Source of the DNA: Desmodesmus armatus
Taxonomy: Eukaryota > Chlorophyta > Chlorophyceae > Sphaeropleales > Scenedesmaceae
Assembly: GCA_007449985.2 (NCBI GenBank)
Contig: VIIQ02000611.1
Coordinates: 142,266-206,265 of the forward strand
Direction: 5' to 3'
DNA length: 64,000 nucleotides
In this document: positions 1-64,000 of the stretch, piece after piece
Position numbering within the stretch: the first letter of the stretch is position 1
Layout: each line of letters begins with the position of its first letter
Program-made: the position numbers and the translations under genes
The notes under the pieces: generated by a model
What the model was told of the DNA's origin: nothing
What the model saw: the letters and a program-made list of their open reading frames with translations, nothing else
The model's database searches: none

Positions 1-3000
1 AGCCCGCTGTCGGACTGGAGTCAGTTCGATCAGGAGGAGCTGCAGCAGCAGATACAGGTGCGGGTGTACATACAGTTACATTACAATTACAGTTACAGTT
101 ACGATCCAGTTGGACCAGGAGGGGGTGCAGCAGCAGATACAGGTGCGAATGGACAGCAGCAGCATGCGCCAAGTGATCGCGCACACTGATGGTCACGGGG
201 GATGAGTTGAAACGGGCGGTGTTATGAGGGTATGGCTCATGTTGCTGCCGCTGAGCGGTTGGTTTGGATGCTGCCCTTCCCCGTCAAGCATGCAATGCAT
301 CGTCACATCGCTGGTCTATGTCTTGCTACGGAGGCAACATCATGGGTTGACATAGCGCTTGCAACCAGCCCAACATGGTGTCAAAACGGATTAGTATCAG
401 TGTGCGCCAACCTGCATGTATTGTGCTGCCCGTGTGTTGCAGGCCTGGGAGTGTGGTGTGGCCAGCGACACTGACCCGGAGCTATGGCATGTGTTGGCAT
501 AGTGCTTGCCTCTAGCCTGACACTGTTTCAGTGAGTGTGCTGCTGCCCACTTTTTGCAGGCCTGGGAGTGTGGTGTAGCCAGCGACACGGATCCAGAGTG
601 GCGGGCGCGTGCCGTCGAGCTGCGTGCCTATCACAGGCAGCATGGTGACACCAGTGTGGGGCACAGAGATGGCGATGACCCTGATCTAGCTAGGTAGGCG
701 GGGCCCTGCTACGACTTATCTATTGCTAGTACCACCAGGTTTCTACGGGTGTGGGGTTGCCAGCCATGCTCGCAGCCGAACGCGCCAGCCGTGGCTCATA
801 GACATAGAGATGGGGGTACTTTTGACCTAGCAAGGTGGGTGGGGCCCTGCTATGACTGCTTGGTGCTTGAACTTTTATGCTGCTAACGGCGTGGGTTGCC
901 AGCCTTGCTAGCAGCCGACCGCGCCAAGACCAAGGGATTTAGCAAGGTATGCCGGGCCATGCTACTGCTGCCCAAGACATCCTGAAGTTCTGCTGCTGGT
1001 CACATGATGCTGTTGCTGGTGGAATGGGGTACATGGCTGCATCACAGTCGTGATCGTGTACCCCATTCCACCAGCAACAGCATTAAATGACCAACAGAAC
1101 AACAGAATGTCTTTGGGCAGCAGTAGGAGGGGGGGCACCAGTGTGGGGCACAGAGACGGCGGCGGTCCAGACCTAGCTAGGTGCGCCGGGCCATGCTACT
1201 GCTGCCTAAGGACATTCTGATGTTCTGCCACTTATGTAATGCTGTTGCTGGTGGAATGGGGTACATGGCTGCGTCACAGCCGCGGCCGTGTACCCCATTC
1301 CACCAGTAACAGCATTACATGATCAGCAGAACAACAGAATGTCTTCAGGCAGCAGTAATTATTTTTCAGCCTGTGAGCTAAGGGAGGCGTCTGCGGCTTG
1401 CTACATTCAAAGTAAAACATATTGTCATTTGTTGGCCGGAGCCAGCTTTCAACCCAGCCTACTAGCCATGAAGCTGCATGATACTGCTGCCTAACAACAT
1501 TCTGATGTACTTCCAGTACGGTACTGCTGTTGCTGGTGGAATAGGGTACACGGCTGCGTCACAGCTGCGGATCCGAATGGCATTCCACCAGCAACAGTAT
1601 CACATGACCAGCAGAACATCAGAATGTATTGAGGCAGTAAGGGGGGGGGGCACCAGTGTGGTGGGGCACAGAGATTGCGACGATCCAGGTCTAACAAGGT
1701 ATGCCGGGCCATGCTACGGCTGCCTAACGACATTTTGAGCCCCCCCCAACCTCCCAGGGGGGTCACCGCGCAGCGCCGCGCAAGCTGCGCGGCTGCTGTC
1801 ATAGGTTCTGGCACTTGCATTTACATGCAGTCCATGAAAGTGGTGGCTGTCATGTTTGCATTGCTGCCCCCCCCCCCTCCTCCCTGGTGGGTCAGCCTGC
1901 AGCGCCGAGCTACGCCTGCGGCGCTGCTGTGCAACAATTCGGGCACTTGCTCTCACATCACTGCATGAATATTTTTATCGTTTTGCTGCATCGCTGGCCC
2001 CCCCAACCCTCCCAGATGGGTTACCGCGCAGCGCCGAGCGATGGCTGCTCGGCTGCTGTGCAGCGATTCGGGCACCTCTCACATCACTGCATGAATGTTT
2101 TTACTGCTTTGCTGCATTGCTGGCCCCTCCCCTCCCAGGTGGGTCAACGCGCAGCGCCGAGCGATGGCTGCTCGGCTGCTGCCATATGTTCTGCCATTTG
2201 CAATCACATGCAACCCATGAAACTGCCAAATAACTTTGCTGCATCCCCCCCCCTCCCATGTGGGTCACTGCGCAGCGCAGAGCAATGTCTGCGTGGCTGC
2301 TGTCACAGGCACTGGCAATTACCTGCAATTCTGCAAGTGGTATCTCATAACGCCGCATTGCGCCCCCCCCCCCCCTCCCCCGCCCCCCGCAGGTGGGTCA
2401 CCGCGCAGCGCCGCGCGATGTCTGCGGGGCTTCTGTCTGGTGACAAGCTGGATCTGCTGCAGGAGCTGGGCTTTGAATCGGACGAAGACGATGCAGAGTG
2501 GCTGCGCTGGTTCATGGACCTGGCCAGGTGGGGTTAGGTTTTAGGGTTTTAGGGTTTAGTGTTCTAGGTTTAATGTTTTAGGTGGTAGCCCTTTTGTCTC
2601 ATTGCAGCAGCAGCTATAAAAAGCTTCCTGCAGGGGCGATGCTTTCCATAACTGTGGTTTCAGAGACTGGATGCAGATGTTGCAGGAGCTTTAACAGCAT
2701 GTGAGAGTCTGCACTGGGAGCTGGGTTTACTTACGCCAGGCCCCTTACCCCAACTGTCACTGTCCCTGCATGCTGACAATGCGGCTTCTGCTGGGTTTGC
2801 AGGTACAAGGAGCAGCACGGCCATGCCAGTCCGCAGTCTTTGTCAGCAGGTATGTACAGACGGAAAGGTAGCAATGATGTGATGGCTGCAGCAGTAGTGA
2901 GTGCACGGGAGCCAGCACAGGGCAGCAATGCACGTTCTGCCATCTTGAAATGCACACACTGTGTGGCACACAGGGTCCTGCCGCCTTTTTTTAGGGTTTA

Positions 3001-3384
3001 GGGTTTAGGTTTTCTGCAGCCCTTTACTCAAATGTTTGCCAGAGGGTCACTTGATGGTGACCATGCACATGTGCTGTACAGCACATGGTAGGCTGCCAGC
3101 TGCTGCGTGAGAAATGCCGGCACCCCGTGCATATGGTCAGCCCCTGTTTTCCATATGGCCTAGGTCAGGACTTGAACATGCATTGTGGCTCCTGCTGATC
3201 AGGAACCGCTGCTTCTGGTGGTGTTTGTGCTGCTGCTGCTGCTGCTGCAGGTGCTGACTTGTACCTGTGCAACTGGTGCTCGGTGCAGCGCGTGGCTTAC
3301 AGGTGCAAGGTGCTCAGCAGTAGACGGCTTGGCCTGCTGGACAGCATAGAGTTTGACTGGACGGGCGCAGACCCCCTCTCGTAA
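1..3384 (+). CDS. Helicase-associated (HA) domain protein, 3' part
   Basis: The readable 3' exons are 560-693, 2393-2527, 2803-2849 and 3251-3384 (stop TAA). Their phases (2, 2, 1) join in frame. They read as helicase-associated repeats: a W..Y..HG unit (RAYHRQHGDTSVGHRDG), then WVTAQRRA...LLQELGFES, then YKEQHGHAS and CNWCSVQR...LDSIEFDW. This is the alternating W/QR/LGF pattern of the HA domain, which is often repeated in algal proteins of unknown role or found beside SF2 helicases. No helicase motor is in the window. Bases 1-57 look like an earlier exon fragment (...QFDQEELQQQIQ followed by a GT donor), repeated imperfectly at about 108-156. The long stretch between 693 and 2393 is filled with extra copies of exon ends. 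The start lies left of the window. Family assignment is fairly sure; the upstream exon chain is not. Confidence 0.6.
961..1126. repeat. Long hairpin element, copy 1
   Basis: Two arms of about 70 bases are inverted around a short loop near 1045. The core arm is GCTGTTGCTGGTGGAATGGG, and its reverse complement starts near 1060. The outer part of the arms (CTGCTGCCCAAGACAT / ATGTCTTTGGGCAGCAG) also pairs. It has no coding capacity and resembles a MITE or foldback element. Confidence 0.75.
1195..1357. repeat. Long hairpin element, copy 2
   Basis: This has the same arms and loop as the element at 961-1126, again preceded directly by an HA exon/donor copy ending at 1180. The inner arms GCTGTTGCTGGTGGAATGGG and CCCATTCCACCAGTAACAGC pair with one mismatch. 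Confidence 0.75.
1482..1642. repeat. Long hairpin element, copy 3
   Basis: This is the third and most diverged copy of the same foldback. The arms contain GCTGTTGCTGGTGGAATAGG and CATTCCACCAGCAACAGTAT. It is followed at once by another HA exon/donor copy (1649-1698), so hairpin and exon end were copied as one unit. Confidence 0.7.
1758..2527 (+). repeat. Six-copy tandem array of a 3' splice site plus exon start (about 127 bp unit)
   Basis: Related units begin near 1758, 1886, 2016, 2139, 2260 and 2393. Each has a C-rich pyrimidine tract, an acceptor-like CCCAG (lost in some) and the start of an HA exon (GGTCACCGCGCAGCGCCG). Only the last copy (2393-2527) runs on as a full open exon in the right phase. 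The other five decay after about 40-60 bases into TTCTGGCACTTGCA-like sequence. Confidence 0.75.
2533..2585 (+). repeat. Interstitial telomere-like repeat
   Basis: Degenerate TTTTAGGG/TTTAGGG units lie just inside the intron after the donor at 2527. A shorter run lies at 2988-3010. Both are the type expected for a green-algal telomere but are embedded in introns. Confidence 0.6.
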
Positions 3385-4540
3385 TGCTGTTGGTGGCCCA
3401 CCGTGTGGCAGGGCTGTGTGGCAGATCTGTGTGGCCCAGCCGGGTGGCGTACCCTTGTTCGTAATGCTGTTGGTGGTCCACTGTGTGGCAGATCTGTGTG
3501 TACTTTGTATTGAAGGGCAGATGCACCGCCTGGTACTGTCTCACTTGGTTGCGGATCGGGTTGCTGTTGTTTTAGGATGGTGTGTATTGGTCAGCTGTGG
3601 CTGTCATGTTGCTTGGGTGAGAGTTGCGCTGGGTTTTGTTGAAGGAGCCACCCCTGTGAAGGTGACTGTGCTCAGTGCGCTGGCTCCAACACTCAGGGTC
3701 AAGGAGGTTTTTGACTGAACCCTGTGAACCCTGTGAAAATGAGATGGTGTGATTGGACTTGGTATAACAGGGCAGTGCGGGTTGCGGGTTGGGCACACAG
3801 CATGGACAGGCCCCTGAGGGGCTAGGAAGTTGGGAGGCCCTCACCACAGATGTGCATTCGGTGGAAAGGAGTGGGAGGTTCATTGCTTAGGCTGAAAGTC
3901 TTTCAGGGTGACAGGGCCAGGGCTGCAAGCGTGCCAATTGGGCATTTACGCCACTTGCGGGGGAGGGGGGCGACTTATGTCTTGGCTTGGATTGGCATTG
4001 CTTTAGTCAGGTATCTGCAGCTGATAGTGGTGCTAGCATGCTATCAGGGTCGAGGCCAGGGTACTCAGCTGCGTACCCTTCCTGTTGCTGTGGCAGACAG
4101 AAACAGTTCAACCGTCATGGGGTTTAGGTCCTGATGCATTCGTTCTTCTCTAGCTGCAAACGGCCGATCGTGTTACCTTTGTCAGCGTCCTCATCATCTC
4201 CTGTCCTTCAGCAGCTCTGCTCTATCCAGAGCGAGCAATTGTGCGTGGCCCTGCACGTGTGGTAGTTCCCAGGTGAGGCATGATTAGGGCTTCATGGTTG
4301 TTGAATGCAAGTCCTTTGCCAATAAGCTGCGTCCCAGCATTCCCAGAGTGTGTCCACCGGATAGGGCGCAGCGCCGAACTGTTCAAGCATTCATCTCTTT
4401 CTGCAGCCCTGCGGCAGGGGTTCAGCCTAGTTAACCTCATCGTTGCTGCAATTGTTGAATGCGCCCTTGCACGTGCCCTGTAAGTGCCTCACGGCCTGCT
4501 TTGCTTTCTGATGAATCAGGTCAACCCACCTACGCCTTGA
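3385..4540. other. Intergenic, no gene seen
   Basis: This lies between the HA gene stop and the carrier start. The short open frames show no recognisable protein. A duplicated segment near 3380-3500 (CGTAATGCTGTTGGTGG and nearby GTGTGGCAGATCTGTGTG) is the only structure noticed. The right end is presumably promoter and 5' UTR of the carrier. Confidence 0.4.
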
Positions 4541-7500
4541 ATGGCAGCTGTCCAGGCTCAGGCAACAATGGGAGACAACAAAGTGTGGAAGGCTATCAAG
4601 CCTTATTTCAATGGAGGCCTGAGCGGCATGGGTGCCACATGCATCATTCAGCCCATTGATATGGTCAAGGTCCGCCTGCAGCTGGGTGCCACCGGTGGCC
4701 CGGTAAGTCAGTTGCTGGATTCGCAGTGTGCAGCACAGTCTCTTACTCCAGCAGTCGTGAACAAACGCTTCTGCAGCTGTAGCAGTTGCAGCAGCCGCGG
4801 GTGACATCCCCACCCCGCCCCATCTCACCACCTTGGATGCCTGTGCAAGCTGCACAGCACATGCATCCGCTGCCATGCAGCTCACCCTTGCATCGTCCCA
4901 GCCCTCACTCTTCCACTGCTGTTCCTTTCCCGCCATCCCCATGCCCTGCTGTCCCTGCATGCATGCAGATCGGTGTTGCCAAGGACATCATTGCAAAGGA
5001 TGGCTTCGCATCCCTGTACAGGGGTCTGTCCGCAGGACTGCTGCGCCAGGCCACCTACACAACTGCCCGTCTGGGTATCTTCCAGCAGATCACAGCATAT
5101 GCCAAGGAGGCAAACAAGGGCCAGAACCTGCCCCTGTGGCAGAAGGCTGCCTGCGGTCTGACTGCAGGAGGCCTGGGTGCTCTGGTGGGCACTCCTGCTG
5201 ATCTGACACTCATCCGCATGCAGGTGCGTGTGCTGACAGCACGTTTTTTGGCGCCTTTTTTTCGTTTATAAGGTGTTTAGGGAGGTGGGAGTTTGACCTG
5301 ATAGAGAGAGCAGGAGGGGAGGTGGCAGGGAACGGGGAGGGAGAGAGGGGTGGCTGGCGGGCGGAGAGGACGAGAGGGAAGGAGGAAGCAGAGGGGTTTG
5401 GGGGGAAGAGAGGGGATGAGGAGACCAGGGATTAGAAAAGCTGGCAGGGAGCGGGTAGGAAGAGGAGGATGGGGAGGGGTTTGGGGGGCCAAGTGAGAGG
5501 AAAAGGAGAGGCGGCAGGGGGCGAAGAGGAGGACAGAGAAGGGGAGGAGGAGCAGGAGGAATTGATCCAGCTTGTAGGGAGGGATGTTTGTGAATGAAGG
5601 AACCCAGAATCTGCATGCTGCAAGCATGCTGGACCACAACACCCATGCATACACCCGCGGGTGCTGCTGGAGGGTCAGAAAAGGGCTGCAGGCAGTAGGG
5701 TGTGGGAAGCTTTGTGACTTCAGGCTGAATCGCTGTTGCCAAGGCCACTGTAGGCAGAACCAAACATGGCATGTGCTGTCAGCAGAAGGCCCTATGCCCT
5801 TCAAGGTTCAGCAGCAGCAGAGGTTGAACGCACATGCTGCATGTTGCTTCCCTCCAGGTGCTCAGTTGTCTGTCAGGTGTTAGCACGGTGCTGAGCATAC
5901 ACTAAGTTGCCAGTTTGCGCAAATCACTGGCGCTTATGTGGTGCTGTGCCTGTTGCTGCTGGCCTGCTGCAGGCTGACAGCACCCTGCCTGTGGACCAGC
6001 GCAGGAACTACAAGGGCGTGGTGGACGCAATGGTGAGCAGCAGACAGCAGCAGACAGCAACACTCAGCACAGGTTCTACCTTGCAGGAAAGCAGCGCAGC
6101 CAGCGCTTCTGCATGGTCAGCACAGCATGGGTGCAGGACAGAATGCTGTGTGGCATTCTGTGCTGACCTCGGTGCTTTTGGTCATAGATGCTGCTATGCA
6201 GCACAGCATGGGGTCAGCACAGCGCAGCATGGCGGTCACAACAGCATGGGTTCAGCTGGGTTTGCGCAACTAGCACAGCACTGGATGGCAGTCAGCACTG
6301 CGCGGCACAGCATGGCAGTGCAGGCAGCAGCCAGCCCTCAGCAACACGTCATCCCCACGCCGTTTGCTTGCAGCATGCGATCTGGTTACCGTAGCCGCTG
6401 AGCCAGGGCCTTCATCCACACTCTGACACCCTGCAAGTTGCCCACTGGCCACTGTCGTCATATGCATCACCTTCATCAGCAAGCGATCCTCTTTTCCGAC
6501 CCCATGTCTGCATGCTGCCTGCTCCCCGTATTTTCAAACTTGATGCCACGTTTCTATGTTCCTGCAGACCAAGATCGTGCGCGATGATGGTGTCGCTGGT
6601 CTGTTCCGCGGTGGAGGCCCCACAGTGGTGCGTGCTATGGCCCTCAACATGGGTATGCTTGCCAGCAATGACCAGGCGAAGGAGATGATCGAGGCAGCTG
6701 GATTCGAAAAGGGCGGCAGCGTGGCTGTGCTGGGTGGAGCCACCATTGCAGGTGCGATTTGCTGGCTGGTGGGGGACCATTGTGGAGTTGGGGATTTGTC
6801 CTTACTGCACTGCAGTGTGTGTGCTCTGGTGGGAGCTTGCGAGGGAAGACATGGGGCGACAGGGTGCAGCGCGCTGTTGGGCCATGGGTGGAAGCAAGAG
6901 GTGGTTGGTGCGTCAGATTTTGTCAGCCACATGAACAACAAACAAAGGGGTTGGTCAGCATTGACTGTCCCCACATACACAGGCCAGCACATGCAGGTGG
7001 TTCATGCACCCAACAGCGCGGTCCTGGTACATACCCACCTCACCAACGCTGCATGTGCCCCTGCCGACATGTGCTTCTGATCATCTTCACGCCTACCACC
7101 AGCCGTCATCCTGACATGTGTGTGCTTCTGCTCCTTGCTACCGCAGGCTAGTGACCAAAACCCTAAACCCCAAACCTTGTACCCTGAACCCCAACCCCTT
7201 CCTTGCTCCTGCAGGCTTCTTCGCCAGCGCCTGCAGTCTACCATTCGACTTCGTCAAGACTCGCCTGCAGAAGATGACGCCAAATGCCGACGGCAGCATG
7301 CCTTACAAGGGCCCAGTGGACTGCGCCATGCAGACACTCAAGCAGGAGGGACCCCTCAAGTTCTACACAGGCTTCCCCACATACCTCGTCCGGTGAGTAA
7401 AACTGGCACTGGGTGGTGTGCGGGCGGGGCATGCACAGCTTCAGCTACAGTAGGCGTGTGTGTATGTCGGCTCAGTTCAGGGCAGTAGCATGCATCGTAC

Positions 7501-7957
7501 ATCCTGAATGCTGTAGCGCGTGCAGCATGTAGGATGCATGCTACTGCACCTGGACCCCGCCAATAGACACGCACGCCTGTAAGCATTGTTGCATGTACTG
7601 CATGCCAGTCGCGCCAGCAGGGGTGCATGTTGTGTGTGTATGTTGCAAGTACATGCAGTGCTGGCATATGATAGGTACAGCTCGAGCGCACAAGTCACCT
7701 AGGCGTTCTAGTAAGGTTGTGCGCAGACTTGGGTGCGTTGTGATGTGTGGCAACTGCATCAGGGCTGTCAGGCCAGGTAGGCTCTCAACTAGAAAGAAGG
7801 CTGTTCAGTCTGCAAGCTGGGTACAAGGGTTGAACGTTCCTGCTGTCGCTTTTCCCTTGCACGTTTCCTTGCAAACCGCAGCATTGCTCCCCACGTGGTG
7901 TTCACACTGATGTTCTTGGACGCCCTGCCCAAGATCCAGAAGAATTACGGCCTGTGA
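4541..7957 (+). CDS. Mitochondrial dicarboxylate/tricarboxylate (2-oxoglutarate/malate) carrier
   Basis: Exons 4541-4702, 4969-5223, 5973-6032, 6568-6751, 7215-7392 and 7882-7957 give 304 residues in frame; starting at the second ATG (4568) gives 295. All three mitochondrial-carrier signatures are present: QPIDMVKVRLQ, TPADLTLIRMQ and LPFDFVKTRLQ. Family-specific stretches (GLSAGLLRQATYTTARLG, VVRAMALNMGMLAS, CSLPFDFVKT, GPLKFYTGFP) match the plant DTC/animal OGC branch, which exchanges 2-oxoglutarate, malate and related acids across the inner mitochondrial membrane. Six transmembrane helices are expected from the family. Intron phases are 0, 0, 0, 1 and 2. A second last exon follows at 8234. 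The family is certain; exact substrate preference is inferred from similarity. Confidence 0.93.
5277..5560 (+). repeat. Polypurine tract in carrier intron 2
   Basis: About 280 bases are almost entirely A and G on this strand, with many GGGAGG, GAGGA and GGGG blocks (pyrimidine-only on the other strand). No coding signal is seen. Such tracts can form triplex or G-rich secondary structure. Confidence 0.8.
6118..6330 (+). repeat. Degenerate GCACAGCATGG repeats in carrier intron 3
   Basis: The motif CAGCACAGCATGG and close variants recur about seven times with irregular spacing. No open frame is supported here. Confidence 0.55.
7146..7200 (-). repeat. Telomere-like CCCTAAA tract before carrier exon 5
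   Basis: This is a run of degenerate CCCTAAACCCC/CCCTGAACCCC units immediately upstream of the acceptor at 7214. It is the reverse orientation of the tract at 2533 and may double as the polypyrimidine region of this acceptor. Confidence 0.55.
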
Positions 7958-8233
7958 ACTTCACAGTAGCATGCCGAGAGCACCATCCGTCCGTGTCAGG
8001 AGCCACACAGCGAGGCAGCATGGGCAACAGGGCCTAAACCCTGCGCACCCAACTCCTGCCCTCGCGGCGACTGACAACGGACCGGAGAAAAGCTCTCTTT
8101 GCTTTGTAGCTCGTGCCTGTACGGCATGCGCAAGGGAATCAGTCTCTTACTGTGTTTGTGTGTCGTGCCGTGCCGTGCTGTGCCGTCGCCATCCTGCATA
8201 TGGCTGCTGGGCACCTGTGTTTGTGTGATGCAG

Positions 8234-8309
8234 CATTGCACCCCATGCGGTGCTGACTCTGATGTTCCTTGATGCCCTCCCCAAGATCGAGAAGGTGATC
8301 GGCATGTAA
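8234..8309 (+). CDS. Alternative terminal exon of the carrier
   Basis: This is a second copy of the last carrier exon, preceded by a TGCAG acceptor and entered in the same phase. It encodes 24 residues (IAPHAVLTLMFLDALPKIEK...) that agree with the first copy (IAPHVVFTLMFLDALPKIQK...) at 18 positions. It ends IGM then TAA, while the first copy ends YGL then TGA. Its IGM end recalls the plant DTC C terminus. Both copies keep an open frame, so a choice between them would give isoforms differing only in the last helix and tail. TGTAA, a common algal poly(A) signal, overlaps its stop codon. Confidence 0.8.
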
Positions 8310-10156
8310 GCAGCTGCAGCAGGCAGAAGCTGAGAGATCTCAACAGCAGCGGGGCTCAGACCAGCCTTGCCACGCGCAGCTGCTGTTGGCTGTTGGTGCC
8401 TGTAGCAGCTGTGCTGTGCCGTGCTATGCTGTGTCAGATGGGGCCAGCACAGCGTCCGTATCAGGTGTATCCGGGGGTCTATTGTGCAGCAGAGTGGCCT
8501 GAGTGTGGTTGTGTGTCTCACAGCAGGTTTGTGTGAGGTTGTGTGAGAGTGAGAGAGCGATGGGTGGCAGCGATGTGCCAGGATTGTGCAGGTCCCGCCT
8601 GGGACAAGAGCTGGAATGGTTGAGGCCTTTCTGGCACTTTCCAGGACAGTAGGTGTGGCCAATGCTAGGATGAGTGCTGCTTTGTGATTGATGTTGTTTG
8701 TTGGCGCTGGCCAGTGCTGTTTGTTGTGAGGTTGGCGCTGTGTGTGTATGTGTGTTTCTGCTGCAGAGAGTTGCCAGGTGCTTTGTGTGAAAGAATGTTG
8801 TGTGAGATTGGGGCTGGGTGTGCACACTCGATGCTGACTGCACAGGCAGCACTGCTGTTTGGTGCAGGGTAACAAATCAGACCAGTTGAGGCTCACACAG
8901 TTATGTTGGCGACACTGTCATCGAGGTGTATATAAGTAGAGTTGAGTGCAGCAAGGGTTGCAACTGTGATTGTGCAAGGGTTGAAGCAGCAAATTCAGCA
9001 GACAGGCTGGTGTGCTTCTCTGCCAGCAGCTGGCGCTGGCAGCAGTTGACTGCTTATGATGGGAATACAGGCTACCTGTAGCTTCATGTTCAACTCCGAA
9101 AACGTAATGGCTGTCTACTGTAGCAGAGATGATTCAGCACCATTGTCATTGGGAAAGGCTGACCATGCTACCGTTGAAGATTGAATACAGCGGTTGCACA
9201 GTCACTCGGTATGCTACACCAATGGCGTTCCGTGACTCCCTCGGAGGGATGTACTCAACATGTCTTTCTGTGTGCGTTGTGCTCAGTTCAAAGAAGTGGT
9301 GGGTCGCCTGTTGCATGTGTATACTTCTGTTTTAGGCCACTTATTGTGTCACTGTGCTGCCGACTTTCATTGCCAGACACACAGTGAGACAGCACTGTCT
9401 ATTGCTTGCAGGCAGGAACCCTCTGCTGCTTTCACACAGGCCAGGTCATATGCGTGATAAACACCTGCACAATTAGGCAGCAGGACATGTACATGGCATT
9501 TACTGGCAGAGAACAGAAAACAAGTGGGCTGGTCCCCTATTCTGGAATTCCCAGCTCACGCCTGTGGGGATGCTGCACCTTGGTGTAATTGCAACGTTGC
9601 AAGAGGCCCACAGGTTGTGGATCAGGCCCTGAGGGTGCGATGCAGTGGCAGAAGCAGTGAGTGAACGTTTTTGCATGCTGTAACTCCATCTCGGCCGGAA
9701 CAAAGTTCCAATGGCAGTTTTTGTTTTATTGTAGAGCTAACTTCAACGAATATTGCTGAGGCATGCCTGCGCAGGACAAGCACGCAGCCGGTTTCCCCGG
9801 TAGGCAGCAAGGGGACTAGTGCGCCAATTATGAGAGTCAGCGATGTGCAGACGAGAACATAACTGAGTGTTAAAACAAGAGCGCACCAGCATGCATGTTT
9901 TGCCCCCAAAAAAACAGGCAACGAGTGAGTGAGTGCAACGCCTGTGGTGCTTCGCCGACTGCCGATACTCTTCAAGCGTAGCACTGCACCTGCTGATAAG
10001 CTTCTGTTTCTGTTCAGTTTCCCTGCTGTTTCCGCGGTTTCCCTGCTGTTTCCGTCGTGTACGACCTACCGGCATTGACCACACTACAAAATGAGCTCAG
10101 TCTTCGGCACTTCTTGGCTGAGCATACGTGAATCAATTTTCGAACAGCTGAGCACA
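8310..10156. other. Intergenic, no gene recognised
   Basis: This holds the carrier 3' region and the upstream region of the next gene. No open frame shows a recognisable protein. A TATA-like string (GTATATAAGTAGAG) at about 8927-8940 could be a core promoter, but the transcript it would serve is not evident. Confidence 0.4.
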
Positions 10157-11987
10157 ATGGCCCGCGTCGCAGCTCTCTTGTTCCTGGCAATGCTGGCTGT
10201 GGGTACCCTTGCCGATGATGCTGTGCCACCCAAAGTCGAGAATGTGGACCACTCCCGTCACCACCACGACTGGGACCACCATGAGCACCATGAGCACCAT
10301 GAGAAGAAGGAGCTGACCAAACAACGTGAGCGACGTTTGACAACGACAAAAGCAGCGACAGCAAACACTTGTGCGGTGCATTCATATCAGCGCGTGGTCA
10401 AACAGGCTCGTCAACCAAGGATAAAGCGTTGCTGGCTGGTATACCGGTATACCTAGTACTTGCTGCACTGCAGTAGCTGAGTGGAGCTGTGCTTTGTTGT
10501 TTTTTCTTGCAGGTTGAACTTCTACGAGCCAGACAATGCTTTCATTACTTCATTCGGTGAAGAAACTAACACCGCTGGTACACCTGCAGGATACTCGTAA
10601 GGGCAAAGCTGCATGTGCTGGATTATGTATGCATCATGGGGTCTGCATGATGATGCAGCTGCCAGCACCATTGGCAATATCTACAATCCTCATTTTCATC
10701 TTGTTTTGTCTGCATGCAGGGGCTACCTGACTTGTGGCAAGAAAGGTGACGCTGCAATGGCTGTCTGCCACCAGGTGCAGTACCTGAGGCAGCTTGGGTT
10801 ACTTCATTGCGCCGTGCTGTGTTCACTTGTGTCCTCTGCACCAACGTGGCTATGAGAGTGACTGCACTGACTAGCACATGGCTTGAATGTGCCTTTGCCG
10901 GCCGCTCAGTGGTGCCGAGCTGTACATTGTGCGATGCTGCAGAGCCGTGTTTGAGCGATGTAAACCCAACAATTGTATGTCTCACCAATAAATACCCTAC
11001 TGCATGTTGCGTTGCTTGCAGGCCGGTATCTTCACAGGCCAAGCCACAGAGAACGACATTGAGCCCTTCCAGCAGGCCGTGCAGATGCTCGCCTGGTGAG
11101 TATGTGGTGCAATCACAGCAGACTCCTATGCTTGCTAGTAGGGGGGGTGCAGCAGTGACTATCGACACTGCTTATGTGAAGGTTTAAGGTGAAGGTTTTG
11201 AGCCCATGCAAATTTTGGTGGCTGGACAGCACACGTGTTGGATTCACAAATCAGCAGTCCCCCTACATGAGCCTCACCAGACCGGGTGCTATTGTTGATG
11301 CTGGGGCCAGCTGACTCTTTGCTGCACGAGGTCGAGGGCGTTTCCATCGTTAACCTGTGGGCTGCTGCTGCTGCTGCTGTTGCTGCTGCTAGTGAGATCA
11401 AGGCAAACTCCTGTGGCATTCCCGTGGGTCAGATCCACGGCATTGGCCTGACCTTCAACGGTAAGCATGGCGGCATTCATGTCTGCCTTGACCATCAACA
11501 GCCATTTGTTTCATGCAGCAAGCACTGCCTGGCAGTCACAGTGACAAACCAGCCTTCAACAGTAAGCTGGGAGGCTACACTGGCCTTCCTGTCCCAGCCA
11601 CCTTGATTCGCACTTTGAATTGCACCTTTGAATTGGTCACACCCTTTGTTGTGCGTTTGAGCCCTGCTGTGTACACACATTGCACTGCACGTAGCAGGCC
11701 TCACTTCATGCAACACAGCCAAGTCCCAGTCCACCACAGTTGTCCCAGCCCGCTTGTAGCTTATGCATGGCCATAACGCTCATCATACTTTGTTATCACA
11801 TGCAGGCAACTGGGCCCAAGTACCTGGCCAGGGGGCTGGTGGCGCTGGACCGGGTTCCATCTACCCCGTCTATTTCAGCGTCATCGGAGGAACCAAGGCC
11901 TACGCCAACGTGATTGGAGGCACCGTCACATTCACAGGAAACTCCGACGGTATCGTCACCACCATGGCCCTGCGCAGGGCTGCCTAG
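10157..11987 (+). CDS. Secreted protein with His-rich N-terminus and dirigent/AOC-like C-terminal motif
   Basis: Exons: 10157-10325, 10513-10596, 10720-10774, 11022-11095, 11393-11460 and 11806-11987 (TAG). The start at 10157 is preferred to the in-frame ATG at 10091 because it begins a good signal peptide (MARVAALLFLAMLAVGTLA). After it comes a His/Glu-rich segment (DHSRHHHDWDHHEHHEHHE), a possible metal-binding tail. The C-terminal part has YPVYFSVIGGTKAYANVIGG, resembling the GGTGxY...G strand-turn pattern of dirigent/allene-oxide-cyclase-like barrels. That link is tentative. Exons 2-6 join in phase, but exon 1 to exon 2 does not (phase 1 donor against an acceptor needing phase 2). A missed micro-exon or a one-base error is likely. 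Confidence 0.6.
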
Positions 11988-12084
11988 TAAGCCCCCGGTC
12001 CTGGGGCAGCCTGCTGGCACCAACCAACCGTGCCTTGTGGACCAAGACCAAGCGCTTCTGAGCTCTGTGGGATCGACCGAGTGA

Positions 12085-12178
12085 ACAAGACCAGGCAAGC
12101 ATCAAGAAGAAGAAGACCAGGCAAGCATGAAGAAAAAGAAGACCAGGCAAGCATGAAGAAGAAGAAGAGGAAGAACCA
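12085..12178 (+). repeat. Minisatellite in 3' region
   Basis: Three to four units of about 26 bp carry GACCAGGCAAGCATGAAGAA. They lie about 100 bases after the stop of the secreted-protein gene, probably in its 3' UTR. Confidence 0.7.
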
Positions 12179-13589
12179 GGTTTGATGAAGGGCATCTGAC
12201 GATGGCAAGGTGGACAGGCGGGATCATGAAGGTGGTGTGTGGAGGCAGCTCCTGCTCCTACCTGACACCGCACCCTGAATCTACTGACCCAGCCCAGAGA
12301 AGCACTGCAGCTGTGACAGCTGCCTGCTGCAAGCAGCATCTTGGGTTTTAGAACCCTGCATGGCATGATGTCAGCTCCAGCAGAATTTTGAATGCATTTG
12401 GAAGATCACGTGCGTTACGTGATGGTGGCAGGTTACTAACCTATCTGCATTGTGCTGATCGTGTGAGCTGGACTTTGTGGGTCCGCCTTTACACACCTGC
12501 TTGTGCAACTTGATAGTTTGGTCAGCAGCATGAGCAGCTTTGTAAACTTTTTGGTGATGAAAGCAGGAGTGTCCGCATCGGCAACCTGCACCTTGGTAGT
12601 GCATCTTGGTAGTTAGGCCAGCAGCATGAGCCGTTTTGGTTGCCGCAACTTGGCAATGCTTGGCCAGGCTTTCCGCAATCACTGGTTGGTTGGTGATATC
12701 AGCAACGTATGCATGAAATGCAGCCGGCATTGAGACATGCCGAGTTTGCAACTGTCTAGCTGCAGGATCCTACCATCCTTGCTCTGGACATCTGATTGTG
12801 GACACCTGCAACATGGTGTCGTGCATTTGAGGCTGGCATCTGTGGCTGTCACTCATTCAATCTGGAGAGGAACCATCTACAGTTTGTTGTGGACGCAGTC
12901 AGCTGTCACCAGCAACAGGACTCCCAAGCACCACCTTGTGGACTCCTTACATGCATGTATCTAAGGTTGGCAAATTGCGCTGTTTCCCTGTCAGTGGTTG
13001 ACCGAGTCTGCATGCCCTCAGCAGTACATCTTCACCTTCACCGTTCACTTGCAATAGTTGACGCATTTGGCAACATGAACTGGCTAGCGGATGTACTGGA
13101 AAAGGTACTGCGCAACATAGGTCAGCTGCAGCTGGAGCAGGCGTAGGTGTCTCAGATTCACTTCAGCAAAACAGTCCTGAACCCAACCCACACACATGAA
13201 GCACCATAATACCACAGCATACATCTTATTTAGCAACCAATATAAACACAAAAAACAAGTGATACATGTTCACATGGATATGTTCACAGCTGTTGCAAGC
13301 ATGCAAAAATCACCCAAAGCGGAGTATGTTGAGCAAGGCTGCTTAGCAATCAAGAAAACCTGAGGCACCTGCAAGCCGGCCAGAAGTCCATCACATCATC
13401 ACAAGGCTACCTGGCTGCCAATGCTGCCTTGCATCATTGGCAAGCAGCTACTCAGTCTGCCCTACTCTCCCGTCGTCACAGAACATATGTGTACACCCAT
13501 GTTGGCAATGTCCAGCCGGGGCTGAACAACTTGCGGTGCTGAGCAGCGGCTCGGTAGCCTGGCATGCATCTGCTTGTGGCTACTGACTG
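12179..13589. other. Convergent intergenic region, no gene seen
   Basis: This sits between the 3' ends of the secreted-protein gene and the SERAC1-like gene. The short open frames are low in recognisable features, and nothing is supported. Confidence 0.35.
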
Positions 13590-15353
13590 CTACTGAGCTG
13601 CTACCAGCCTCTGCAGCAAGCGCAGCTTCACCGGTAGCATGCTGCAAGGCGCTTCAGCACCAGCGCCACCCTCCTGCAACGCAAAACAAGCGGCACCCAC
13701 ATTTATCTTGATGTGAGAGATCACCAACAACACTATCAACATCAGCACAGGCAGTACCCCCGTCTGCAAGGCAGCAGGTACACTGCCATGTTACACCCCA
13801 TAGGGAAGCAGAAGAAAGTGCCGGTACACCCTTACGATGGTGATTGTCCTGTTACCCTTGCATGGCAGTCAACAGCATGCATTGCAGGACATATTGGGTG
13901 TTTCACCAACAGACACAAACTAGTCATGAGCAAGGGCCGCTGCTGAATGAAGAATACGTGGCCTTGTTGCCAACAAGAACACAGTGTGGTTTGCATATCT
14001 CCTTCCTGAGCGAGCTCTGCTGCTAAATGCAACGCCCTATGAACCCGTTACTGCTGCTGTGAGCAGCTACTACTGTGAGCTTCACACGTACCTGCATCAG
14101 CTGCTGCAGGAATCGCTGCAACGCCACGCATGACGGGTGGCTGCTGCTGGTCGGCCTGCATACCCCATACTGGTCGGCAGGCACTGCCACAAAGCTTGTC
14201 ATGCCCTTCGCTGCGGCCCTGAGCGGGACTGACTGACAGGGGTCCAGCTGCAAGGAACGACATGGAAGCAGAGGGGCGGCATGGAGATGTTGTGTCAACA
14301 TATGAAGGGGTGTGGAGGGTGGCGCCACCTGGCAGGCAGTGTCTGCTGCTGTTGTTCCTGCTGTATCTGCGAGTTGCCAAGGCTGTCAAACACACACAAA
14401 ATGCTGATGCGTGTAACAGCACAAAGTCAGTTTGCTTGCAGCAAAGAACTACACCTCCTGTCACACCCTACACTCAGTGTACACAGTGACTGTGAGCAGT
14501 GCACAGGAAAGTGCTTAGTCTGCGGCGAGCTCGGTTTCCTGAACTGCTGAGCCTTTGCTGCTTCTGTTGCATTTTGGCAACACACCTGCACAGCAACCCA
14601 CCTGCATGCTTGCAACACCATGCTTGCAACACACCTGCACAGCAGCGCCAACTCCCAGCGTCTTCCACCCATGGCTACTGCACATTGCTGAAAACTTGCG
14701 GCAGACCGGCGCCAGGTCTGGCAATACATACTCATACTCTGGCAAAGCCAGGCGTGGCACAGGCTGGTGTGGGGTTGAGTAGAACACCACAGCCCTTATG
14801 TTGTGCAGGATGGCAGTACACTGCTCCTGCTGGCAGGCTGGCAGCTGGGGGCTGCTGGCGCAGTGCTGCAGCCGTATGCAGGCCTCCTACAAGATCAGGG
14901 TGCAGCAGCAGCCAGGGGTGGGCATACATGCTTCGATGTGCTCAGTTGATGAGCTTGTGTCGCAACCAACTGGTACTTTGCCTGGTTGCTAGCGCGTGCA
15001 TGCCCCCCTACCCTCAAAGACCAAACATATGCGCCTGGTCGGCAGCGCACGCGGCCCTCTCAGTACACATTACACAAGATGTGTCAACCAGCGCACCTTG
15101 AGAAGGTGTCCACCAAACCCTTGTGCTACCAGCACTAGCTGTTGCTCGTCATTCCCTTGCTGCTGCTGTGCCTGCAAGGCCTCTACCAGCAGGTCTGCAG
15201 CCCTGCAACTCCGCTGTTTGCTGCTGCGCAGTTCTGATGGGGCCAAGTGCACTGTGACTGTAATGGTGTGGAGGTGCACACAGCTCTGAAGTTGCTGCTC
15301 GACAGCTGGCACCCAGCTGTCAGGAGAGCTGTCTAGTGCATCAAAGAGAACTA
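13590..15353 (-). CDS. SERAC1-like alpha/beta hydrolase, nucleophile serine missing (C-terminal part)
   Basis: Readable exons on the minus strand are 15097-15353, 14635-14886, 14092-14247 and 13590-13673 (stop TAG), all joining in phase 0. The first reads VLFDALDSSPDSWVPAVE ... LVLVAQGFGGHLLK, the second AVVFYSTPHQPVPRLALPEY, the third FVAVPADQYGVCRP...PSCVAL. This order (nucleophile elbow, FYSTPH, then a late VPADxxxVCKP-type block) matches the SERAC1/alpha-beta-hydrolase family of lipid-remodelling proteins. The usual GHSMGG/THSMGG elbow is AQGFGG here, so the catalytic serine is glycine. The start and upstream exons (right of 15353) were not resolved, and a further exon between 14635 and 14247 is possible. 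Confidence 0.6.
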
Positions 15354-17385
15354 CTGTAAGTGAGCCCGCCTGCAGCAGTGAAGGGTTGCCAGGTTGTGTG
15401 CACAGCAGTTGTGTTGGTATTGGTCCAGGGGAGATGGGTGCAGGGGCAGCAGGGGTTCAGAGAGAGGGGAACAAGAGATGTTTTTACCATTTTACGTTCT
15501 GCTGCCTTGGGCTCTCTCTGTCACTCTCCAGGCTGTAGTCCCCACGTGAGCGTATCTCCCCACGTGCGCAGTATAATGGGCTGCAGAGACGCTTTGAAGA
15601 AGAACGGTGGTACCCGCAACAACAGAGTTGGCGAGGTTGTGCATACAGAAGGGAGCATCGAAGGGGGCACCTGAACCGCCGCGAAGGGGCTGACAGCAGG
15701 GAGGTCTTGTTAACGGCATAAACAAGCAGCAATTGTCATCATTCAAAAACGTACAGCATTCATAGCGGGGATTACTCACCACGACGTGGCTGGCATGTCA
15801 GACTTCCTCACCCCAGTGAGACAGTGCCCGGAACCGGGGAGGTAGCAAGATTTCCTGTGGAGACACTGGGAACACACAAAGATGGGAACATAGAACACAA
15901 TGAAACTAGCACTGGGTCCCCCACCGCCACCCCAGGCAACGAAAGCCTAACAAAGCAACCTCACAGTACAATAGTATACCCCAGTGCAAGGATCACCACC
16001 ACACGCCAGGCTGACCATACTTGTGTCTGATCATCAGACTCTGCTGCAGCGATGTGTTGCAAGTGCAAGCCTTTACCTGGAGTTGTGAGCCCCCCTCTCC
16101 ACCAACAAGGACCCACACACCAACTACAGTTTGTCGCAGCCCGCCCTTGTGTGTTGCTCATCCCAAAATGCGCTGCAGGCTGCCAGTCACTTGTCAAGCC
16201 AGTCACTTGTAAGCTGACTGGTGAGTACTGCTGAGCTGGTTTGAGAGGTACTGCTGCACTCCACCCTGGGGGACTGCAGGTCGTGGCTTTGAAATTGTTC
16301 AGGCCAACCTGAGGCTTGCCATTGCCACCCCACCCCCTACAACCCATCCTCATGTCCTTGACCACCATGCAGCTGATCTTGGCCACCAACTCAAGGGTGT
16401 GCACGCAGCGGTATTGCACACAGAAGCTCAATCCAAATAATGTCACTACAAAGCATGTACAAAGGGGGCGGGCGATGCAAACACGGGTGTGCACCAATTT
16501 GACTCATTGTTCAGTGTCTTGCACACACCTGCATCAAAACTGGACTTACCCGCTTCAACGTATTGCAGCTGCACAACACAGCGACCCATACATCTCAACA
16601 AAAGAACCACCAGTGCCTTGCTCAGCACAAACCGCCAAAGGTGCTGCAAAGAAACGCGCCTACTGCCGGCGGTAGTGAGCGCGACACACCGCTGAGGGTC
16701 ACCACTCCAACCACTCCAACGATCAAGCAATGTTACACCTGTAGCTATGAACCTCACAAGCTCATGCCAGCCGACCACTGAGATCACGGAGATAGAAGAC
16801 ACAAACCAGAGGTGACTACAACATGAACGATCAACCACAGAGTTGCCTTTCTGCCCGAACTGGCCCTGTGCAGCTACCCTCATGCCAACAGCACCACCTG
16901 AACGCCATGTGGATTCCCTTTCAGCGCGGCGACAGTGCATAACACTCACGCACACACGAAGACCGACTGCAGAGAAAGAAACGCAGCAGCTGCCACAACC
17001 AGCGTCACCAGTGCAGCAGACACTTTTGACCCAACCTGGGCAACCATCTGCGTACGCGCATACGTATGCCGCATGCTGCCTGCCCCAAGCCGCAAACGCA
17101 GTGGCATCCACACCTGTACCCACAGCCACAGCTGCTGCAGTTTCTGCAGCTCAGTGCCGCTGCAGCCAACTGCCTGTGCGCCAGGCAGGGCGACCATTCA
17201 CAACACATAGCCCACCACACACGCCAGCTGCCCCCAGTCACAACAAAAGCTGTGGCTGCAGCTGCACTGCCATTCTTTCTACCCAACAGCAGCTTAAAGT
17301 GCCTGATGGTTCTTGGTGCTCTTACTGGGTCGATGCCAAGCGGAATCCGGCAGCACAAGATGCTTCTTGGCTACCCCACTGCAGG
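15354..17385. other. Unresolved region, probably upstream exons of the SERAC1-like gene
   Basis: The phase of the first readable SERAC1-like exon (entered with one base already used) demands at least one more exon to the right. Several minus-strand frames between 15484 and 16497 are open, but none shows a convincing family motif, so no exon is claimed. Confidence 0.35.
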
Positions 17386-20300
17386 TCACTGCCGGTGCCC
17401 AGCGCCCCGCTGTCCCGAGAAGTACCGCTTCGCGATTCCCATGATGTACCCAGGCATGTTGCGCACCGCCGTCATGCTGTTCTGCCCCAGCTCCTTCAGC
17501 ACCGCCACCCCCTCCTCATGCGACAACCGCGCCAAGCAAGCAATGACACCCTCGTCAAAGTGCTCCTCCCGCAGCATCGGCGCAAACCGCTGGCACAGCT
17601 GCTCCGCGAGAAGCCGCTGCTCCGGCGGCAGGAGGTGGATGGCAGGCTCTCTCGAGAACTGAGGCTTATCACCACCACCTGCTGCAGGCCCGGCCCCTGC
17701 TGCTCCCCAATGATCCCCACCACCACCAGCAGCACCAGCACCGCCACCGCCCCTGCCAAAGCCCCCGCCGCTGCCGCGGCCGGCACCATAGCCCTCCCGA
17801 GGGGGGCCGCGCTGCTGAGCGTGGTGGTGGTCCCCGCTGCCTGGGCCACTGCCTGGGTTTCTGTGAGCCATGCCGGCCGCCCACACCTTCTTCACAGCAG
17901 ACTGCAGCAGGAGCAGAAACAAGCCGGCAAAAGGCAGAAGAGGAAGTACGCAAAAAGTATGAGGCGCATGCGCACACTTTGGTCAACCAACTTCCCTTGT
18001 CTGCGTCCTGGCGAAGGCATGCTGAATCACATTATATGCGGCCGTCAATGTAGTTAGTCGTTCGCATCAGCACACCAACCACCAGAACGCCACATGCAGC
18101 AGCCAAGTACAGCCAAAGCATTCACAGCAAAGCAACTCGTGCAGAAGAGTGTCACTGCTTGGCCTGCACGCCAACAACAGTGCTAGCTGACTACCAACAC
18201 GAACTGCTGATGCAACATCATCAACTGCATAAAGGCTCCGACCAAACACCAGCCGGTAGGGTCCGCCGCCCTTGTCTTCACCACACCAAGAAACACCAGC
18301 AGTAAGCAACGCCGTCAGGCAAGATGCCCTAGCCCTCAGCGGTATGCACCTACTGCCCCAGCCCCCCGCCCCTCACCATGAAGTATGCGTTGATGTTGCG
18401 TATCTGTGACTGTGGGTTGTCCAGTGCATCTGCTGCCTCCTGGATTGCTGCCAGCGCCTCAGGGGCAGGCATCTCAGCCAGCACCTGCCACACCTTGTCG
18501 TCCAGCATGCTCACCTGTAGGGCAGAGCAGGTGGGGGGGGGGGAGGAACACCAGGGGTTTGGATTCTCGCTCTCTCAGGATGAGGATTAGAAGGGAGCAG
18601 AAGACACAAAGAAGACACGTTTGCCACACCTTGTCGTCCAGCATGCTCACCTGGACGGCGGAGAAGGTGGCCCAGGGAAGGGGGGGGGGGGGGACACCAG
18701 GGGCAGGTAAAATTTGGTCAATTATAAGTGGGTGTGTCGGGTGCCAGCAGCTGCAGAGCGAAGGAGTGAGGATGGTGATGCGCGCGAGAGAGAGGAAGTA
18801 ATAACTGCGGAGTGATGTGTGCTGCACCGTGTGGGTCACGGTGAGAGCCTCAAACGAATGTGCAAATTCACCAAAGCCCGGCTGGGCGCAACAGCACATG
18901 CGTGAAGCAGGTATTGGAGCACAAGATGTGAGTGAATGTGGTTTGAAACAAAATTCACTTGAAAATTTTGCCATCCAGCCCAGGCCGGGAAATGAGTCAT
19001 TGTTGGCAAAATGCCGGTCTCCCTTTCTGCCTCCATGACTTCCTGCCCCACCAAACCTGCCGTATGTGGATTCAAACCTTGCAAGATCAAGGTATGGACC
19101 AACATACGGCAAACTTGTTGGGGCGGGAAGGCAGGGAGCCACAAAGGGAGACGCCCCCTGACCCCTCCCCAGTGAACTGCGGCCTGCCGTCTCAATAAAT
19201 GTCAAGATCTCATTGGAGCCTTTTTTATTCAATGGTAAGTTACCACACCAGAGCTTTGGACTGCAGTGCCACAGACGCCGCTGCGGCCAGACACAGGGGC
19301 TGGCGCATTGCCAGTCAGGCGTATCATTCACAGGGTACGGTATCATACACAGGGTACGGAAAAAGCGGCTTGGGCTGCCGCGCCCTGCAGTTAGTGAAGT
19401 GATCAGTCCGATTGAAACACACTCTCATGGGATGGCCGGCAGGAGAAAACATACAACAATGACGCGTTGCCACACCTTGTTATCCAGCATGCTCAGCTGT
19501 TCAGCGGAAGTGCATCGGGAGTGGTGGGAGGGGCTGGGTGCCGTAGGCTTGTCGTGGGGGACTATGCTGCTGCGTGGGATGAAGATACTGTCCCCCAGTA
19601 ACCAGCAGCAGCCAGCAGCAGCCGACCGCCAGCTCGCCGACTGCCAGCTGTAATAAATCTTGCCAACCATACCTCACAAAGCCCCCACACCACAACAGCT
19701 GCTGCACTCACGAACTCTGACTGCACCACGCACGTACCCCTCTCTCGCAACAAACTCACCAGCTCGTTCCCGCTGTCCCAGAGCGACTGCAGCTTCAGGG
19801 CCGGCGACGGGTTCACATACACCGCAAACGGTGACAGGTCGTGGAACTCAGCCACACGCACACCCAGCTGCCCCTGCTCCGCACCATAGTTCTTCCGCCC
19901 CGCCGCCCATTCCTGCGGTACCCCTGCCGGCACTGCTGCCTCTGCTGCTGCCGCCGCCGCTGCTGCTGGCTGCTGCACACCCAGCCCCTGCTGTGTCGAC
20001 AGCACCGCAGCACTCCCTGGTACTGCCAGCACCTGCTGCTGTCCTGCAGCTGCCTGCACGCCCTGTGCTGAGCTGGTGCTGACCAGCATGTACTGCGGAA
20101 CACCACCCGCAGCAGTAGGTGCTGCGGTCAGCACCAGGCCGGGTGCCGCTGCTGCTGCAGGAGCCGCTAGCGCTGCCTGCAAGCCAGACAGGCCTGCAAT
20201 ACCCCCTGCCAAAGCAGCAGTCCCCGCAGTACCAGCTATCACCAGTCCGCCGTTCAGCCCGGGGGCTATGATCGTGCCAGGAGGCAGACCTCCAGGTGCT

Positions 20301-23005
20301 GCTGCGTACTGGCTTGCAGGTTGGGGGCGCCGAGGAGGCGGCGGGGGTGGGGGCGCTGGAGCACCGTAGATGGGTGGTGGCCCGCGCCTGTCTCTGTACT
20401 CGCCACCCGGCGGGGGTCCCCAGTCCCGCTCCCTGCCTCCCCAGTGGCCGTCCCTGTCGTCTTCTGCCTCCATGACATTGCGCACGATGGACATGAACAG
20501 CGCCGAGGGGTTGCGCACCAAGCTGAAGTCCATGCTGCCAAACCTGCAGGACACAGCAGGGGATAGAGTGCGAGGTATTTATATAAGTTGCGTTTGGATT
20601 CAATGATAAGCGGCAGACATGACACTGCGCACGATGGACATGAGGGGTTGCGCACTGCGCTGAAGTCCATGCTGCCAAACCTGCAGGACACAGCAGAAGG
20701 CAGAGGTGTGATGCATCGGAGCAGCACACAACGGGGCGGCATGCATGAGAGGTTGACGGCGCCATCAGTAAACTGCTGCTGAATGGGTTCTGCTGAGTAC
20801 TGCTGGCAGCCAAGTATCTCAGGTGGTGTGCTGACAGCTCCCTTGACGGCCGCATGGTGCTGCCATCGACTACTAACATCAGCCTGCCCGCGCAAAGTCT
20901 TTGTAGCCGCTGTTGGTGCCATTTGCAGTGACATCCAATGCTGCAGTCGCGCAACTGTACTTATGGTTGTGACCACCCACCTGTCCAGAGCCATAAGTGC
21001 CCGTGAGGGTGGCAGGGCTGCCAGCGCATCCAAGCTGCGCTGATCCAGCTCTGCAACCTTGGGGTTCACTGCAGGCAGCAGCAGGCACAGTGCAACGGCA
21101 GACCTTCACATGCATGAACAAACAACCTTTGCACTCCTTGCTCACTGGCGCTGTACGCCACTAGTTGCAGCAGGCACAGTGCAGCAGCCGCATGTGTCAC
21201 ACCCCTCACACACAAAAGCAGGTACAAGCTTGCTGAGGTGATACTCAGCCAGGATGGCAAGCGAATAAAAAACGCATCTGGACGCACAGTGTGGACAACA
21301 AAGCACGAGCCACACTGCAGAACCAGGCACAGAAAATGCCTTGAGCATCTCTGAGTAGGAGGTGAACTCCGTCATGTGGAGGTGCGACTTACTCTGCTTG
21401 ATATCATCAAACTTCCGTTGCACTGGCGGCACCAGCAGCGGCAGGCCGTCAGGTGCAAGGGGCGGGGCGTCGTAATTGTCGCGCACCATGTGCTGCCTGC
21501 GCCTGATGGCTCCTGCAGACAACACAACAAAATGTGCCGGATTAAAGGGAATGAGAACCCCTGCCTTCCAGCGTGGCACCAGCCAGTCACGACATGATGC
21601 ATCCTGCTCGCTGCTTGCAGCGCAATGCTTCACCTCACTGCTTCAAAAGACGCTTCTGAAAACATCAGCACGCTACCACAAGCACCCCAACACTTGCAGC
21701 AGCCCCATATCAATGCCCGCTACCAGCCGTACAACTGAAAGACCACCCAGCGCACCTGCCAGGTATGCGCGCCTGTTGCGCACTTGGCTGAGGTCCCCTG
21801 AGCAGTAGTGCTCCAGGGTCTCAAGAGCAACTGATGCATCAAACTTGCTGAGCTCTGTGATGTTCCGCTCATCCAGGTCGCTGTACATGAGCTGTTGTTG
21901 ACATCAGGGGCACGCGCAGGAAGAAGCACACCGCCGACACGCAAGAGGAAGGTACACATGACACACGGTCACGGGATGCAGGGCGCCACAAACAGCAACA
22001 AACAGCAGCACCGTGTCAGCGGGGCGTGAGGATGGGGGCGGGTTGCATGTGGCAAGTTGCATGTGCCGAGTTGCATGTGCCAAGAATTGCAGGAAGCACG
22101 TCGTGTGAGCGGCTAACCACCGCATGGGTGGAAGGTATCGGGAGTAGCGCCCACGCGTGCGTCATACAGGCATACACGTTCTCTGCAGGTCGGCGGCCGG
22201 ACTGTGGAATCGCGCGTGCTGAGCTGTGCATGCGATATTGTGCGAAGTGAAGCAACAAACTGCCCTACAGATGTGACGAAAACCCCTATTCAGTCGACAG
22301 GGAAACAGTTGTGCCGCCCTTGCGCTGGCGGCTGCCACAAAGCGAGTTGGGTACGCTGCAAAAACCGAGCGCTAGTGTCATCTCAGCATGCATGCTGTGT
22401 CTCATAGCGGATGGGCCTCCATACAAAGGCCCTGGGGGGAAGCATGCTGCTTGCGCACTCAAGCAACACGGTTGCATGGGCTGCCTCTTTGACAGGCTTT
22501 CAGCACTGATGGATTGAACAGCGTTGCCAGCCAAGCTACTGCTGACCGCTGCACGATGAACGGGACCATGCTCAGTGGCGCAACTGCAGCGGTGGCATTG
22601 TTGCTGCCAGCCACATCACACGGGTATGTGGCACGGCTAGGACGCCTACCAGGCCATCGTCGAACATGGAACGAAGCTTTATCCGTACGGAAGGGTCCAT
22701 GGATTCCAGGAAGTCTGCGAGCGACCGAGAGACCGAACAGCAGCGGTGCTGTCATTGGTGGTGGACTGCACTGACACAGGGTGTTCCGCTGGCTCTGCCA
22801 CCACGTTCGATCGAATCTGCCGTCCATGATCATGGGGTTTGGTATATGCCGGTGGCAGAAAGAACAGGCAAACGTCAAGCTGCTCCCAGTCCCACTCACC
22901 CTCCACCACCTTGCTGCTCTGGTTGCTGTTCTGGTGCTCCCGCTTGATGGGCCTGTCCCCGTCATCAGACGGATCCCTGGACCTCTTCCCATACCTGTCT
23001 GCCAT
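17386..23005 (-). CDS. Protein with four hnRNP Q/R acidic-domain-like units
   Basis: Exons (minus strand): 23005-22900, 22714-22650, 21891-21756, 21512-21393, 21068-20981, 20543-19712, 18514-18377 and 17901-17386. They sum to 2001 bases, an unbroken frame of 666 residues. Four units share a helical block ending in (V/I)RN...(Y/F)(L/M)xx(V/I)xR: DLSQVRNRRAYLAGAIRR, DFSLVRNPSALFMSIVRN, QSQIRNINAYFMSAVKK and SMTAVRNMPGYIMGIAKR. This pattern resembles the N-terminal acidic (NURR-type) domain of hnRNP Q/R. No RRM was seen. The big exon has an Ala/Pro/Gly-rich linker (about 19850-20450), and exon 8 starts with an RGG-like stretch. A role in RNA metabolism is inferred. The N-terminus MADRYGKRSRDPSDDGDRP is basic/acidic and NLS-like. 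Exon relics lie in its introns. Confidence 0.75.
18622..18660 (-). pseudogene. Exon relic: copy of the start of exon 7
   Basis: An acceptor plus the first 29 bases of exon 7 (GTGAGCATGCTGGACGACAA) is repeated 136 bp upstream of the real exon (acceptor at 18650 against 18514). A G-run, C-rich on the gene strand, lies beside both. The sequence leaves the exon after GTGTGGCA. Confidence 0.75.
19017..19153. repeat. Imperfect hairpin, MITE-like, in intron 6
   Basis: Arms of about 60 bases pair imperfectly. The left arm runs GTCTCCCTTTCTG...CTGCCGTATGTGG and the right arm is its approximate reverse complement (CCAACATACGGC...AAAGGGAGACG). It is non-coding. Confidence 0.65.
19468..19504 (-). pseudogene. 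Exon relic: second copy of the start of exon 7
   Basis: CAG|CTGAGCATGCTGGATAACAA... is a more diverged copy of the exon 7 start, in the same intron. Beyond the exon match it resembles the relic at 18622 (CAACGCGTC against CAAACGTGTC), so the two relics share ancestry. Confidence 0.65.
20616..20690 (-). pseudogene. Exon relic: copy of the start of exon 6
   Basis: Acceptor plus about 65 bases of exon 6 (GTTTGGCAGCATGGACTTCA) is repeated 137 bp upstream of the real acceptor (20680 against 20543). It has a 10-base internal deletion in the VRNPSALFM region that would shift the frame, so it cannot replace exon 6. Confidence 0.75.
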
Positions 23006-23808
23006 AATGCAGTGCCTGCTCCCTCAGCAAGCCGAAAGGCGCCACCAACAGATCGCTGCTTAGCAGTGCTACGTTTGGCAAGGGCACCCGCAAGATACTT
23101 CAACGACCTTTGACTAAAGGATACTCAGCCATACAAACAACGCACGCCTTTTTTGGCAGGCTCAGCCTGGCTGCAGATGGTCTAGACCAGTCTGATCCGC
23201 AAGAAGCCTTCAGAGTGTCTGCTTAGCAGTGCTTGGTGTGGCAAAAATAGGACAACGGACTCACCAACTCTTGTGCGTGGTTTGATGCAAAAGTTGGCTT
23301 GAGTGAGGTTTTTCAAGGTTCCATTGTGTTGACCGCCCTTGATTGGTCTGGTGATTATCAATAGGACCTGTGGCTGGACTGCTCGGCACACATACGGCAA
23401 GCATAAAGCCTAAGCATCGACACTCACAATGAGCATCCACCTCCCATCCCTGACACATATCACCGCCTGGACTGGGACTTGCTACCTGCAGGACAGCTGT
23501 ACAGCTGTCGCAGCTGAACCAGCCTGGCTTGGATGCGCTGACGTACGTTCAATATTGGCAGTTCAACTGCTAGATAGCAATGATATCATTGTTCGGTACT
23601 GTATGCAGAGTACTTTGCACAGAACAGCCAAATCAAAGTCCAAGCCTCACTTCGTAAGCAGCGAATAAAAGCTGCACTGCTTGCGAGCTGCACTGCTGCT
23701 GTGGCATCAGTGCTGCCAAGGAGCTCACAGACCAACAACAATATCAAGCAGGGCTTCACAGCATCCTGGTACAACACCCAATCCTGCAGTCTGCTCTGCT
23801 TCAGTACA
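23006..23808. other. Intergenic, no gene seen
   Basis: This lies between the start of the acidic-domain gene and the 3' end of DHFR-TS, both on the minus strand. It should hold the promoter of the former and the 3' UTR of the latter. No motif is claimed. Confidence 0.4.
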
Positions 23809-26800
23809 TCATGCTGCCTCTGATCCAGTGTCGATGCTCAAGGCTGGGAAGTGTGTGGGCACAGTCTGCAGCAGACTCTTGGCAGCATCCAAGTCCCGTG
23901 GGTCTAGGTAAGCCTGGCCCATGGTGTAGCAAAGGTCTCCTGGCCGCATCATGGCAGCCTGCATAACAGGTGATCAGCAGTCGGCAGTGCAGGTGCGTGT
24001 GCAAGTGTTGGTGACAGGAAGTTCCATTGGAGGCCGCTGCTGAATGATCCCAGCTGCGAGCCTGAGGTGCAGACATGAATGGGGCAAGATAAGCTGTTAC
24101 AAGCCTGCCTACAGCCTGCACGTGGTGCGCACTGGTGCTGATCTTCAGCACCAGCCCCCTGGAAGGCCGCAAACATAAGGAGCTTGTCACAGTTGAATGC
24201 TCAGATAACATGTCCTGTGTGCTGGCATGCTACGGCATACACAATCCCTACATAGTATGCACACACCTTTGCCAGCATGTATGTCAATAGAGCATAGCAG
24301 CCTGTAGTGAAGGGCGCATGTAGGGCATTCCCGCATGCCTGGTAAACATGGCAAGACAACTCTCCACCTGCCACCTTGAACTGGGAGCAAAAACAACAAA
24401 CAGCACACACAACACGGGAAGCACTGTCAGTGAGACTGTTTGAATGCATGCATGCAATGCTGTGTGGCAGTGCATAGCTATGAGAATCTTCCTATAGGTG
24501 CCTATGCAGTGCGTAGTGCCCCGAGGACAGGCTGCCTTGAGTTTCTCAGCATCATGCCGTGGTACCATTTTGCCGGCGGCCATCGCATCTCTCACACTTT
24601 CAGAGAGACTCTCATGCCAACTGTTGAGCAAGCATACCTGGCCCTGTATCAAGCTTGGAGCTTGCTCATGGAGTGGCGGCTTGGCAGAAATGGGGTCGTC
24701 TCTCCTTGAAGCGGCTGGATCCCAGTGGATCAGGGCTGGGGACGCGCTGTCCAGAATGCTGCCGTCAGCCAATGCCACTATGCCCCGCAGTAGTGTCCTG
24801 ATCGGTTGGGACATGTCTGCAGCACATCGCAATGATTTCCACAGTTGTGCAACCATCAAGGATGGTTAGCATGCTGCGCAGGCATGACCACTTCACCTGA
24901 GCCCACAGCCTTGAGATGCATGACTTGAAAAGCACACAGCGCATCAAAACTATGAACAAGTTGTTCTGGCGGGCAATATTCTGGGGTACATCATCTGCGC
25001 GCCCGGGGATGTGTGGGTTGGATCTCCAATAGGTGATGGCTTCAGGCAAGGCCCGAAGCACCTTGGACGATATCTAGACTCTTGCTGTGTCCATGCAGCA
25101 GTGCTCACCGGGTGCGATGACGACCAACTGCCCACCAACAGGTGGTGTAGCCAGCCTGCTGTCAGGGTAGATGTCGTCAGTGGTGCTGGCACTGCTGCAG
25201 CTGCTGCTCCTGTTACTGATGCTGCTCCTGTTGCTGCTGCTCCTGTTGCTGCTGCTCATCATTGAGCCACTGCACTCAATGCCATTGCTGTCCGCACACA
25301 TCTGCATGTCAGGACCGCTTTCAATGACGGCTGTTTGCACATCAGCACTCCCTTGCATGAACCCTGACACTTCAGCAATCATGCCTGCACAAAGCCCACA
25401 CAGCAGATAGATGCATCTGAAGTGCAGTACGTGCGATATATTACATGCACATGCAGTATTGACATAGCAGCAAGAGTGGCTTTGAAAGCCGACAGCATCA
25501 TCATGATGCAAGGTCCCGTCTGCTGTACTATCACATACTGTAGGACCAGGCATGACAGACTGTGATGACTCATGAGCCCAGCCGGCACCATACCTGTCAG
25601 AGGTTCAAAGCAACTGCAGGGCGCTTTCTACTTAGCAAGCCGCACCTTGCCAGTCGTCCCGCATGCATGTCATCAGGGGAAAGTTGTGCCTGAGGTCATA
25701 GCGGTGCTGCACTCCACAATTGCTGGCACATCCACTGACGCTGCCCTGAGGGTCAAACCTCTGGGTCAGGCTTCGTACAAGGTCCAGCAACTGCATACCG
25801 GCCGGAGAACATACACAGTACGGTACAGGCATGGGGACAAGGACCCAAGCTCGGCATTAGCCAGCAAGCAAACTGCTGAAAAGAGTGTTCCATAGGGCAT
25901 ATCACTTGACATACCCCAGTCTCTGACGTCAGGTGCGCAGGCAATCAAATCACTCACCAAGCCAGCTGTCAAATCCAGAAGCCTTCACGTCTAGTGGTTT
26001 TGAGAAGTCAACGAGTGCAGCCTGAAACAATGTTGTGTTCACTCAGTGTGTTCACTCAGGCTGGGCATGGCTAGTCACAGCGGCTGTGGACAGCCCCTGA
26101 CATGCATCCACCAGCTCCGGCCAGGCTGCTTGACTTCTGCAAGACGCTTTCCCGCTGCTGGTTGTCACCCAATGTGACCCCGTCACAGTTGCATGCAGTG
26201 CAATGCATCATGCATTGGGTTGCACTGCACCGCTCTGCATAACCACTGTGGCTGCGCCATGTTGTGTTATCAACATGTTTTGTGGTGCAGGCATCGTGCA
26301 CTCCGCCCAAGTGCTGCAGACCCAGCTCCATTTCGCATCACGTAGCTTGAAGCAACCAGCAGCAAACAGTCGCTGAGCCCTGCTGGAGCCCCATAAGCCT
26401 GCCCACCTGCAACTCAGCGTGTGCATTGTTCATGCCTGCAGGAAGAACAGGCATGCCGCCTACTCTGTCGATGGGGCCAGGCCCCTGACTGTCCAACGAC
26501 AGCAGCTGGGAGCCCTGTGCTGGCTCGCGCGTGTAGCAAGCAAACTGGTACCGAACACCGTGGTCGAGCTGAGGTGGTGATGAGCTCCACAAGCGCCAGG
26601 GACTGCCTGGAGGGGGAATGAAATGTGGGGAGTGTGCAGATAGAAAGCGACGTGCTGAGTGCCTTGTCGCGTCAGCTTTTGAAGTTGACGTACTGAGGGT
26701 GTGTCAGCAGCTGCAGACAGTGCATGTGTGCAGTATCAGCTGCAGCGACCACGGCGGCGCTGCCGCCAGAGGGCAGCCAAGCAGAGCTTGACAAGCAGTG

Positions 26801-28011
26801 TCTTTTGAGACACATCAGGACATGATTGTGTCTTCAGAAAGCAGCAAGGCGCAGTGTCAAGGTCACTTCCATACACTGAGGCTTGGGGCACATCTGCGCT
26901 GCTAGCAGTGAGTGCGCTGGCTCTGCACTGCAGTATGGTACTGTGCCCACACCCAGAAAGCTGCTGGGCATGGTCTGCTGCGCACTCACCGGCAACCCTA
27001 ATGTCTGGGAAGAACCTGTCACACTCGGGGTTGGCATCTACATGTGTGATGTGTAGAGCTGAGCAGCGCTCGCTTGCCACAGCCTCCCTGTAGATCTGCA
27101 CCAGCAAGACCAGCCTGGGGTGTCGACGCAGTGAATCAAGATGTTTCTACTAGGTGTACTGCCGTGCATGGTTTCCAAAAAACAGCATGCCATGCTGAAG
27201 ATGCCCCGGGCGGTGCTGTGAGTTGTACATGTGCAATCAAGCTGCATGCAAGCTGCGGACGATGTGGTGATGCTAGGGGCCCCTCACTGGCAACAGCATG
27301 CCTGCAAACTGCACTTATGGGATTTTGGTACACTGTCATTTGCCCTGGAGTTAACTGCAGACCATAACGGGGTGTTCAGGCTCGGCCTGAACCATGTAAC
27401 AGTAACGGTAACAGTAACAGTATAACGCACCGCTTGTCCGCCAAGAATGAACACCGTGTCGATGTTGGCACACCTGCTGCCGTCTTCCACGAGCTGCATG
27501 GCACCCTCAAGGCTGTCTGCGTATAGGAGCTCATCTGTTGACGGTGGAAGCTGCTGCTGCTGCAGCTCGGATTCAGTGCTCGAAGCACTGCTCCTCTTAG
27601 CTGCTGCTGTGATGCTGTTGCTGTGGTCAGGTGCGGTGGCACACTTGGCAGACGGCGGACTGCTGGTGAGGACAATGGTGAGCCGCCCTGGAAGGGGCTG
27701 CAGGTGCACGGGAAGGCCTCTCAGTATCTGAAGAAAACCAATGCGCCCGATAATGACAGCATTGCGCAGGCTGGGATGCCGGGTTTTGCCAGTCAGCTGC
27801 AGCAGGTACTGGTGATCTCCTGCAGGTGGTGACACAGCAGTCAGGAGGCATCACTACTTGCCGAGTGGACCGTGAGCAGCGATCAGATGATTATGTTTGT
27901 CACTGAAGCTGCATGGTCACCTGGTAAATGAAAGGGCAGCACTCCGTTCTTGCCGATGCCAAATTGCTCAGTGACTGCCACCATGCATTGAAAGGACCGT
28001 CTGATGTTCAT
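23809..28011 (-). CDS. Dihydrofolate reductase fused to a degenerate thymidylate synthase (DHFR-TS)
   Basis: DHFR exons (minus): 28011-27921, 27819-27431, 27095-26990, 26606-26407. Key signs are VAVTEQFGIGKNGVLPF, LPGD (the acid-bearing loop), LPGRLTIVLTSS, VFILGGQA and IYREAVASERCSALHIT. A low-complexity Ser/Gln insert lies in exon 2. TS-like exons follow: 26021-25958, about 25849-25646 (MQLLDLVRSLTQRF, YDLRHNFPLMT), 25384-25109 (MIAEVSGFMQGSADVQ), about 25073-24980, 24816-24638, 24380-24267 (ELSCHVYQACGNALHAPFTT) and 23958-23809 (RPGDLCYTMGQAYLD, stop TGA). Gene order and spacing fit bifunctional DHFR-TS of plants and protists. TS positions that are normally near-invariant are changed: no PPCH catalytic motif, QRSxDxxLGxPFN reads QACGNALHAPFT, DAHVY reads QAYLD, and the C-terminus is short. 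Middle TS exon junctions are not all in phase. DHFR may function; TS probably does not. Confidence 0.7.
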
Positions 28012-28286
28012 TTTTCCTGGTGACTTGAGAAGATTGGGTGGATGTTGGAGCAGTTTGTGATAGCTCACTGTGCCGAATCGCGAACTTGAAATGAGAGCCG
28101 TCAGCTTGATGCACAGCGCACCCATAGATTGTAGTTCATTCCCACCATTCCAACTGTTGCATGAGTGCTCGTTGCCGATAGGTGCAGGACGGGTATGTAC
28201 TCCCACGTACGGGTATGTACTCCCACGTACGGGTACGGAACTCCCACTCATATTCGTGGGGAAGGTCACAGAATGGTGGGGTCCGT
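28012..28286. promoter_or_regulatory. Divergent promoter between DHFR-TS and GTP cyclohydrolase I
   Basis: Only 275 bases separate the two inferred start codons, which point away from each other. Near its middle, a 20-bp unit gggtatgtactcccacgtac is repeated in tandem at 28191-28210 and 28211-28230, with a partial third copy to about 28246. Co-regulation of two folate-pathway genes through these repeats is an inference. Confidence 0.55.
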
Positions 28287-28927
28287 ATGAAATGGAAACG
28301 TGAAAAGGGATCATCAACACCCCGTACAGGTGTTCTTTACCTATAGGAGCCTGCTGAAAACTCTCCGCGTAGCACGCTGCCGGCCGCTGTAACCCTCATT
28401 TACCTCGGTCACTTGCAGCACTTGGCAGCGCCAAGTCCATCATGCAGGCAGCTGTCCGCACCATTCTGTCTGGAATTGGGGAGGACCCAACTCGGGAGGG
28501 TCTCTTGGACACTCCTAAGGTAAACGAGGCTGGTAGCGCTCATGATCAGGCGAGATGGCAGCGACAGAATGCACTGGGCATCCCGCATGCATCCTGCAGT
28601 TGAGTTGGAATCCAAAGGGAGACTATCACACAACTCATTGCATGCCTGACATGCCCCATGTGCTGACTGCAGCGGGTGGCCAAGGCGACAGTAGCAATGC
28701 TGGCAGGCTATGGCAAAACAGGGGCAAGGTAAGGCATAAACGTAGTATGGTGTGCTTGGGTGCCTCTCCATCGACAGACTGTATTTATCCAGCTGCTGAG
28801 CATGTCACAGTTCAGGGAAAGCAGTCCAGTCAATGATGAGGCAACTCATTGGCCAGTTTCTGCATGTGCATCTGGCTTTCAAAGTCGTTGAAGTTCAACG
28901 ACACCCCCAAGCATGACCCTGTCTCTT

Positions 28928-28958
<31 letters not shown>

Positions 28959-31092
28959 TGTGCTGCTGTCGCCCTTTGCAACTTCTTCACTGCAGTACCA
29001 TTGGTGACGCCCTCTTCCACGAAGAGATCCTGTCAGGCAACGAGCCAGGCGTGGTGCTGGTGCGCGACATCGAGTTTGCTTCCCTTTCAGAGGACACCCT
29101 CCTGCCCTTCCACGGTCGCGCGCACATCGCCTACCTCCCCTCCAACGGCACTGTCCTGGGCCTGTCCAAGTTGGCAAGACTCACCAACACCTTCTCCAAA
29201 AGGGTACAGCAGCAGGAGACCCTGCAGAAAGACCTCCTGCACGCCCTGATGACCCACGTCAATGCATCAGGGGCTATGGTCGTGCTGGAGGCAAGCCACC
29301 TGACCTTTGCCCAGCCCAAGCAGCCTGTGCGCGTGACAGCAGCAGTGTCTGGCAGCTTTGCCCGGCCTTGTAGCAGCACCCCCTCTGAGGTTCTGGCCAT
29401 GCTGGGTATGAGTGCCCACACCAAGCTGGCCTATTTTGAGGAGACCCCTGCAGATATCGAGGTGGAGGTGTCAGATGTGCTCGACCAGGACACCTACAAG
29501 GCCAGCAAGGGGCCCAGCTGCTGTGCCAAGCCATGCTATGATGTGACGGCAGCAAGCGGCACCACACTCCACAGGTGCGTGTTCAAAACTATGATGATCT
29601 GTTGCAGAGCAGACACACGTGCACGTGGGGGATTGTGCAGTCTTGTATTGTGCTGTGTGGAGATCACTTGGCGTTGTCAGCGGCTCCTTGACGCACATGT
29701 GACAGTCTTCATCCCGCTTGTGCGCCATTGCATTCCCAGATACAGACAGCACTAACGGCAGTTCATCACATCAATACAATGCCACTGCCCCTGGCAGGGG
29801 CAACCCAGTGAATGCATGCCCACGCTTCTAACTGTTGCCAGTGAATGACGGCACCTGCGCACCTGCTGTGCTGCCTGTTTGTATTGCACAGCGGCATCAA
29901 CGGCAACAGCGAGGTCTTGGTTGGAGCAGCATACACCCTGCTTCAGGAGGCGGCCCGCTCAGTGGGCGTGGAGCTGCCCCCACCCGCCTACAGGCCTCAG
30001 CACAGCGCTACATCGCCAACCTCATCGAGGCGACCTCAGGCTTCCGCAACGTGCCCCCTGTTCTGCAGCTCTCGCGCTCTGCATCCCTCACCAGCAGCAG
30101 CAGCGGCAGCGGCGGCAGCATGGAGATGGTTGTTGAAGGCCTGACAGAGAAGAGCTACCACCTGCCTTTTGTGTCCCAGTGCGAGCATCATCTGCTGCCG
30201 TTTTACGGGAGCCTGCACGTCTGCTGCTTGCTGCCTGAGGATGCTGGAGGGGCTATGAGCGAGGACGAGGTGCACCAGATTGTCGAGACCTTCACCAAGC
30301 GCCTGCAGCTGCAGGAGCGCATCTGTCAGCAGGTAATCATGCAATCCGTGTACTGGGAGGGAACTTGGGTGGCTGGTTGAGGGGGCATATGCCACACAAC
30401 AGTGATAGAAACGGGATGTGGTGTGCTGTACACTTTCGCTGCCACGCCCGTTTGTTGGGCAGACGGGACATCAGCAGGGGGCAGTAGGGGGCTATGGCTG
30501 TGTGCTATCACAAGATATGCAGGCAGGGTCCAGTTTGCTTCTTTACTGCTTCATGCTCACAGCACGAAATGCTACCGTAATGCTGCATCATGGTTGTCGG
30601 ACAAATGGCTGCCTGACATCAGGCAGTGGACAGGCAACCGCCGAGCAGCCTCTGCTGTCAGTGTTGGCTATGGCTTGCCAGTACTGGGTTGTTATTCTCT
30701 CACACAGCTCAGACTCGTCCACTGCTACTGGCAGATTAGTAATAACTGTTGCCCCCCCAGCAGATTAGTAATCATTACTAGTACTTAGTAAGTTGCCGCC
30801 CTAGCAGATGACTAATCTCTGCTGCCGCACTGTGTGGTGTGTCCTCCAGGTTGCAGAGGCAGTTGAGGACGTCTCTCGAGCAGCAGGTGTGATGGTGGTT
30901 GGCCGTGCAGCCCACATGTGCATGGTTGCACGCGGTGTGGAGAACCACGGAGGCAGTACCGTTACTGCTGCAACACGTGGCGTGTTCAACAGCTCAGCTA
31001 CCATGAGGCTGAAGTGCCTGAGAGAGGCCCACCGTCGCCAGGAAGGCTCTGGAGACCAGCGCCCATGCAGCAACCATTGCTGCTCATGCTGA
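28287..31092 (+). CDS. GTP cyclohydrolase I, plant-type two-domain
   Basis: Exons: 28287-28329 (tentative), 28419-28519, 28673-28728, 28996-29574, 29892-30332 and 30850-31092 (TGA). If exon 1 is wrong, the ATG at 28431 is next. The enzyme converts GTP to dihydroneopterin triphosphate, the first step of folate synthesis. Two tandem GCHI halves are visible, as in plants. The N-half (GEDPTREGLLDTPKRVAKAT ... SLSEDTLLPFHGRAHIAYLP) lacks the zinc CEHH motif. The C-half keeps it (SQCEHHLLPFYGSLHV) and has AAHMCMVARGVENHGGST with the second zinc cysteine. Exon 5 changes frame between ...LLQEAARSVGVELPP and ASAQRYIANLIEATSGFR, near a CCCCC run (about 29972-29997). One missing base would fix it; a very short intron (about 32 bases ending CTACAG) would also restore frame. 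Confidence 0.9.
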
Positions 31093-33189
31093 GCCTATGT
31101 GAAGCGGCTGTAGCCAGCACCACACTGCCCACGTTGCTCGTTCTATGGATGACCATGCTTGTGGTTTAGGCGCCAGCACAACATTGCCCACAGTGATCAA
31201 GCTTTGGTTGTTGGAATGGGGCTGCATGCTGGTGAAGCTGCAGTTTGCCTCCTCGACAGTGGTGAGCTGCAGGTAGTGTGCACAGAAGGCTTGGAAGTGC
31301 TATTGTGTGGATGGGCTGTGCGGCAGTGGTCACAGCGCAGTTGCCGGGCGATCACCAACATGATGTTGGCGGGCTCTGTTTTGGTGCTTGATGCAGGAGT
31401 TGTCTGGTAGCAGGGTGGCGCTGTCTTGCCTGTGTTGTAGGATGTTGAAAACCCTGTTGGTCAAATGACGTGACATGGTGTGCGTGCGGACAGCATCATG
31501 ATGCATCAGTTGAGTCTGTGTCACACGTTACACAACAGAGGACGCCAGCGGCACACCCCCCTGTGATGTTGGGGCTTGCACCTGCGATGAGCTTAGTGAC
31601 TGTGTCACACACATGCGGCATGTGGTGCAGGCCTGTCGAGTCCTGGGTTGAACCCAGGGTTGGCTGACATCACAACTGCAGGCCCATGAGTTGTCCTTGA
31701 TGATGCCAGCTGTCTCCCTGTGGGCTTGTGATGTAGTTTGCTTGATTTTGATTGTTGTTACTGTCCGGAATGTCTTAGTATGGCCCGGGGCTGGGTGTGG
31801 CTGCAATGCTGGTTGCCATGTGGACTGTAGCACGGGTTGATCCTGCATGAGAAAGGGCAGCTGCCCTTCTGCTGGGCCTTTCTGGTGGCTGGTCACCAGT
31901 ATGGTACAGGGTTTGTATGTGCTGCTCCTGTGCTGATGCAGGGTGGCGGTGCAATTTTGAAAGCAGTTGGTTGCAGTGCATGCGACGCACAGCCATTTCT
32001 TGCTGGGTTTAATTACTACATACCCTTCCCTTGGCTCGGGCGCTTTCTTGTACGTGTCAGGGGCTGGTTGGCGGTGTTGTGATCAGTGCAACCATAATGG
32101 AAGTAAGTGAGGCACACCAGGGAGGCGATGTGTGTTCACCTCGGTAAGGCTGCCATGCTCTTTTATCCGGGCACTGAGAAGCCCCCGAGATGAAGGTTCG
32201 TACAGGCCCAGGCATACAGAGTCTGTTGGATGGTTACTGGGAACATTGCTCGATGGGATTAGGTGACTCTTCTGTCAAAGAGCTTGAGCTTTCACCCATT
32301 GTTCCCCGCACTAGGGCTTTCTGGTTGCCAGGGGTGCTGGCTGTTGCGGGCGTAATCCTCTTTTTCAAGGGTCCATGGACTGGTGTTGTTTATGCCTTGG
32401 GCAGCAAGTCCAGCACAGTAACAACCCTGTGAACACCGTGTTGCCGGGCAGTGCTTGTAGTGGCCATGAGCATGTGTGATCTGCCTGTTTGCTGATGCAG
32501 AGTGCTGCACATCGACTTGCTGCAGTACGCTTCTTTCTTTGTTAGTCTGGACTGGCATGTGGAGGACAAAGGGCACTGGGCTTTGGAATTTGTCTTGGAG
32601 TTGCGTCCTGCAGTAGGGGCATTACTTGCTTGGCAACGGCACTGATCATGCCACAACCACACCATTGCTTGTCTTGTGTCCCCAACAGGATGGTCAGAGT
32701 GGTTGGCGAGCATGCTGTTGAAGAATGTCAGTGCCCTCTTTGGCAATGACCAACATCTTGATTTGTCAGGTAATTTTGCACAGGGCATTCCTTCGGGCTT
32801 CGGGCCCTTCTTGGTGCAGAGATAGAAAGGCAGCTCATTAACGGCTCTTGCAAGCTGGGAGCCTTTTGTGTTATGCTGCTGTGCAGCTATCAAAGCAGGT
32901 TTTAGAGGGCATGATTGCCAGTGCACAATCTGCAACTGTAGCCAGCTTGCTGAATCTTGCTGACCTCTTGTGAGCTGAACCGAAATGCATGATGCCTACG
33001 AGCGCGCATACACCGTACAAGCTGGCATTGAATGCCATGAGGGATGTACGCCGAGTGTGTCTTTTGTTTCTGTCACAGCTTCAAGCTGTGTGTCTATGTG
33101 TGCCTGTGTGGGATTGCATAAGGAGACCGCCAGCATCTTGCGGGTTTGCCGTGGTGGGTGGCAAAACACAACCTGGCTGGTGCCACCAA
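31093..33189. other. Intergenic, no gene recognised
   Basis: This begins with the GCH1 3' region. Short open frames on both strands show no family motif and no exon chain could be built. Nothing more is supported. Confidence 0.35.
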
Positions 33190-33895
33190 TCGACTTGCTG
33201 CCAGGCCTTGCTGCCAGACCCTCTGCGGCAGAGGGCTTGGCCAGCAGAAGTTTGCCAGTGAGACAGCGGGGTCTGCTGTGCCTTACTGCCAGCCAAATAG
33301 ATGCATGCCTTTGAGAGTCGCAACATGCACTTGCACTTGCAGCCAGGGATTCTACTTGTCCCATGGGCCAGCAGATGCTTGCCAGTGGCACAGCTGGGTC
33401 GGCTGTGCCCTGCGCATGCTGCCATAATAGCAGCTAAAGAGATGCATGGGCCTCCATGGAGGCACATTTGCTGCAGCATATGAGCTGAGCATGTATTTGG
33501 CCTTGTGTAAGAGCGTGCATGTTGTGAAGGTGAAGGTGATCTGATCGGTAGATCAATTGCCGTGTGCACACGTGTACAAGGTACACAGAGCCAGGTGGCT
33601 CTGTGAACACCCGTGTGTGGGTGCTTGAGCATGGCGCGTCTGCAGATTGTCTGGTTGCTCTGGTGAGGCGGCAACATGCACGCCCCAGGTGTATCACACA
33701 GGGCATGGTGGTGGCAACTGCCCGGTGCTTTGCATCGGATGTAGCATCATCGTTGAACATTGCTTGTTGTAGCATGCACCGTGCAATGCAGTCAGGGCAG
33801 GAGGCTTGGCCAGCAGATGCTTGCCAGTAAGACAGCTGGGTCTGCTAAGGCGGCCTTAGTCCCGTGTTCCTAGCCAAACAGATGCATGGGAGGTG
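33190..33895. repeat. Dispersed direct repeats of about 70-90 bp
   Basis: Three related copies near 33235-33305, 33365-33455 and 33808-33890 share GGCCAGCAGATGCTTGCCAG, GACAGCTGGGTCTGCT and a terminal AGATGCATGGG. They are non-coding. Confidence 0.65.
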
Positions 33896-34687
33896 CACAC
33901 GCTATAAGTTGTGCGCTGTATGTGCTACTGCGACTATGTCTTGGGGTTTTTGTTGCGGCGTTTGTGGCTGTGTACGTACATGCGTGGGTGGATTTCTGAT
34001 CAAGTCTGATCAAGGGGAAGTCCTGCATCCCAAGCGTTTGCTGTGGTGGGGTGGCAGACCTTGTGTTGCAAGGAGGCAACATGATTTCTGTGATGGGAGG
34101 TGCACACACTGCATCATGTGTGCCTGACCGTGTTGTACAGGTACATGCCAGCTCTGCGCCAGCTCTGCGCGTTGTTGTTTGGCCTGTGTGTGCGTGACAC
34201 ATGAGCTCAGCTCATCTGGGAGCGGGGATACTAGGTGTGTTTGTTGTACTACATGGCACTTGCGCAAGGCGGGGTGCATGCACCATGGCCAGGTAAATCA
34301 AGTAAAATGCACCTGTGCACACTGCATGTTGAGTGTGGTGACACAACAGATGACGGCCACAGGGTGCCACGGTCGGGGGTTGTGCTAGCAAGGGCTTCAA
34401 GTGCAGGAACGTCTCCTTCAACCCACACGTTGCGTTCAGCATGTTGGGATGCAGTGCACATCATGTGGCTGAAGGGCAGCTATGCTCAGCTTTTGCTGAG
34501 CCAATTACTGTAACTGTAACTGTATGCTGAAGTGCGTCAGTGTGCCACATTGTTGAAGGGATGCACCTGAAGGGATGCACCTGCAAGGCTTGCCAATCTT
34601 CCAACTGTGGCAATCACCCCTCAAGTGAAAGGCTCTAACAGCAGTGCGCACGCTGTAATGCACGAGGCAGATCTCTGTTGCTTGTGA

Positions 34688-34718
34688 CACGGCATGCATG
34701 TCAGACATGCATGCCGTG
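34688..34718. repeat. Perfect 31-base palindrome
   Basis: CACGGCATGCATGTC and its exact reverse complement are separated by one base. A related, looser inverted repeat built on CATGGCATGCATG lies at 34914-34965. Confidence 0.8.
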
Positions 34719-34965
34719 CAAGAAGTGGCAGCAACTCACTACTTCTTGATGGGTCAGGGCCACACCTGACTGCCTTTTCAGGAGTCCAGGCTCACAGGGT
34801 GCTACACGTTTAGCACATGTCAATACCGCTGTGGATTTACAGCACCATACGTTGGTGTGGCAGCTTGTGCACCACGTGACGGTGTGTGGGTGGGGTGTGC
34901 CACATGGGGTGTGCATGGCATGCATGTTTCGCTCGCGTGCACACGTGTCAAGCATGCATGCCATG

Positions 34966-35935
34966 TACCTGCTGCATCACTGCATACTGGTGTGGTACCC
35001 TGCTCACTCACAGAAGCAGCTGTGAAGGGGCAATGGCATTTGCACCGCTACTCGTGCCACTGGCACACAAGGGGCCTTGACTGAACGTGTAAGTGTGAAC
35101 TTGATGCTGTTGATGATCTGGGATGATGGTGAGATGTTGGCTTGCCAATCAGCATCCAAAGGAACCCGTGGTTAACGAGCCTTTGGCCCACGATGCAAGG
35201 GCCGCATCATGCCAGGCTGGCGGCAGCAGCAGCAGCACAGGCTTCACGAACAGACTGGAATCAGACAAGGGTCATCTCCAATGTCTTGAGCACCATCCTT
35301 CACCCCCAACCGTTATGATAAAGATAAATACTCACAAATGGGCTGTACAGTGCACAAACTTGAGTAAGGCCTTGGCGAGCCAGGCATGTCCACTGAGTGA
35401 TAAGCACCACCTGACCTGGTGACTGCTTGTTGCAGCCTGTGGCCTGCTCAATTTTGCAAGTGAACACTGTTGATGGTACCCAACCTTGCGCTTTACACAT
35501 TTCACCTGTCGGACAACAGCGCAAACACAACAAGGCCAAAACCTCTTTTCCAGAGCACAACCGCTGGCCCAGGAGTAAATGATGCACAGTGTGCACTGAA
35601 GCTTCAGGTTCATGGAGACGGGTGAAACCTGACAACCCCGGTGTTTTAAAAACACACAGCTCAACTTGAAGTATCAGTGGGCAAGATGACCTAGCAGCTA
35701 TGATTGCACAGCCTCTTCATCACAATGCTGCTCATCAGTGTTGTTGTCGCTGTCTCTCGACGCATGGCGCCGCTGCTGCAGACACACTGCACAACAAGCA
35801 AGTGCCAGTCCAGCTGCCACTGCAGCAACCACTGTGTTGTATACCCCAGTGCCAATGGTGGGTCGAGCAAGGGGGTTGAGCTGCAGGAGGGCTGCAGGCC
35901 ATATGTTGGCGCCCTGCAGGCCAGCAATACATACA
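34966..35935. other. Intergenic, no gene recognised
   Basis: No exon-like structure or family motif was found on either strand. Confidence 0.35.
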
Positions 35936-36062
35936 GCAGTGAGGAGCAGTACACATTGCAGTGAGGGGCAGTACACATAACAGTGAGGGGGCAGTACACA
36001 TAACAGGGGGGAGCAGCACACACAGCAGTGACGAGCAGTACACATGGCAGTGAGAAGCAGGC
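35936..36062. repeat. Minisatellite of about 25 bp units
   Basis: About five units carry GAGCAGTACACAT...CAGTGAGG. They lie just beyond the stop of the MFS gene, probably in its 3' UTR. Confidence 0.75.
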
Positions 36063-36078
36063 CATGTGTGAGGGGTGC

Positions 36079-38709
36079 TCATGCAATATTGATGGTGTTG
36101 CAGACCTTACGGTCCTTCTCAAAACAGAGCTCTCGGAACTGCCGCTGGTATATGGGCCCCTGGAGGGCTCTGCTTCCACTTTGTTACACGCCCCTTCAGA
36201 AAAAAGGTGCAGAGGTCCCCCCTAGCTGTGTTCTGCACCCAGCAGTAGCACACTGCTGTGGCCTAAACCCTAACCCGGCCAAAGCCCTACCCCTATTCCA
36301 GGGCCTGGCTTGAGCATGTAACATGAGCAGGCGGCCTGTGCACAGAGCCATTGCTTACCGCCGCTGTCAGTGAGCCAATTGCTGCTGCAAACTCTTGTCC
36401 TCTGTGTGATAGGTAAGAGTAGCCACCCGGAGATACAAACGAGGCTCCGAAGCTTGCCAGGGACCCGCCTACCAAGACAGCTGCCGCTGCTGCCGAGCCC
36501 TTCCAACCAACCGGCTCTGTCCAACCCACCAGCAGCAGGCCTGCCGGTATCAACAGCGAACCAATCCAACCCCACTCTAGCCTGGCGCTGGAAGTAGCTT
36601 TGGCTGCTGCTGCTGATTTGTCTGCAACCCAGCCTCCGAGCAAGCTGCCTCCCATGCTGCAACACCCGGTTGCTAGGTAGCACAGCCCGATCCTCATCGC
36701 GCTCATGCCGGCTGCTGCTGCCAAGATCTCTGTCAATTGCAGCAGCAGTAGGAACATGCACCCAAAAGCATGTATGAGTAAGAGTACGATCAACAGGACT
36801 GGGGGGTCCGACAGCAGCTGCTTCAGCAGCTGCAACAGCTGCTGTGCCTGAAGGCGGCCTGACTGTGCTGATGAATCAAATTGTAGAACCCAGTCTGGTA
36901 CTGTGCACTGCTGCTGCTGCTGCAGTGCGTGCTGAATGCGTTTTGCCACTCTGTGCTGTTGTGTTTCCCTGTACAAGCCAACAGCAACAGTAGCAGACAG
37001 GACAGTGTCGGTGTGAGTCACTATCCACATGGCGCAGCAGTAGCTATGGCAACACAGCATCATGCAGGGCCAGTTGCCGTGGCTGTAGACTGAGTTATAT
37101 GCTGCACGCTGCACACAGCGCAACTATAAAGCCGCTGCTGTGCTGTGCTGTGCTGTGCTGTGCTATGCTGACTCAGCATCGTGTACGAAAGAGCTGCGGG
37201 TGAGTCAGTGAGCCAAGTCAAGGAGATGTCAGGGCAGGTGGCTGAGGTTGGTGGACGATGCAGCCGGCTGAGCCACTGCATTGCAAGCACACTGTGTTGT
37301 CAGCATTTCTAGGAAGTGTGTGTTGAACACACAGCCTTGGGCATTCCCATGCGCAAACAACCTGCTTACCTGTATATGATCAGCACTGCCAGCTGTGCTG
37401 CTGCTGAAAGGATGACTAGGAACCACATCATGCTCCGCCAACCCCAAGCCTGTGTGAGCGCGGCGCCGATGAATGGCGCAATCACTGGACCCAGCATCTG
37501 CAGCAAGTGACAACACCAGGAATTCTCATTTTGAGAGCGTGCGAGGGTGGGTGTAACCTCCCCTCTACACTTCTTGCTGTTGATGAACTGGGCAGGCAGC
37601 GCACTTATCATCAGCTTGGCAGCAGCTGCCAGCCAGTGACTCAATTTGCTGACTGAACCACACAAGTGTGTATGGCTGCACACCCTTTGCAGTGCTATGC
37701 GTACGAACTGCTTGTGGGGCTGTTATGCATGCATATACGGGCGTGGGTGCTGCTGTGGTGCCAATTGCTGTCCAGGGCGGTCTAGCAGCTGTGTCACAGC
37801 CCTGACCATGCAGCTATGGCACAGCCCTGATCAGGTCATGACCAAGCAAGGGCTCATGGACAAGCAAAGGGTAATGAACAAGCAAGGCACACTTACTCCT
37901 GGCATCATAAACACCCCATAGGCCATCCCGCGTATCTCAATGGGATAGATGTCTGCCACTACTGCATTGCCGACTGCCCAGGTGCCAGAAGCCGCCAGCC
38001 CCTGCACCGTCCTGCCAAGTGGTACAGCCAAGTGGTACAGCATACAGGCACAACACACACTAAGGGCGGCAGGGTTGAAGCAGGGACGGCATGCCAGAGG
38101 TGTCAATTGTGTAGACGTCTGCAACGTGATCCTGGGCACTTGCAGGATATCCTTTTACATGCAGCTTAGCAGTGTCAAGTGGACCCAAGTGAGATCGATA
38201 CCATCGGCACCGTGGTTCTGCGTGTTCAAGCTGCTCACCTGCCTACAAGAAAGAGAGCAATGCTGGGGGCCAGTGCACAGCCCACGGAGCTGACCAGAAA
38301 CGCGGCCAAGGCTGCATGATACACCACCAGCCTGCCCAGCAGATCTGAAAGCAAAGACATGCAGCAAGGTTTGCACACGTGTACATCTGTGTACTCAGTA
38401 TGCTGAGAAACGATGGTTGAGTGCCTGTGTGAGCACATACGGTATGTGCAAAACGCCATGAGGCTCACAGTTATGCTTTGAGGCTGGGCTGCAAGCACAA
38501 GAAGGAGTCTGCGGTTGACACTGACCTGCTACAGGGCCCCATAGGGCAAACCCTGCTCCTGCAGCCAAAAGGTAGAGGCTCATAGCTGCTGTGATGGCAG
38601 CATTGCTTGCACCCAGCTCATGGGCAATGGTGGGCAACTGTGTGAGCAGAATGGTGTCGCTGAGAGGAAGAAGAGGATACACTGCAGCAAAACATAGAGC
38701 ATGAAGCAT
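36079..38709 (-). CDS. Major facilitator superfamily transporter (DHA1-like)
   Basis: Exons (minus): 38709-38526, 38344-38239, 38011-37897, 37497-37370, 36968-36359 and 36159-36079 (TGA). They sum to 1224 bases, 407 residues in frame. N-half helices are clear: LPTIAHELGASNAAITAAMS then SLYLLAAGAGFALWGPVADLLGR (the D...G(R) loop 2-3 signature), then ALFLVGRTVQGLAASGTWAV, VVADIYPIEIRGMAYGVFMM, GPVIAPFIGAALTQAWGWRS and MMWFLVILSAAAQLAVLII. The C-half shows further membrane segments (VLLIVLLLIHAFGCMFLLLL, GLCYLATGCCSMGGSLLGGW). This arrangement is typical of proton-coupled drug/polyol/amine exporters; the substrate cannot be told. The start at 38709 is the first ATG of the open frame. An acceptor 26 bases downstream leaves room for an upstream exon. 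Confidence 0.8.
36256..36300 (-). repeat. Telomere-like CCCTAAA tract in MFS intron 5
   Basis: CCTAAACCCTAACCC is followed by CCCTACCCC within the last intron of the MFS gene. Confidence 0.45.
37136..37168. repeat. Pentanucleotide microsatellite (TGTGC)n
   Basis: About six consecutive CTGTG units lie in MFS intron 4. Confidence 0.8.
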
Positions 38710-40869
38710 ACTTGATCGTCATTCGCCTTTCAGAACACGGAGTTTCACACACAGGCTGCTGCCATTTGCTGCTTGTTGGGTCACACCAGCTGACACAAGC
38801 TACTGCAGCAGGTCACCACGCACCAGCAGCCACCAGTGCCAGCAGTGTGCGTCGCCTTGAGGTGCTGTATGTATCATAAATGCATGTTGACTTCTCCCAG
38901 CTGTTGCAGGCGGTCATTCTGGCGTTAGCTGCCCACAAAAGGGCGCCTTGACAAAGGCGACCGCTGTGAATTTAGACGAACGTGCACTGATGATGAGTTC
39001 ATTGACGGATCAAAATCAGCATGAAAATGTTGGACACTAGTCCCAACTGCTACTGCTGTGCACCGTCCCCTTTCAGACGAAGACGGACTTCCTGGCCGTT
39101 AAGCAGGCCGGGATGGTGTCTCGCAGCGCCTTAAGTAGCCAAACGGTTTTGTGTACCAAGGATCACAAAGTGCGTTGGTCAACTGCACCAAGAATCTATG
39201 ACCAGTGAGTTTCAGTGGGAACTTGAGTGAGAGCAGACCTCTAACCAAAACAACATGTTGCTGGCTTCCAGAATATCCCAGAACGACTGTATGAAAAATC
39301 GCGCGCGATGCTCGTTGTCTTTGGCCTGGACATGCCGATGCATTCTGCGATCATATGAACTTCAGTCTGTCGCTAGAACTTTGCACTACAGACTGCTTGT
39401 CAGGTTCTTCGGGACATGAATCCGTGCGCTCCGTAATCAATGATGAAAATCTCTGAATGCTCGTCGACAATCGGGCCTGTAAGACAGCTGCTGTGGCCTG
39501 TACCCCATATGTACATCCATGGTCCCCCATCCTTGCTTTTGGCGTAACCGGCATGCAATGCATGGAAAGCAAGCGTTTCATTACTGCTGTCCACAAATTG
39601 GGGTGCAAAGCAAGAGGCACCAGCCCATACCGCGGCTGCATGATGAAATTCCGGTCAACTGCCGGGCCTGCCCAGGGTGATGTTGTGTCTGGCACATGCA
39701 TGCATGTTGCATCGACCCGCATGCAAGCACTGCTCTGATAATGTTGACTCGTACATTGCTTATAGAGAAGCATCTGAGGCATGTTCATGGCATGCCTGGC
39801 CATCATGCCAGCCTGGACGCTCACACCTGCATAAAACATGTTCTCAGTGCCTGCATTCAACATGCTCTCAGTGCGCGGGATTCACTCCACAGCCGCACGA
39901 CACTTTTGAACACGTTACAAGGTTCGCTCTGCAGACGCAGCTGCCCCAAGGAGTGAAAAGGATAGAAATACTGATAGGCTGAGGTGCACCTGGTGCAGTG
40001 GCTGCCTATGGCTCTACCGTTGTTGGCAGTTGCATACCACTGCCAGTGCCATGTGACACATGCTGCAGGTCGCTTGTTGGTGCGAGTGCAGTTGACGTGA
40101 AGTGCAGTTGATGCGAGCACAAAGCAGCAGCACGCCTGCCAATTCACCAAGAAACAGGAGCTGTCCTTGCCAAGTGACACCAGCTGCGCTGACATCGACA
40201 CAACGCTGGACCCCCACGTAATATGTGCTGTGCATGAACAAACCAACCTAACCGATCCTGCAACAATGACTTGCGGGAAAGTGCACACCAGCAGCTCGTT
40301 GTCAAGCCACTGCAAACAAGCCAAGCTGCAACAAGGCTGTAGCAGGCTGCTGTGGTGCACTAGCCTGTGAACACAACCTGCCTCACATAGCAGTGTGGAG
40401 ACTCTGCACTGCTTCCGACAGCAGTGCATTTGACTGTTGTGGGCAGTGGTCCTGCCAAACATTCAGTACCCATCACTGCATTGAACCTGCTGCTTGGCAC
40501 AACACTTGCTGATAGCTCCTGGACAACAATCGACACAGCACATCGCACCATGTCCGCCGTAACAGCCAGGACGACAGCGCTCAGATAGCTAGGCACAGCA
40601 GGTTGAATGCAAACCTGAGCAGCCCAGCCTGCAGCTGCAGCAACAACATCATTACACAACCAGGCTGCTTCTAGCAACGCTGTGATAGGTGCACAAACCC
40701 CTTTCAACACCTTGAAACGGCCAGGGACCTTCCAGCGTGCTGTGGTGGGTGCTAGACGTGCTGCATACATGGAGCTGCCCCACATGGCATGGCCCTTCAG
40801 AACTGAAGAGCCAACTTGGCTCTTGAAGGGTAACAAAACCCAGTAACCCCCATGAGCCCTGCCCGTCTC
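38710..40869. other. Intergenic with two unassigned exon-like stretches
   Basis: Plus strand: an acceptor near 39079 opens TKTDFLAVKQAGMVSRSALS..., a GTGAGT donor follows near 39206, and a second open stretch runs from about 39272 to a stop near 39419. Minus strand: an open stretch 39650-39400 (FVDSSNETLAFHALHAGYAK ... IFIIDYGAHGFMSRRT, stop). Both look more protein-like than background, but neither is recognised and they partly overlap on opposite strands. No gene is claimed. Confidence 0.25.
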
Positions 40870-43800
40870 TCAGCTGAAGCGCTTCTGCAGGGCACTGCGC
40901 TCGCATTCGTAGATGACCAGGCGCTTCAGCTTCATCACAAAGCCGACGGTGTCCTGCATCAGGATGGGGCTCAGCTCAGACTCCATGGTCTCTGCACACA
41001 GCAGCAGCAGCAGCAGCAAAGGCGCACTAAGATGCCGCACAGCTACACCACCCATGCTCCTGGCGGATATCAGTCAGCCCCACAGTCAACCGCCCTACTT
41101 TCTTGATGCTACCGGGCAATGCTCACCCACAGAGGGTGTTGCCAATTCCCTCATAGACGACTTCATGGTGCCAGTTGGCGCAACCCCCAACTGCCTACTG
41201 CTCTCTTCTTGCCGGCCAGTGCTCACCTGTGGGTGCATGTTGCCGTACGTGGCCCATTATGAACTCCACAAGGTCAGGCTCCTCCATGCCCACCAGCTCC
41301 GGGACCTTCTTGGTCACCCATGCACCGATATTGCCGAGGCTGCCCTCACCCATGAACTCCCAGCGCACAGGGAACCTGCAACACGGACCACAACGGTTGC
41401 GGTAGCACAACAGTGTTCATTGCAAGCCGGCAGCAGCAGTAGCCAAGGAGACATGCATGAGCGTGTTTGTGAGGGGGACGTGCAGGGTGGTACACAGGGA
41501 GTGGCAGCATAGCTAGGGGGCTGGGGCTGACTCTGCTCGGCACTTGCAGCAGTACCAGCAGCCAGACAGCTAACAGTGTGGAACAGGAACGCTCCTCGTC
41601 ACACCTGTGTGCAATGGCTCAGGGAGGAACCTACTTGCTTGTCCCACTGGACTCATTGTATCGCATGCTGATATGCATGGAGTTCATGACCAGTACCTCT
41701 TGACAGCCACCCAAGCACCGCGCAGCTTCTGGACACCCACCCATACACTGCACAGCTTCTCGAAAGAACCCGAGACAGCAGTACTCACGTATACAGAGGC
41801 TCCCGGGTGTTGGGTAAGGTGTCCATCCACTGCCGCAGGAAGGACTTGCAGCCCGACAGGTCCAACCCAGTAGGATATGCTGGATGGTGCACCTCCTGCG
41901 GCTGCGCCACCGGCTGCTGCTGCGGTTCCTGCTGCTGCTGCTGCTGGCCGCCGCCGGCCGCCGCTGCTGCCTGCGCTGCTGCCTCTGACAGGGCCTGTGT
42001 GTGGTCCTGCACTGCTTTGATTTCGTCCGCTGTGTAGTTGATAGGTACCAGCTTGCGCTTTTTGGTAGATTCCTCCTCATCGTCCCCAAACAGCGCGCTG
42101 ACAGCCACCTTGGCACCGCGCTTTCCTGCCGCTGCTGGCCGCGCAACAGCTGCAGGCGGAAGCTGCTGCTGCGGCGACGGCTGCGCCACAGGCTGCTGCG
42201 GCTGCGGCTGCTGGTGTGGCTGCGGGGAGGGTGCGGCAGGCGCAGCACTGAATGCGGCAGCCTGCATAGCTTGAAAGATTGGATCGTCTTCCTCGCGCTG
42301 CTGCTGCTCCTGCTTGACTTCCTGCTTCACCGCCTCCTCCTCTGCTTCCACAGCTGCTGCTGCAGCATCCATGTCAGTGTCACCGTCAGCAGGGTAGTCC
42401 TGCTCTGGCTTGATGTCTGCTGCGCCGTTGGCTTCTGGTGAGGGAGGTGCCTCAGGTAGTGCTTCAGCTTGCTCTGCCTCGTCCTTGGCCCTGTCTGCCG
42501 CATCCTCTTGCAGCTCACGCTCCCGCCGTTTGCGCCGCTCCTCCATGCGCCGACTGCAGGACACACACATGCAGGACAGGCGTCAGAGACACATGCAGGA
42601 CATGTGTGGGCTGTGTCATGAGGCTAGCGTCCTTGAGAAGCAGCTTGCAGCAGTAGGGACGCTGCATCGTTGGCGCAGGGTTCTAGACGCAGCCCCAAGG
42701 CACATGTTGTTGTGGCAAGCAGAGCTCGTTATTGACAGCGTCTGTCACCAACAGCGTGCTTCGTCCTGCTATCGGTTCATCCTGGCCCGGACCAGGCACC
42801 TCTTGCTGAGCATGCGATGCAAAGAGCAGGATGCGCACACAACAAGGCACAATACATGGCAGCAACAGCAGCATGCTCGCGCACAAGCAGCAATGTTTGG
42901 TAGCAGCCACTTGCCACCATGGCAGGCGGCTGCTTCCAAACACTGCTGCTTGTGGGCGAGCATGCTGCTGTCGCTGCCATGTAGGCGATGGTGCGGCTCC
43001 CTTGCAACAGCACCAGCACAAGCCGCAATACTCACGAGTGGCGCAGGGACCGCCGCTGCCATGGCTCCCGTTCCCCATCCGAATCATGGCCCTCCAAATC
43101 AGCCTTGACATAGCGCGCTCGCTCTCGCTCCATGTCCCGCTGCCTGTCCTTCTCCCGCTCCCTCTCCTTGTCACGGGCCCTTTAGGCAGCAAGGGACACA
43201 GCAGCAGCAGGAGTGGGCGCCAGCCACAGCGGCAGCCCAAAGCACAGCACACGCAGCAGGATTCAGGCTGACGCGATGGTCGGTTCATGGGTGCATGGAG
43301 CTGACTGAGGCACCTGAAAAGCTGCCGGGGTCCTGAGTGGGTCGGCAGGGTGACACTGGGATGGAGGCTCAGCACGCCTGAATGACCTGCATGGCACTTC
43401 TGCAGGACACTGCGCATGTGCTGGGGTGTTGGGCAGCCACCATATGGTGGGCGCACCAGCACCCAGCACAACCACAACGCTCCTGCCCTGTCACACGCTG
43501 TGTGACAGGCACACAAGCAGCGTTCACACGCCTGCCCGGAGCGCGCATGGCGCAGGTCTTGCGGGCGCCGCACACCATGCATGTTGAGCCACCCAGCCGC
43601 TGTTGAGTCCGCTAGCATGTTGACATGTGCCGTCGGTGCTGAGCTGCTGCTGTTGCACATGTGAGCAGGGAAAAAACAGACAGGCTGCAAGTCTGTCGCG
43701 TAAAGCATAATACTGTAGCTGGCTGCTGAGCGCTGCCTGACTGTTGCGCAGCCTGTCCAAAGCAACTGCAGCTCACCTCCTCCTGTCCTGGCCAATGCAG

Positions 43801-46800
43801 TGCACTTTCATCTCACCCCAAAAGCATCGCAACATCAAACCTGTGCAAACCCCAAGTCTGTTGGCCCCAAGTATGTTTTGCATCCTGGGCTGTCAGACCA
43901 TCTGAGCACAAGTGAACCCTTTCGCAAGCAGCCCCGCATATGCCGGCTGCATGTAAACTACTCATGCAGCCAGCACATGGCACTGACTGCCACAATATAC
44001 GACACACATCGGCCTGTGCTAAGGCAGCTTGCACAAGGACTTCATACAACTTCTGGTCATGACCCGATGGTGGTCATGACCCCATTCAGGAGGTTTCAAG
44101 GTGCTGTGAGTAACATGTGCCCGCCAAGCTGCATGCTGGCCTAGCTCCCTGAGCTCATATTCTTAGCCCATGAAATCCACTCAGCCCGCCCCCAGTTTGC
44201 ACTCCACATGCACATCTGAGCATGGTGTGCAATCAGCTTCCACATGCCGCAGAGCCGTTCCGTTGGGTCACCCAATTGCAGATTGCAAGCGCAGGACAGT
44301 TGTACAAGGGTGCCACATGTTTTTAGCATCGTACAGGCATCAGCAATGCCTGGGCAGGCATTGCTCAAAAGTACATGAGCAGGTGACTGGACGCCAACTC
44401 AAGAAGCATGCAAGCAGTGACACTCAAACGGAAACCAGATTTGGCAAAACATCTACACTACGCAGCAGAAACAAACCAATGGTCCGGGCTGTCCAAATGC
44501 CACATAACTTGGAAGAAAACGCCACACACAACATGCAGTTACAGCACGCCTCATGCGCAAACCACATGGACTGTACTGGTACCACCTCCACCAACCTCTC
44601 ATGTCGCTCCCACAAATCCAGCCGCCGCTGGAACTCCCGCTCCTCCCGCCGCCGCTGGTCCTCCTGCATCGCCCGCTGCCGCTGCCGCTCCCGATCAAAT
44701 TCGGCCTCCATAGCTGCTTCACGCGCAGCCTCAGTGTCCTGGGGCCGCGACCGGTCTCGCGCTGCACCAGGGCTGCTGTGGCGGGAGCGCTCCTCATCTG
44801 CAGCACGGCATGCATACACATCGTCTTACTGTAAGTCGACTGAATACTGTTGGATGTGAACTCCGACTGTCACTCAAGTGGAGTGGATCTGACTCAAAAC
44901 CCAGTGTTTATTCATGCCACATGCACAAGCAGTCACACCGCAAGTCAGCACTGGCTTGGTGGCAACACTTCTGTATGTGATAATGGAGTTGCCGCAGCAG
45001 CAGCCGTGATACTGCTGCCGCGTTTGCTGCTCCTGTTGCTGCCTTTCCCGCTGTCACCATCAGAGCTGCTGCCATCACTGGCAGGAGGGACTCCAAGCTG
45101 TGCTTGCAGCTACCTGCTACCACGTTGTACGATGCCAAACATGAAGGGTGACCCCACCTCACCAGCACCACCGACGCTGCTGGGTCGGTGGTGCTGGTGA
45201 GTTTTGTTGAAGTCAGAATGTTGAGTTCCAGGACAGCACAATCCACATGCGCTCACAGCACCAGCAGGGTCGCAGCTGCTGCCCCTTGTGCACCCTTGTC
45301 TGTCGTGGCCAACAGACAGGTGCGCACACACTACAGGTCACTCACCTCTATGTGAGCTGCGGCGCTCATCCTTCTTCTCCGCGGCAGCTTCATCAGGCAC
45401 AGGTGGCTTCCTGTTGCTGACAATGCCCATGATGATAGTGAGGGCCAAGTCGTCTGTGGCCTGCTCCTGTGCTGCTTCATCAATAGGCTCGTCAGCAGCA
45501 GCATCTGCCTTAGGCTTGTCGCCCTCCCCTGCTGCTGCATCCCCATCCGCTGCTGCTGCGTCACCATTTGCCTACACAGCAGCACGGCGGGACATTTGCA
45601 GGAACGGCAAGCATACTATGTAAGGAGATGCCGTGCTGGACAGCAGGCAAGAAGACGACGGGCTGAGTGCGAAAGCAGTCACGGCGTGCATGTTGCACCG
45701 TCTCCAGGCCAGGCTACTGCTCTGGGGTGCTTCAAAGTAGTTTGGCGGGAGCAACTTCGGCCGGCAGGCCAGAGGCAGGCGTATGGTAAGGATGGAGCAA
45801 AGGCATAAATCGTTAACTGGGAGTGCTGCTGACCTTTGCCTCATCCTCGGCCTTCTTGCGTGCTTGCCGCTGCTCCCGCTCCTGCTGCTGCCGCCGCCTG
45901 CGCACTTCCTTCTGCTGCTCGTACCTGCACAACATAGCACCGCAGGCGAAAGGCATCCAGCAGTCAGCAAAAGAGTCAACAGATAGCAACTCACACAAAT
46001 TCACCAGCAGGCATTGTAACATCAAGTGCTGAAAGCAGCCGGCCTTGTGCTGAAAGCAGCAGGCCTGATGGCCCCCCTGGCTGTAAACATGCACACTGCC
46101 CCATGCATGTCAGCATGCCACTGTGCAGTCGTCTTGTGCAGCAGCTGCTGCACAAAACCATGTAACATACAGAACGGTACGACAACAGGTGCCAACCAGG
46201 AAACAAGCTGCAGGCAGAGGTCCACTTACCACACCAGGTACTTCTGCGTAGCTGTGTTAGGCTTCAGCAGCAGCTCCTGCCCATCCACTGCCAGATTGTG
46301 CAGCAGCCTTAGCGCCCGCAGGGCCCCATCTGCATCTTCATACTCGCAAAACCCAAAGCCCTTGCTGGCCCCCGAGGGCTCCTTGACCGGGTTCCAAGAC
46401 TTGATAGACCCACAGGCCTCCAAAAGCTCCCGCACGACCTCATCTGGAATGCTGGCGGCGATCTTGCCGACGTACACAGTGGAGGCTGGCTTAGGGCCGA
46501 TGGGGGCCTCGGGTAAGAGGGGTGGAGGGGCGCCTGAGGCTCCCATCGGGGCTGGGAAGCCGCCCGGCCCATGCCCAGGGCGGCCTTGCATGTGGCCGGC
46601 CATAGGGGTGCCTCCAAGGCGAGGCATGCCTGGCATGCCGGGGGGTGGGGCTGCATGTGGGTGGCAGCAGCAGTGGAGCGCAGTGTCGGAGGTCAGCTGC
46701 TGTGTTGACTAGACAGTAGGGTGACTGGATGCTGGGCAGCGAGTGCCTACCTGCGCTATTAGCTGAGGAATGATGACCTGCACCAGCCACAACCTATGCG

Positions 46801-47087
46801 CCTGTTGTATCATAACAAACTGCGGCTTCATTTGCGGCTGCAAATGTTTGCTGTCTTACTCACCGTTTCCAGGAGCAATGTGCCCCATCATGTTAGGGCC
46901 GAAGTTGCCTGAAACAGCACAGCAGCAGCAGCGATACAGGACCCATCAGCACGGCATGCCTCCCAGCTGAGGGGCAGCCAACTTGAAACCCAGTGGTAAT
47001 CTCACCAGCAGGCCTGAACTGCATGCCACCCATGCGGGGAAAGCTGTTGTATGGTCCTCCTCCAGGGGGAGGAGGGAACCCTGACAT
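40870..47087 (-). CDS. RBM25: RBM25-like splicing regulator (RRM, ER-rich, PWI)
   Basis: Ten exons (minus): 47087-47006, 46908-46864, 46650-46230, 45924-45834, 45571-45346, 44797-44596, 43179-43036, 42553-41789, 41375-41227 and 40991-40870. They total 2247 bases, 748 residues with no break. Domain order matches RBM25. A Pro/Gly-rich N-terminus is followed by an RRM (TVYVGKIAASIPDEVVRELL ... KGFGFCEYEDADGALRALRL), then a long Arg/Glu-rich region (RARDKEREREKDRQRDMERE; SRRMEERRKRRERELQED) and a Gln/Ala/Pro-rich linker. A C-terminal PWI domain closes it (FPVRWEFMGEGSLGNIGAWV, VTKKVPELVGMEEPDLVEFI, FVMKLKRLVIYECERSALQK). RBM25 acts in the nucleus on splice-site choice and U1 snRNP recruitment; the role here is inferred from that. 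It is divergently transcribed from the G3BP-like gene. Confidence 0.9.
42855..42981. repeat. 127-base near-perfect hairpin in RBM25 intron 7
   Basis: Two arms of about 63 bases meet at CCATGG (about 42917-42922). The outer ends are CATGGCAGCAACAGCAGCAT and ATGCTGCTGTCGCTGCCATG. Arms differ at only a few positions. It is non-coding and MITE/foldback-like. Confidence 0.8.
45158..45201. repeat. Perfect 18-bp stem-loop in RBM25 intron 5
   Basis: CTCACCAGCACCACCGAC and its exact reverse complement flank an eight-base loop GCTGCTGG. The right arm ends in GGTGAG and the left arm begins CTCACC, so each strand carries a donor-like string. Confidence 0.8.
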
Positions 47088-47630
47088 CCTGCTGCTTGTC
47101 TGCTGTCAGGGAGGGATCTGCCTGCCCGGTATCTCCCAGCCCGACACAAAAGAGAAACAATCGATAGCAACAACTGTGAGGCCAAACAATGCCTGTGGAC
47201 TACGCTGGGCAGGTCTGGTGTCTCAGCAGATCAGTATGCCTTGGTTGGGGTTGAACGACAGTGGTCGGCCCTCCTGGCTGGCACACCGCATGCCACGATA
47301 ACTTCCTTGCTGCCTCGACCTCCTGCCGCACTACTATGTCTCTGCAATGCCCTGTCCGCTGAACCACCCAGACACACTCTTGCTTTCTGTGCTGGTTTGT
47401 CAGCGCTGATTAATTAAGCAGCGCTGAGCCAGAACCGTGTCGCCGGGTTGAGCCGCGCCCGCAAAGAAGGGCAGCACCCAGCAGACAGCAGTGTGAAAGC
47501 CTCTGTTTCCTCGTTGCTCCTGGGCTAGATAAACGAGTTTGTACTCAAGATCATCGCCTGACAGGCGCCGGTCTGCCCCTCCACAGCTTCATACACAGAG
47601 CACAGCTCCCCAGATCAGACAGCAGACTAT
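47088..47630. promoter_or_regulatory. Divergent promoter region between RBM25 and G3BP-like genes
   Basis: The two start codons are 543 bases apart and face away from each other. No TATA box or repeated motif was recognised. Shared control of two RNA-binding proteins is inferred from position only. Confidence 0.5.
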
Positions 47631-50600
47631 ATGGCTACAGCCGGAGTCGGCGCAAGCTGGGTCGCAAACGAGTTTGTTAAGCGCTACTATGAGGTGTGCG
47701 GTGCTGCTGGGCATGATGCCTCGCTGGCTTGCACGTTTCAGCCTCGCCCATCACCAAGGCGCTACTCCTGCGTGTGCGCGTCTCGCAGGTTCTGGCAAAG
47801 CATCCTAGGTATTTAAACCGGTTCTACAAGGAGGAGAGTCAGTTCAGCCTTACTTGGCGCAACCATGGGGTTCCAGACGTCAGGGAGACGGTTTCCACCA
47901 CCCAGGTGGGTCTGCTGCTGCCCCCAGCCACCATAGATCACACTCAGCACAGCCCCTTGCTCGCGCTTGGTTCTTTGCGTTCCCAGCTGACCTATGCTGT
48001 TTGTGTTCTTGTGCTGCAGCTGATCCAAGACAAGGTGAACTCCACTGTCCAGGGTGCAGTCATTACAGTTGAGCACACAGAGGCACAGTACTCCCTGGGA
48101 TCTGGCATTCTCCTGCAGGTCGATGGACGCCTCACACTGCCAGAGGAGGTACGTACAGCTCCTGACGTGATCTGTCGCATAGTTGCCGTGACCCCTTGTC
48201 ATTCTGTGCTGTCAGCCGTCTGCATCGCCCGTGTACTAAGCATACTGTCTGCTGTTAGCTGCCCAGTTACCCACCCCATTACCAAGTGTCTGCCAGGTGC
48301 TTGCCCTTCGACAGAATTCCTCATGTGCTGGGGTTATTCATCATCCAGTTGCATTTTCACACTCTCACCCACCCTACCACCTGCATGTTGTTGGTGTATG
48401 TGCGGTGCAGTCCCTGGAGAGGCGTTACACACAGATCTTCTTCCTAGCCCCTCAGGACAAAGGGTTCTACGTGCTCAATGATATCCTGTGCCTGCACCCC
48501 ACCATCGAGGGCTCAGCAGGGGCGGCCGCAGCAGCAGCAGCAGCTGCCACACAGCCAACAGCAAACCACTTCTCAGATGCCGTGCCAGCGGCAGTCCCAC
48601 CAGCAGCAGCAGCAGCCCCTGCAGCAGCAGTGGTACCCCAGCAGCAGCAGCACCACCCTCAGCTGCAGTGCCAGTGCCAGGTATGGCACCAGTGCCAGGG
48701 CATCAGCAGATGGCAGCAGCAGCAGCAGCACCGGCACCTGCAGCAGCAGGTGTTCCTGCCGCACACTACCATCCAGCAGCAGCTGCAGTGCCAGCTGCCC
48801 CTGCGCAGGTTGCGGCAGCCCCTGTGTACCCAGCAGCAGCAGCAGGTGAGCCTGCAGGCAGGCCACAACAGGCAGCGGCGGTCCCAGCAGCAGCACCAGT
48901 GCAGCCGGCAGTGCAGCAGCCAGCAGCAGCGCCTCCTGCGGCAGCAGCAGCTGCTGCAGACCAGCAGCCGGCACCAGCAGCAGCACCAGCAGCAGCAGCT
49001 GCTGAGCCACAACGGCAGCAGCAGGAGCAGCCGCAGCAGCCGGCGGCCGCACAGCCGCCGCAGCAACAGCAGCAGCAACAAGCAGCAGCGCCGTCGCCGG
49101 CACCAGCAGCCGAGCCTGCTGCCCCATCTCCCCCCAAGTCATCCCAGCCGCTTACGTATGCAGAGCGGCTGAGGCTCGGGGCTCAGAAGAAAGCATCAGC
49201 AGCACCTCCAGCAGCAGCAGCAGCGGCCAACGGCAGCCAAGCAGCTCCCCCAGCCAGCAGCACCGTGGCAGCTGCTGCGGCAGCACCAAATGCTGCCCCC
49301 AATGCGGCTGGTGCAGCAGCAGGGTCAGCCCCAGCACCAGCAGAGGCTGCAGCACCTGCCGCCACTCCAGCTGCTGCCCCTGCTGCTGTGCCGGCTGCTG
49401 CTTCTGCTGCTGCGCCAGCACCCAGCAGCAGCCATCGCGATGCAGCAGCACCTGTAGCTGCTGGTCAGGGCGGTGGATACAGCAGCGGCGAGCGCGGCCC
49501 TATGGGCGGCAGCAGCAGGTATGTTCTGCACCGAGCCTGGCATCAGGCGACCTCGTGTGCTGAGAAATGTCTAGCCATAGCATCTCACCAGGATGGGAAG
49601 CTTGAATTGCATGAGTGCGGGATGCACGTTCCGCTTGAAGACCCACCAGCCACTGTGCTTCTGCTGCTGCACGTGTCACCCGCCAGTTTACACCTGTGCT
49701 TTGTAGCTCTTAGGTTGAATATGCAGTCTCCCCTGCTTGCAAGCGTGCGCCTCATGTCTCACAAAGCGCGTCCTGTACTGTGCTGCGGGCATGATTCGAG
49801 CGCAAGTCAATGATGACCAAACTGAGAGTGGCGAGGTGATAAGCGTGTGCTGTGTCATGCTGTGCTGTGCTGCAGGGGCTACGGGCCATCTGCTGCTGAC
49901 TTTGATGCAGGCAGTGAAGCTATGGGTATCTTCCTGCGAGGCATCCCTCCCACCACAACTCCGGAGGAGCTCACAGCCAAATTCGCGCCCTACGGCAACA
50001 TTGTGTCAGTCTCTATAGTGCCCAGCCGCACGCACGACACCTACACAGCCTATGTTGACTTTGATAGCGAGACTGCTGCACAGAAGGTAAGCTTCTGCTG
50101 CAGCAGGCTGGCGGGGGCCTGGCTGAGCTAATTTTGAAGCTCTTGAGGAGTACTGGCAAGTGTTGCAGTATCACAACTTCTGCTCTGTACACATTTACCA
50201 CCTCGCAACGTAGTGCTGTATGGTGCTGCTGCTGGCATGATGGTTGCAAAGTGCACAACAACCCTCACCGTGCACGGCACTTTCCAGCCTCACTCAACAA
50301 CGAGCCAAAGAGGCTTGCACAGATAGTGCCAAACAGTGGTGTGCGGATGTTATGCTTGAGGCATAAGCTCCCCACCCCACTGTTTGGCACCATCTGTGCA
50401 ACTACTCTGAGTTGCTCTTTGTTGACAGCAGGTTGGGCCCATCTTCACTTTGTGCTTTGACAGGTGCCTGCTGGTGACGTTTGTGCTGCTGTGTGCATGG
50501 TACGCTGTGCCGTCATCACCATTACTGTCTTTTACATGCTGGCCTGGGTGCCCTGCTGTCTATGCTGCTAGGTGTTGACGGACTTCCCATCTGGCCAGTA

Positions 50601-51719
50601 CATGAAAGTGGGCAACATCAACGCTGCTGTGCTGCCAAAAATCCCTAAGCAGCAGCGCCTGCCAGGTGAGCCCTGCAGCACCTGCGATTAACAGTCATGA
50701 TTCCCAAACCCACACCATGCGATGTGCCCCATGGCAATCCTTTAGCCTTCAGCCCCAAATCCATCATATTGCTGCTGCCAGTCCTTCCACCGCAAACTTT
50801 CCACTGTGCTGCATGCCAGTTTTTTGACCCCACCTAACTAGATTGTGCTGCATGCTCTTCGGGTCCTGCTGGCATCGGCCCCAGCACACACGGTTTGCTG
50901 GGGCTGATGCTAGGCATGCTGTCCATGTACCCATACTGAACATCAAATGTGTTGTATCTGCAGGAGGTCCAGGCATGGGCCCCGGCAGCCGGGGTGGGCG
51001 CGGCCCGGGTGGCGACTTCAGGCGCTCTGGTTCTGCAGGGGCATTCGGGGGCAGGGGTAAGTGGCATCAGCAGCCTGCAGCAGTATGGTAGCGAATGGAA
51101 TAAGGCAGATTGCATCGGCAGGCACAGACTGCCCCCCATGCAGGACTTTGCATACTGCTGTTTGCAGCTCTTGTCTTGCGAGAGAGGCGTGTTGTTTTTG
51201 TGTGTGGGAACTCAGCCGCACCAGCACCACCCCGGCGACCAATTCCACCCTGTGTCCCACCCCGCCGCTACTACATGCTGGCATGTCATCCTCTAGCTAT
51301 GATATCAGCATGTGCCTGCTCATCTGCTGAGAGGCCCTGTGCTACATGACGCGCTGTGCTGGCCAGCACGCCAGCTATTTTCGACCGTGCAACCCGGTGG
51401 CATCTGCTGAGCGACCTGCCTTGTGCTGATGTGTCTGCCCTGCAGGTTATGGCATGGACGGGGGCAGGGGCAAGCCACGTGAGGGCGGCAGGGGGGAGGG
51501 CGGCCGTGGTGAGGGCGGGAGGGGGCCCAGTCACATGGCAGATGGCGGTGGCAGGGGCATGGGGGGTCCCGGGGGCCTGAGGGAGGCAGGGGACCCCGGG
51601 GCAGTGGTGACGGGCGTGGGCAGCGGGGCGGCAGTGGGGGTGGCCGTGGTGGCGGCCGGGAAGGGGGTAGGGGCCGTGGGGAGGCGGGGGAGGGTCGGGG
51701 TCGGGGAGCCGCTGTTTGA
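47631..51719 (+). CDS. G3BP-like stress-granule protein (NTF2, RRM, RGG)
   Basis: Exons: 47631-47693, 47789-47905, 48020-48148, 48411-49518, 49876-50086, 50572-50665, 50964-51056 and 51446-51719. The N-terminal NTF2-like domain reads ANEFVKRYYEVLAKHPRYLN, RFYKEESQFSLTWRNHG, then RRYTQIFFLAPQDKGFYVLN DI. A long Ala/Gln/Pro linker from CAG repeats follows, with PLTYAERLRLG near its middle. The RRM is IFLRGIPPTTTPEELTAKFA ... YTAYVDFDSETAAQK. The C-terminus is RGG-rich. This order defines G3BP/Rasputin proteins, which bind RNA and help assemble stress granules. Two frame breaks occur: about 48630-48650 (CAG repeat) and about 51555-51575 (run of six G). Each is mended by one extra base, after which the tail reads GGRGRGEAGEGRGRG. 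If the second is not an error, the frame would end at 51759. Confidence 0.88.
48515..49110. repeat. CAG/GCA-rich low-complexity tract in exon 4
   Basis: Dense imperfect CAG repeats encode Ala/Gln/Pro runs in the linker of the G3BP-like protein. All frames are open over long distances, so many false open frames arise on both strands. Confidence 0.85.
50315..50401. repeat. Hairpin in G3BP intron 5
   Basis: TTGCACAGATAGTGCCAAAC and its near reverse complement (GTTTGGCACCATCTGTGCAA), about 25-base arms, enclose a smaller hairpin TTATGC-TTGAG-GCATAA. Confidence 0.75.
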
Positions 51720-53816
51720 ACATGCATGCTGTGTGACCGAGCACGACCCAGCTGGGTAGGCAGCGTGTGTTGGCAGAGAGTGCAGCTGCAGCTGTGTGTG
51801 TGTGTGTTGGGGTGGTGGTGGTGGTTGTAAAGTGCTGCTGCGTAGGCAGCGATCAATGTGCGGGTGTAGGGGTCTTCATGGTAGCAGTTATCAAGCCTTG
51901 GCCCTACACCCCCAGTAGACCACCTGCGGCTGGCAGTTGGGGTTTGTGGGTCAGCATGCTTGTGGAGTGTCACAGCAGCCGCAGTTGGCTGCAACATGTG
52001 GCATGGGCATTATGCAGCAGTGGGGTAACAGCAGTGGCAGCAGCTGCCTCTTGCTTTGGCAGTGTCTGTTGTGCTAGCTGGCCTTTCCCTTTGCCACTGG
52101 TATGTGTCACACATGCATGGTGCCGGCCAGTTGATGTGCAGCTGCAGCTGTGTTGACAGCAGTACGCGCCATGCAAGCAGCATGTTGTGCGCATGCTGCT
52201 GCGGTTTTGGCAGAGAAGCCGGTTGCGGGTTGTACGTTGCTGCGGCAGGCAATAGACATGCCGTGCCGGTTGTGTTTGGGTGTGTGTGTGGTGTCCTTGC
52301 ATCCGGACATGCCGTGTGCTGCAATGTCTGCAGTATCCTCATCACCTGTCTAGTAGGTTGGTAAGCATGCTGGCTCGGTTGCATGGGTCTTTTTGTTATT
52401 GTGTGGTCGGACATGTGGTGGCTGGCTTGCCTAGGTGTAGTACCTAGAACTGTCGCTCGCCAGGCGGGTGTGGGTGGAGACACTTGGGGACACACAAGTC
52501 TGCGGGGGAGGGTGACGGGAGTGGGCATGTGGCGCTGCTTGCCGTAGTGCGGTGCAGTGCAGCCCGCTGTAGCTGTGGCCTGAACAGGAGATGGACTGTA
52601 CATGCAGCGGTTGGAAGACTGTGGTTGGGACTCATCGGAGCAGATGAATTTGTGCAGTTGTGTGTCAGCAGTGGTGGTGATGCACTCGTGTAGGACGTGT
52701 GTTGGCAGGGGCTGCAGCATTTCAAGTTTTGCTTGGGCGGTGTGGTCGGAGATAAAGTTACATGTCATGTCAGCTCTGATTTTGTGGTCTCTGTAGGGCA
52801 CTGGGCCCGTAACTGATGTGGTCTGATGGCCTATCTGCATCTATCTGTATGCGCCGCATGACAGCCACACGCAGTGTTGCCGATTGAGCTGAAAGGCAGA
52901 GTGCAGGCGGAATTTGGCCCTCAAAACATGTCTATTTTGCCTCTAACCGTCAAGCCTTTGCCTCCTACTCAAACCTGTCGGCAACACTAGTGCTAGTACT
53001 GGCCACATGAAAGTATGGTGAAGGCACAACCAAATCAGCCAGATGTGGGTTGGAGTAGTCAACATGCCCAGTCTTGATGTCCAGGGTTGTGGGATGCCTG
53101 CGAGGCTGTGGCATCTGCAGTCAAGGCTGGCATGCTGTAGGACAGACTTGGGAGCAAACAAGCCACACCAGGCCGGACATGGAGGGAACTAGGCGCATTG
53201 AGATGAAATTGCGTAGAAATAGTTGCCGGGTGGTAGTAGGCCACAACAGAGGGAGAGGGCTACTTGCCAGGTTGGTCATCGCCAGGGTGTGGGTCACTGT
53301 CCGTTGTGTAAACCCTTCATACATTGAAAAAACAATTCCGCACAATCCACACTCCATACGGCTCGAACGACACAGTTTGCTTCGAAGTGCACCGTCGACC
53401 CACAGCAGGACAGAAGAAACGGGCGTCTCTTCCCCGCCTCCTCGTGGACAGCAGCAACAGCACTCTTGATCGCGTCACACTGAAACACTCGTATTTGATC
53501 CATTGCAGTCATGAGGGCGCTGGGCTTGCTGGTGGCCTGTTGCCTGATTCTGCAGGCAGCTGCGATCATCGAGTATTCACACATTGTCAAGTAAGCAAAA
53601 TGCTTAACTGATCCCCTGTTCATCTCTTCACTCCTGGACGGACTGCTCCCACATGCAGGTAGCACCAGTGTACTCCAACAGTACTGTTGACACGAGCAGC
53701 AGCTACACTGACCGATTCCTGCTGAGTGAGCAGTAATCCTCACAGGAAGGTTATGCTGTGTACAAGGCTATACAACACATGCCTTAGCAGAATCAGTGTG
53801 ATAGTTGACTAATCAT
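51720..53816. other. Intergenic, no gene recognised
   Basis: G3BP 3' region, then sequence without recognisable exons. A small element with inverted ends lies at 52873-52988. Confidence 0.4.
52873..52988. mobile_element. Candidate 116-bp MITE
   Basis: Perfect 11-base terminal inverted repeats AGTGTTGCCGA / TCGGCAACACT bound a non-coding 116-bp segment. No clear target-site duplication was found. Confidence 0.45.
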
Positions 53817-54330
53817 GTTGAGTCAACAAGGACTCTGGGTGATATCAGATCATGCCAGATACTGCTGCGTGGCAGTGCTATTATTGGTGGTTAAGTGCTT
53901 GGGAGTTGTATGCGATGAGTTTGGTGCTGCGATGCACAGGATCACTGGCGGGTTCAGGGTTTACCGCCTGCAGTGCCGATTCCTTTGTGCCGCTGTGGTG
54001 CTCTGTGCGTCGCACTCGGCTTTGACAGTGCTTGGTGTAAACTTCTGGCAGTGTTTCCCGAGTACTCGCTCATTTGAATCCCCAATTCAGAGCGCACAGG
54101 TGCAGCAACCAGCCCCAGCAGCGACCTGTGGTCGAACCGGGTGCCTGAACATCACTCATACATTCATACAGCGCATCAACACTTTGCAAAGGACTACAAG
54201 TGAGTATCTGCTACCCTCAGAGCAGCCAGCTGGCTGCGAAGCATCATTGCTGCAAGCTTTAGGCAGCAAACCACAAGCCGAGTGCCACATTTGCATTTAT
54301 ACACTTGTAGTAGCTCGCTAGTGCTCAACT
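53817..54330 (+). repeat. Candidate 5' LTR
   Basis: The segment begins TGTTGAGTCAA and has CTCAAC near 54324-54329, which could be the matching inverted end. No second LTR is available in the window for comparison and no primer-binding site was proven, so the borders are tentative. Confidence 0.25.
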
Positions 54331-54448
54331 GCGGGCGCTAGTGAAAGGGCCACTAGTGGGTGGTGGGCGCTGCCACGTGCCTGGCTACTGGGGGCATCGC
54401 GGCGCGTCTAGTAAGCATTAAGGTGTTTTAAATACTATTATAGTTTAC

Positions 54449-55252
54449 TTGCGTGGGTTTTTGGGAAGATCCACTGGTGCATTTCAGAGCTGGCCCATTT
54501 CCAGGCTGGCTTCTTCAGCGGGCAGGCGTGGACAGCAGCCATTTCCAACGTCTGGATCGCTTTCGGAGCAGTTCCAATCGGTGGTTCGGCAAGCTGTTGG
54601 TCAAGTGCGTGCGTCGGAGGAAGCAGGTGGCGCTGACAACCAGGAGAATTTGGGCTCTGGACTGATCAGCTACTCTGGTGACCAGGATCAGCACATTGGC
54701 GAGCAGCAGGAGGACAGCACTCTTGTTTTCACCAATCCACTCTTCGAGCAGGCCACCAGCAGCATGGCTGGCCTTGGCAGTCTGTCTTTTGGGGGCAAGC
54801 TGGACTCTGGAAGCAGCAGCAGCAACTCCATGATACCAAAGCTATGGTCTGGACAGCCTGGAGTGGATTCCTTCGGAGAATGGCAGCGTGCTGTCAGGTG
54901 GAACCAGGGCCAAAAGCGCAATGCAGCCATGGACAAGAAGCTGGACAAGCACTCTGGTGAAGAGATTGCCGAGATTGCCCAGTTGACTGTCATACGCTCC
55001 GATGGTGCCAAAGCAGTGGAGCAGGCTGGGCAGGTCTTGGAGAAACATGTCAGGGCTGCTGACCAGGGCTGGTATCCTCCACAGGAGCTGGAAGCAGCTG
55101 CTCTGGAGTTTGTGCGCAAGCGTCACCCCAACAGTGACTTGGCAGAGCAGACGCTGGCAGCATTGATCAAGGAGAGGTATGAGAAAGTACACATTGCTGC
55201 GTTGCCAAGGGCTGGGCACTTGAGGACAGTGTTGGGCTGGAGCAGGCGCTGA
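54449..55252 (+). CDS. Retrotransposon gag, N-terminal part
   Basis: This is an open stretch of 267 codons starting at a TTG; no ATG occurs before about 54763, so the true start is unclear and may need an upstream leader. Content is Ser/Gly/Gln-rich at first, then helical and charged (RWNQGQKRNAAMDKKLDKHS, LIKERYEKVHIAA), as in capsid-type gag. A one-base shift near 55200 would join it to the next open frame (...VAKGWALEDSVGLEQAL). Identity rests on position before the zinc knuckles and protease. Confidence 0.6.
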   Translation: MRGFLGRSTGAFQSWPISRLASSAGRRGQQPFPTSGSLSEQFQSVVRQAVGQVRASEEAGGADNQENLGSGLISYSGDQDQHIGEQQEDSTLVFTNPLFEQATSSMAGLGSLSFGGKLDSGSSSSNSMIPKLWSGQPGVDSFGEWQRAVRWNQGQKRNAAMDKKLDKHSGEEIAEIAQLTVIRSDGAKAVEQAGQVLEKHVRAADQGWYPPQELEAAALEFVRKRHPNSDLAEQTLAALIKERYEKVHIAALPRAGHLRTVLGWSRR

Positions 55253-55272
55253 CAGCAAACTCTTCGCCACTT

Positions 55273-58200
55273 GTGCAGCAGCAGGACTCAACTGGCAACA
55301 GCAGCGGCGGTGGCGGCGGCGGCCTGCCTCCTGCAACAACAGATCCTATGCAAACTGCTATGCTGGGCTTCTTCAAAACGCTCAGTGACAGGCTGGTCAA
55401 GAGCACGCAGGACAATAAATACTTCATGACTGTGGGGATGAGGAAGTGGAGCCCTCACAGCTGTGTCATGGAGCTTTTCTGGTGTATGATGGACGCAGCA
55501 TACGGAGTGGCCAGCAGCAAGGAGCAGGCTGAGTTCTACCAGCTGCAGAGTGAGGGTTCCCAGGGCAGCAGGCAGGTGCAGGAGTTTGCGCAGCGCGTGG
55601 CAGTGCTGTATGAGAGTGTCAAGACACTGGGCATTGTGCCAGCAGGTGCAGACATTACCACCTTCTGCAAGGGTCTCAGCAATGCCAGCAGCAGGCAGTT
55701 TGCACGGCAGCGCAAGGAGGAGTACTATGCGTCCAACAGAACTCACATTGCGCTGGAATCACTAGCTGACCAAGTTCAGCAATTCGAGAAGAACCTCCAT
55801 CAGGATGGCGTGCTGGCGCAGCAGGCATTGATTATGGTGGGCAACAGCAGTGTGGGAGCTGGAAGCAGCAAGAACGCCCGGCGCGCAGGTGAGGAGAGTA
55901 CACTGGTGCAGACGCTGCTGCGTTCTCGCCGGGAGAATGAGGCTACACAGCAGTACCTCAGCAAGATGGGTGCGCGTGAGAAGCTGCTCATCACCAAGGG
56001 CTTTGACATGGCGGAGATCGACCCCAAGGACCCCTCTGCTGTCTGCCTGGACTGTCCTGCAACAAAGCGGCCACACCTGAACCAAGACTGCAAGGGCAGG
56101 CGCATGGCGGGGCTGGCTATGGCAGCAGCGCAGGAGGGCAGCACTGCCAACAAAAGCAGCAGCAGCATTGGCAGCAGCGCTGGAACCTTGGACGTCAACA
56201 CGCTGGCAATCATGGTGCAGCAGGCAGTGGCTATGGCAGCAGCAGGAGCAGGCGCAGCACCGGCAGGACTGGGGCAAGGGCTGCCAAGGGCTTACAACAA
56301 GCCAGAAAACAGCAGGGGTAACAGGGGCTATGGTGGCAGCAACGGCAGGCAGCAGCAGTACGCAGGGCCACCTGGCTTGGGTGTTGGGTCAGCAGTTATG
56401 GCGTGTGTCATCTGTGGCTTTGCCAAGGGCCACTCAGATGGTGTCTGCTATATGGACAAGCCAGAGCTGGCTCCAGAGAAGTGGGAGGGCCCCACGGAGC
56501 GTGCACCTGAGCAGGGGATGGTGCACTACATCTCCCGCTGCATGCAGCAGAAGCTGAAGCCACGGCTGGGGCGTTGCAAGGAGCTGCTGCGGAGGATGAT
56601 GCAGAGCAACAAGCTGCCGCCAGCTATGCAGCAGTTCATTGGACAGCACACACAGCAGCAGCGGTACATGAACATGGCTTATGGCGCAGCAGCAGAGCCG
56701 TATGGGGCTTATGCAGCTTACATGACAGGCATGGGGTCTGCTGGTTCCAGCTACTGGCCCATGGGCGGCTCGGCAATGCAGCAGCCAATGGCAGGGCTGC
56801 CACCCTCTCACACACCGCTGGCTATCACTGGTGCAGTTGGCGACAGCACCGGTGAACAAGCAGCAATGATGGTGCTGCCGGATGCAGGCGGGTATGTGAG
56901 TGAGGAGCAGCAGCAGGAAACAATGCACTTTGGGCCCTCTTTCTGTTATGTGGGCTTAGCAGACTGGCAGCAGGATCTGGCAGGTGGGCTCTTTGACTCA
57001 ACGGGACATGAGTATGCACTGGTTGGGACACGTGCACAGGCAGGAGCTGGTGCAGTGCAGCAGGGCAGGGTTGTCAGGCAGCCTGTGCCCAAGGGCTTCC
57101 TACCACCCTCAGCTCTTCCTACAGACCTGAATGCCATGCGTTCCATGCCACGCATCACCAATGCACTGGTTGCTGGCTTAGGAGAGCTGGACGGCACCAG
57201 CAGGGGGCTACTGCACACGCTGCTTGACATTCAGCGGTTTGTGGCGAGCAGGGTATCTGCTTTTGGAGACCTTCTGGGTGTGCAGGAGGCTGGTGGAGCA
57301 CATGGTAGCAGCAGTGCACAGCAGGGAGGGCAGCAGGCTCTGCAGGAGGCAACAGCAGCAAAGGGTACTGCCAGCATGGTGTCCAGCAGCAGTTCTGGGC
57401 GCTGTGGCCCTGTTGCAGCAGCGGCGGCAAGCAGCCGCAGCCTCCTGGAGTCAGTCATGCTGCAGTATGGCTTCAAGCCAGTGGCAATCGATTACACCCT
57501 ACGCCAGTCAATGCCTGTGACGCTGGACTTCCTGGTGGGCACGAACAAACAGGAAGGATTGACACTAACAACCCCGGATGGGCGTGATGTGCTAGTAGAT
57601 ATGGCGTTCCAGGACTCAGGTGCCACACTGCTGCTGTTCACTGAGGTGGCTTGTGGCGAGTGGGGTACTTACATCTTCAGAACAAATCAGGTGCCGTCTG
57701 TCAAGGGCATTGATGGGCTGCCGTCCAAGAAGATTATCGGCAGGACAGGACCGCTGGTTCTCACACTTGCCAAGGGACACCCACTGGCAGCAGTCCTGCC
57801 CGTTCCGTGTGCTTGGGTGCTGGAGGGAGACGCGGGTGGCATGTTTAAGGTGTGCTTGGACAAGAAGACACTGCTGCCGGTGTTTGGGTATGTGGATCCA
57901 GCCCTCAACATGCTATGCTTCCGTCCCAAGGCAGCACAGGGCAGGCTTGACATTATACACGGCATTCCCGTGCGTGGCTATGTCAAGAACGGCAACAGCA
58001 GCATCAGCAGTGGCAACATGGCGGCTGCCACCATCTGGGAGGAGGACAGCAGGGACACAGAGGAGCTTGAGGGCTCAGCAGCAGCAGTGCCGGGCATCAA
58101 CTACAGGCCGTTTACTGCAGAGGAGAACACTCTAGCCAATGCAGAGCTCGAACGGCTGCTTCAGGCAGGAGTTATCACAGAACTGGATGCTGGGCCATTT

Positions 58201-59190
58201 GAAGTGAACGATCGCTGGTACTTGGACCACCTGGGCCTGAATGGTGGTGTGCCACAGCAGGTGCAAGAGGACTTGGACAGCAGCAGCTCCACTGGGTCAA
58301 CCGCTATGCCTGAGCTGTGCACAGGCAGTGACAGCGACAGTCTCCCAGAGCTGGTGGATGCTTACAACCCAGTGACTGCTGACATCGAGTATTTCAGCCC
58401 TCATGGCAGTGCAGCAGATGCTTGGCTGCAACAACAAACTGGGGGTGAGCACAACAAGCGCAGGCGCCGGCGTGGGCGCGGCCGCAAGGGCAGGGGGCGG
58501 CAGCAGCAGCAGCAACAGCAGGAGCAGGAGCAGGAGCAGGCAGAAGCACAGCAGCCACTGGAGGAGCCAGCAGGCAAGCTATGGGGCTTTGACTGGTCCA
58601 AGGCTGCTGGTCAGCTGCTGCCGGGCATCAGCTGGATCACGACACACATGGTGCTGCTGCTGCTAGGCATGTTCCACTTCTTTGTGGACTTGCCGCTGAG
58701 GAAGTACCCCTCAAAGATCATGCGTGGATTGGTCAGCATGGCGGGAGCAGCAGTGCGCCCAGGCAACCCCATGCGCGCAAGGGAGTATAATGTGGCAGAA
58801 CCTGTGCCCACTAACAACCTTGGCGACACACGGCGCGCACGCAAGCGTCGGCACAACAGAGGGCCCAGGCCAGGCCCTGGCTTGCAACCGACGGCAGAGC
58901 AGGACGCACCGCAAACAAAGGTCTCTGTGGTCGCCACAGTGCGTCACTCTGGCAAGGTCATCACTGCGCGCACAGTGCTGATGTGCCTACTCTGTTTCTT
59001 CTCAGTGCTGTGCTCCACAGCAGCAATGCAGGTTACCAACAGCATTGGGGCAGCAGCCACTGGATCAGCACTGCAAGCTGGCTACTTTCCCCTGCCACAT
59101 GGCGTCCCACCACACCTCAACATGCACTTGCTGCAGCAGGAGCTTGCCAACCTGCATTGCAGTAGGTTTCGCTGCTACAGCAGAGCATGA
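55273..59190 (+). CDS. Retrotransposon gag-protease polyprotein with hydrophobic segments
   Basis: This is an unbroken frame of about 1305 codons. Early part: helical capsid-like region. Zinc knuckles: CLDCPATKRPHLNQDC near 56044 and CVICGFAKGHSDGVC near 56404 (CX2CX5-6HX4C). Aspartic protease: VDMAFQDSGATLLLF near 57597-57641, with the DSG active site. Acidic spacer, then a basic stretch (RRRRGRGRKGRGRQQQ) near 58460. Two hydrophobic segments follow: MVLLLLGMFHFFVDLPL near 58648 and VLMCLLCFFSVLCSTAAM near 58975. Hydrophobic segments between protease and RT are not usual for gypsy elements. The frame ends just inside the start of the RT frame, overlapping it by 146 bases. Confidence 0.75.
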   Translation: MQQQDSTGNSSGGGGGGLPPATTDPMQTAMLGFFKTLSDRLVKSTQDNKYFMTVGMRKWSPHSCVMELFWCMMDAAYGVASSKEQAEFYQLQSEGSQGSRQVQEFAQRVAVLYESVKTLGIVPAGADITTFCKGLSNASSRQFARQRKEEYYASNRTHIALESLADQVQQFEKNLHQDGVLAQQALIMVGNSSVGAGSSKNARRAGEESTLVQTLLRSRRENEATQQYLSKMGAREKLLITKGFDMAEIDPKDPSAVCLDCPATKRPHLNQDCKGRRMAGLAMAAAQEGSTANKSSSSIGSSAGTLDVNTLAIMVQQAVAMAAAGAGAAPAGLGQGLPRAYNKPENSRGNRGYGGSNGRQQQYAGPPGLGVGSAVMACVICGFAKGHSDGVCYMDKPELAPEKWEGPTERAPEQGMVHYISRCMQQKLKPRLGRCKELLRRMMQSNKLPPAMQQFIGQHTQQQRYMNMAYGAAAEPYGAYAAYMTGMGSAGSSYWPMGGSAMQQPMAGLPPSHTPLAITGAVGDSTGEQAAMMVLPDAGGYVSEEQQQETMHFGPSFCYVGLADWQQDLAGGLFDSTGHEYALVGTRAQAGAGAVQQGRVVRQPVPKGFLPPSALPTDLNAMRSMPRITNALVAGLGELDGTSRGLLHTLLDIQRFVASRVSAFGDLLGVQEAGGAHGSSSAQQGGQQALQEATAAKGTASMVSSSSSGRCGPVAAAAASSRSLLESVMLQYGFKPVAIDYTLRQSMPVTLDFLVGTNKQEGLTLTTPDGRDVLVDMAFQDSGATLLLFTEVACGEWGTYIFRTNQVPSVKGIDGLPSKKIIGRTGPLVLTLAKGHPLAAVLPVPCAWVLEGDAGGMFKVCLDKKTLLPVFGYVDPALNMLCFRPKAAQGRLDIIHGIPVRGYVKNGNSSISSGNMAAATIWEEDSRDTEELEGSAAAVPGINYRPFTAEENTLANAELERLLQAGVITELDAGPFEVNDRWYLDHLGLNGGVPQQVQEDLDSSSSTGSTAMPELCTGSDSDSLPELVDAYNPVTADIEYFSPHGSAADAWLQQQTGGEHNKRRRRRGRGRKGRGRQQQQQQQEQEQEQAEAQQPLEEPAGKLWGFDWSKAAGQLLPGISWITTHMVLLLLGMFHFFVDLPLRKYPSKIMRGLVSMAGAAVRPGNPMRAREYNVAEPVPTNNLGDTRRARKRRHNRGPRPGPGLQPTAEQDAPQTKVSVVATVRHSGKVITARTVLMCLLCFFSVLCSTAAMQVTNSIGAAATGSALQAGYFPLPHGVPPHLNMHLLQQELANLHCSRFRCYSRA

Positions 59191-61132
59191 TTCTGGCCAA
59201 GTGAAGTGGTACCAGGCCGACCCAGCAGCTCTGGACCAACTTGGGCCCGATGGCGCAACAGAAGATGTGCATGACGCCAGATGGACAGTGCACGATGAGG
59301 GCAAATGGATCTTGGGCAACCACCCAGATGCATCGCCTGCACAAATGGACCAGCTGGTGCAGATGCTGTTGGAGGAGCGAGGGGCATTTGCTTACAGTCT
59401 GCAGGACTTGCCTGGCTACACAGGGGACGTAGCTGACTTCAAACTGATCGATCCCTCCAAACGTATGTGGAGCGCACCCAGACGCTACACAGAAGAGGAG
59501 GTGAAGTTTGCCAAGGAGAAGGTGCAGGAGATGCTGGATGCGGGCATCGTAAAAGAAATTCCAACGACCTGTCCGCATGCTTCAGCTATCACGTTGCCTA
59601 TGAAGCGAGCACCCGACGGTAGCTGGACCGACAAGCGGTTCTGCATCGACCTGCGCAACGTCAACGGCAACACAGTGGTGGACAGTTACGGCCTGCCACT
59701 ACCGGAAGAACTGTTTAGGCGAATTAGGGGGCACAAATTCTTGGTCAAGGCGGACTTTAGAGCGGGCTTTTGGCAGCTCAACCTGAGCGAAGAGGCGCAG
59801 CAGCACGTGGCCTTCCACGCACCCGACAGTGGCAAGCGACTGACCTACACGCGGCTGTGTTTTGGTCACGTGAACGCCACGGCAATTTTCCAGCGGGTTA
59901 TGGAGAAGGAGCTGGCAGCAGCTGGTTTGTCTCACTGTGCGGCGCCGTTCGTCGATGACGTTATCATGTGGTGCGACACCTGGGAGGACATGGTGACCAA
60001 CTTCAGAACACTTCTACAGCATCTCAAGACAGTGGGCTTGCGCCTGCACCCTGCCAAGACAATCGTGGGTGCAGACTGCTTGCCTTACCTGGGTCACCTG
60101 GTATCAGCCAAGGAGTGCAAGCCGGAGCCAGCCAAGATTGCAGGCATCAAGGCACTGCAGCCACCCACCAGCCTCAAGCGCCTGCAGGCCCACCTTGGCC
60201 TGTTTAATTACTACAGGTGCTATGTGCCCAACTTTGCCATCATTGCCAGGCCGCTTTACAAGCTTATGGAGAAGGGTGCGCAGTACATCTGGAGTGATGA
60301 CTGTAACCAGGCGTATGAGGGGCTTCGAACGGCGCTGTGCAAGAAGGGTTTGGGGCTCAGGCAGCCTGTGGATGGGCGCAGTTTTCATCTGTATGTCGAC
60401 TGGAGCAACACGGGCATTGCAGCTGTGCTGAATCAGGAGGCGGAGGATGGGACGGAGTACATGGTGGCCTGTGCCAGCAGGTCCCTCAATGCAGCTGAGC
60501 AGAACTATCCCGCCTGGAAAGGCGAGATGATGGCAGCAGTGTGGGGCGTCAAAATGTACAGGCCGTACTTGCACTCCAGGGAGTTCTATCTCCACAGCGA
60601 CCACCGGGCGCTGTTATGGCTGCTGACACAGAAGACACCAGTGGGGCAGCAGATGCGTTGGATTCTGGCACTTCAGGAGTACCGCTTCTCACTGGTGCAC
60701 AGGGCAGGCAAGTCAAACCCAGCTGATGTGCCTAGCAGGGAAGCCAGTAGCTGTGTGGCAGACACCACTGGAGCCAGGTTGGACACGGAGCTGCATGACT
60801 GGGTGCCCACTGTGCTTCTGCCAGACTGCAAAACAACGGACCCACTGGTCTACACACATGACAGTCTGGCACTGGAGCTGGGCATTGGCAGCAAATCAAC
60901 AGCAGCAGCTGGAGTGGCAGCAATGGCTTATGAGGAAACACCTGGTGACTGCCCAATCCTTCACAGCCCAGCAGCAGCGCTGCGGCAGAACCAGCAGACA
61001 GCTACAGTCATGAACAGCTGGAGCACGAGGCGTTGTGTTGTCTACTGTGCAGCAACGAGTCTGCAGTGGACACATTCGCCCCAACCGCCGACTCATTGCT
61101 GGGGGGGAGACAGCAGGACAACTTTTTGCTGA
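59045..61132 (+). CDS. Reverse transcriptase and RNase H
   Basis: The RT palm and fingers read PRRYTEEEVKFAKEKVQEML, KRFCIDLRNVNGNTVVDSYG, LPEELFRRIRGHKFLVKADF, RLCFGHVNATAIFQRVME and the catalytic APFVDDVIMWCD (F-V-D-D in place of the common Y-x-D-D). The connection is HLGLFNYYRCYVPNFAIIAR. The RNase H domain is of the gypsy type: FHLYVDWSNTGIAAVLNQ, ACASRSLNAAEQNYPAWKGE, REFYLHSDHRALLWLL and VHRAGKSNPADVPSRE. The frame runs on about 400 bases after RNase H and is then overlapped by the methyltransferase frame, one base forward. Upstream joining to the protease frame also needs a one-base change. Confidence 0.9.
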   Translation: MGQQPLDQHCKLATFPCHMASHHTSTCTCCSRSLPTCIAVGFAATAEHDSGQVKWYQADPAALDQLGPDGATEDVHDARWTVHDEGKWILGNHPDASPAQMDQLVQMLLEERGAFAYSLQDLPGYTGDVADFKLIDPSKRMWSAPRRYTEEEVKFAKEKVQEMLDAGIVKEIPTTCPHASAITLPMKRAPDGSWTDKRFCIDLRNVNGNTVVDSYGLPLPEELFRRIRGHKFLVKADFRAGFWQLNLSEEAQQHVAFHAPDSGKRLTYTRLCFGHVNATAIFQRVMEKELAAAGLSHCAAPFVDDVIMWCDTWEDMVTNFRTLLQHLKTVGLRLHPAKTIVGADCLPYLGHLVSAKECKPEPAKIAGIKALQPPTSLKRLQAHLGLFNYYRCYVPNFAIIARPLYKLMEKGAQYIWSDDCNQAYEGLRTALCKKGLGLRQPVDGRSFHLYVDWSNTGIAAVLNQEAEDGTEYMVACASRSLNAAEQNYPAWKGEMMAAVWGVKMYRPYLHSREFYLHSDHRALLWLLTQKTPVGQQMRWILALQEYRFSLVHRAGKSNPADVPSREASSCVADTTGARLDTELHDWVPTVLLPDCKTTDPLVYTHDSLALELGIGSKSTAAAGVAAMAYEETPGDCPILHSPAAALRQNQQTATVMNSWSTRRCVVYCAATSLQWTHSPQPPTHCWGGDSRTTFC

Positions 61133-63134
61133 CGATGGCTGCTGCGTGGACACACAACACCCAGCAGTAGCTTGGCGGCAGCATGACCTACAGCAGGCAG
61201 CATCGGCGTGGGTCACATTGGCAGGGCTACAACAGCCCCAACCGGACAGCTTCCAGCCAGGAGTGTACACAGGTGCATTGGACCCCTGGGGCGTAAGGGA
61301 GACACAAGGGCTGTGCACGGCTACTGTGGCAGACACGTTCTTCCCGGCAGCGCTGCAGCAGGGCATCGTGCTTTATGAGCCGTTTGGTGGCATCTGCGCA
61401 GGGCTGGAGATGGTGCTCAGGAGTGGCATCACAGTCAAACAGTACCTGTACAGCGACATCAACCCCATGGCACAGCGGGCGGCGTTACACAGGATCAGGG
61501 TGCTGCAAAGCATGTATCCCAAGCAGCTACCGGAGGATGCTTTGGCTGGCAGTTTCAGCATTCTTCCCATGGATGTGAGGCACATCACCACACAGCAGCT
61601 CAGCAAGGCTGTCAGCGAGGCACCAGTCAAGCAATGGCTGGTAGTAGGAGGCTGGCCCTGTCAAGACTTCTCTGCAGCAGGCAAGTCACAGGGGCTTCGG
61701 GGTGATCGGGCTCAACTGCTGTTTGACCTGGTCAGGGTAGTGGGAGCGTTGCAACAGCTACTCCCACACCAGCCCCCAGCCTACCTGGTGGAGAATGTGC
61801 TCTTGCAGCAGCACAGGCTGAGCAGCATCAGTCAGCATGACTTCAATAAAATCAAGGCGTGCCTAGGGTTACCTGTGGTGCTGGACGCAGCACAGTTTGG
61901 CAGCCTTGCACATCGGGCGCGCAACTTCTGGTCCAACCTGGTTGGGCCCAGTCAACTGCGAGCAGCTTTGGCATTTGTCAAGAGGCCACCCGCACGCAGC
62001 GTACAGCTTGCCTTGGGACCTGGCAGGACCGCGCAACCTGTCAACCGACCAGACGCTGCTCCTCTCTACCCCTGCAACGCACCAGGGCAGCCTCGCGCAG
62101 CCTGGCCTACCTTGGTCAGCAGCGCACGCTCCTACGCCTTCAGGCCTGGCCAGCCTGGCAGTGTTTTGGACACAACGGTGCCTGCTGTAGTCAAGTGGGG
62201 CGAGCCAACAGCAGAGGAGAGAGAGGTAGCTCTGGGCTATCTTCCAGGCAGCACAGCAGCAGCAGGCCTCACACAAGCGCAGCGGTGTGCGTTGCTCGGT
62301 GAAAGCATGGATGCCAACACTTTGCAGGTGCTCATGGCCATCGCCAAGGCTTGGTTCCTGCGGGGCCTGCCTACCTCTACTGACTTGGCGACACGTGCAT
62401 TCAGCGCACACGAAGGGGAACTGGCGCAGGAGTGGCCTGGCAGAGAGGCAACTGCAACCCCACATGGCTATCAGCAGCAGCTAGCCATGACAGCTGGCTA
62501 CCAGGAGAACACTACGGCTACGAGCCAAGGTGACATCTGGGCCGACGATAAGACCCTGGAGTACATCAGAACAGGGCAACTCCCACAAGACCTGGCAGCC
62601 AGCCAGGCAGCACGTATCAAGCGACGTGCACGCTCATACTACTTCAAGGACCAGCAGCTGATCAGGAGGATGCCAGATGGCACCGACAGGCTGGTACCTC
62701 CACCACAGGCGCGTGCTGGTCTCATACGGCAGCAACACGAGATGTGTGGGCACTTTGGCAGGCGGCGCACCTCAGCCATGCTACTCAGTAAGCACTGGTG
62801 GTATGGGTTACTGGCGGACGTTGCAACAGTGCTGTCACGCTGCGAGCACTGCAGCAGGGTGCATGCCAGCTTCACCGCCAAGCCGGAGGAGCTGCGCCCC
62901 ATTCCAATCAGCAGCATGGGTTTCAGGTGGCACGTGGACACAGCTGGGCCACTACCCAAGAGTGCAAAGGGCAACAAGTATGTGCTGGTGTGTGTTGAGG
63001 CATTCAGCAAGTACCTGGTGGTGGTGCCGATGGAAAACGACAAGGCGGAGACCACTGCATACCACTTCTTGCGGTGTATTGGCACACTTTGCAGCACCAG
63101 GGCAGGTGGTGACAGACTCAGGGACAGAGTTTGA
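61035..63134 (+). CDS. C5 cytosine DNA methyltransferase fused to integrase N-terminal half
   Basis: This is one open frame of about 699 codons. Methyltransferase (about 61360-62400): motif I VLYEPFGGICAGLEMVL, motif IV WLVVGGWPCQDFSAAGK with the catalytic cysteine, a GD(R)...LLFDLVRV block, motif VI YLVENVLLQ, motif VIII-like QFGSLAHRARNFWSNL, and a C-terminal LLGESMDANTLQVLMAI resembling motif X. MDVRHIT, VVGGxPC and AHRARxFWxNL are closest in pattern to DNMT3/DRM-type enzymes. Then the integrase zinc domain (HEMCGHF ... CEHCSRV) and the first catalytic acid (FRWHVDTAGPLP). The domain lies between RNase H and integrase and shares the frame with integrase, so it is part of the element. The frame breaks at about 63090 inside the integrase core. 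Confidence 0.85.
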   Translation: MLSTVQQRVCSGHIRPNRRLIAGGETAGQLFADDGCCVDTQHPAVAWRQHDLQQAASAWVTLAGLQQPQPDSFQPGVYTGALDPWGVRETQGLCTATVADTFFPAALQQGIVLYEPFGGICAGLEMVLRSGITVKQYLYSDINPMAQRAALHRIRVLQSMYPKQLPEDALAGSFSILPMDVRHITTQQLSKAVSEAPVKQWLVVGGWPCQDFSAAGKSQGLRGDRAQLLFDLVRVVGALQQLLPHQPPAYLVENVLLQQHRLSSISQHDFNKIKACLGLPVVLDAAQFGSLAHRARNFWSNLVGPSQLRAALAFVKRPPARSVQLALGPGRTAQPVNRPDAAPLYPCNAPGQPRAAWPTLVSSARSYAFRPGQPGSVLDTTVPAVVKWGEPTAEEREVALGYLPGSTAAAGLTQAQRCALLGESMDANTLQVLMAIAKAWFLRGLPTSTDLATRAFSAHEGELAQEWPGREATATPHGYQQQLAMTAGYQENTTATSQGDIWADDKTLEYIRTGQLPQDLAASQAARIKRRARSYYFKDQQLIRRMPDGTDRLVPPPQARAGLIRQQHEMCGHFGRRRTSAMLLSKHWWYGLLADVATVLSRCEHCSRVHASFTAKPEELRPIPISSMGFRWHVDTAGPLPKSAKGNKYVLVCVEAFSKYLVVVPMENDKAETTAYHFLRCIGTLCSTRAGGDRLRDRV

Positions 63135-64000
63135 GGGCGAGTTTGCCAAGCTCCTGGAGGATGCGCTCATCGATCATGCCATCATCAGTGCAGACCACCC
63201 TCAGGCCAATGGTCAGGCAGAGAAGGCTGTGCACATCGTCAAGCGGGCGCTTACCAAAATGGCAGTGGCAAGGCACAGTGTCAAGCAGTGGGGAGGACTT
63301 GGCATGGCTGGCACTGGGCTACCGCTGCTCTCCACAGGCCAGCACAGGCCACAGCCCGTACGAACTCATGTATGCACGTCCACCGGTCATTCCACCTGCA
63401 GTGAAGGAGCTTGTCAGCACACCCCTGGACATCAGTGCTGAGGCGGCTGTCAAGGACCTACTGCAGCGTAAGGAGCGGCTAAAGCAGCAGGTGCCCATTG
63501 CGCTGGAGAACTGGCGATTGCACAGCACAGGGATCAGCGCCGTTACCTGCAGCTGCGTGCGCCTGACTACAAGCCACGCGTTCACAGGTTTTATGGTGGG
63601 TGACTACGTCTACACTCAGCAGCTTAACCGGGCAAGCAAGCTACAGCCCAGGGCCAAACCCCTCATTCTGCGAGTTCTGGAGGTGCGGGACTCTGGGGTA
63701 CTGCACCTGCAGGGGCGCTGTGGCCGGACCATTGAGGTGCACATGTCTCACTGTGCACCCTGCCACTTGCCTGATATCGACGGCGGCATCGACCCACTGC
63801 TGGTGGACAACACAGATGATGTGGTCTGTGAGGTATGCAGCACCAGCGACAACGGGGCCGAGCTCATGCTGTGTGACGTGTGCAACAGCGGATACCATAC
63901 CTACTGCTTGCAACCACCACTCAGCAGTGTGCCTGACGGTGTGTGGCTGTGCCCGGAGTGTGTGGACGCTGGCTACACAGAACAGGATGCTGCTGGCAGG
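63085..64000 (+). CDS. Integrase core (second half), C-terminal domain and PHD finger (partial)
   Basis: Read across several frame changes. The integrase core continues with VVTDSGTEFEGEFAKLL (second Asp) and ADHPQANGQAEKAVHIVKRA (Glu), then AWLALGYRCSPQASTGHSPY and ELMYARPPVIPPAVKELV. The C-terminal domain is FMVGDYVYTQQLNRASKLQP, LQGRCGRTIEVHMSHCAPC. From about 63826 a C4HC3 PHD finger follows: CEVC, LMLCDVC, GYHTYC and LCPEC, to the window edge. Breaks at 63293 (GGGG), 63512 and 63590 (TTTT) each need one base. The three acidic catalytic residues are present. A PHD finger at this place fits a chromatin-targeting role for integration (inference). Confidence 0.75.

What the first reader, a model, noticed from the sequence alone, without database searches (positions are those of the whole stretch)
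61035..63134. LTR retrotransposon carrying its own cytosine DNA methyltransferase
A full-looking C5 methyltransferase domain with intact PCQ and ENV motifs sits between RNase H and integrase, in the same reading frame as the integrase. Methyltransferases captured by retrotransposons are, to my recollection, reported for dinoflagellates and a charophyte alga. A chlorophyte gypsy element with the domain at this position may be a separate capture. The element could mark its own new copies, or hide them, by adding methylation.
Basis: partly seen in the sequence, partly recalled or inferred. Interest (0 to 1): 0.9.

Follow-up and report, generated by a model that had tools for sequence, protein, structure and literature searches.

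The report
Green-alga retrotransposon with DNA methyltransferase
A young, many-copy jumping gene in an apparently green-algal genome carries a well-preserved DNA-methylating enzyme and a chromatin-reading finger inside its own polyprotein; it belongs to a large algal family related in design to one already reported from another green alga.

Summary
Confirmed and extended. The window copy begins at 53688 and is cut by the contig end at 64000. Intact copies elsewhere are 13.9-kb Gypsy-type elements with one 1937-aa Pol: RT, RNase H, C5-methyltransferase, integrase, PHD finger and a tail. 36 places hold the methyltransferase at 99-100% identity. Of 68 related RT places (43% or more identical) 66 have it downstream; of 22 more distant ones 1 has. 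Its model (pLDDT 94) matches DNMT3 best. Catalytic Cys and motif VI Glu are invariant in 196 of 196 domains compared, but the Pro before the Cys is Glu in 87. RT and methyltransferase trees largely agree, pointing to one old acquisition in the sampled clade. Repeats are A-ORFs-B-GC-A-B with 4-bp target duplications, as expected if a two-LTR circle is opened at an inner palindrome. Klebsormidium KnitGypsy-Dnmt3 (2018) is also Gypsy, Dnmt3-in-Pol and A-B-A-B, so 'separate capture' is not shown. Most likely role: methylating the element's own cDNA or insertion site (inferred; no methylation data). New variant of a known kind.

The parts
53688..54275 (+). A repeat (588 bp), 5' end of the element; starts TGACACG
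   Evidence: 588-bp repeat found at both ends of the C13 copy, and matched here; element start fixed by 4-bp target duplications in 4 of 4 copies checked. No second copy lies within the window, as the element is cut
54422..59190 (+). Gag-like ORF1 with retropepsin-like DSGA at 57613-57624; two overlapping frames here, one 1589-aa open frame in the C13 copy
   Evidence: Gag and protease are read from position and motif, no credible Pfam hit
59648..60097 (+). Reverse transcriptase (FVDD at 59948)
   Evidence: PF00078 E 1.2e-16
60290..60682 (+). RNase H
   Evidence: PF17917 E 8.9e-31, PF17919 E 5.2e-24
61344..62357 (+). DNMT3-type C5-methyltransferase domain; motifs I, IV (PCQ), VI (ENV), VIII and X recognisable
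62697..62864 (+). Integrase H2C2 zinc-binding domain
   Evidence: PF17921 E 3.8e-11
62925..63441 (+). Integrase catalytic core (rve); split over frames in this copy, continuous in intact copies
   Evidence: (partial rve, below Pfam's cut-off); the same Pol order gives rve E 3e-13 in L031
63827..63961 (+). PHD finger; nearest folds include readers of unmodified histone H3
   Evidence: PF00628 E 9.5e-13
53688..64000 (+). Whole element as present in the window: 10.3 of 13.9 kb, cut by the contig end

Best explanation
This is a young, recently multiplied Gypsy-type retrotransposon of an old lineage, known here mostly from chlorophytes, that took up a DNMT3-type methyltransferase once and has kept it as a working part of Pol. 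SHOWN: domain order, copy number, target duplications, B-GC-A junctions, conservation, purifying selection on the domain, DNMT3-like fold, agreement of RT and DNMT trees. INFERRED: the domain travels with RT and integrase in the particle and methylates the element's own double-stranded cDNA (probably a two-LTR circular form that integrase opens at the palindrome GTCA|GC|TGAC) and/or the DNA around the insertion, while the PHD finger on the integrase side docks on histone H3 unmodified at K4. New copies would then arrive already methylated and quiet, sparing host and element until later reactivation.
For: Pol order and single frame. 66 of 68 related RT places carry the domain, 1 of 22 distant ones. 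Cys 196/196, motif VI Glu 196/196, motif VIII Arg 193 and 194 of 196. dN/dS for DNMT 0.096 and 0.18 against RT 0.04 and 0.137, in the two least diverged of six pairs. 49 of 92 splits shared between RT and DNMT trees, label shuffles mean 0.2, max 2. Fold DNMT3; DNMT3A is the best PDB sequence match, E 1.3e-12. Repeat structure repeated in a 61%-identical family with other repeat sequences, again with GC between B and A; 31 junctions in the genome, 0 in the reversed-pattern control. Precedent: isolated SymbioDIRS-Dnmt3 domains methylate CG in yeast (PMC5890265).
Against: No methylation, expression or activity data for this genome. CpG ratio of the element (0.469) is like the flanking host DNA (0.485), and 32 private substitutions in 11 copies show no clear CpG excess (C-to-T or G-to-A at 2 of 1078 CpG positions, 5 of 6956 others). 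In the published yeast assay the KnitGypsy domain gave no methylation, which the authors call inconclusive. In almost half of the domains the Pro before the catalytic Cys is Glu (87 of 196), which may change activity. DNMT dN/dS is somewhat higher than that of RT and integrase. Circle opening is deduced from end structure in two families only.
Confidence: 0.5

Rival explanations
1. The methyltransferase acts on the host rather than on the element: it loads methylation on chromatin around the insertion (or competes with host DNMTs), with the PHD finger and the barrel after it as the targeting part.
For: PHD finger and a beta-rich domain follow integrase in the same Pol as DNMT; PHD neighbours include readers of unmodified H3 (BAZ2A, UHRF1, ATXR5), the mark that the DNMT3 ADD domain reads (recalled).
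Against: In the Pol frames read here DNMT stands next to RNase H and before integrase, so the cDNA is the nearest substrate; nothing here measures host methylation.
Confidence: 0.25
2. The domain is kept for something other than methyl transfer, such as binding cDNA or the target; the Pro-to-Glu form in many relatives is then an enzyme turned binder.
For: Motif IV Pro is Glu in 87, Ser in 9 and Ala in 2 of 196; on the RT tree Glu at the ingroup root needs 12 changes against 14 for Pro, so the odd form may be the older one.
Against: Catalytic Cys and motif VI Glu do not vary (196 of 196); the window family itself is PCQ/ENV.
Confidence: 0.15
3. Domain captured from a bacterium, phage or giant virus rather than from a DNMT3.
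For: Motif IV (GWPCQD.S.AG..GL.G) reads like bacterial and phage enzymes (loci partly picked by that motif); a PHROG DNA-methyltransferase profile also matches, E 3.5e-15. A paper reports no DNMT3 in green-algal transcriptomes of MMETSP (PMC9998398, passages), so a host source is not evident.
Against: Structure and sequence are nearest DNMT3; element domains group with DNMT3A and a DIRS-borne DNMT, away from 48 phage and bacterial rows, 100/100 (with a single DNMT3 row); none of the 60 phage or bacterial ORFs listed shows the DNMT3-like FW.N pattern of motif VIII.
Confidence: 0.1
4. Assembly or annotation artefact: gene fragment next to a transposon.
For: The window copy is cut by a contig end and frame-broken.
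Against: 36 near-identical places, intact ORFs, other families, and database relatives with the same domains.
Confidence: 0.01

Closest known systems
KnitGypsy-Dnmt3 of Klebsormidium nitens (de Mendoza et al. 2018, PMC5890265; parts 1-3 of 7 of the text and passages read)
   Same: Gypsy domains, Dnmt3-type domain in the Pol ORF, repeats arranged as in DIRS elements (A-coding-B-A-B), purifying selection on the domain
   Different: Sequence relation not testable here; the paper's main text does not mention a PHD finger (0 occurrences) and I could not see its figure; here motif IV is PCQ or ECQ, many chlorophyte-type relatives exist, and 4-bp target duplications and the B-GC-A palindrome are documented
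SymbioDIRS-Dnmt3 and SymbioLINE-Dnmt of dinoflagellates (same paper)
   Same: Retrotransposon-borne cytosine methyltransferase, Dnmt3 type in the DIRS case; SymbioDIRS shares A-B-A-B repeats
   Different: Tyrosine recombinase or LINE machinery instead of DDE integrase; a different class of retroelement
Chromoviruses (chromodomain Gypsy elements; recalled)
   Same: Chromatin reader attached to the integrase C-terminus
   Different: Reader here is a PHD finger, and a writer (DNMT3 type) sits before the integrase
Vertebrate DNMT3A/3B
   Different: PCN in DNMT3 (alignment) against PCQ/ECQ; 21-28% identity in the structural matches

Membership tests
Ty3/Gypsy LTR retrotransposon | Gag, protease, RT, RNase H, then DDE integrase in Pol | tested here: met
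   (RVT_1, RT_RNaseH, H2C2, rve in order; Gag by position and protease by a DSGA motif only)
Ty3/Gypsy LTR retrotransposon | Short target duplication, TG...CA ends | tested here: met
   4-bp duplications CTGT, CCAA, TCCT, GGCG in 4 of 4 copies checked and TTGT in the one C78 copy; ends TGAC...GTCA and TGTC...GTCA
Ty3/Gypsy LTR retrotransposon | Identical complete LTRs at both ends | tested here: not met
   A...B-GC-A-B: the 5' end lacks B, the 3' end has A plus B
DIRS/PAT-like (tyrosine recombinase) retrotransposon | Split direct repeats A-ORF-B-A-B | tested here: met
DIRS/PAT-like (tyrosine recombinase) retrotransposon | Tyrosine recombinase, no target duplication | tested here: not met
   rve integrase and 4-bp duplications; no recombinase domain in the Pfam scans made
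DNMT3 methyltransferases | DNMT3 catalytic fold and nearest sequence kin | tested here: met
   grouping with DNMT3A (one row only, no DNMT1/2/5/6)
DNMT3 methyltransferases | PCN motif IV | tested here: not met
   PCQ here; over 196 domains PC 98, EC 87, SC 9, AC 2
DNMT3 methyltransferases | De novo cytosine methylation | not testable with these tools
   Needs expression or methylome data
KnitGypsy-Dnmt3 lineage | Gypsy Pol with Dnmt3 domain and A-B-A-B repeats | tested here: met
   against text of PMC5890265
KnitGypsy-Dnmt3 lineage | RT and DNMT sequences cluster with the K. nitens element | not tested

The most novel reading that the evidence does not exclude
A single old green-lineage clade of Gypsy elements, perhaps including KnitGypsy, has turned itself into a chromatin writer-reader vehicle: a DNMT3 enzyme and an H3K4me0-type PHD in Pol, a DIRS-like replication route in which integrase opens a two-LTR circle at a palindrome (the circle being the methylated form), and in about half of its branches a Glu beside the catalytic Cys that defines a functional C5-methyltransferase type not known before.
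Probability: 0.25. Interest if true: 0.85.

Novelty: new variant of a known kind. Interest (0 to 1): 0.62.

Why it matters
It suggests that retrotransposon-borne DNA methyltransferases are not a curiosity of dinoflagellates and one charophyte but a widespread, long-kept feature of a Gypsy clade of chlorophytes, with a burst of near-identical copies in this genome. That would make the open question of why a transposon should methylate DNA testable in a green alga, links it to an unusual circle-like integration route, and offers a natural series of PC and EC enzymes for testing the role of the motif IV proline.

Tried and rejected
Chance or artefact: rejected by copies. Single degenerate capture: rejected by 66 of 68 co-occurrence and by selection. 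'Copies at 80-90% identity' (C252, C287, C558) looked diverged, but their RT is 100% identical; I read the lower figure as small frame-shifting indels, not divergence (not checked base by base). CpG depletion as a sign of self-methylation: 7 DNMT-bearing stretches 0.41-0.61 against 4 Gypsy stretches without a listed DNMT 0.555-0.62; suggestive only, host flank 0.485, few and short stretches, so not used. Substitution spectrum: too few changes. K. nitens sequence: none recognisable in three protein searches, so the separate-capture question stays open. Host name: rRNA search not answered. Fold of the barrel after the PHD: the fold searches covered residues 9-66 and 206-330 of that model, so its name 'Tudor-like' rests on a recalled motif and strands only. 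Paper searches for algal Gypsy elements with a cytosine methyltransferase (one search listed 20 of 25 papers, 17 of 18) showed no listing that describes them; most listed papers were seen as listings only. PMC6338049 (part 2 of its section 1 read) says in one sentence that DAM- and DCM-encoding Ty3/Gypsy and DIRS elements occur in green algae among others, without details. PMC9998398, PMC8226300 and PMC3627910 were seen as passages. Most subscription papers are not in that library.
Full report
OBSERVATION. The ORF at 61014-63134 encodes a C5 cytosine methyltransferase domain followed in frame by the integrase zinc domain, downstream of RT and RNase H. The window is G000:C581:142266-206265 of a 115.8-Mb genome and its right end is the contig end. 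The element starts at 53688 with a 588-bp repeat and is cut at 64000, 10.3 of 13.9 kb being present. In this copy Pol is spread over three frames; in intact copies one 1937-aa frame carries everything. Aligned copies carry 0 to 17 gap columns each against C13, the window copy 9, so the breaks here may be sequencing errors or real decay; I cannot tell.

ANATOMY OF AN INTACT COPY (C13). Length 13,945 bp. ORF1 is Gag-like with a retropepsin-type DSGA motif; Pol lies in the +1 frame with a 206-nt overlap; a third ORF of 427 aa follows. Pol order is RT, RNase H, methyltransferase, integrase (H2C2, rve), PHD finger, a beta-rich domain that I call Tudor-like from its strands and a recalled YEDGD-type motif, and a C-terminal alpha/beta domain. 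Other families of the genome, at 61, 57, 57, 51, 46 and 45% identity in the methyltransferase, show the same order as far as the fetched stretches and open frames reach.

REPEATS AND INTEGRATION. The ends are not plain LTRs. Reading 5' to 3': A (588 bp), ORFs, a G-rich polypurine-like tract, B (49 bp), the dinucleotide GC, A (588 bp, identical), B (identical). The element begins TGAC and ends GTCA and is flanked by 4-bp duplications in 4 of 4 copies checked. A copy of a family 61% identical in the methyltransferase has the same plan with other repeat sequences: A 527, B 191, again GC between B and A, a GTGGGGGGGG tract before B, duplication TTGT. The inner junction of the window family occurs 31 times in the genome and its reversed control 0 times. 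If a conventional LTR is taken as B-GC-A (right after the polypurine tract, ending with A), the integrated form A-ORFs-B-GC-A-B is what a two-LTR circle gives when opened at an inner B|GC|A junction, whose core GTCAGCTGAC is a palindrome in the window family. That is inference from structure; DDE integrase and target duplications show that this is not a tyrosine-recombinase element, the kind with which such repeats are usually linked.

COPIES AND CO-OCCURRENCE. One search lists 97 rows for the domain (a lower bound): 36 at 99-100% over 357 or more residues, 16 of them in a frame of exactly 1937 aa. A search with RT and RNase H (98 rows, also a lower bound) was crossed with it: of 68 RT places at 43% identity or more, 66 have a methyltransferase match within 3 kb downstream (the two without are short fragments); of 22 at lower identity 1 has (90 and 80 rows entered). 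So the domain marks the whole clade, while more distant Gypsy elements of the same genome lack it. Eleven copies compared over 13.9 kb show 32 private substitutions: a very recent burst.

SELECTION AND HISTORY. NG86 dN/dS in the two closest of six family pairs: C180/C589b RT 0.04, DNMT 0.096, integrase 0.048, PHD-Tudor 0.114; C786/C190 RT 0.137, DNMT 0.18, integrase 0.11 (synonymous sites are near saturation, YN00 mostly failed, the other four pairs are saturated). The DNMT and RT trees share 49 of 92 splits (200 label shuffles: mean 0.2, max 2); 39 of 47 well-supported RT splits recur in the DNMT tree and 2 conflict with a well-supported DNMT split. One acquisition with common descent is the simplest reading. 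Database relatives were gathered mostly through the domain itself, so they cannot tell how many kin lack it; the own-genome RT search can.

RELATIVES. All 113 proteins listed carry an RT, RNase H or integrase domain in the precomputed column. Names include pol of Scenedesmus sp. PABB004 (P0041); one search adds Dunaliella salina (P0181) and a Chrzof1 record (P0125, read as Chromochloris zofingiensis from memory). One row is named after a bacterial MAG (P0084), probably misbinned. Two eukprot rows (P0003, P0035) bear accessions that look like transcriptome records (recalled), hinting at transcription.

HOW IT LIKELY WORKS. The DNMT is made as part of Pol next to RNase H and integrase, so it should sit in the particle and meet the cDNA first. 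I think it most likely that it methylates the new double-stranded copy, linear or circular, and possibly the insertion site, with the PHD guiding integration into silent chromatin. Copies would enter quiet. Shown: anatomy, conservation, fold, repeat structure. Not shown: activity, substrate, timing, effect.

AGAINST WHAT IS KNOWN. de Mendoza et al. 2018 (PMC5890265) reported Dnmt3 in dinoflagellate DIRS elements, an orphan DNMT in dinoflagellate LINEs, and Dnmt3 in the Pol ORF of a Klebsormidium Gypsy element whose repeats follow the DIRS plan; SymbioDIRS-Dnmt3 domains methylated CG in yeast, the KnitGypsy one did not in an assay called inconclusive. The terms chlorophyt-, green alga and PHD do not occur in its main text. 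A 2025 survey (PMC12344493, section 5 and passages read) mentions retrotransposon DNMT3 for streptophytes and dinoflagellates and names a separate ChloroDNMT group in chlorophytes and charophytes. A 2023 survey found no DNMT3 in green-algal MMETSP transcriptomes (PMC9998398, passages), so the donor of the domain is not obvious. The kind is known; the chlorophyte-type clade, the PHD and methyltransferase-fold tail, the PC-to-EC series and the B-GC-A junction I did not find described (searches; mostly listings seen). One opinion paper says in a sentence that DAM- and DCM-encoding retrotransposons occur in green algae (PMC6338049).

VERDICT. Observation confirmed; interpretation partly supported; new variant of a known kind; interest 0.62.

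Noticed in passing
L034 (rc), L032; P0071, P0074, P0075, P0076, P0079, P0085, P0110: 2A-like ribosome-skipping peptides (GDVEPNPGP type), once or twice, in 9 of 265 proteins; in L032 and L034 upstream of RT. Suggests Gag/Pol separation by 2A instead of a frameshift in that branch.
   Followed up: partly
P0068, P0092 (also P0057 below cut-off; precomputed in P0086, P0214): G-patch domain in the linker between methyltransferase and integrase of some relatives.
   Followed up: no
P0057, P0063, P0074, P0087, P0092, P0094, P0231, L034 (rc) C-termini: Possible second methyltransferase: motif-I-like sequence after the PHD part; PHROG 799 DNA methyltransferase E 1.4e-4 for P0057; weak methyltransferase fold in C13.
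   Followed up: partly
G000: C560, C20, C36, C41, C142, C583, C590, C602 and others: Many copies lie within a few kb of contig starts, C560 starting one base before the A repeat: the assembly probably breaks at this 13.9-kb repeat, so true copy number is likely higher.
   Followed up: no
P0113: A DIRS-like protein (RT, no integrase domain listed) with an N-terminal methyltransferase related to DNMT3, motif IV PCT, in an unnamed contig.
   Followed up: partly
G000: C11:85136, C146:127529 and 130527, C769:22832: PF00145 matches away from the element family, probably exons of host methyltransferase genes.
   Followed up: no
window 28892-29755: Host-like ORF with GTP cyclohydrolase I domain, E 5.7e-28.
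   Followed up: no
window 1743-2303: Tandem array, 129-bp period, 4.5 copies.
   Followed up: no
window 1-53687: Host DNA has CpG ratio 0.485 with TpG 1.68, as expected of a genome with CG methylation; not tested.
   Followed up: no
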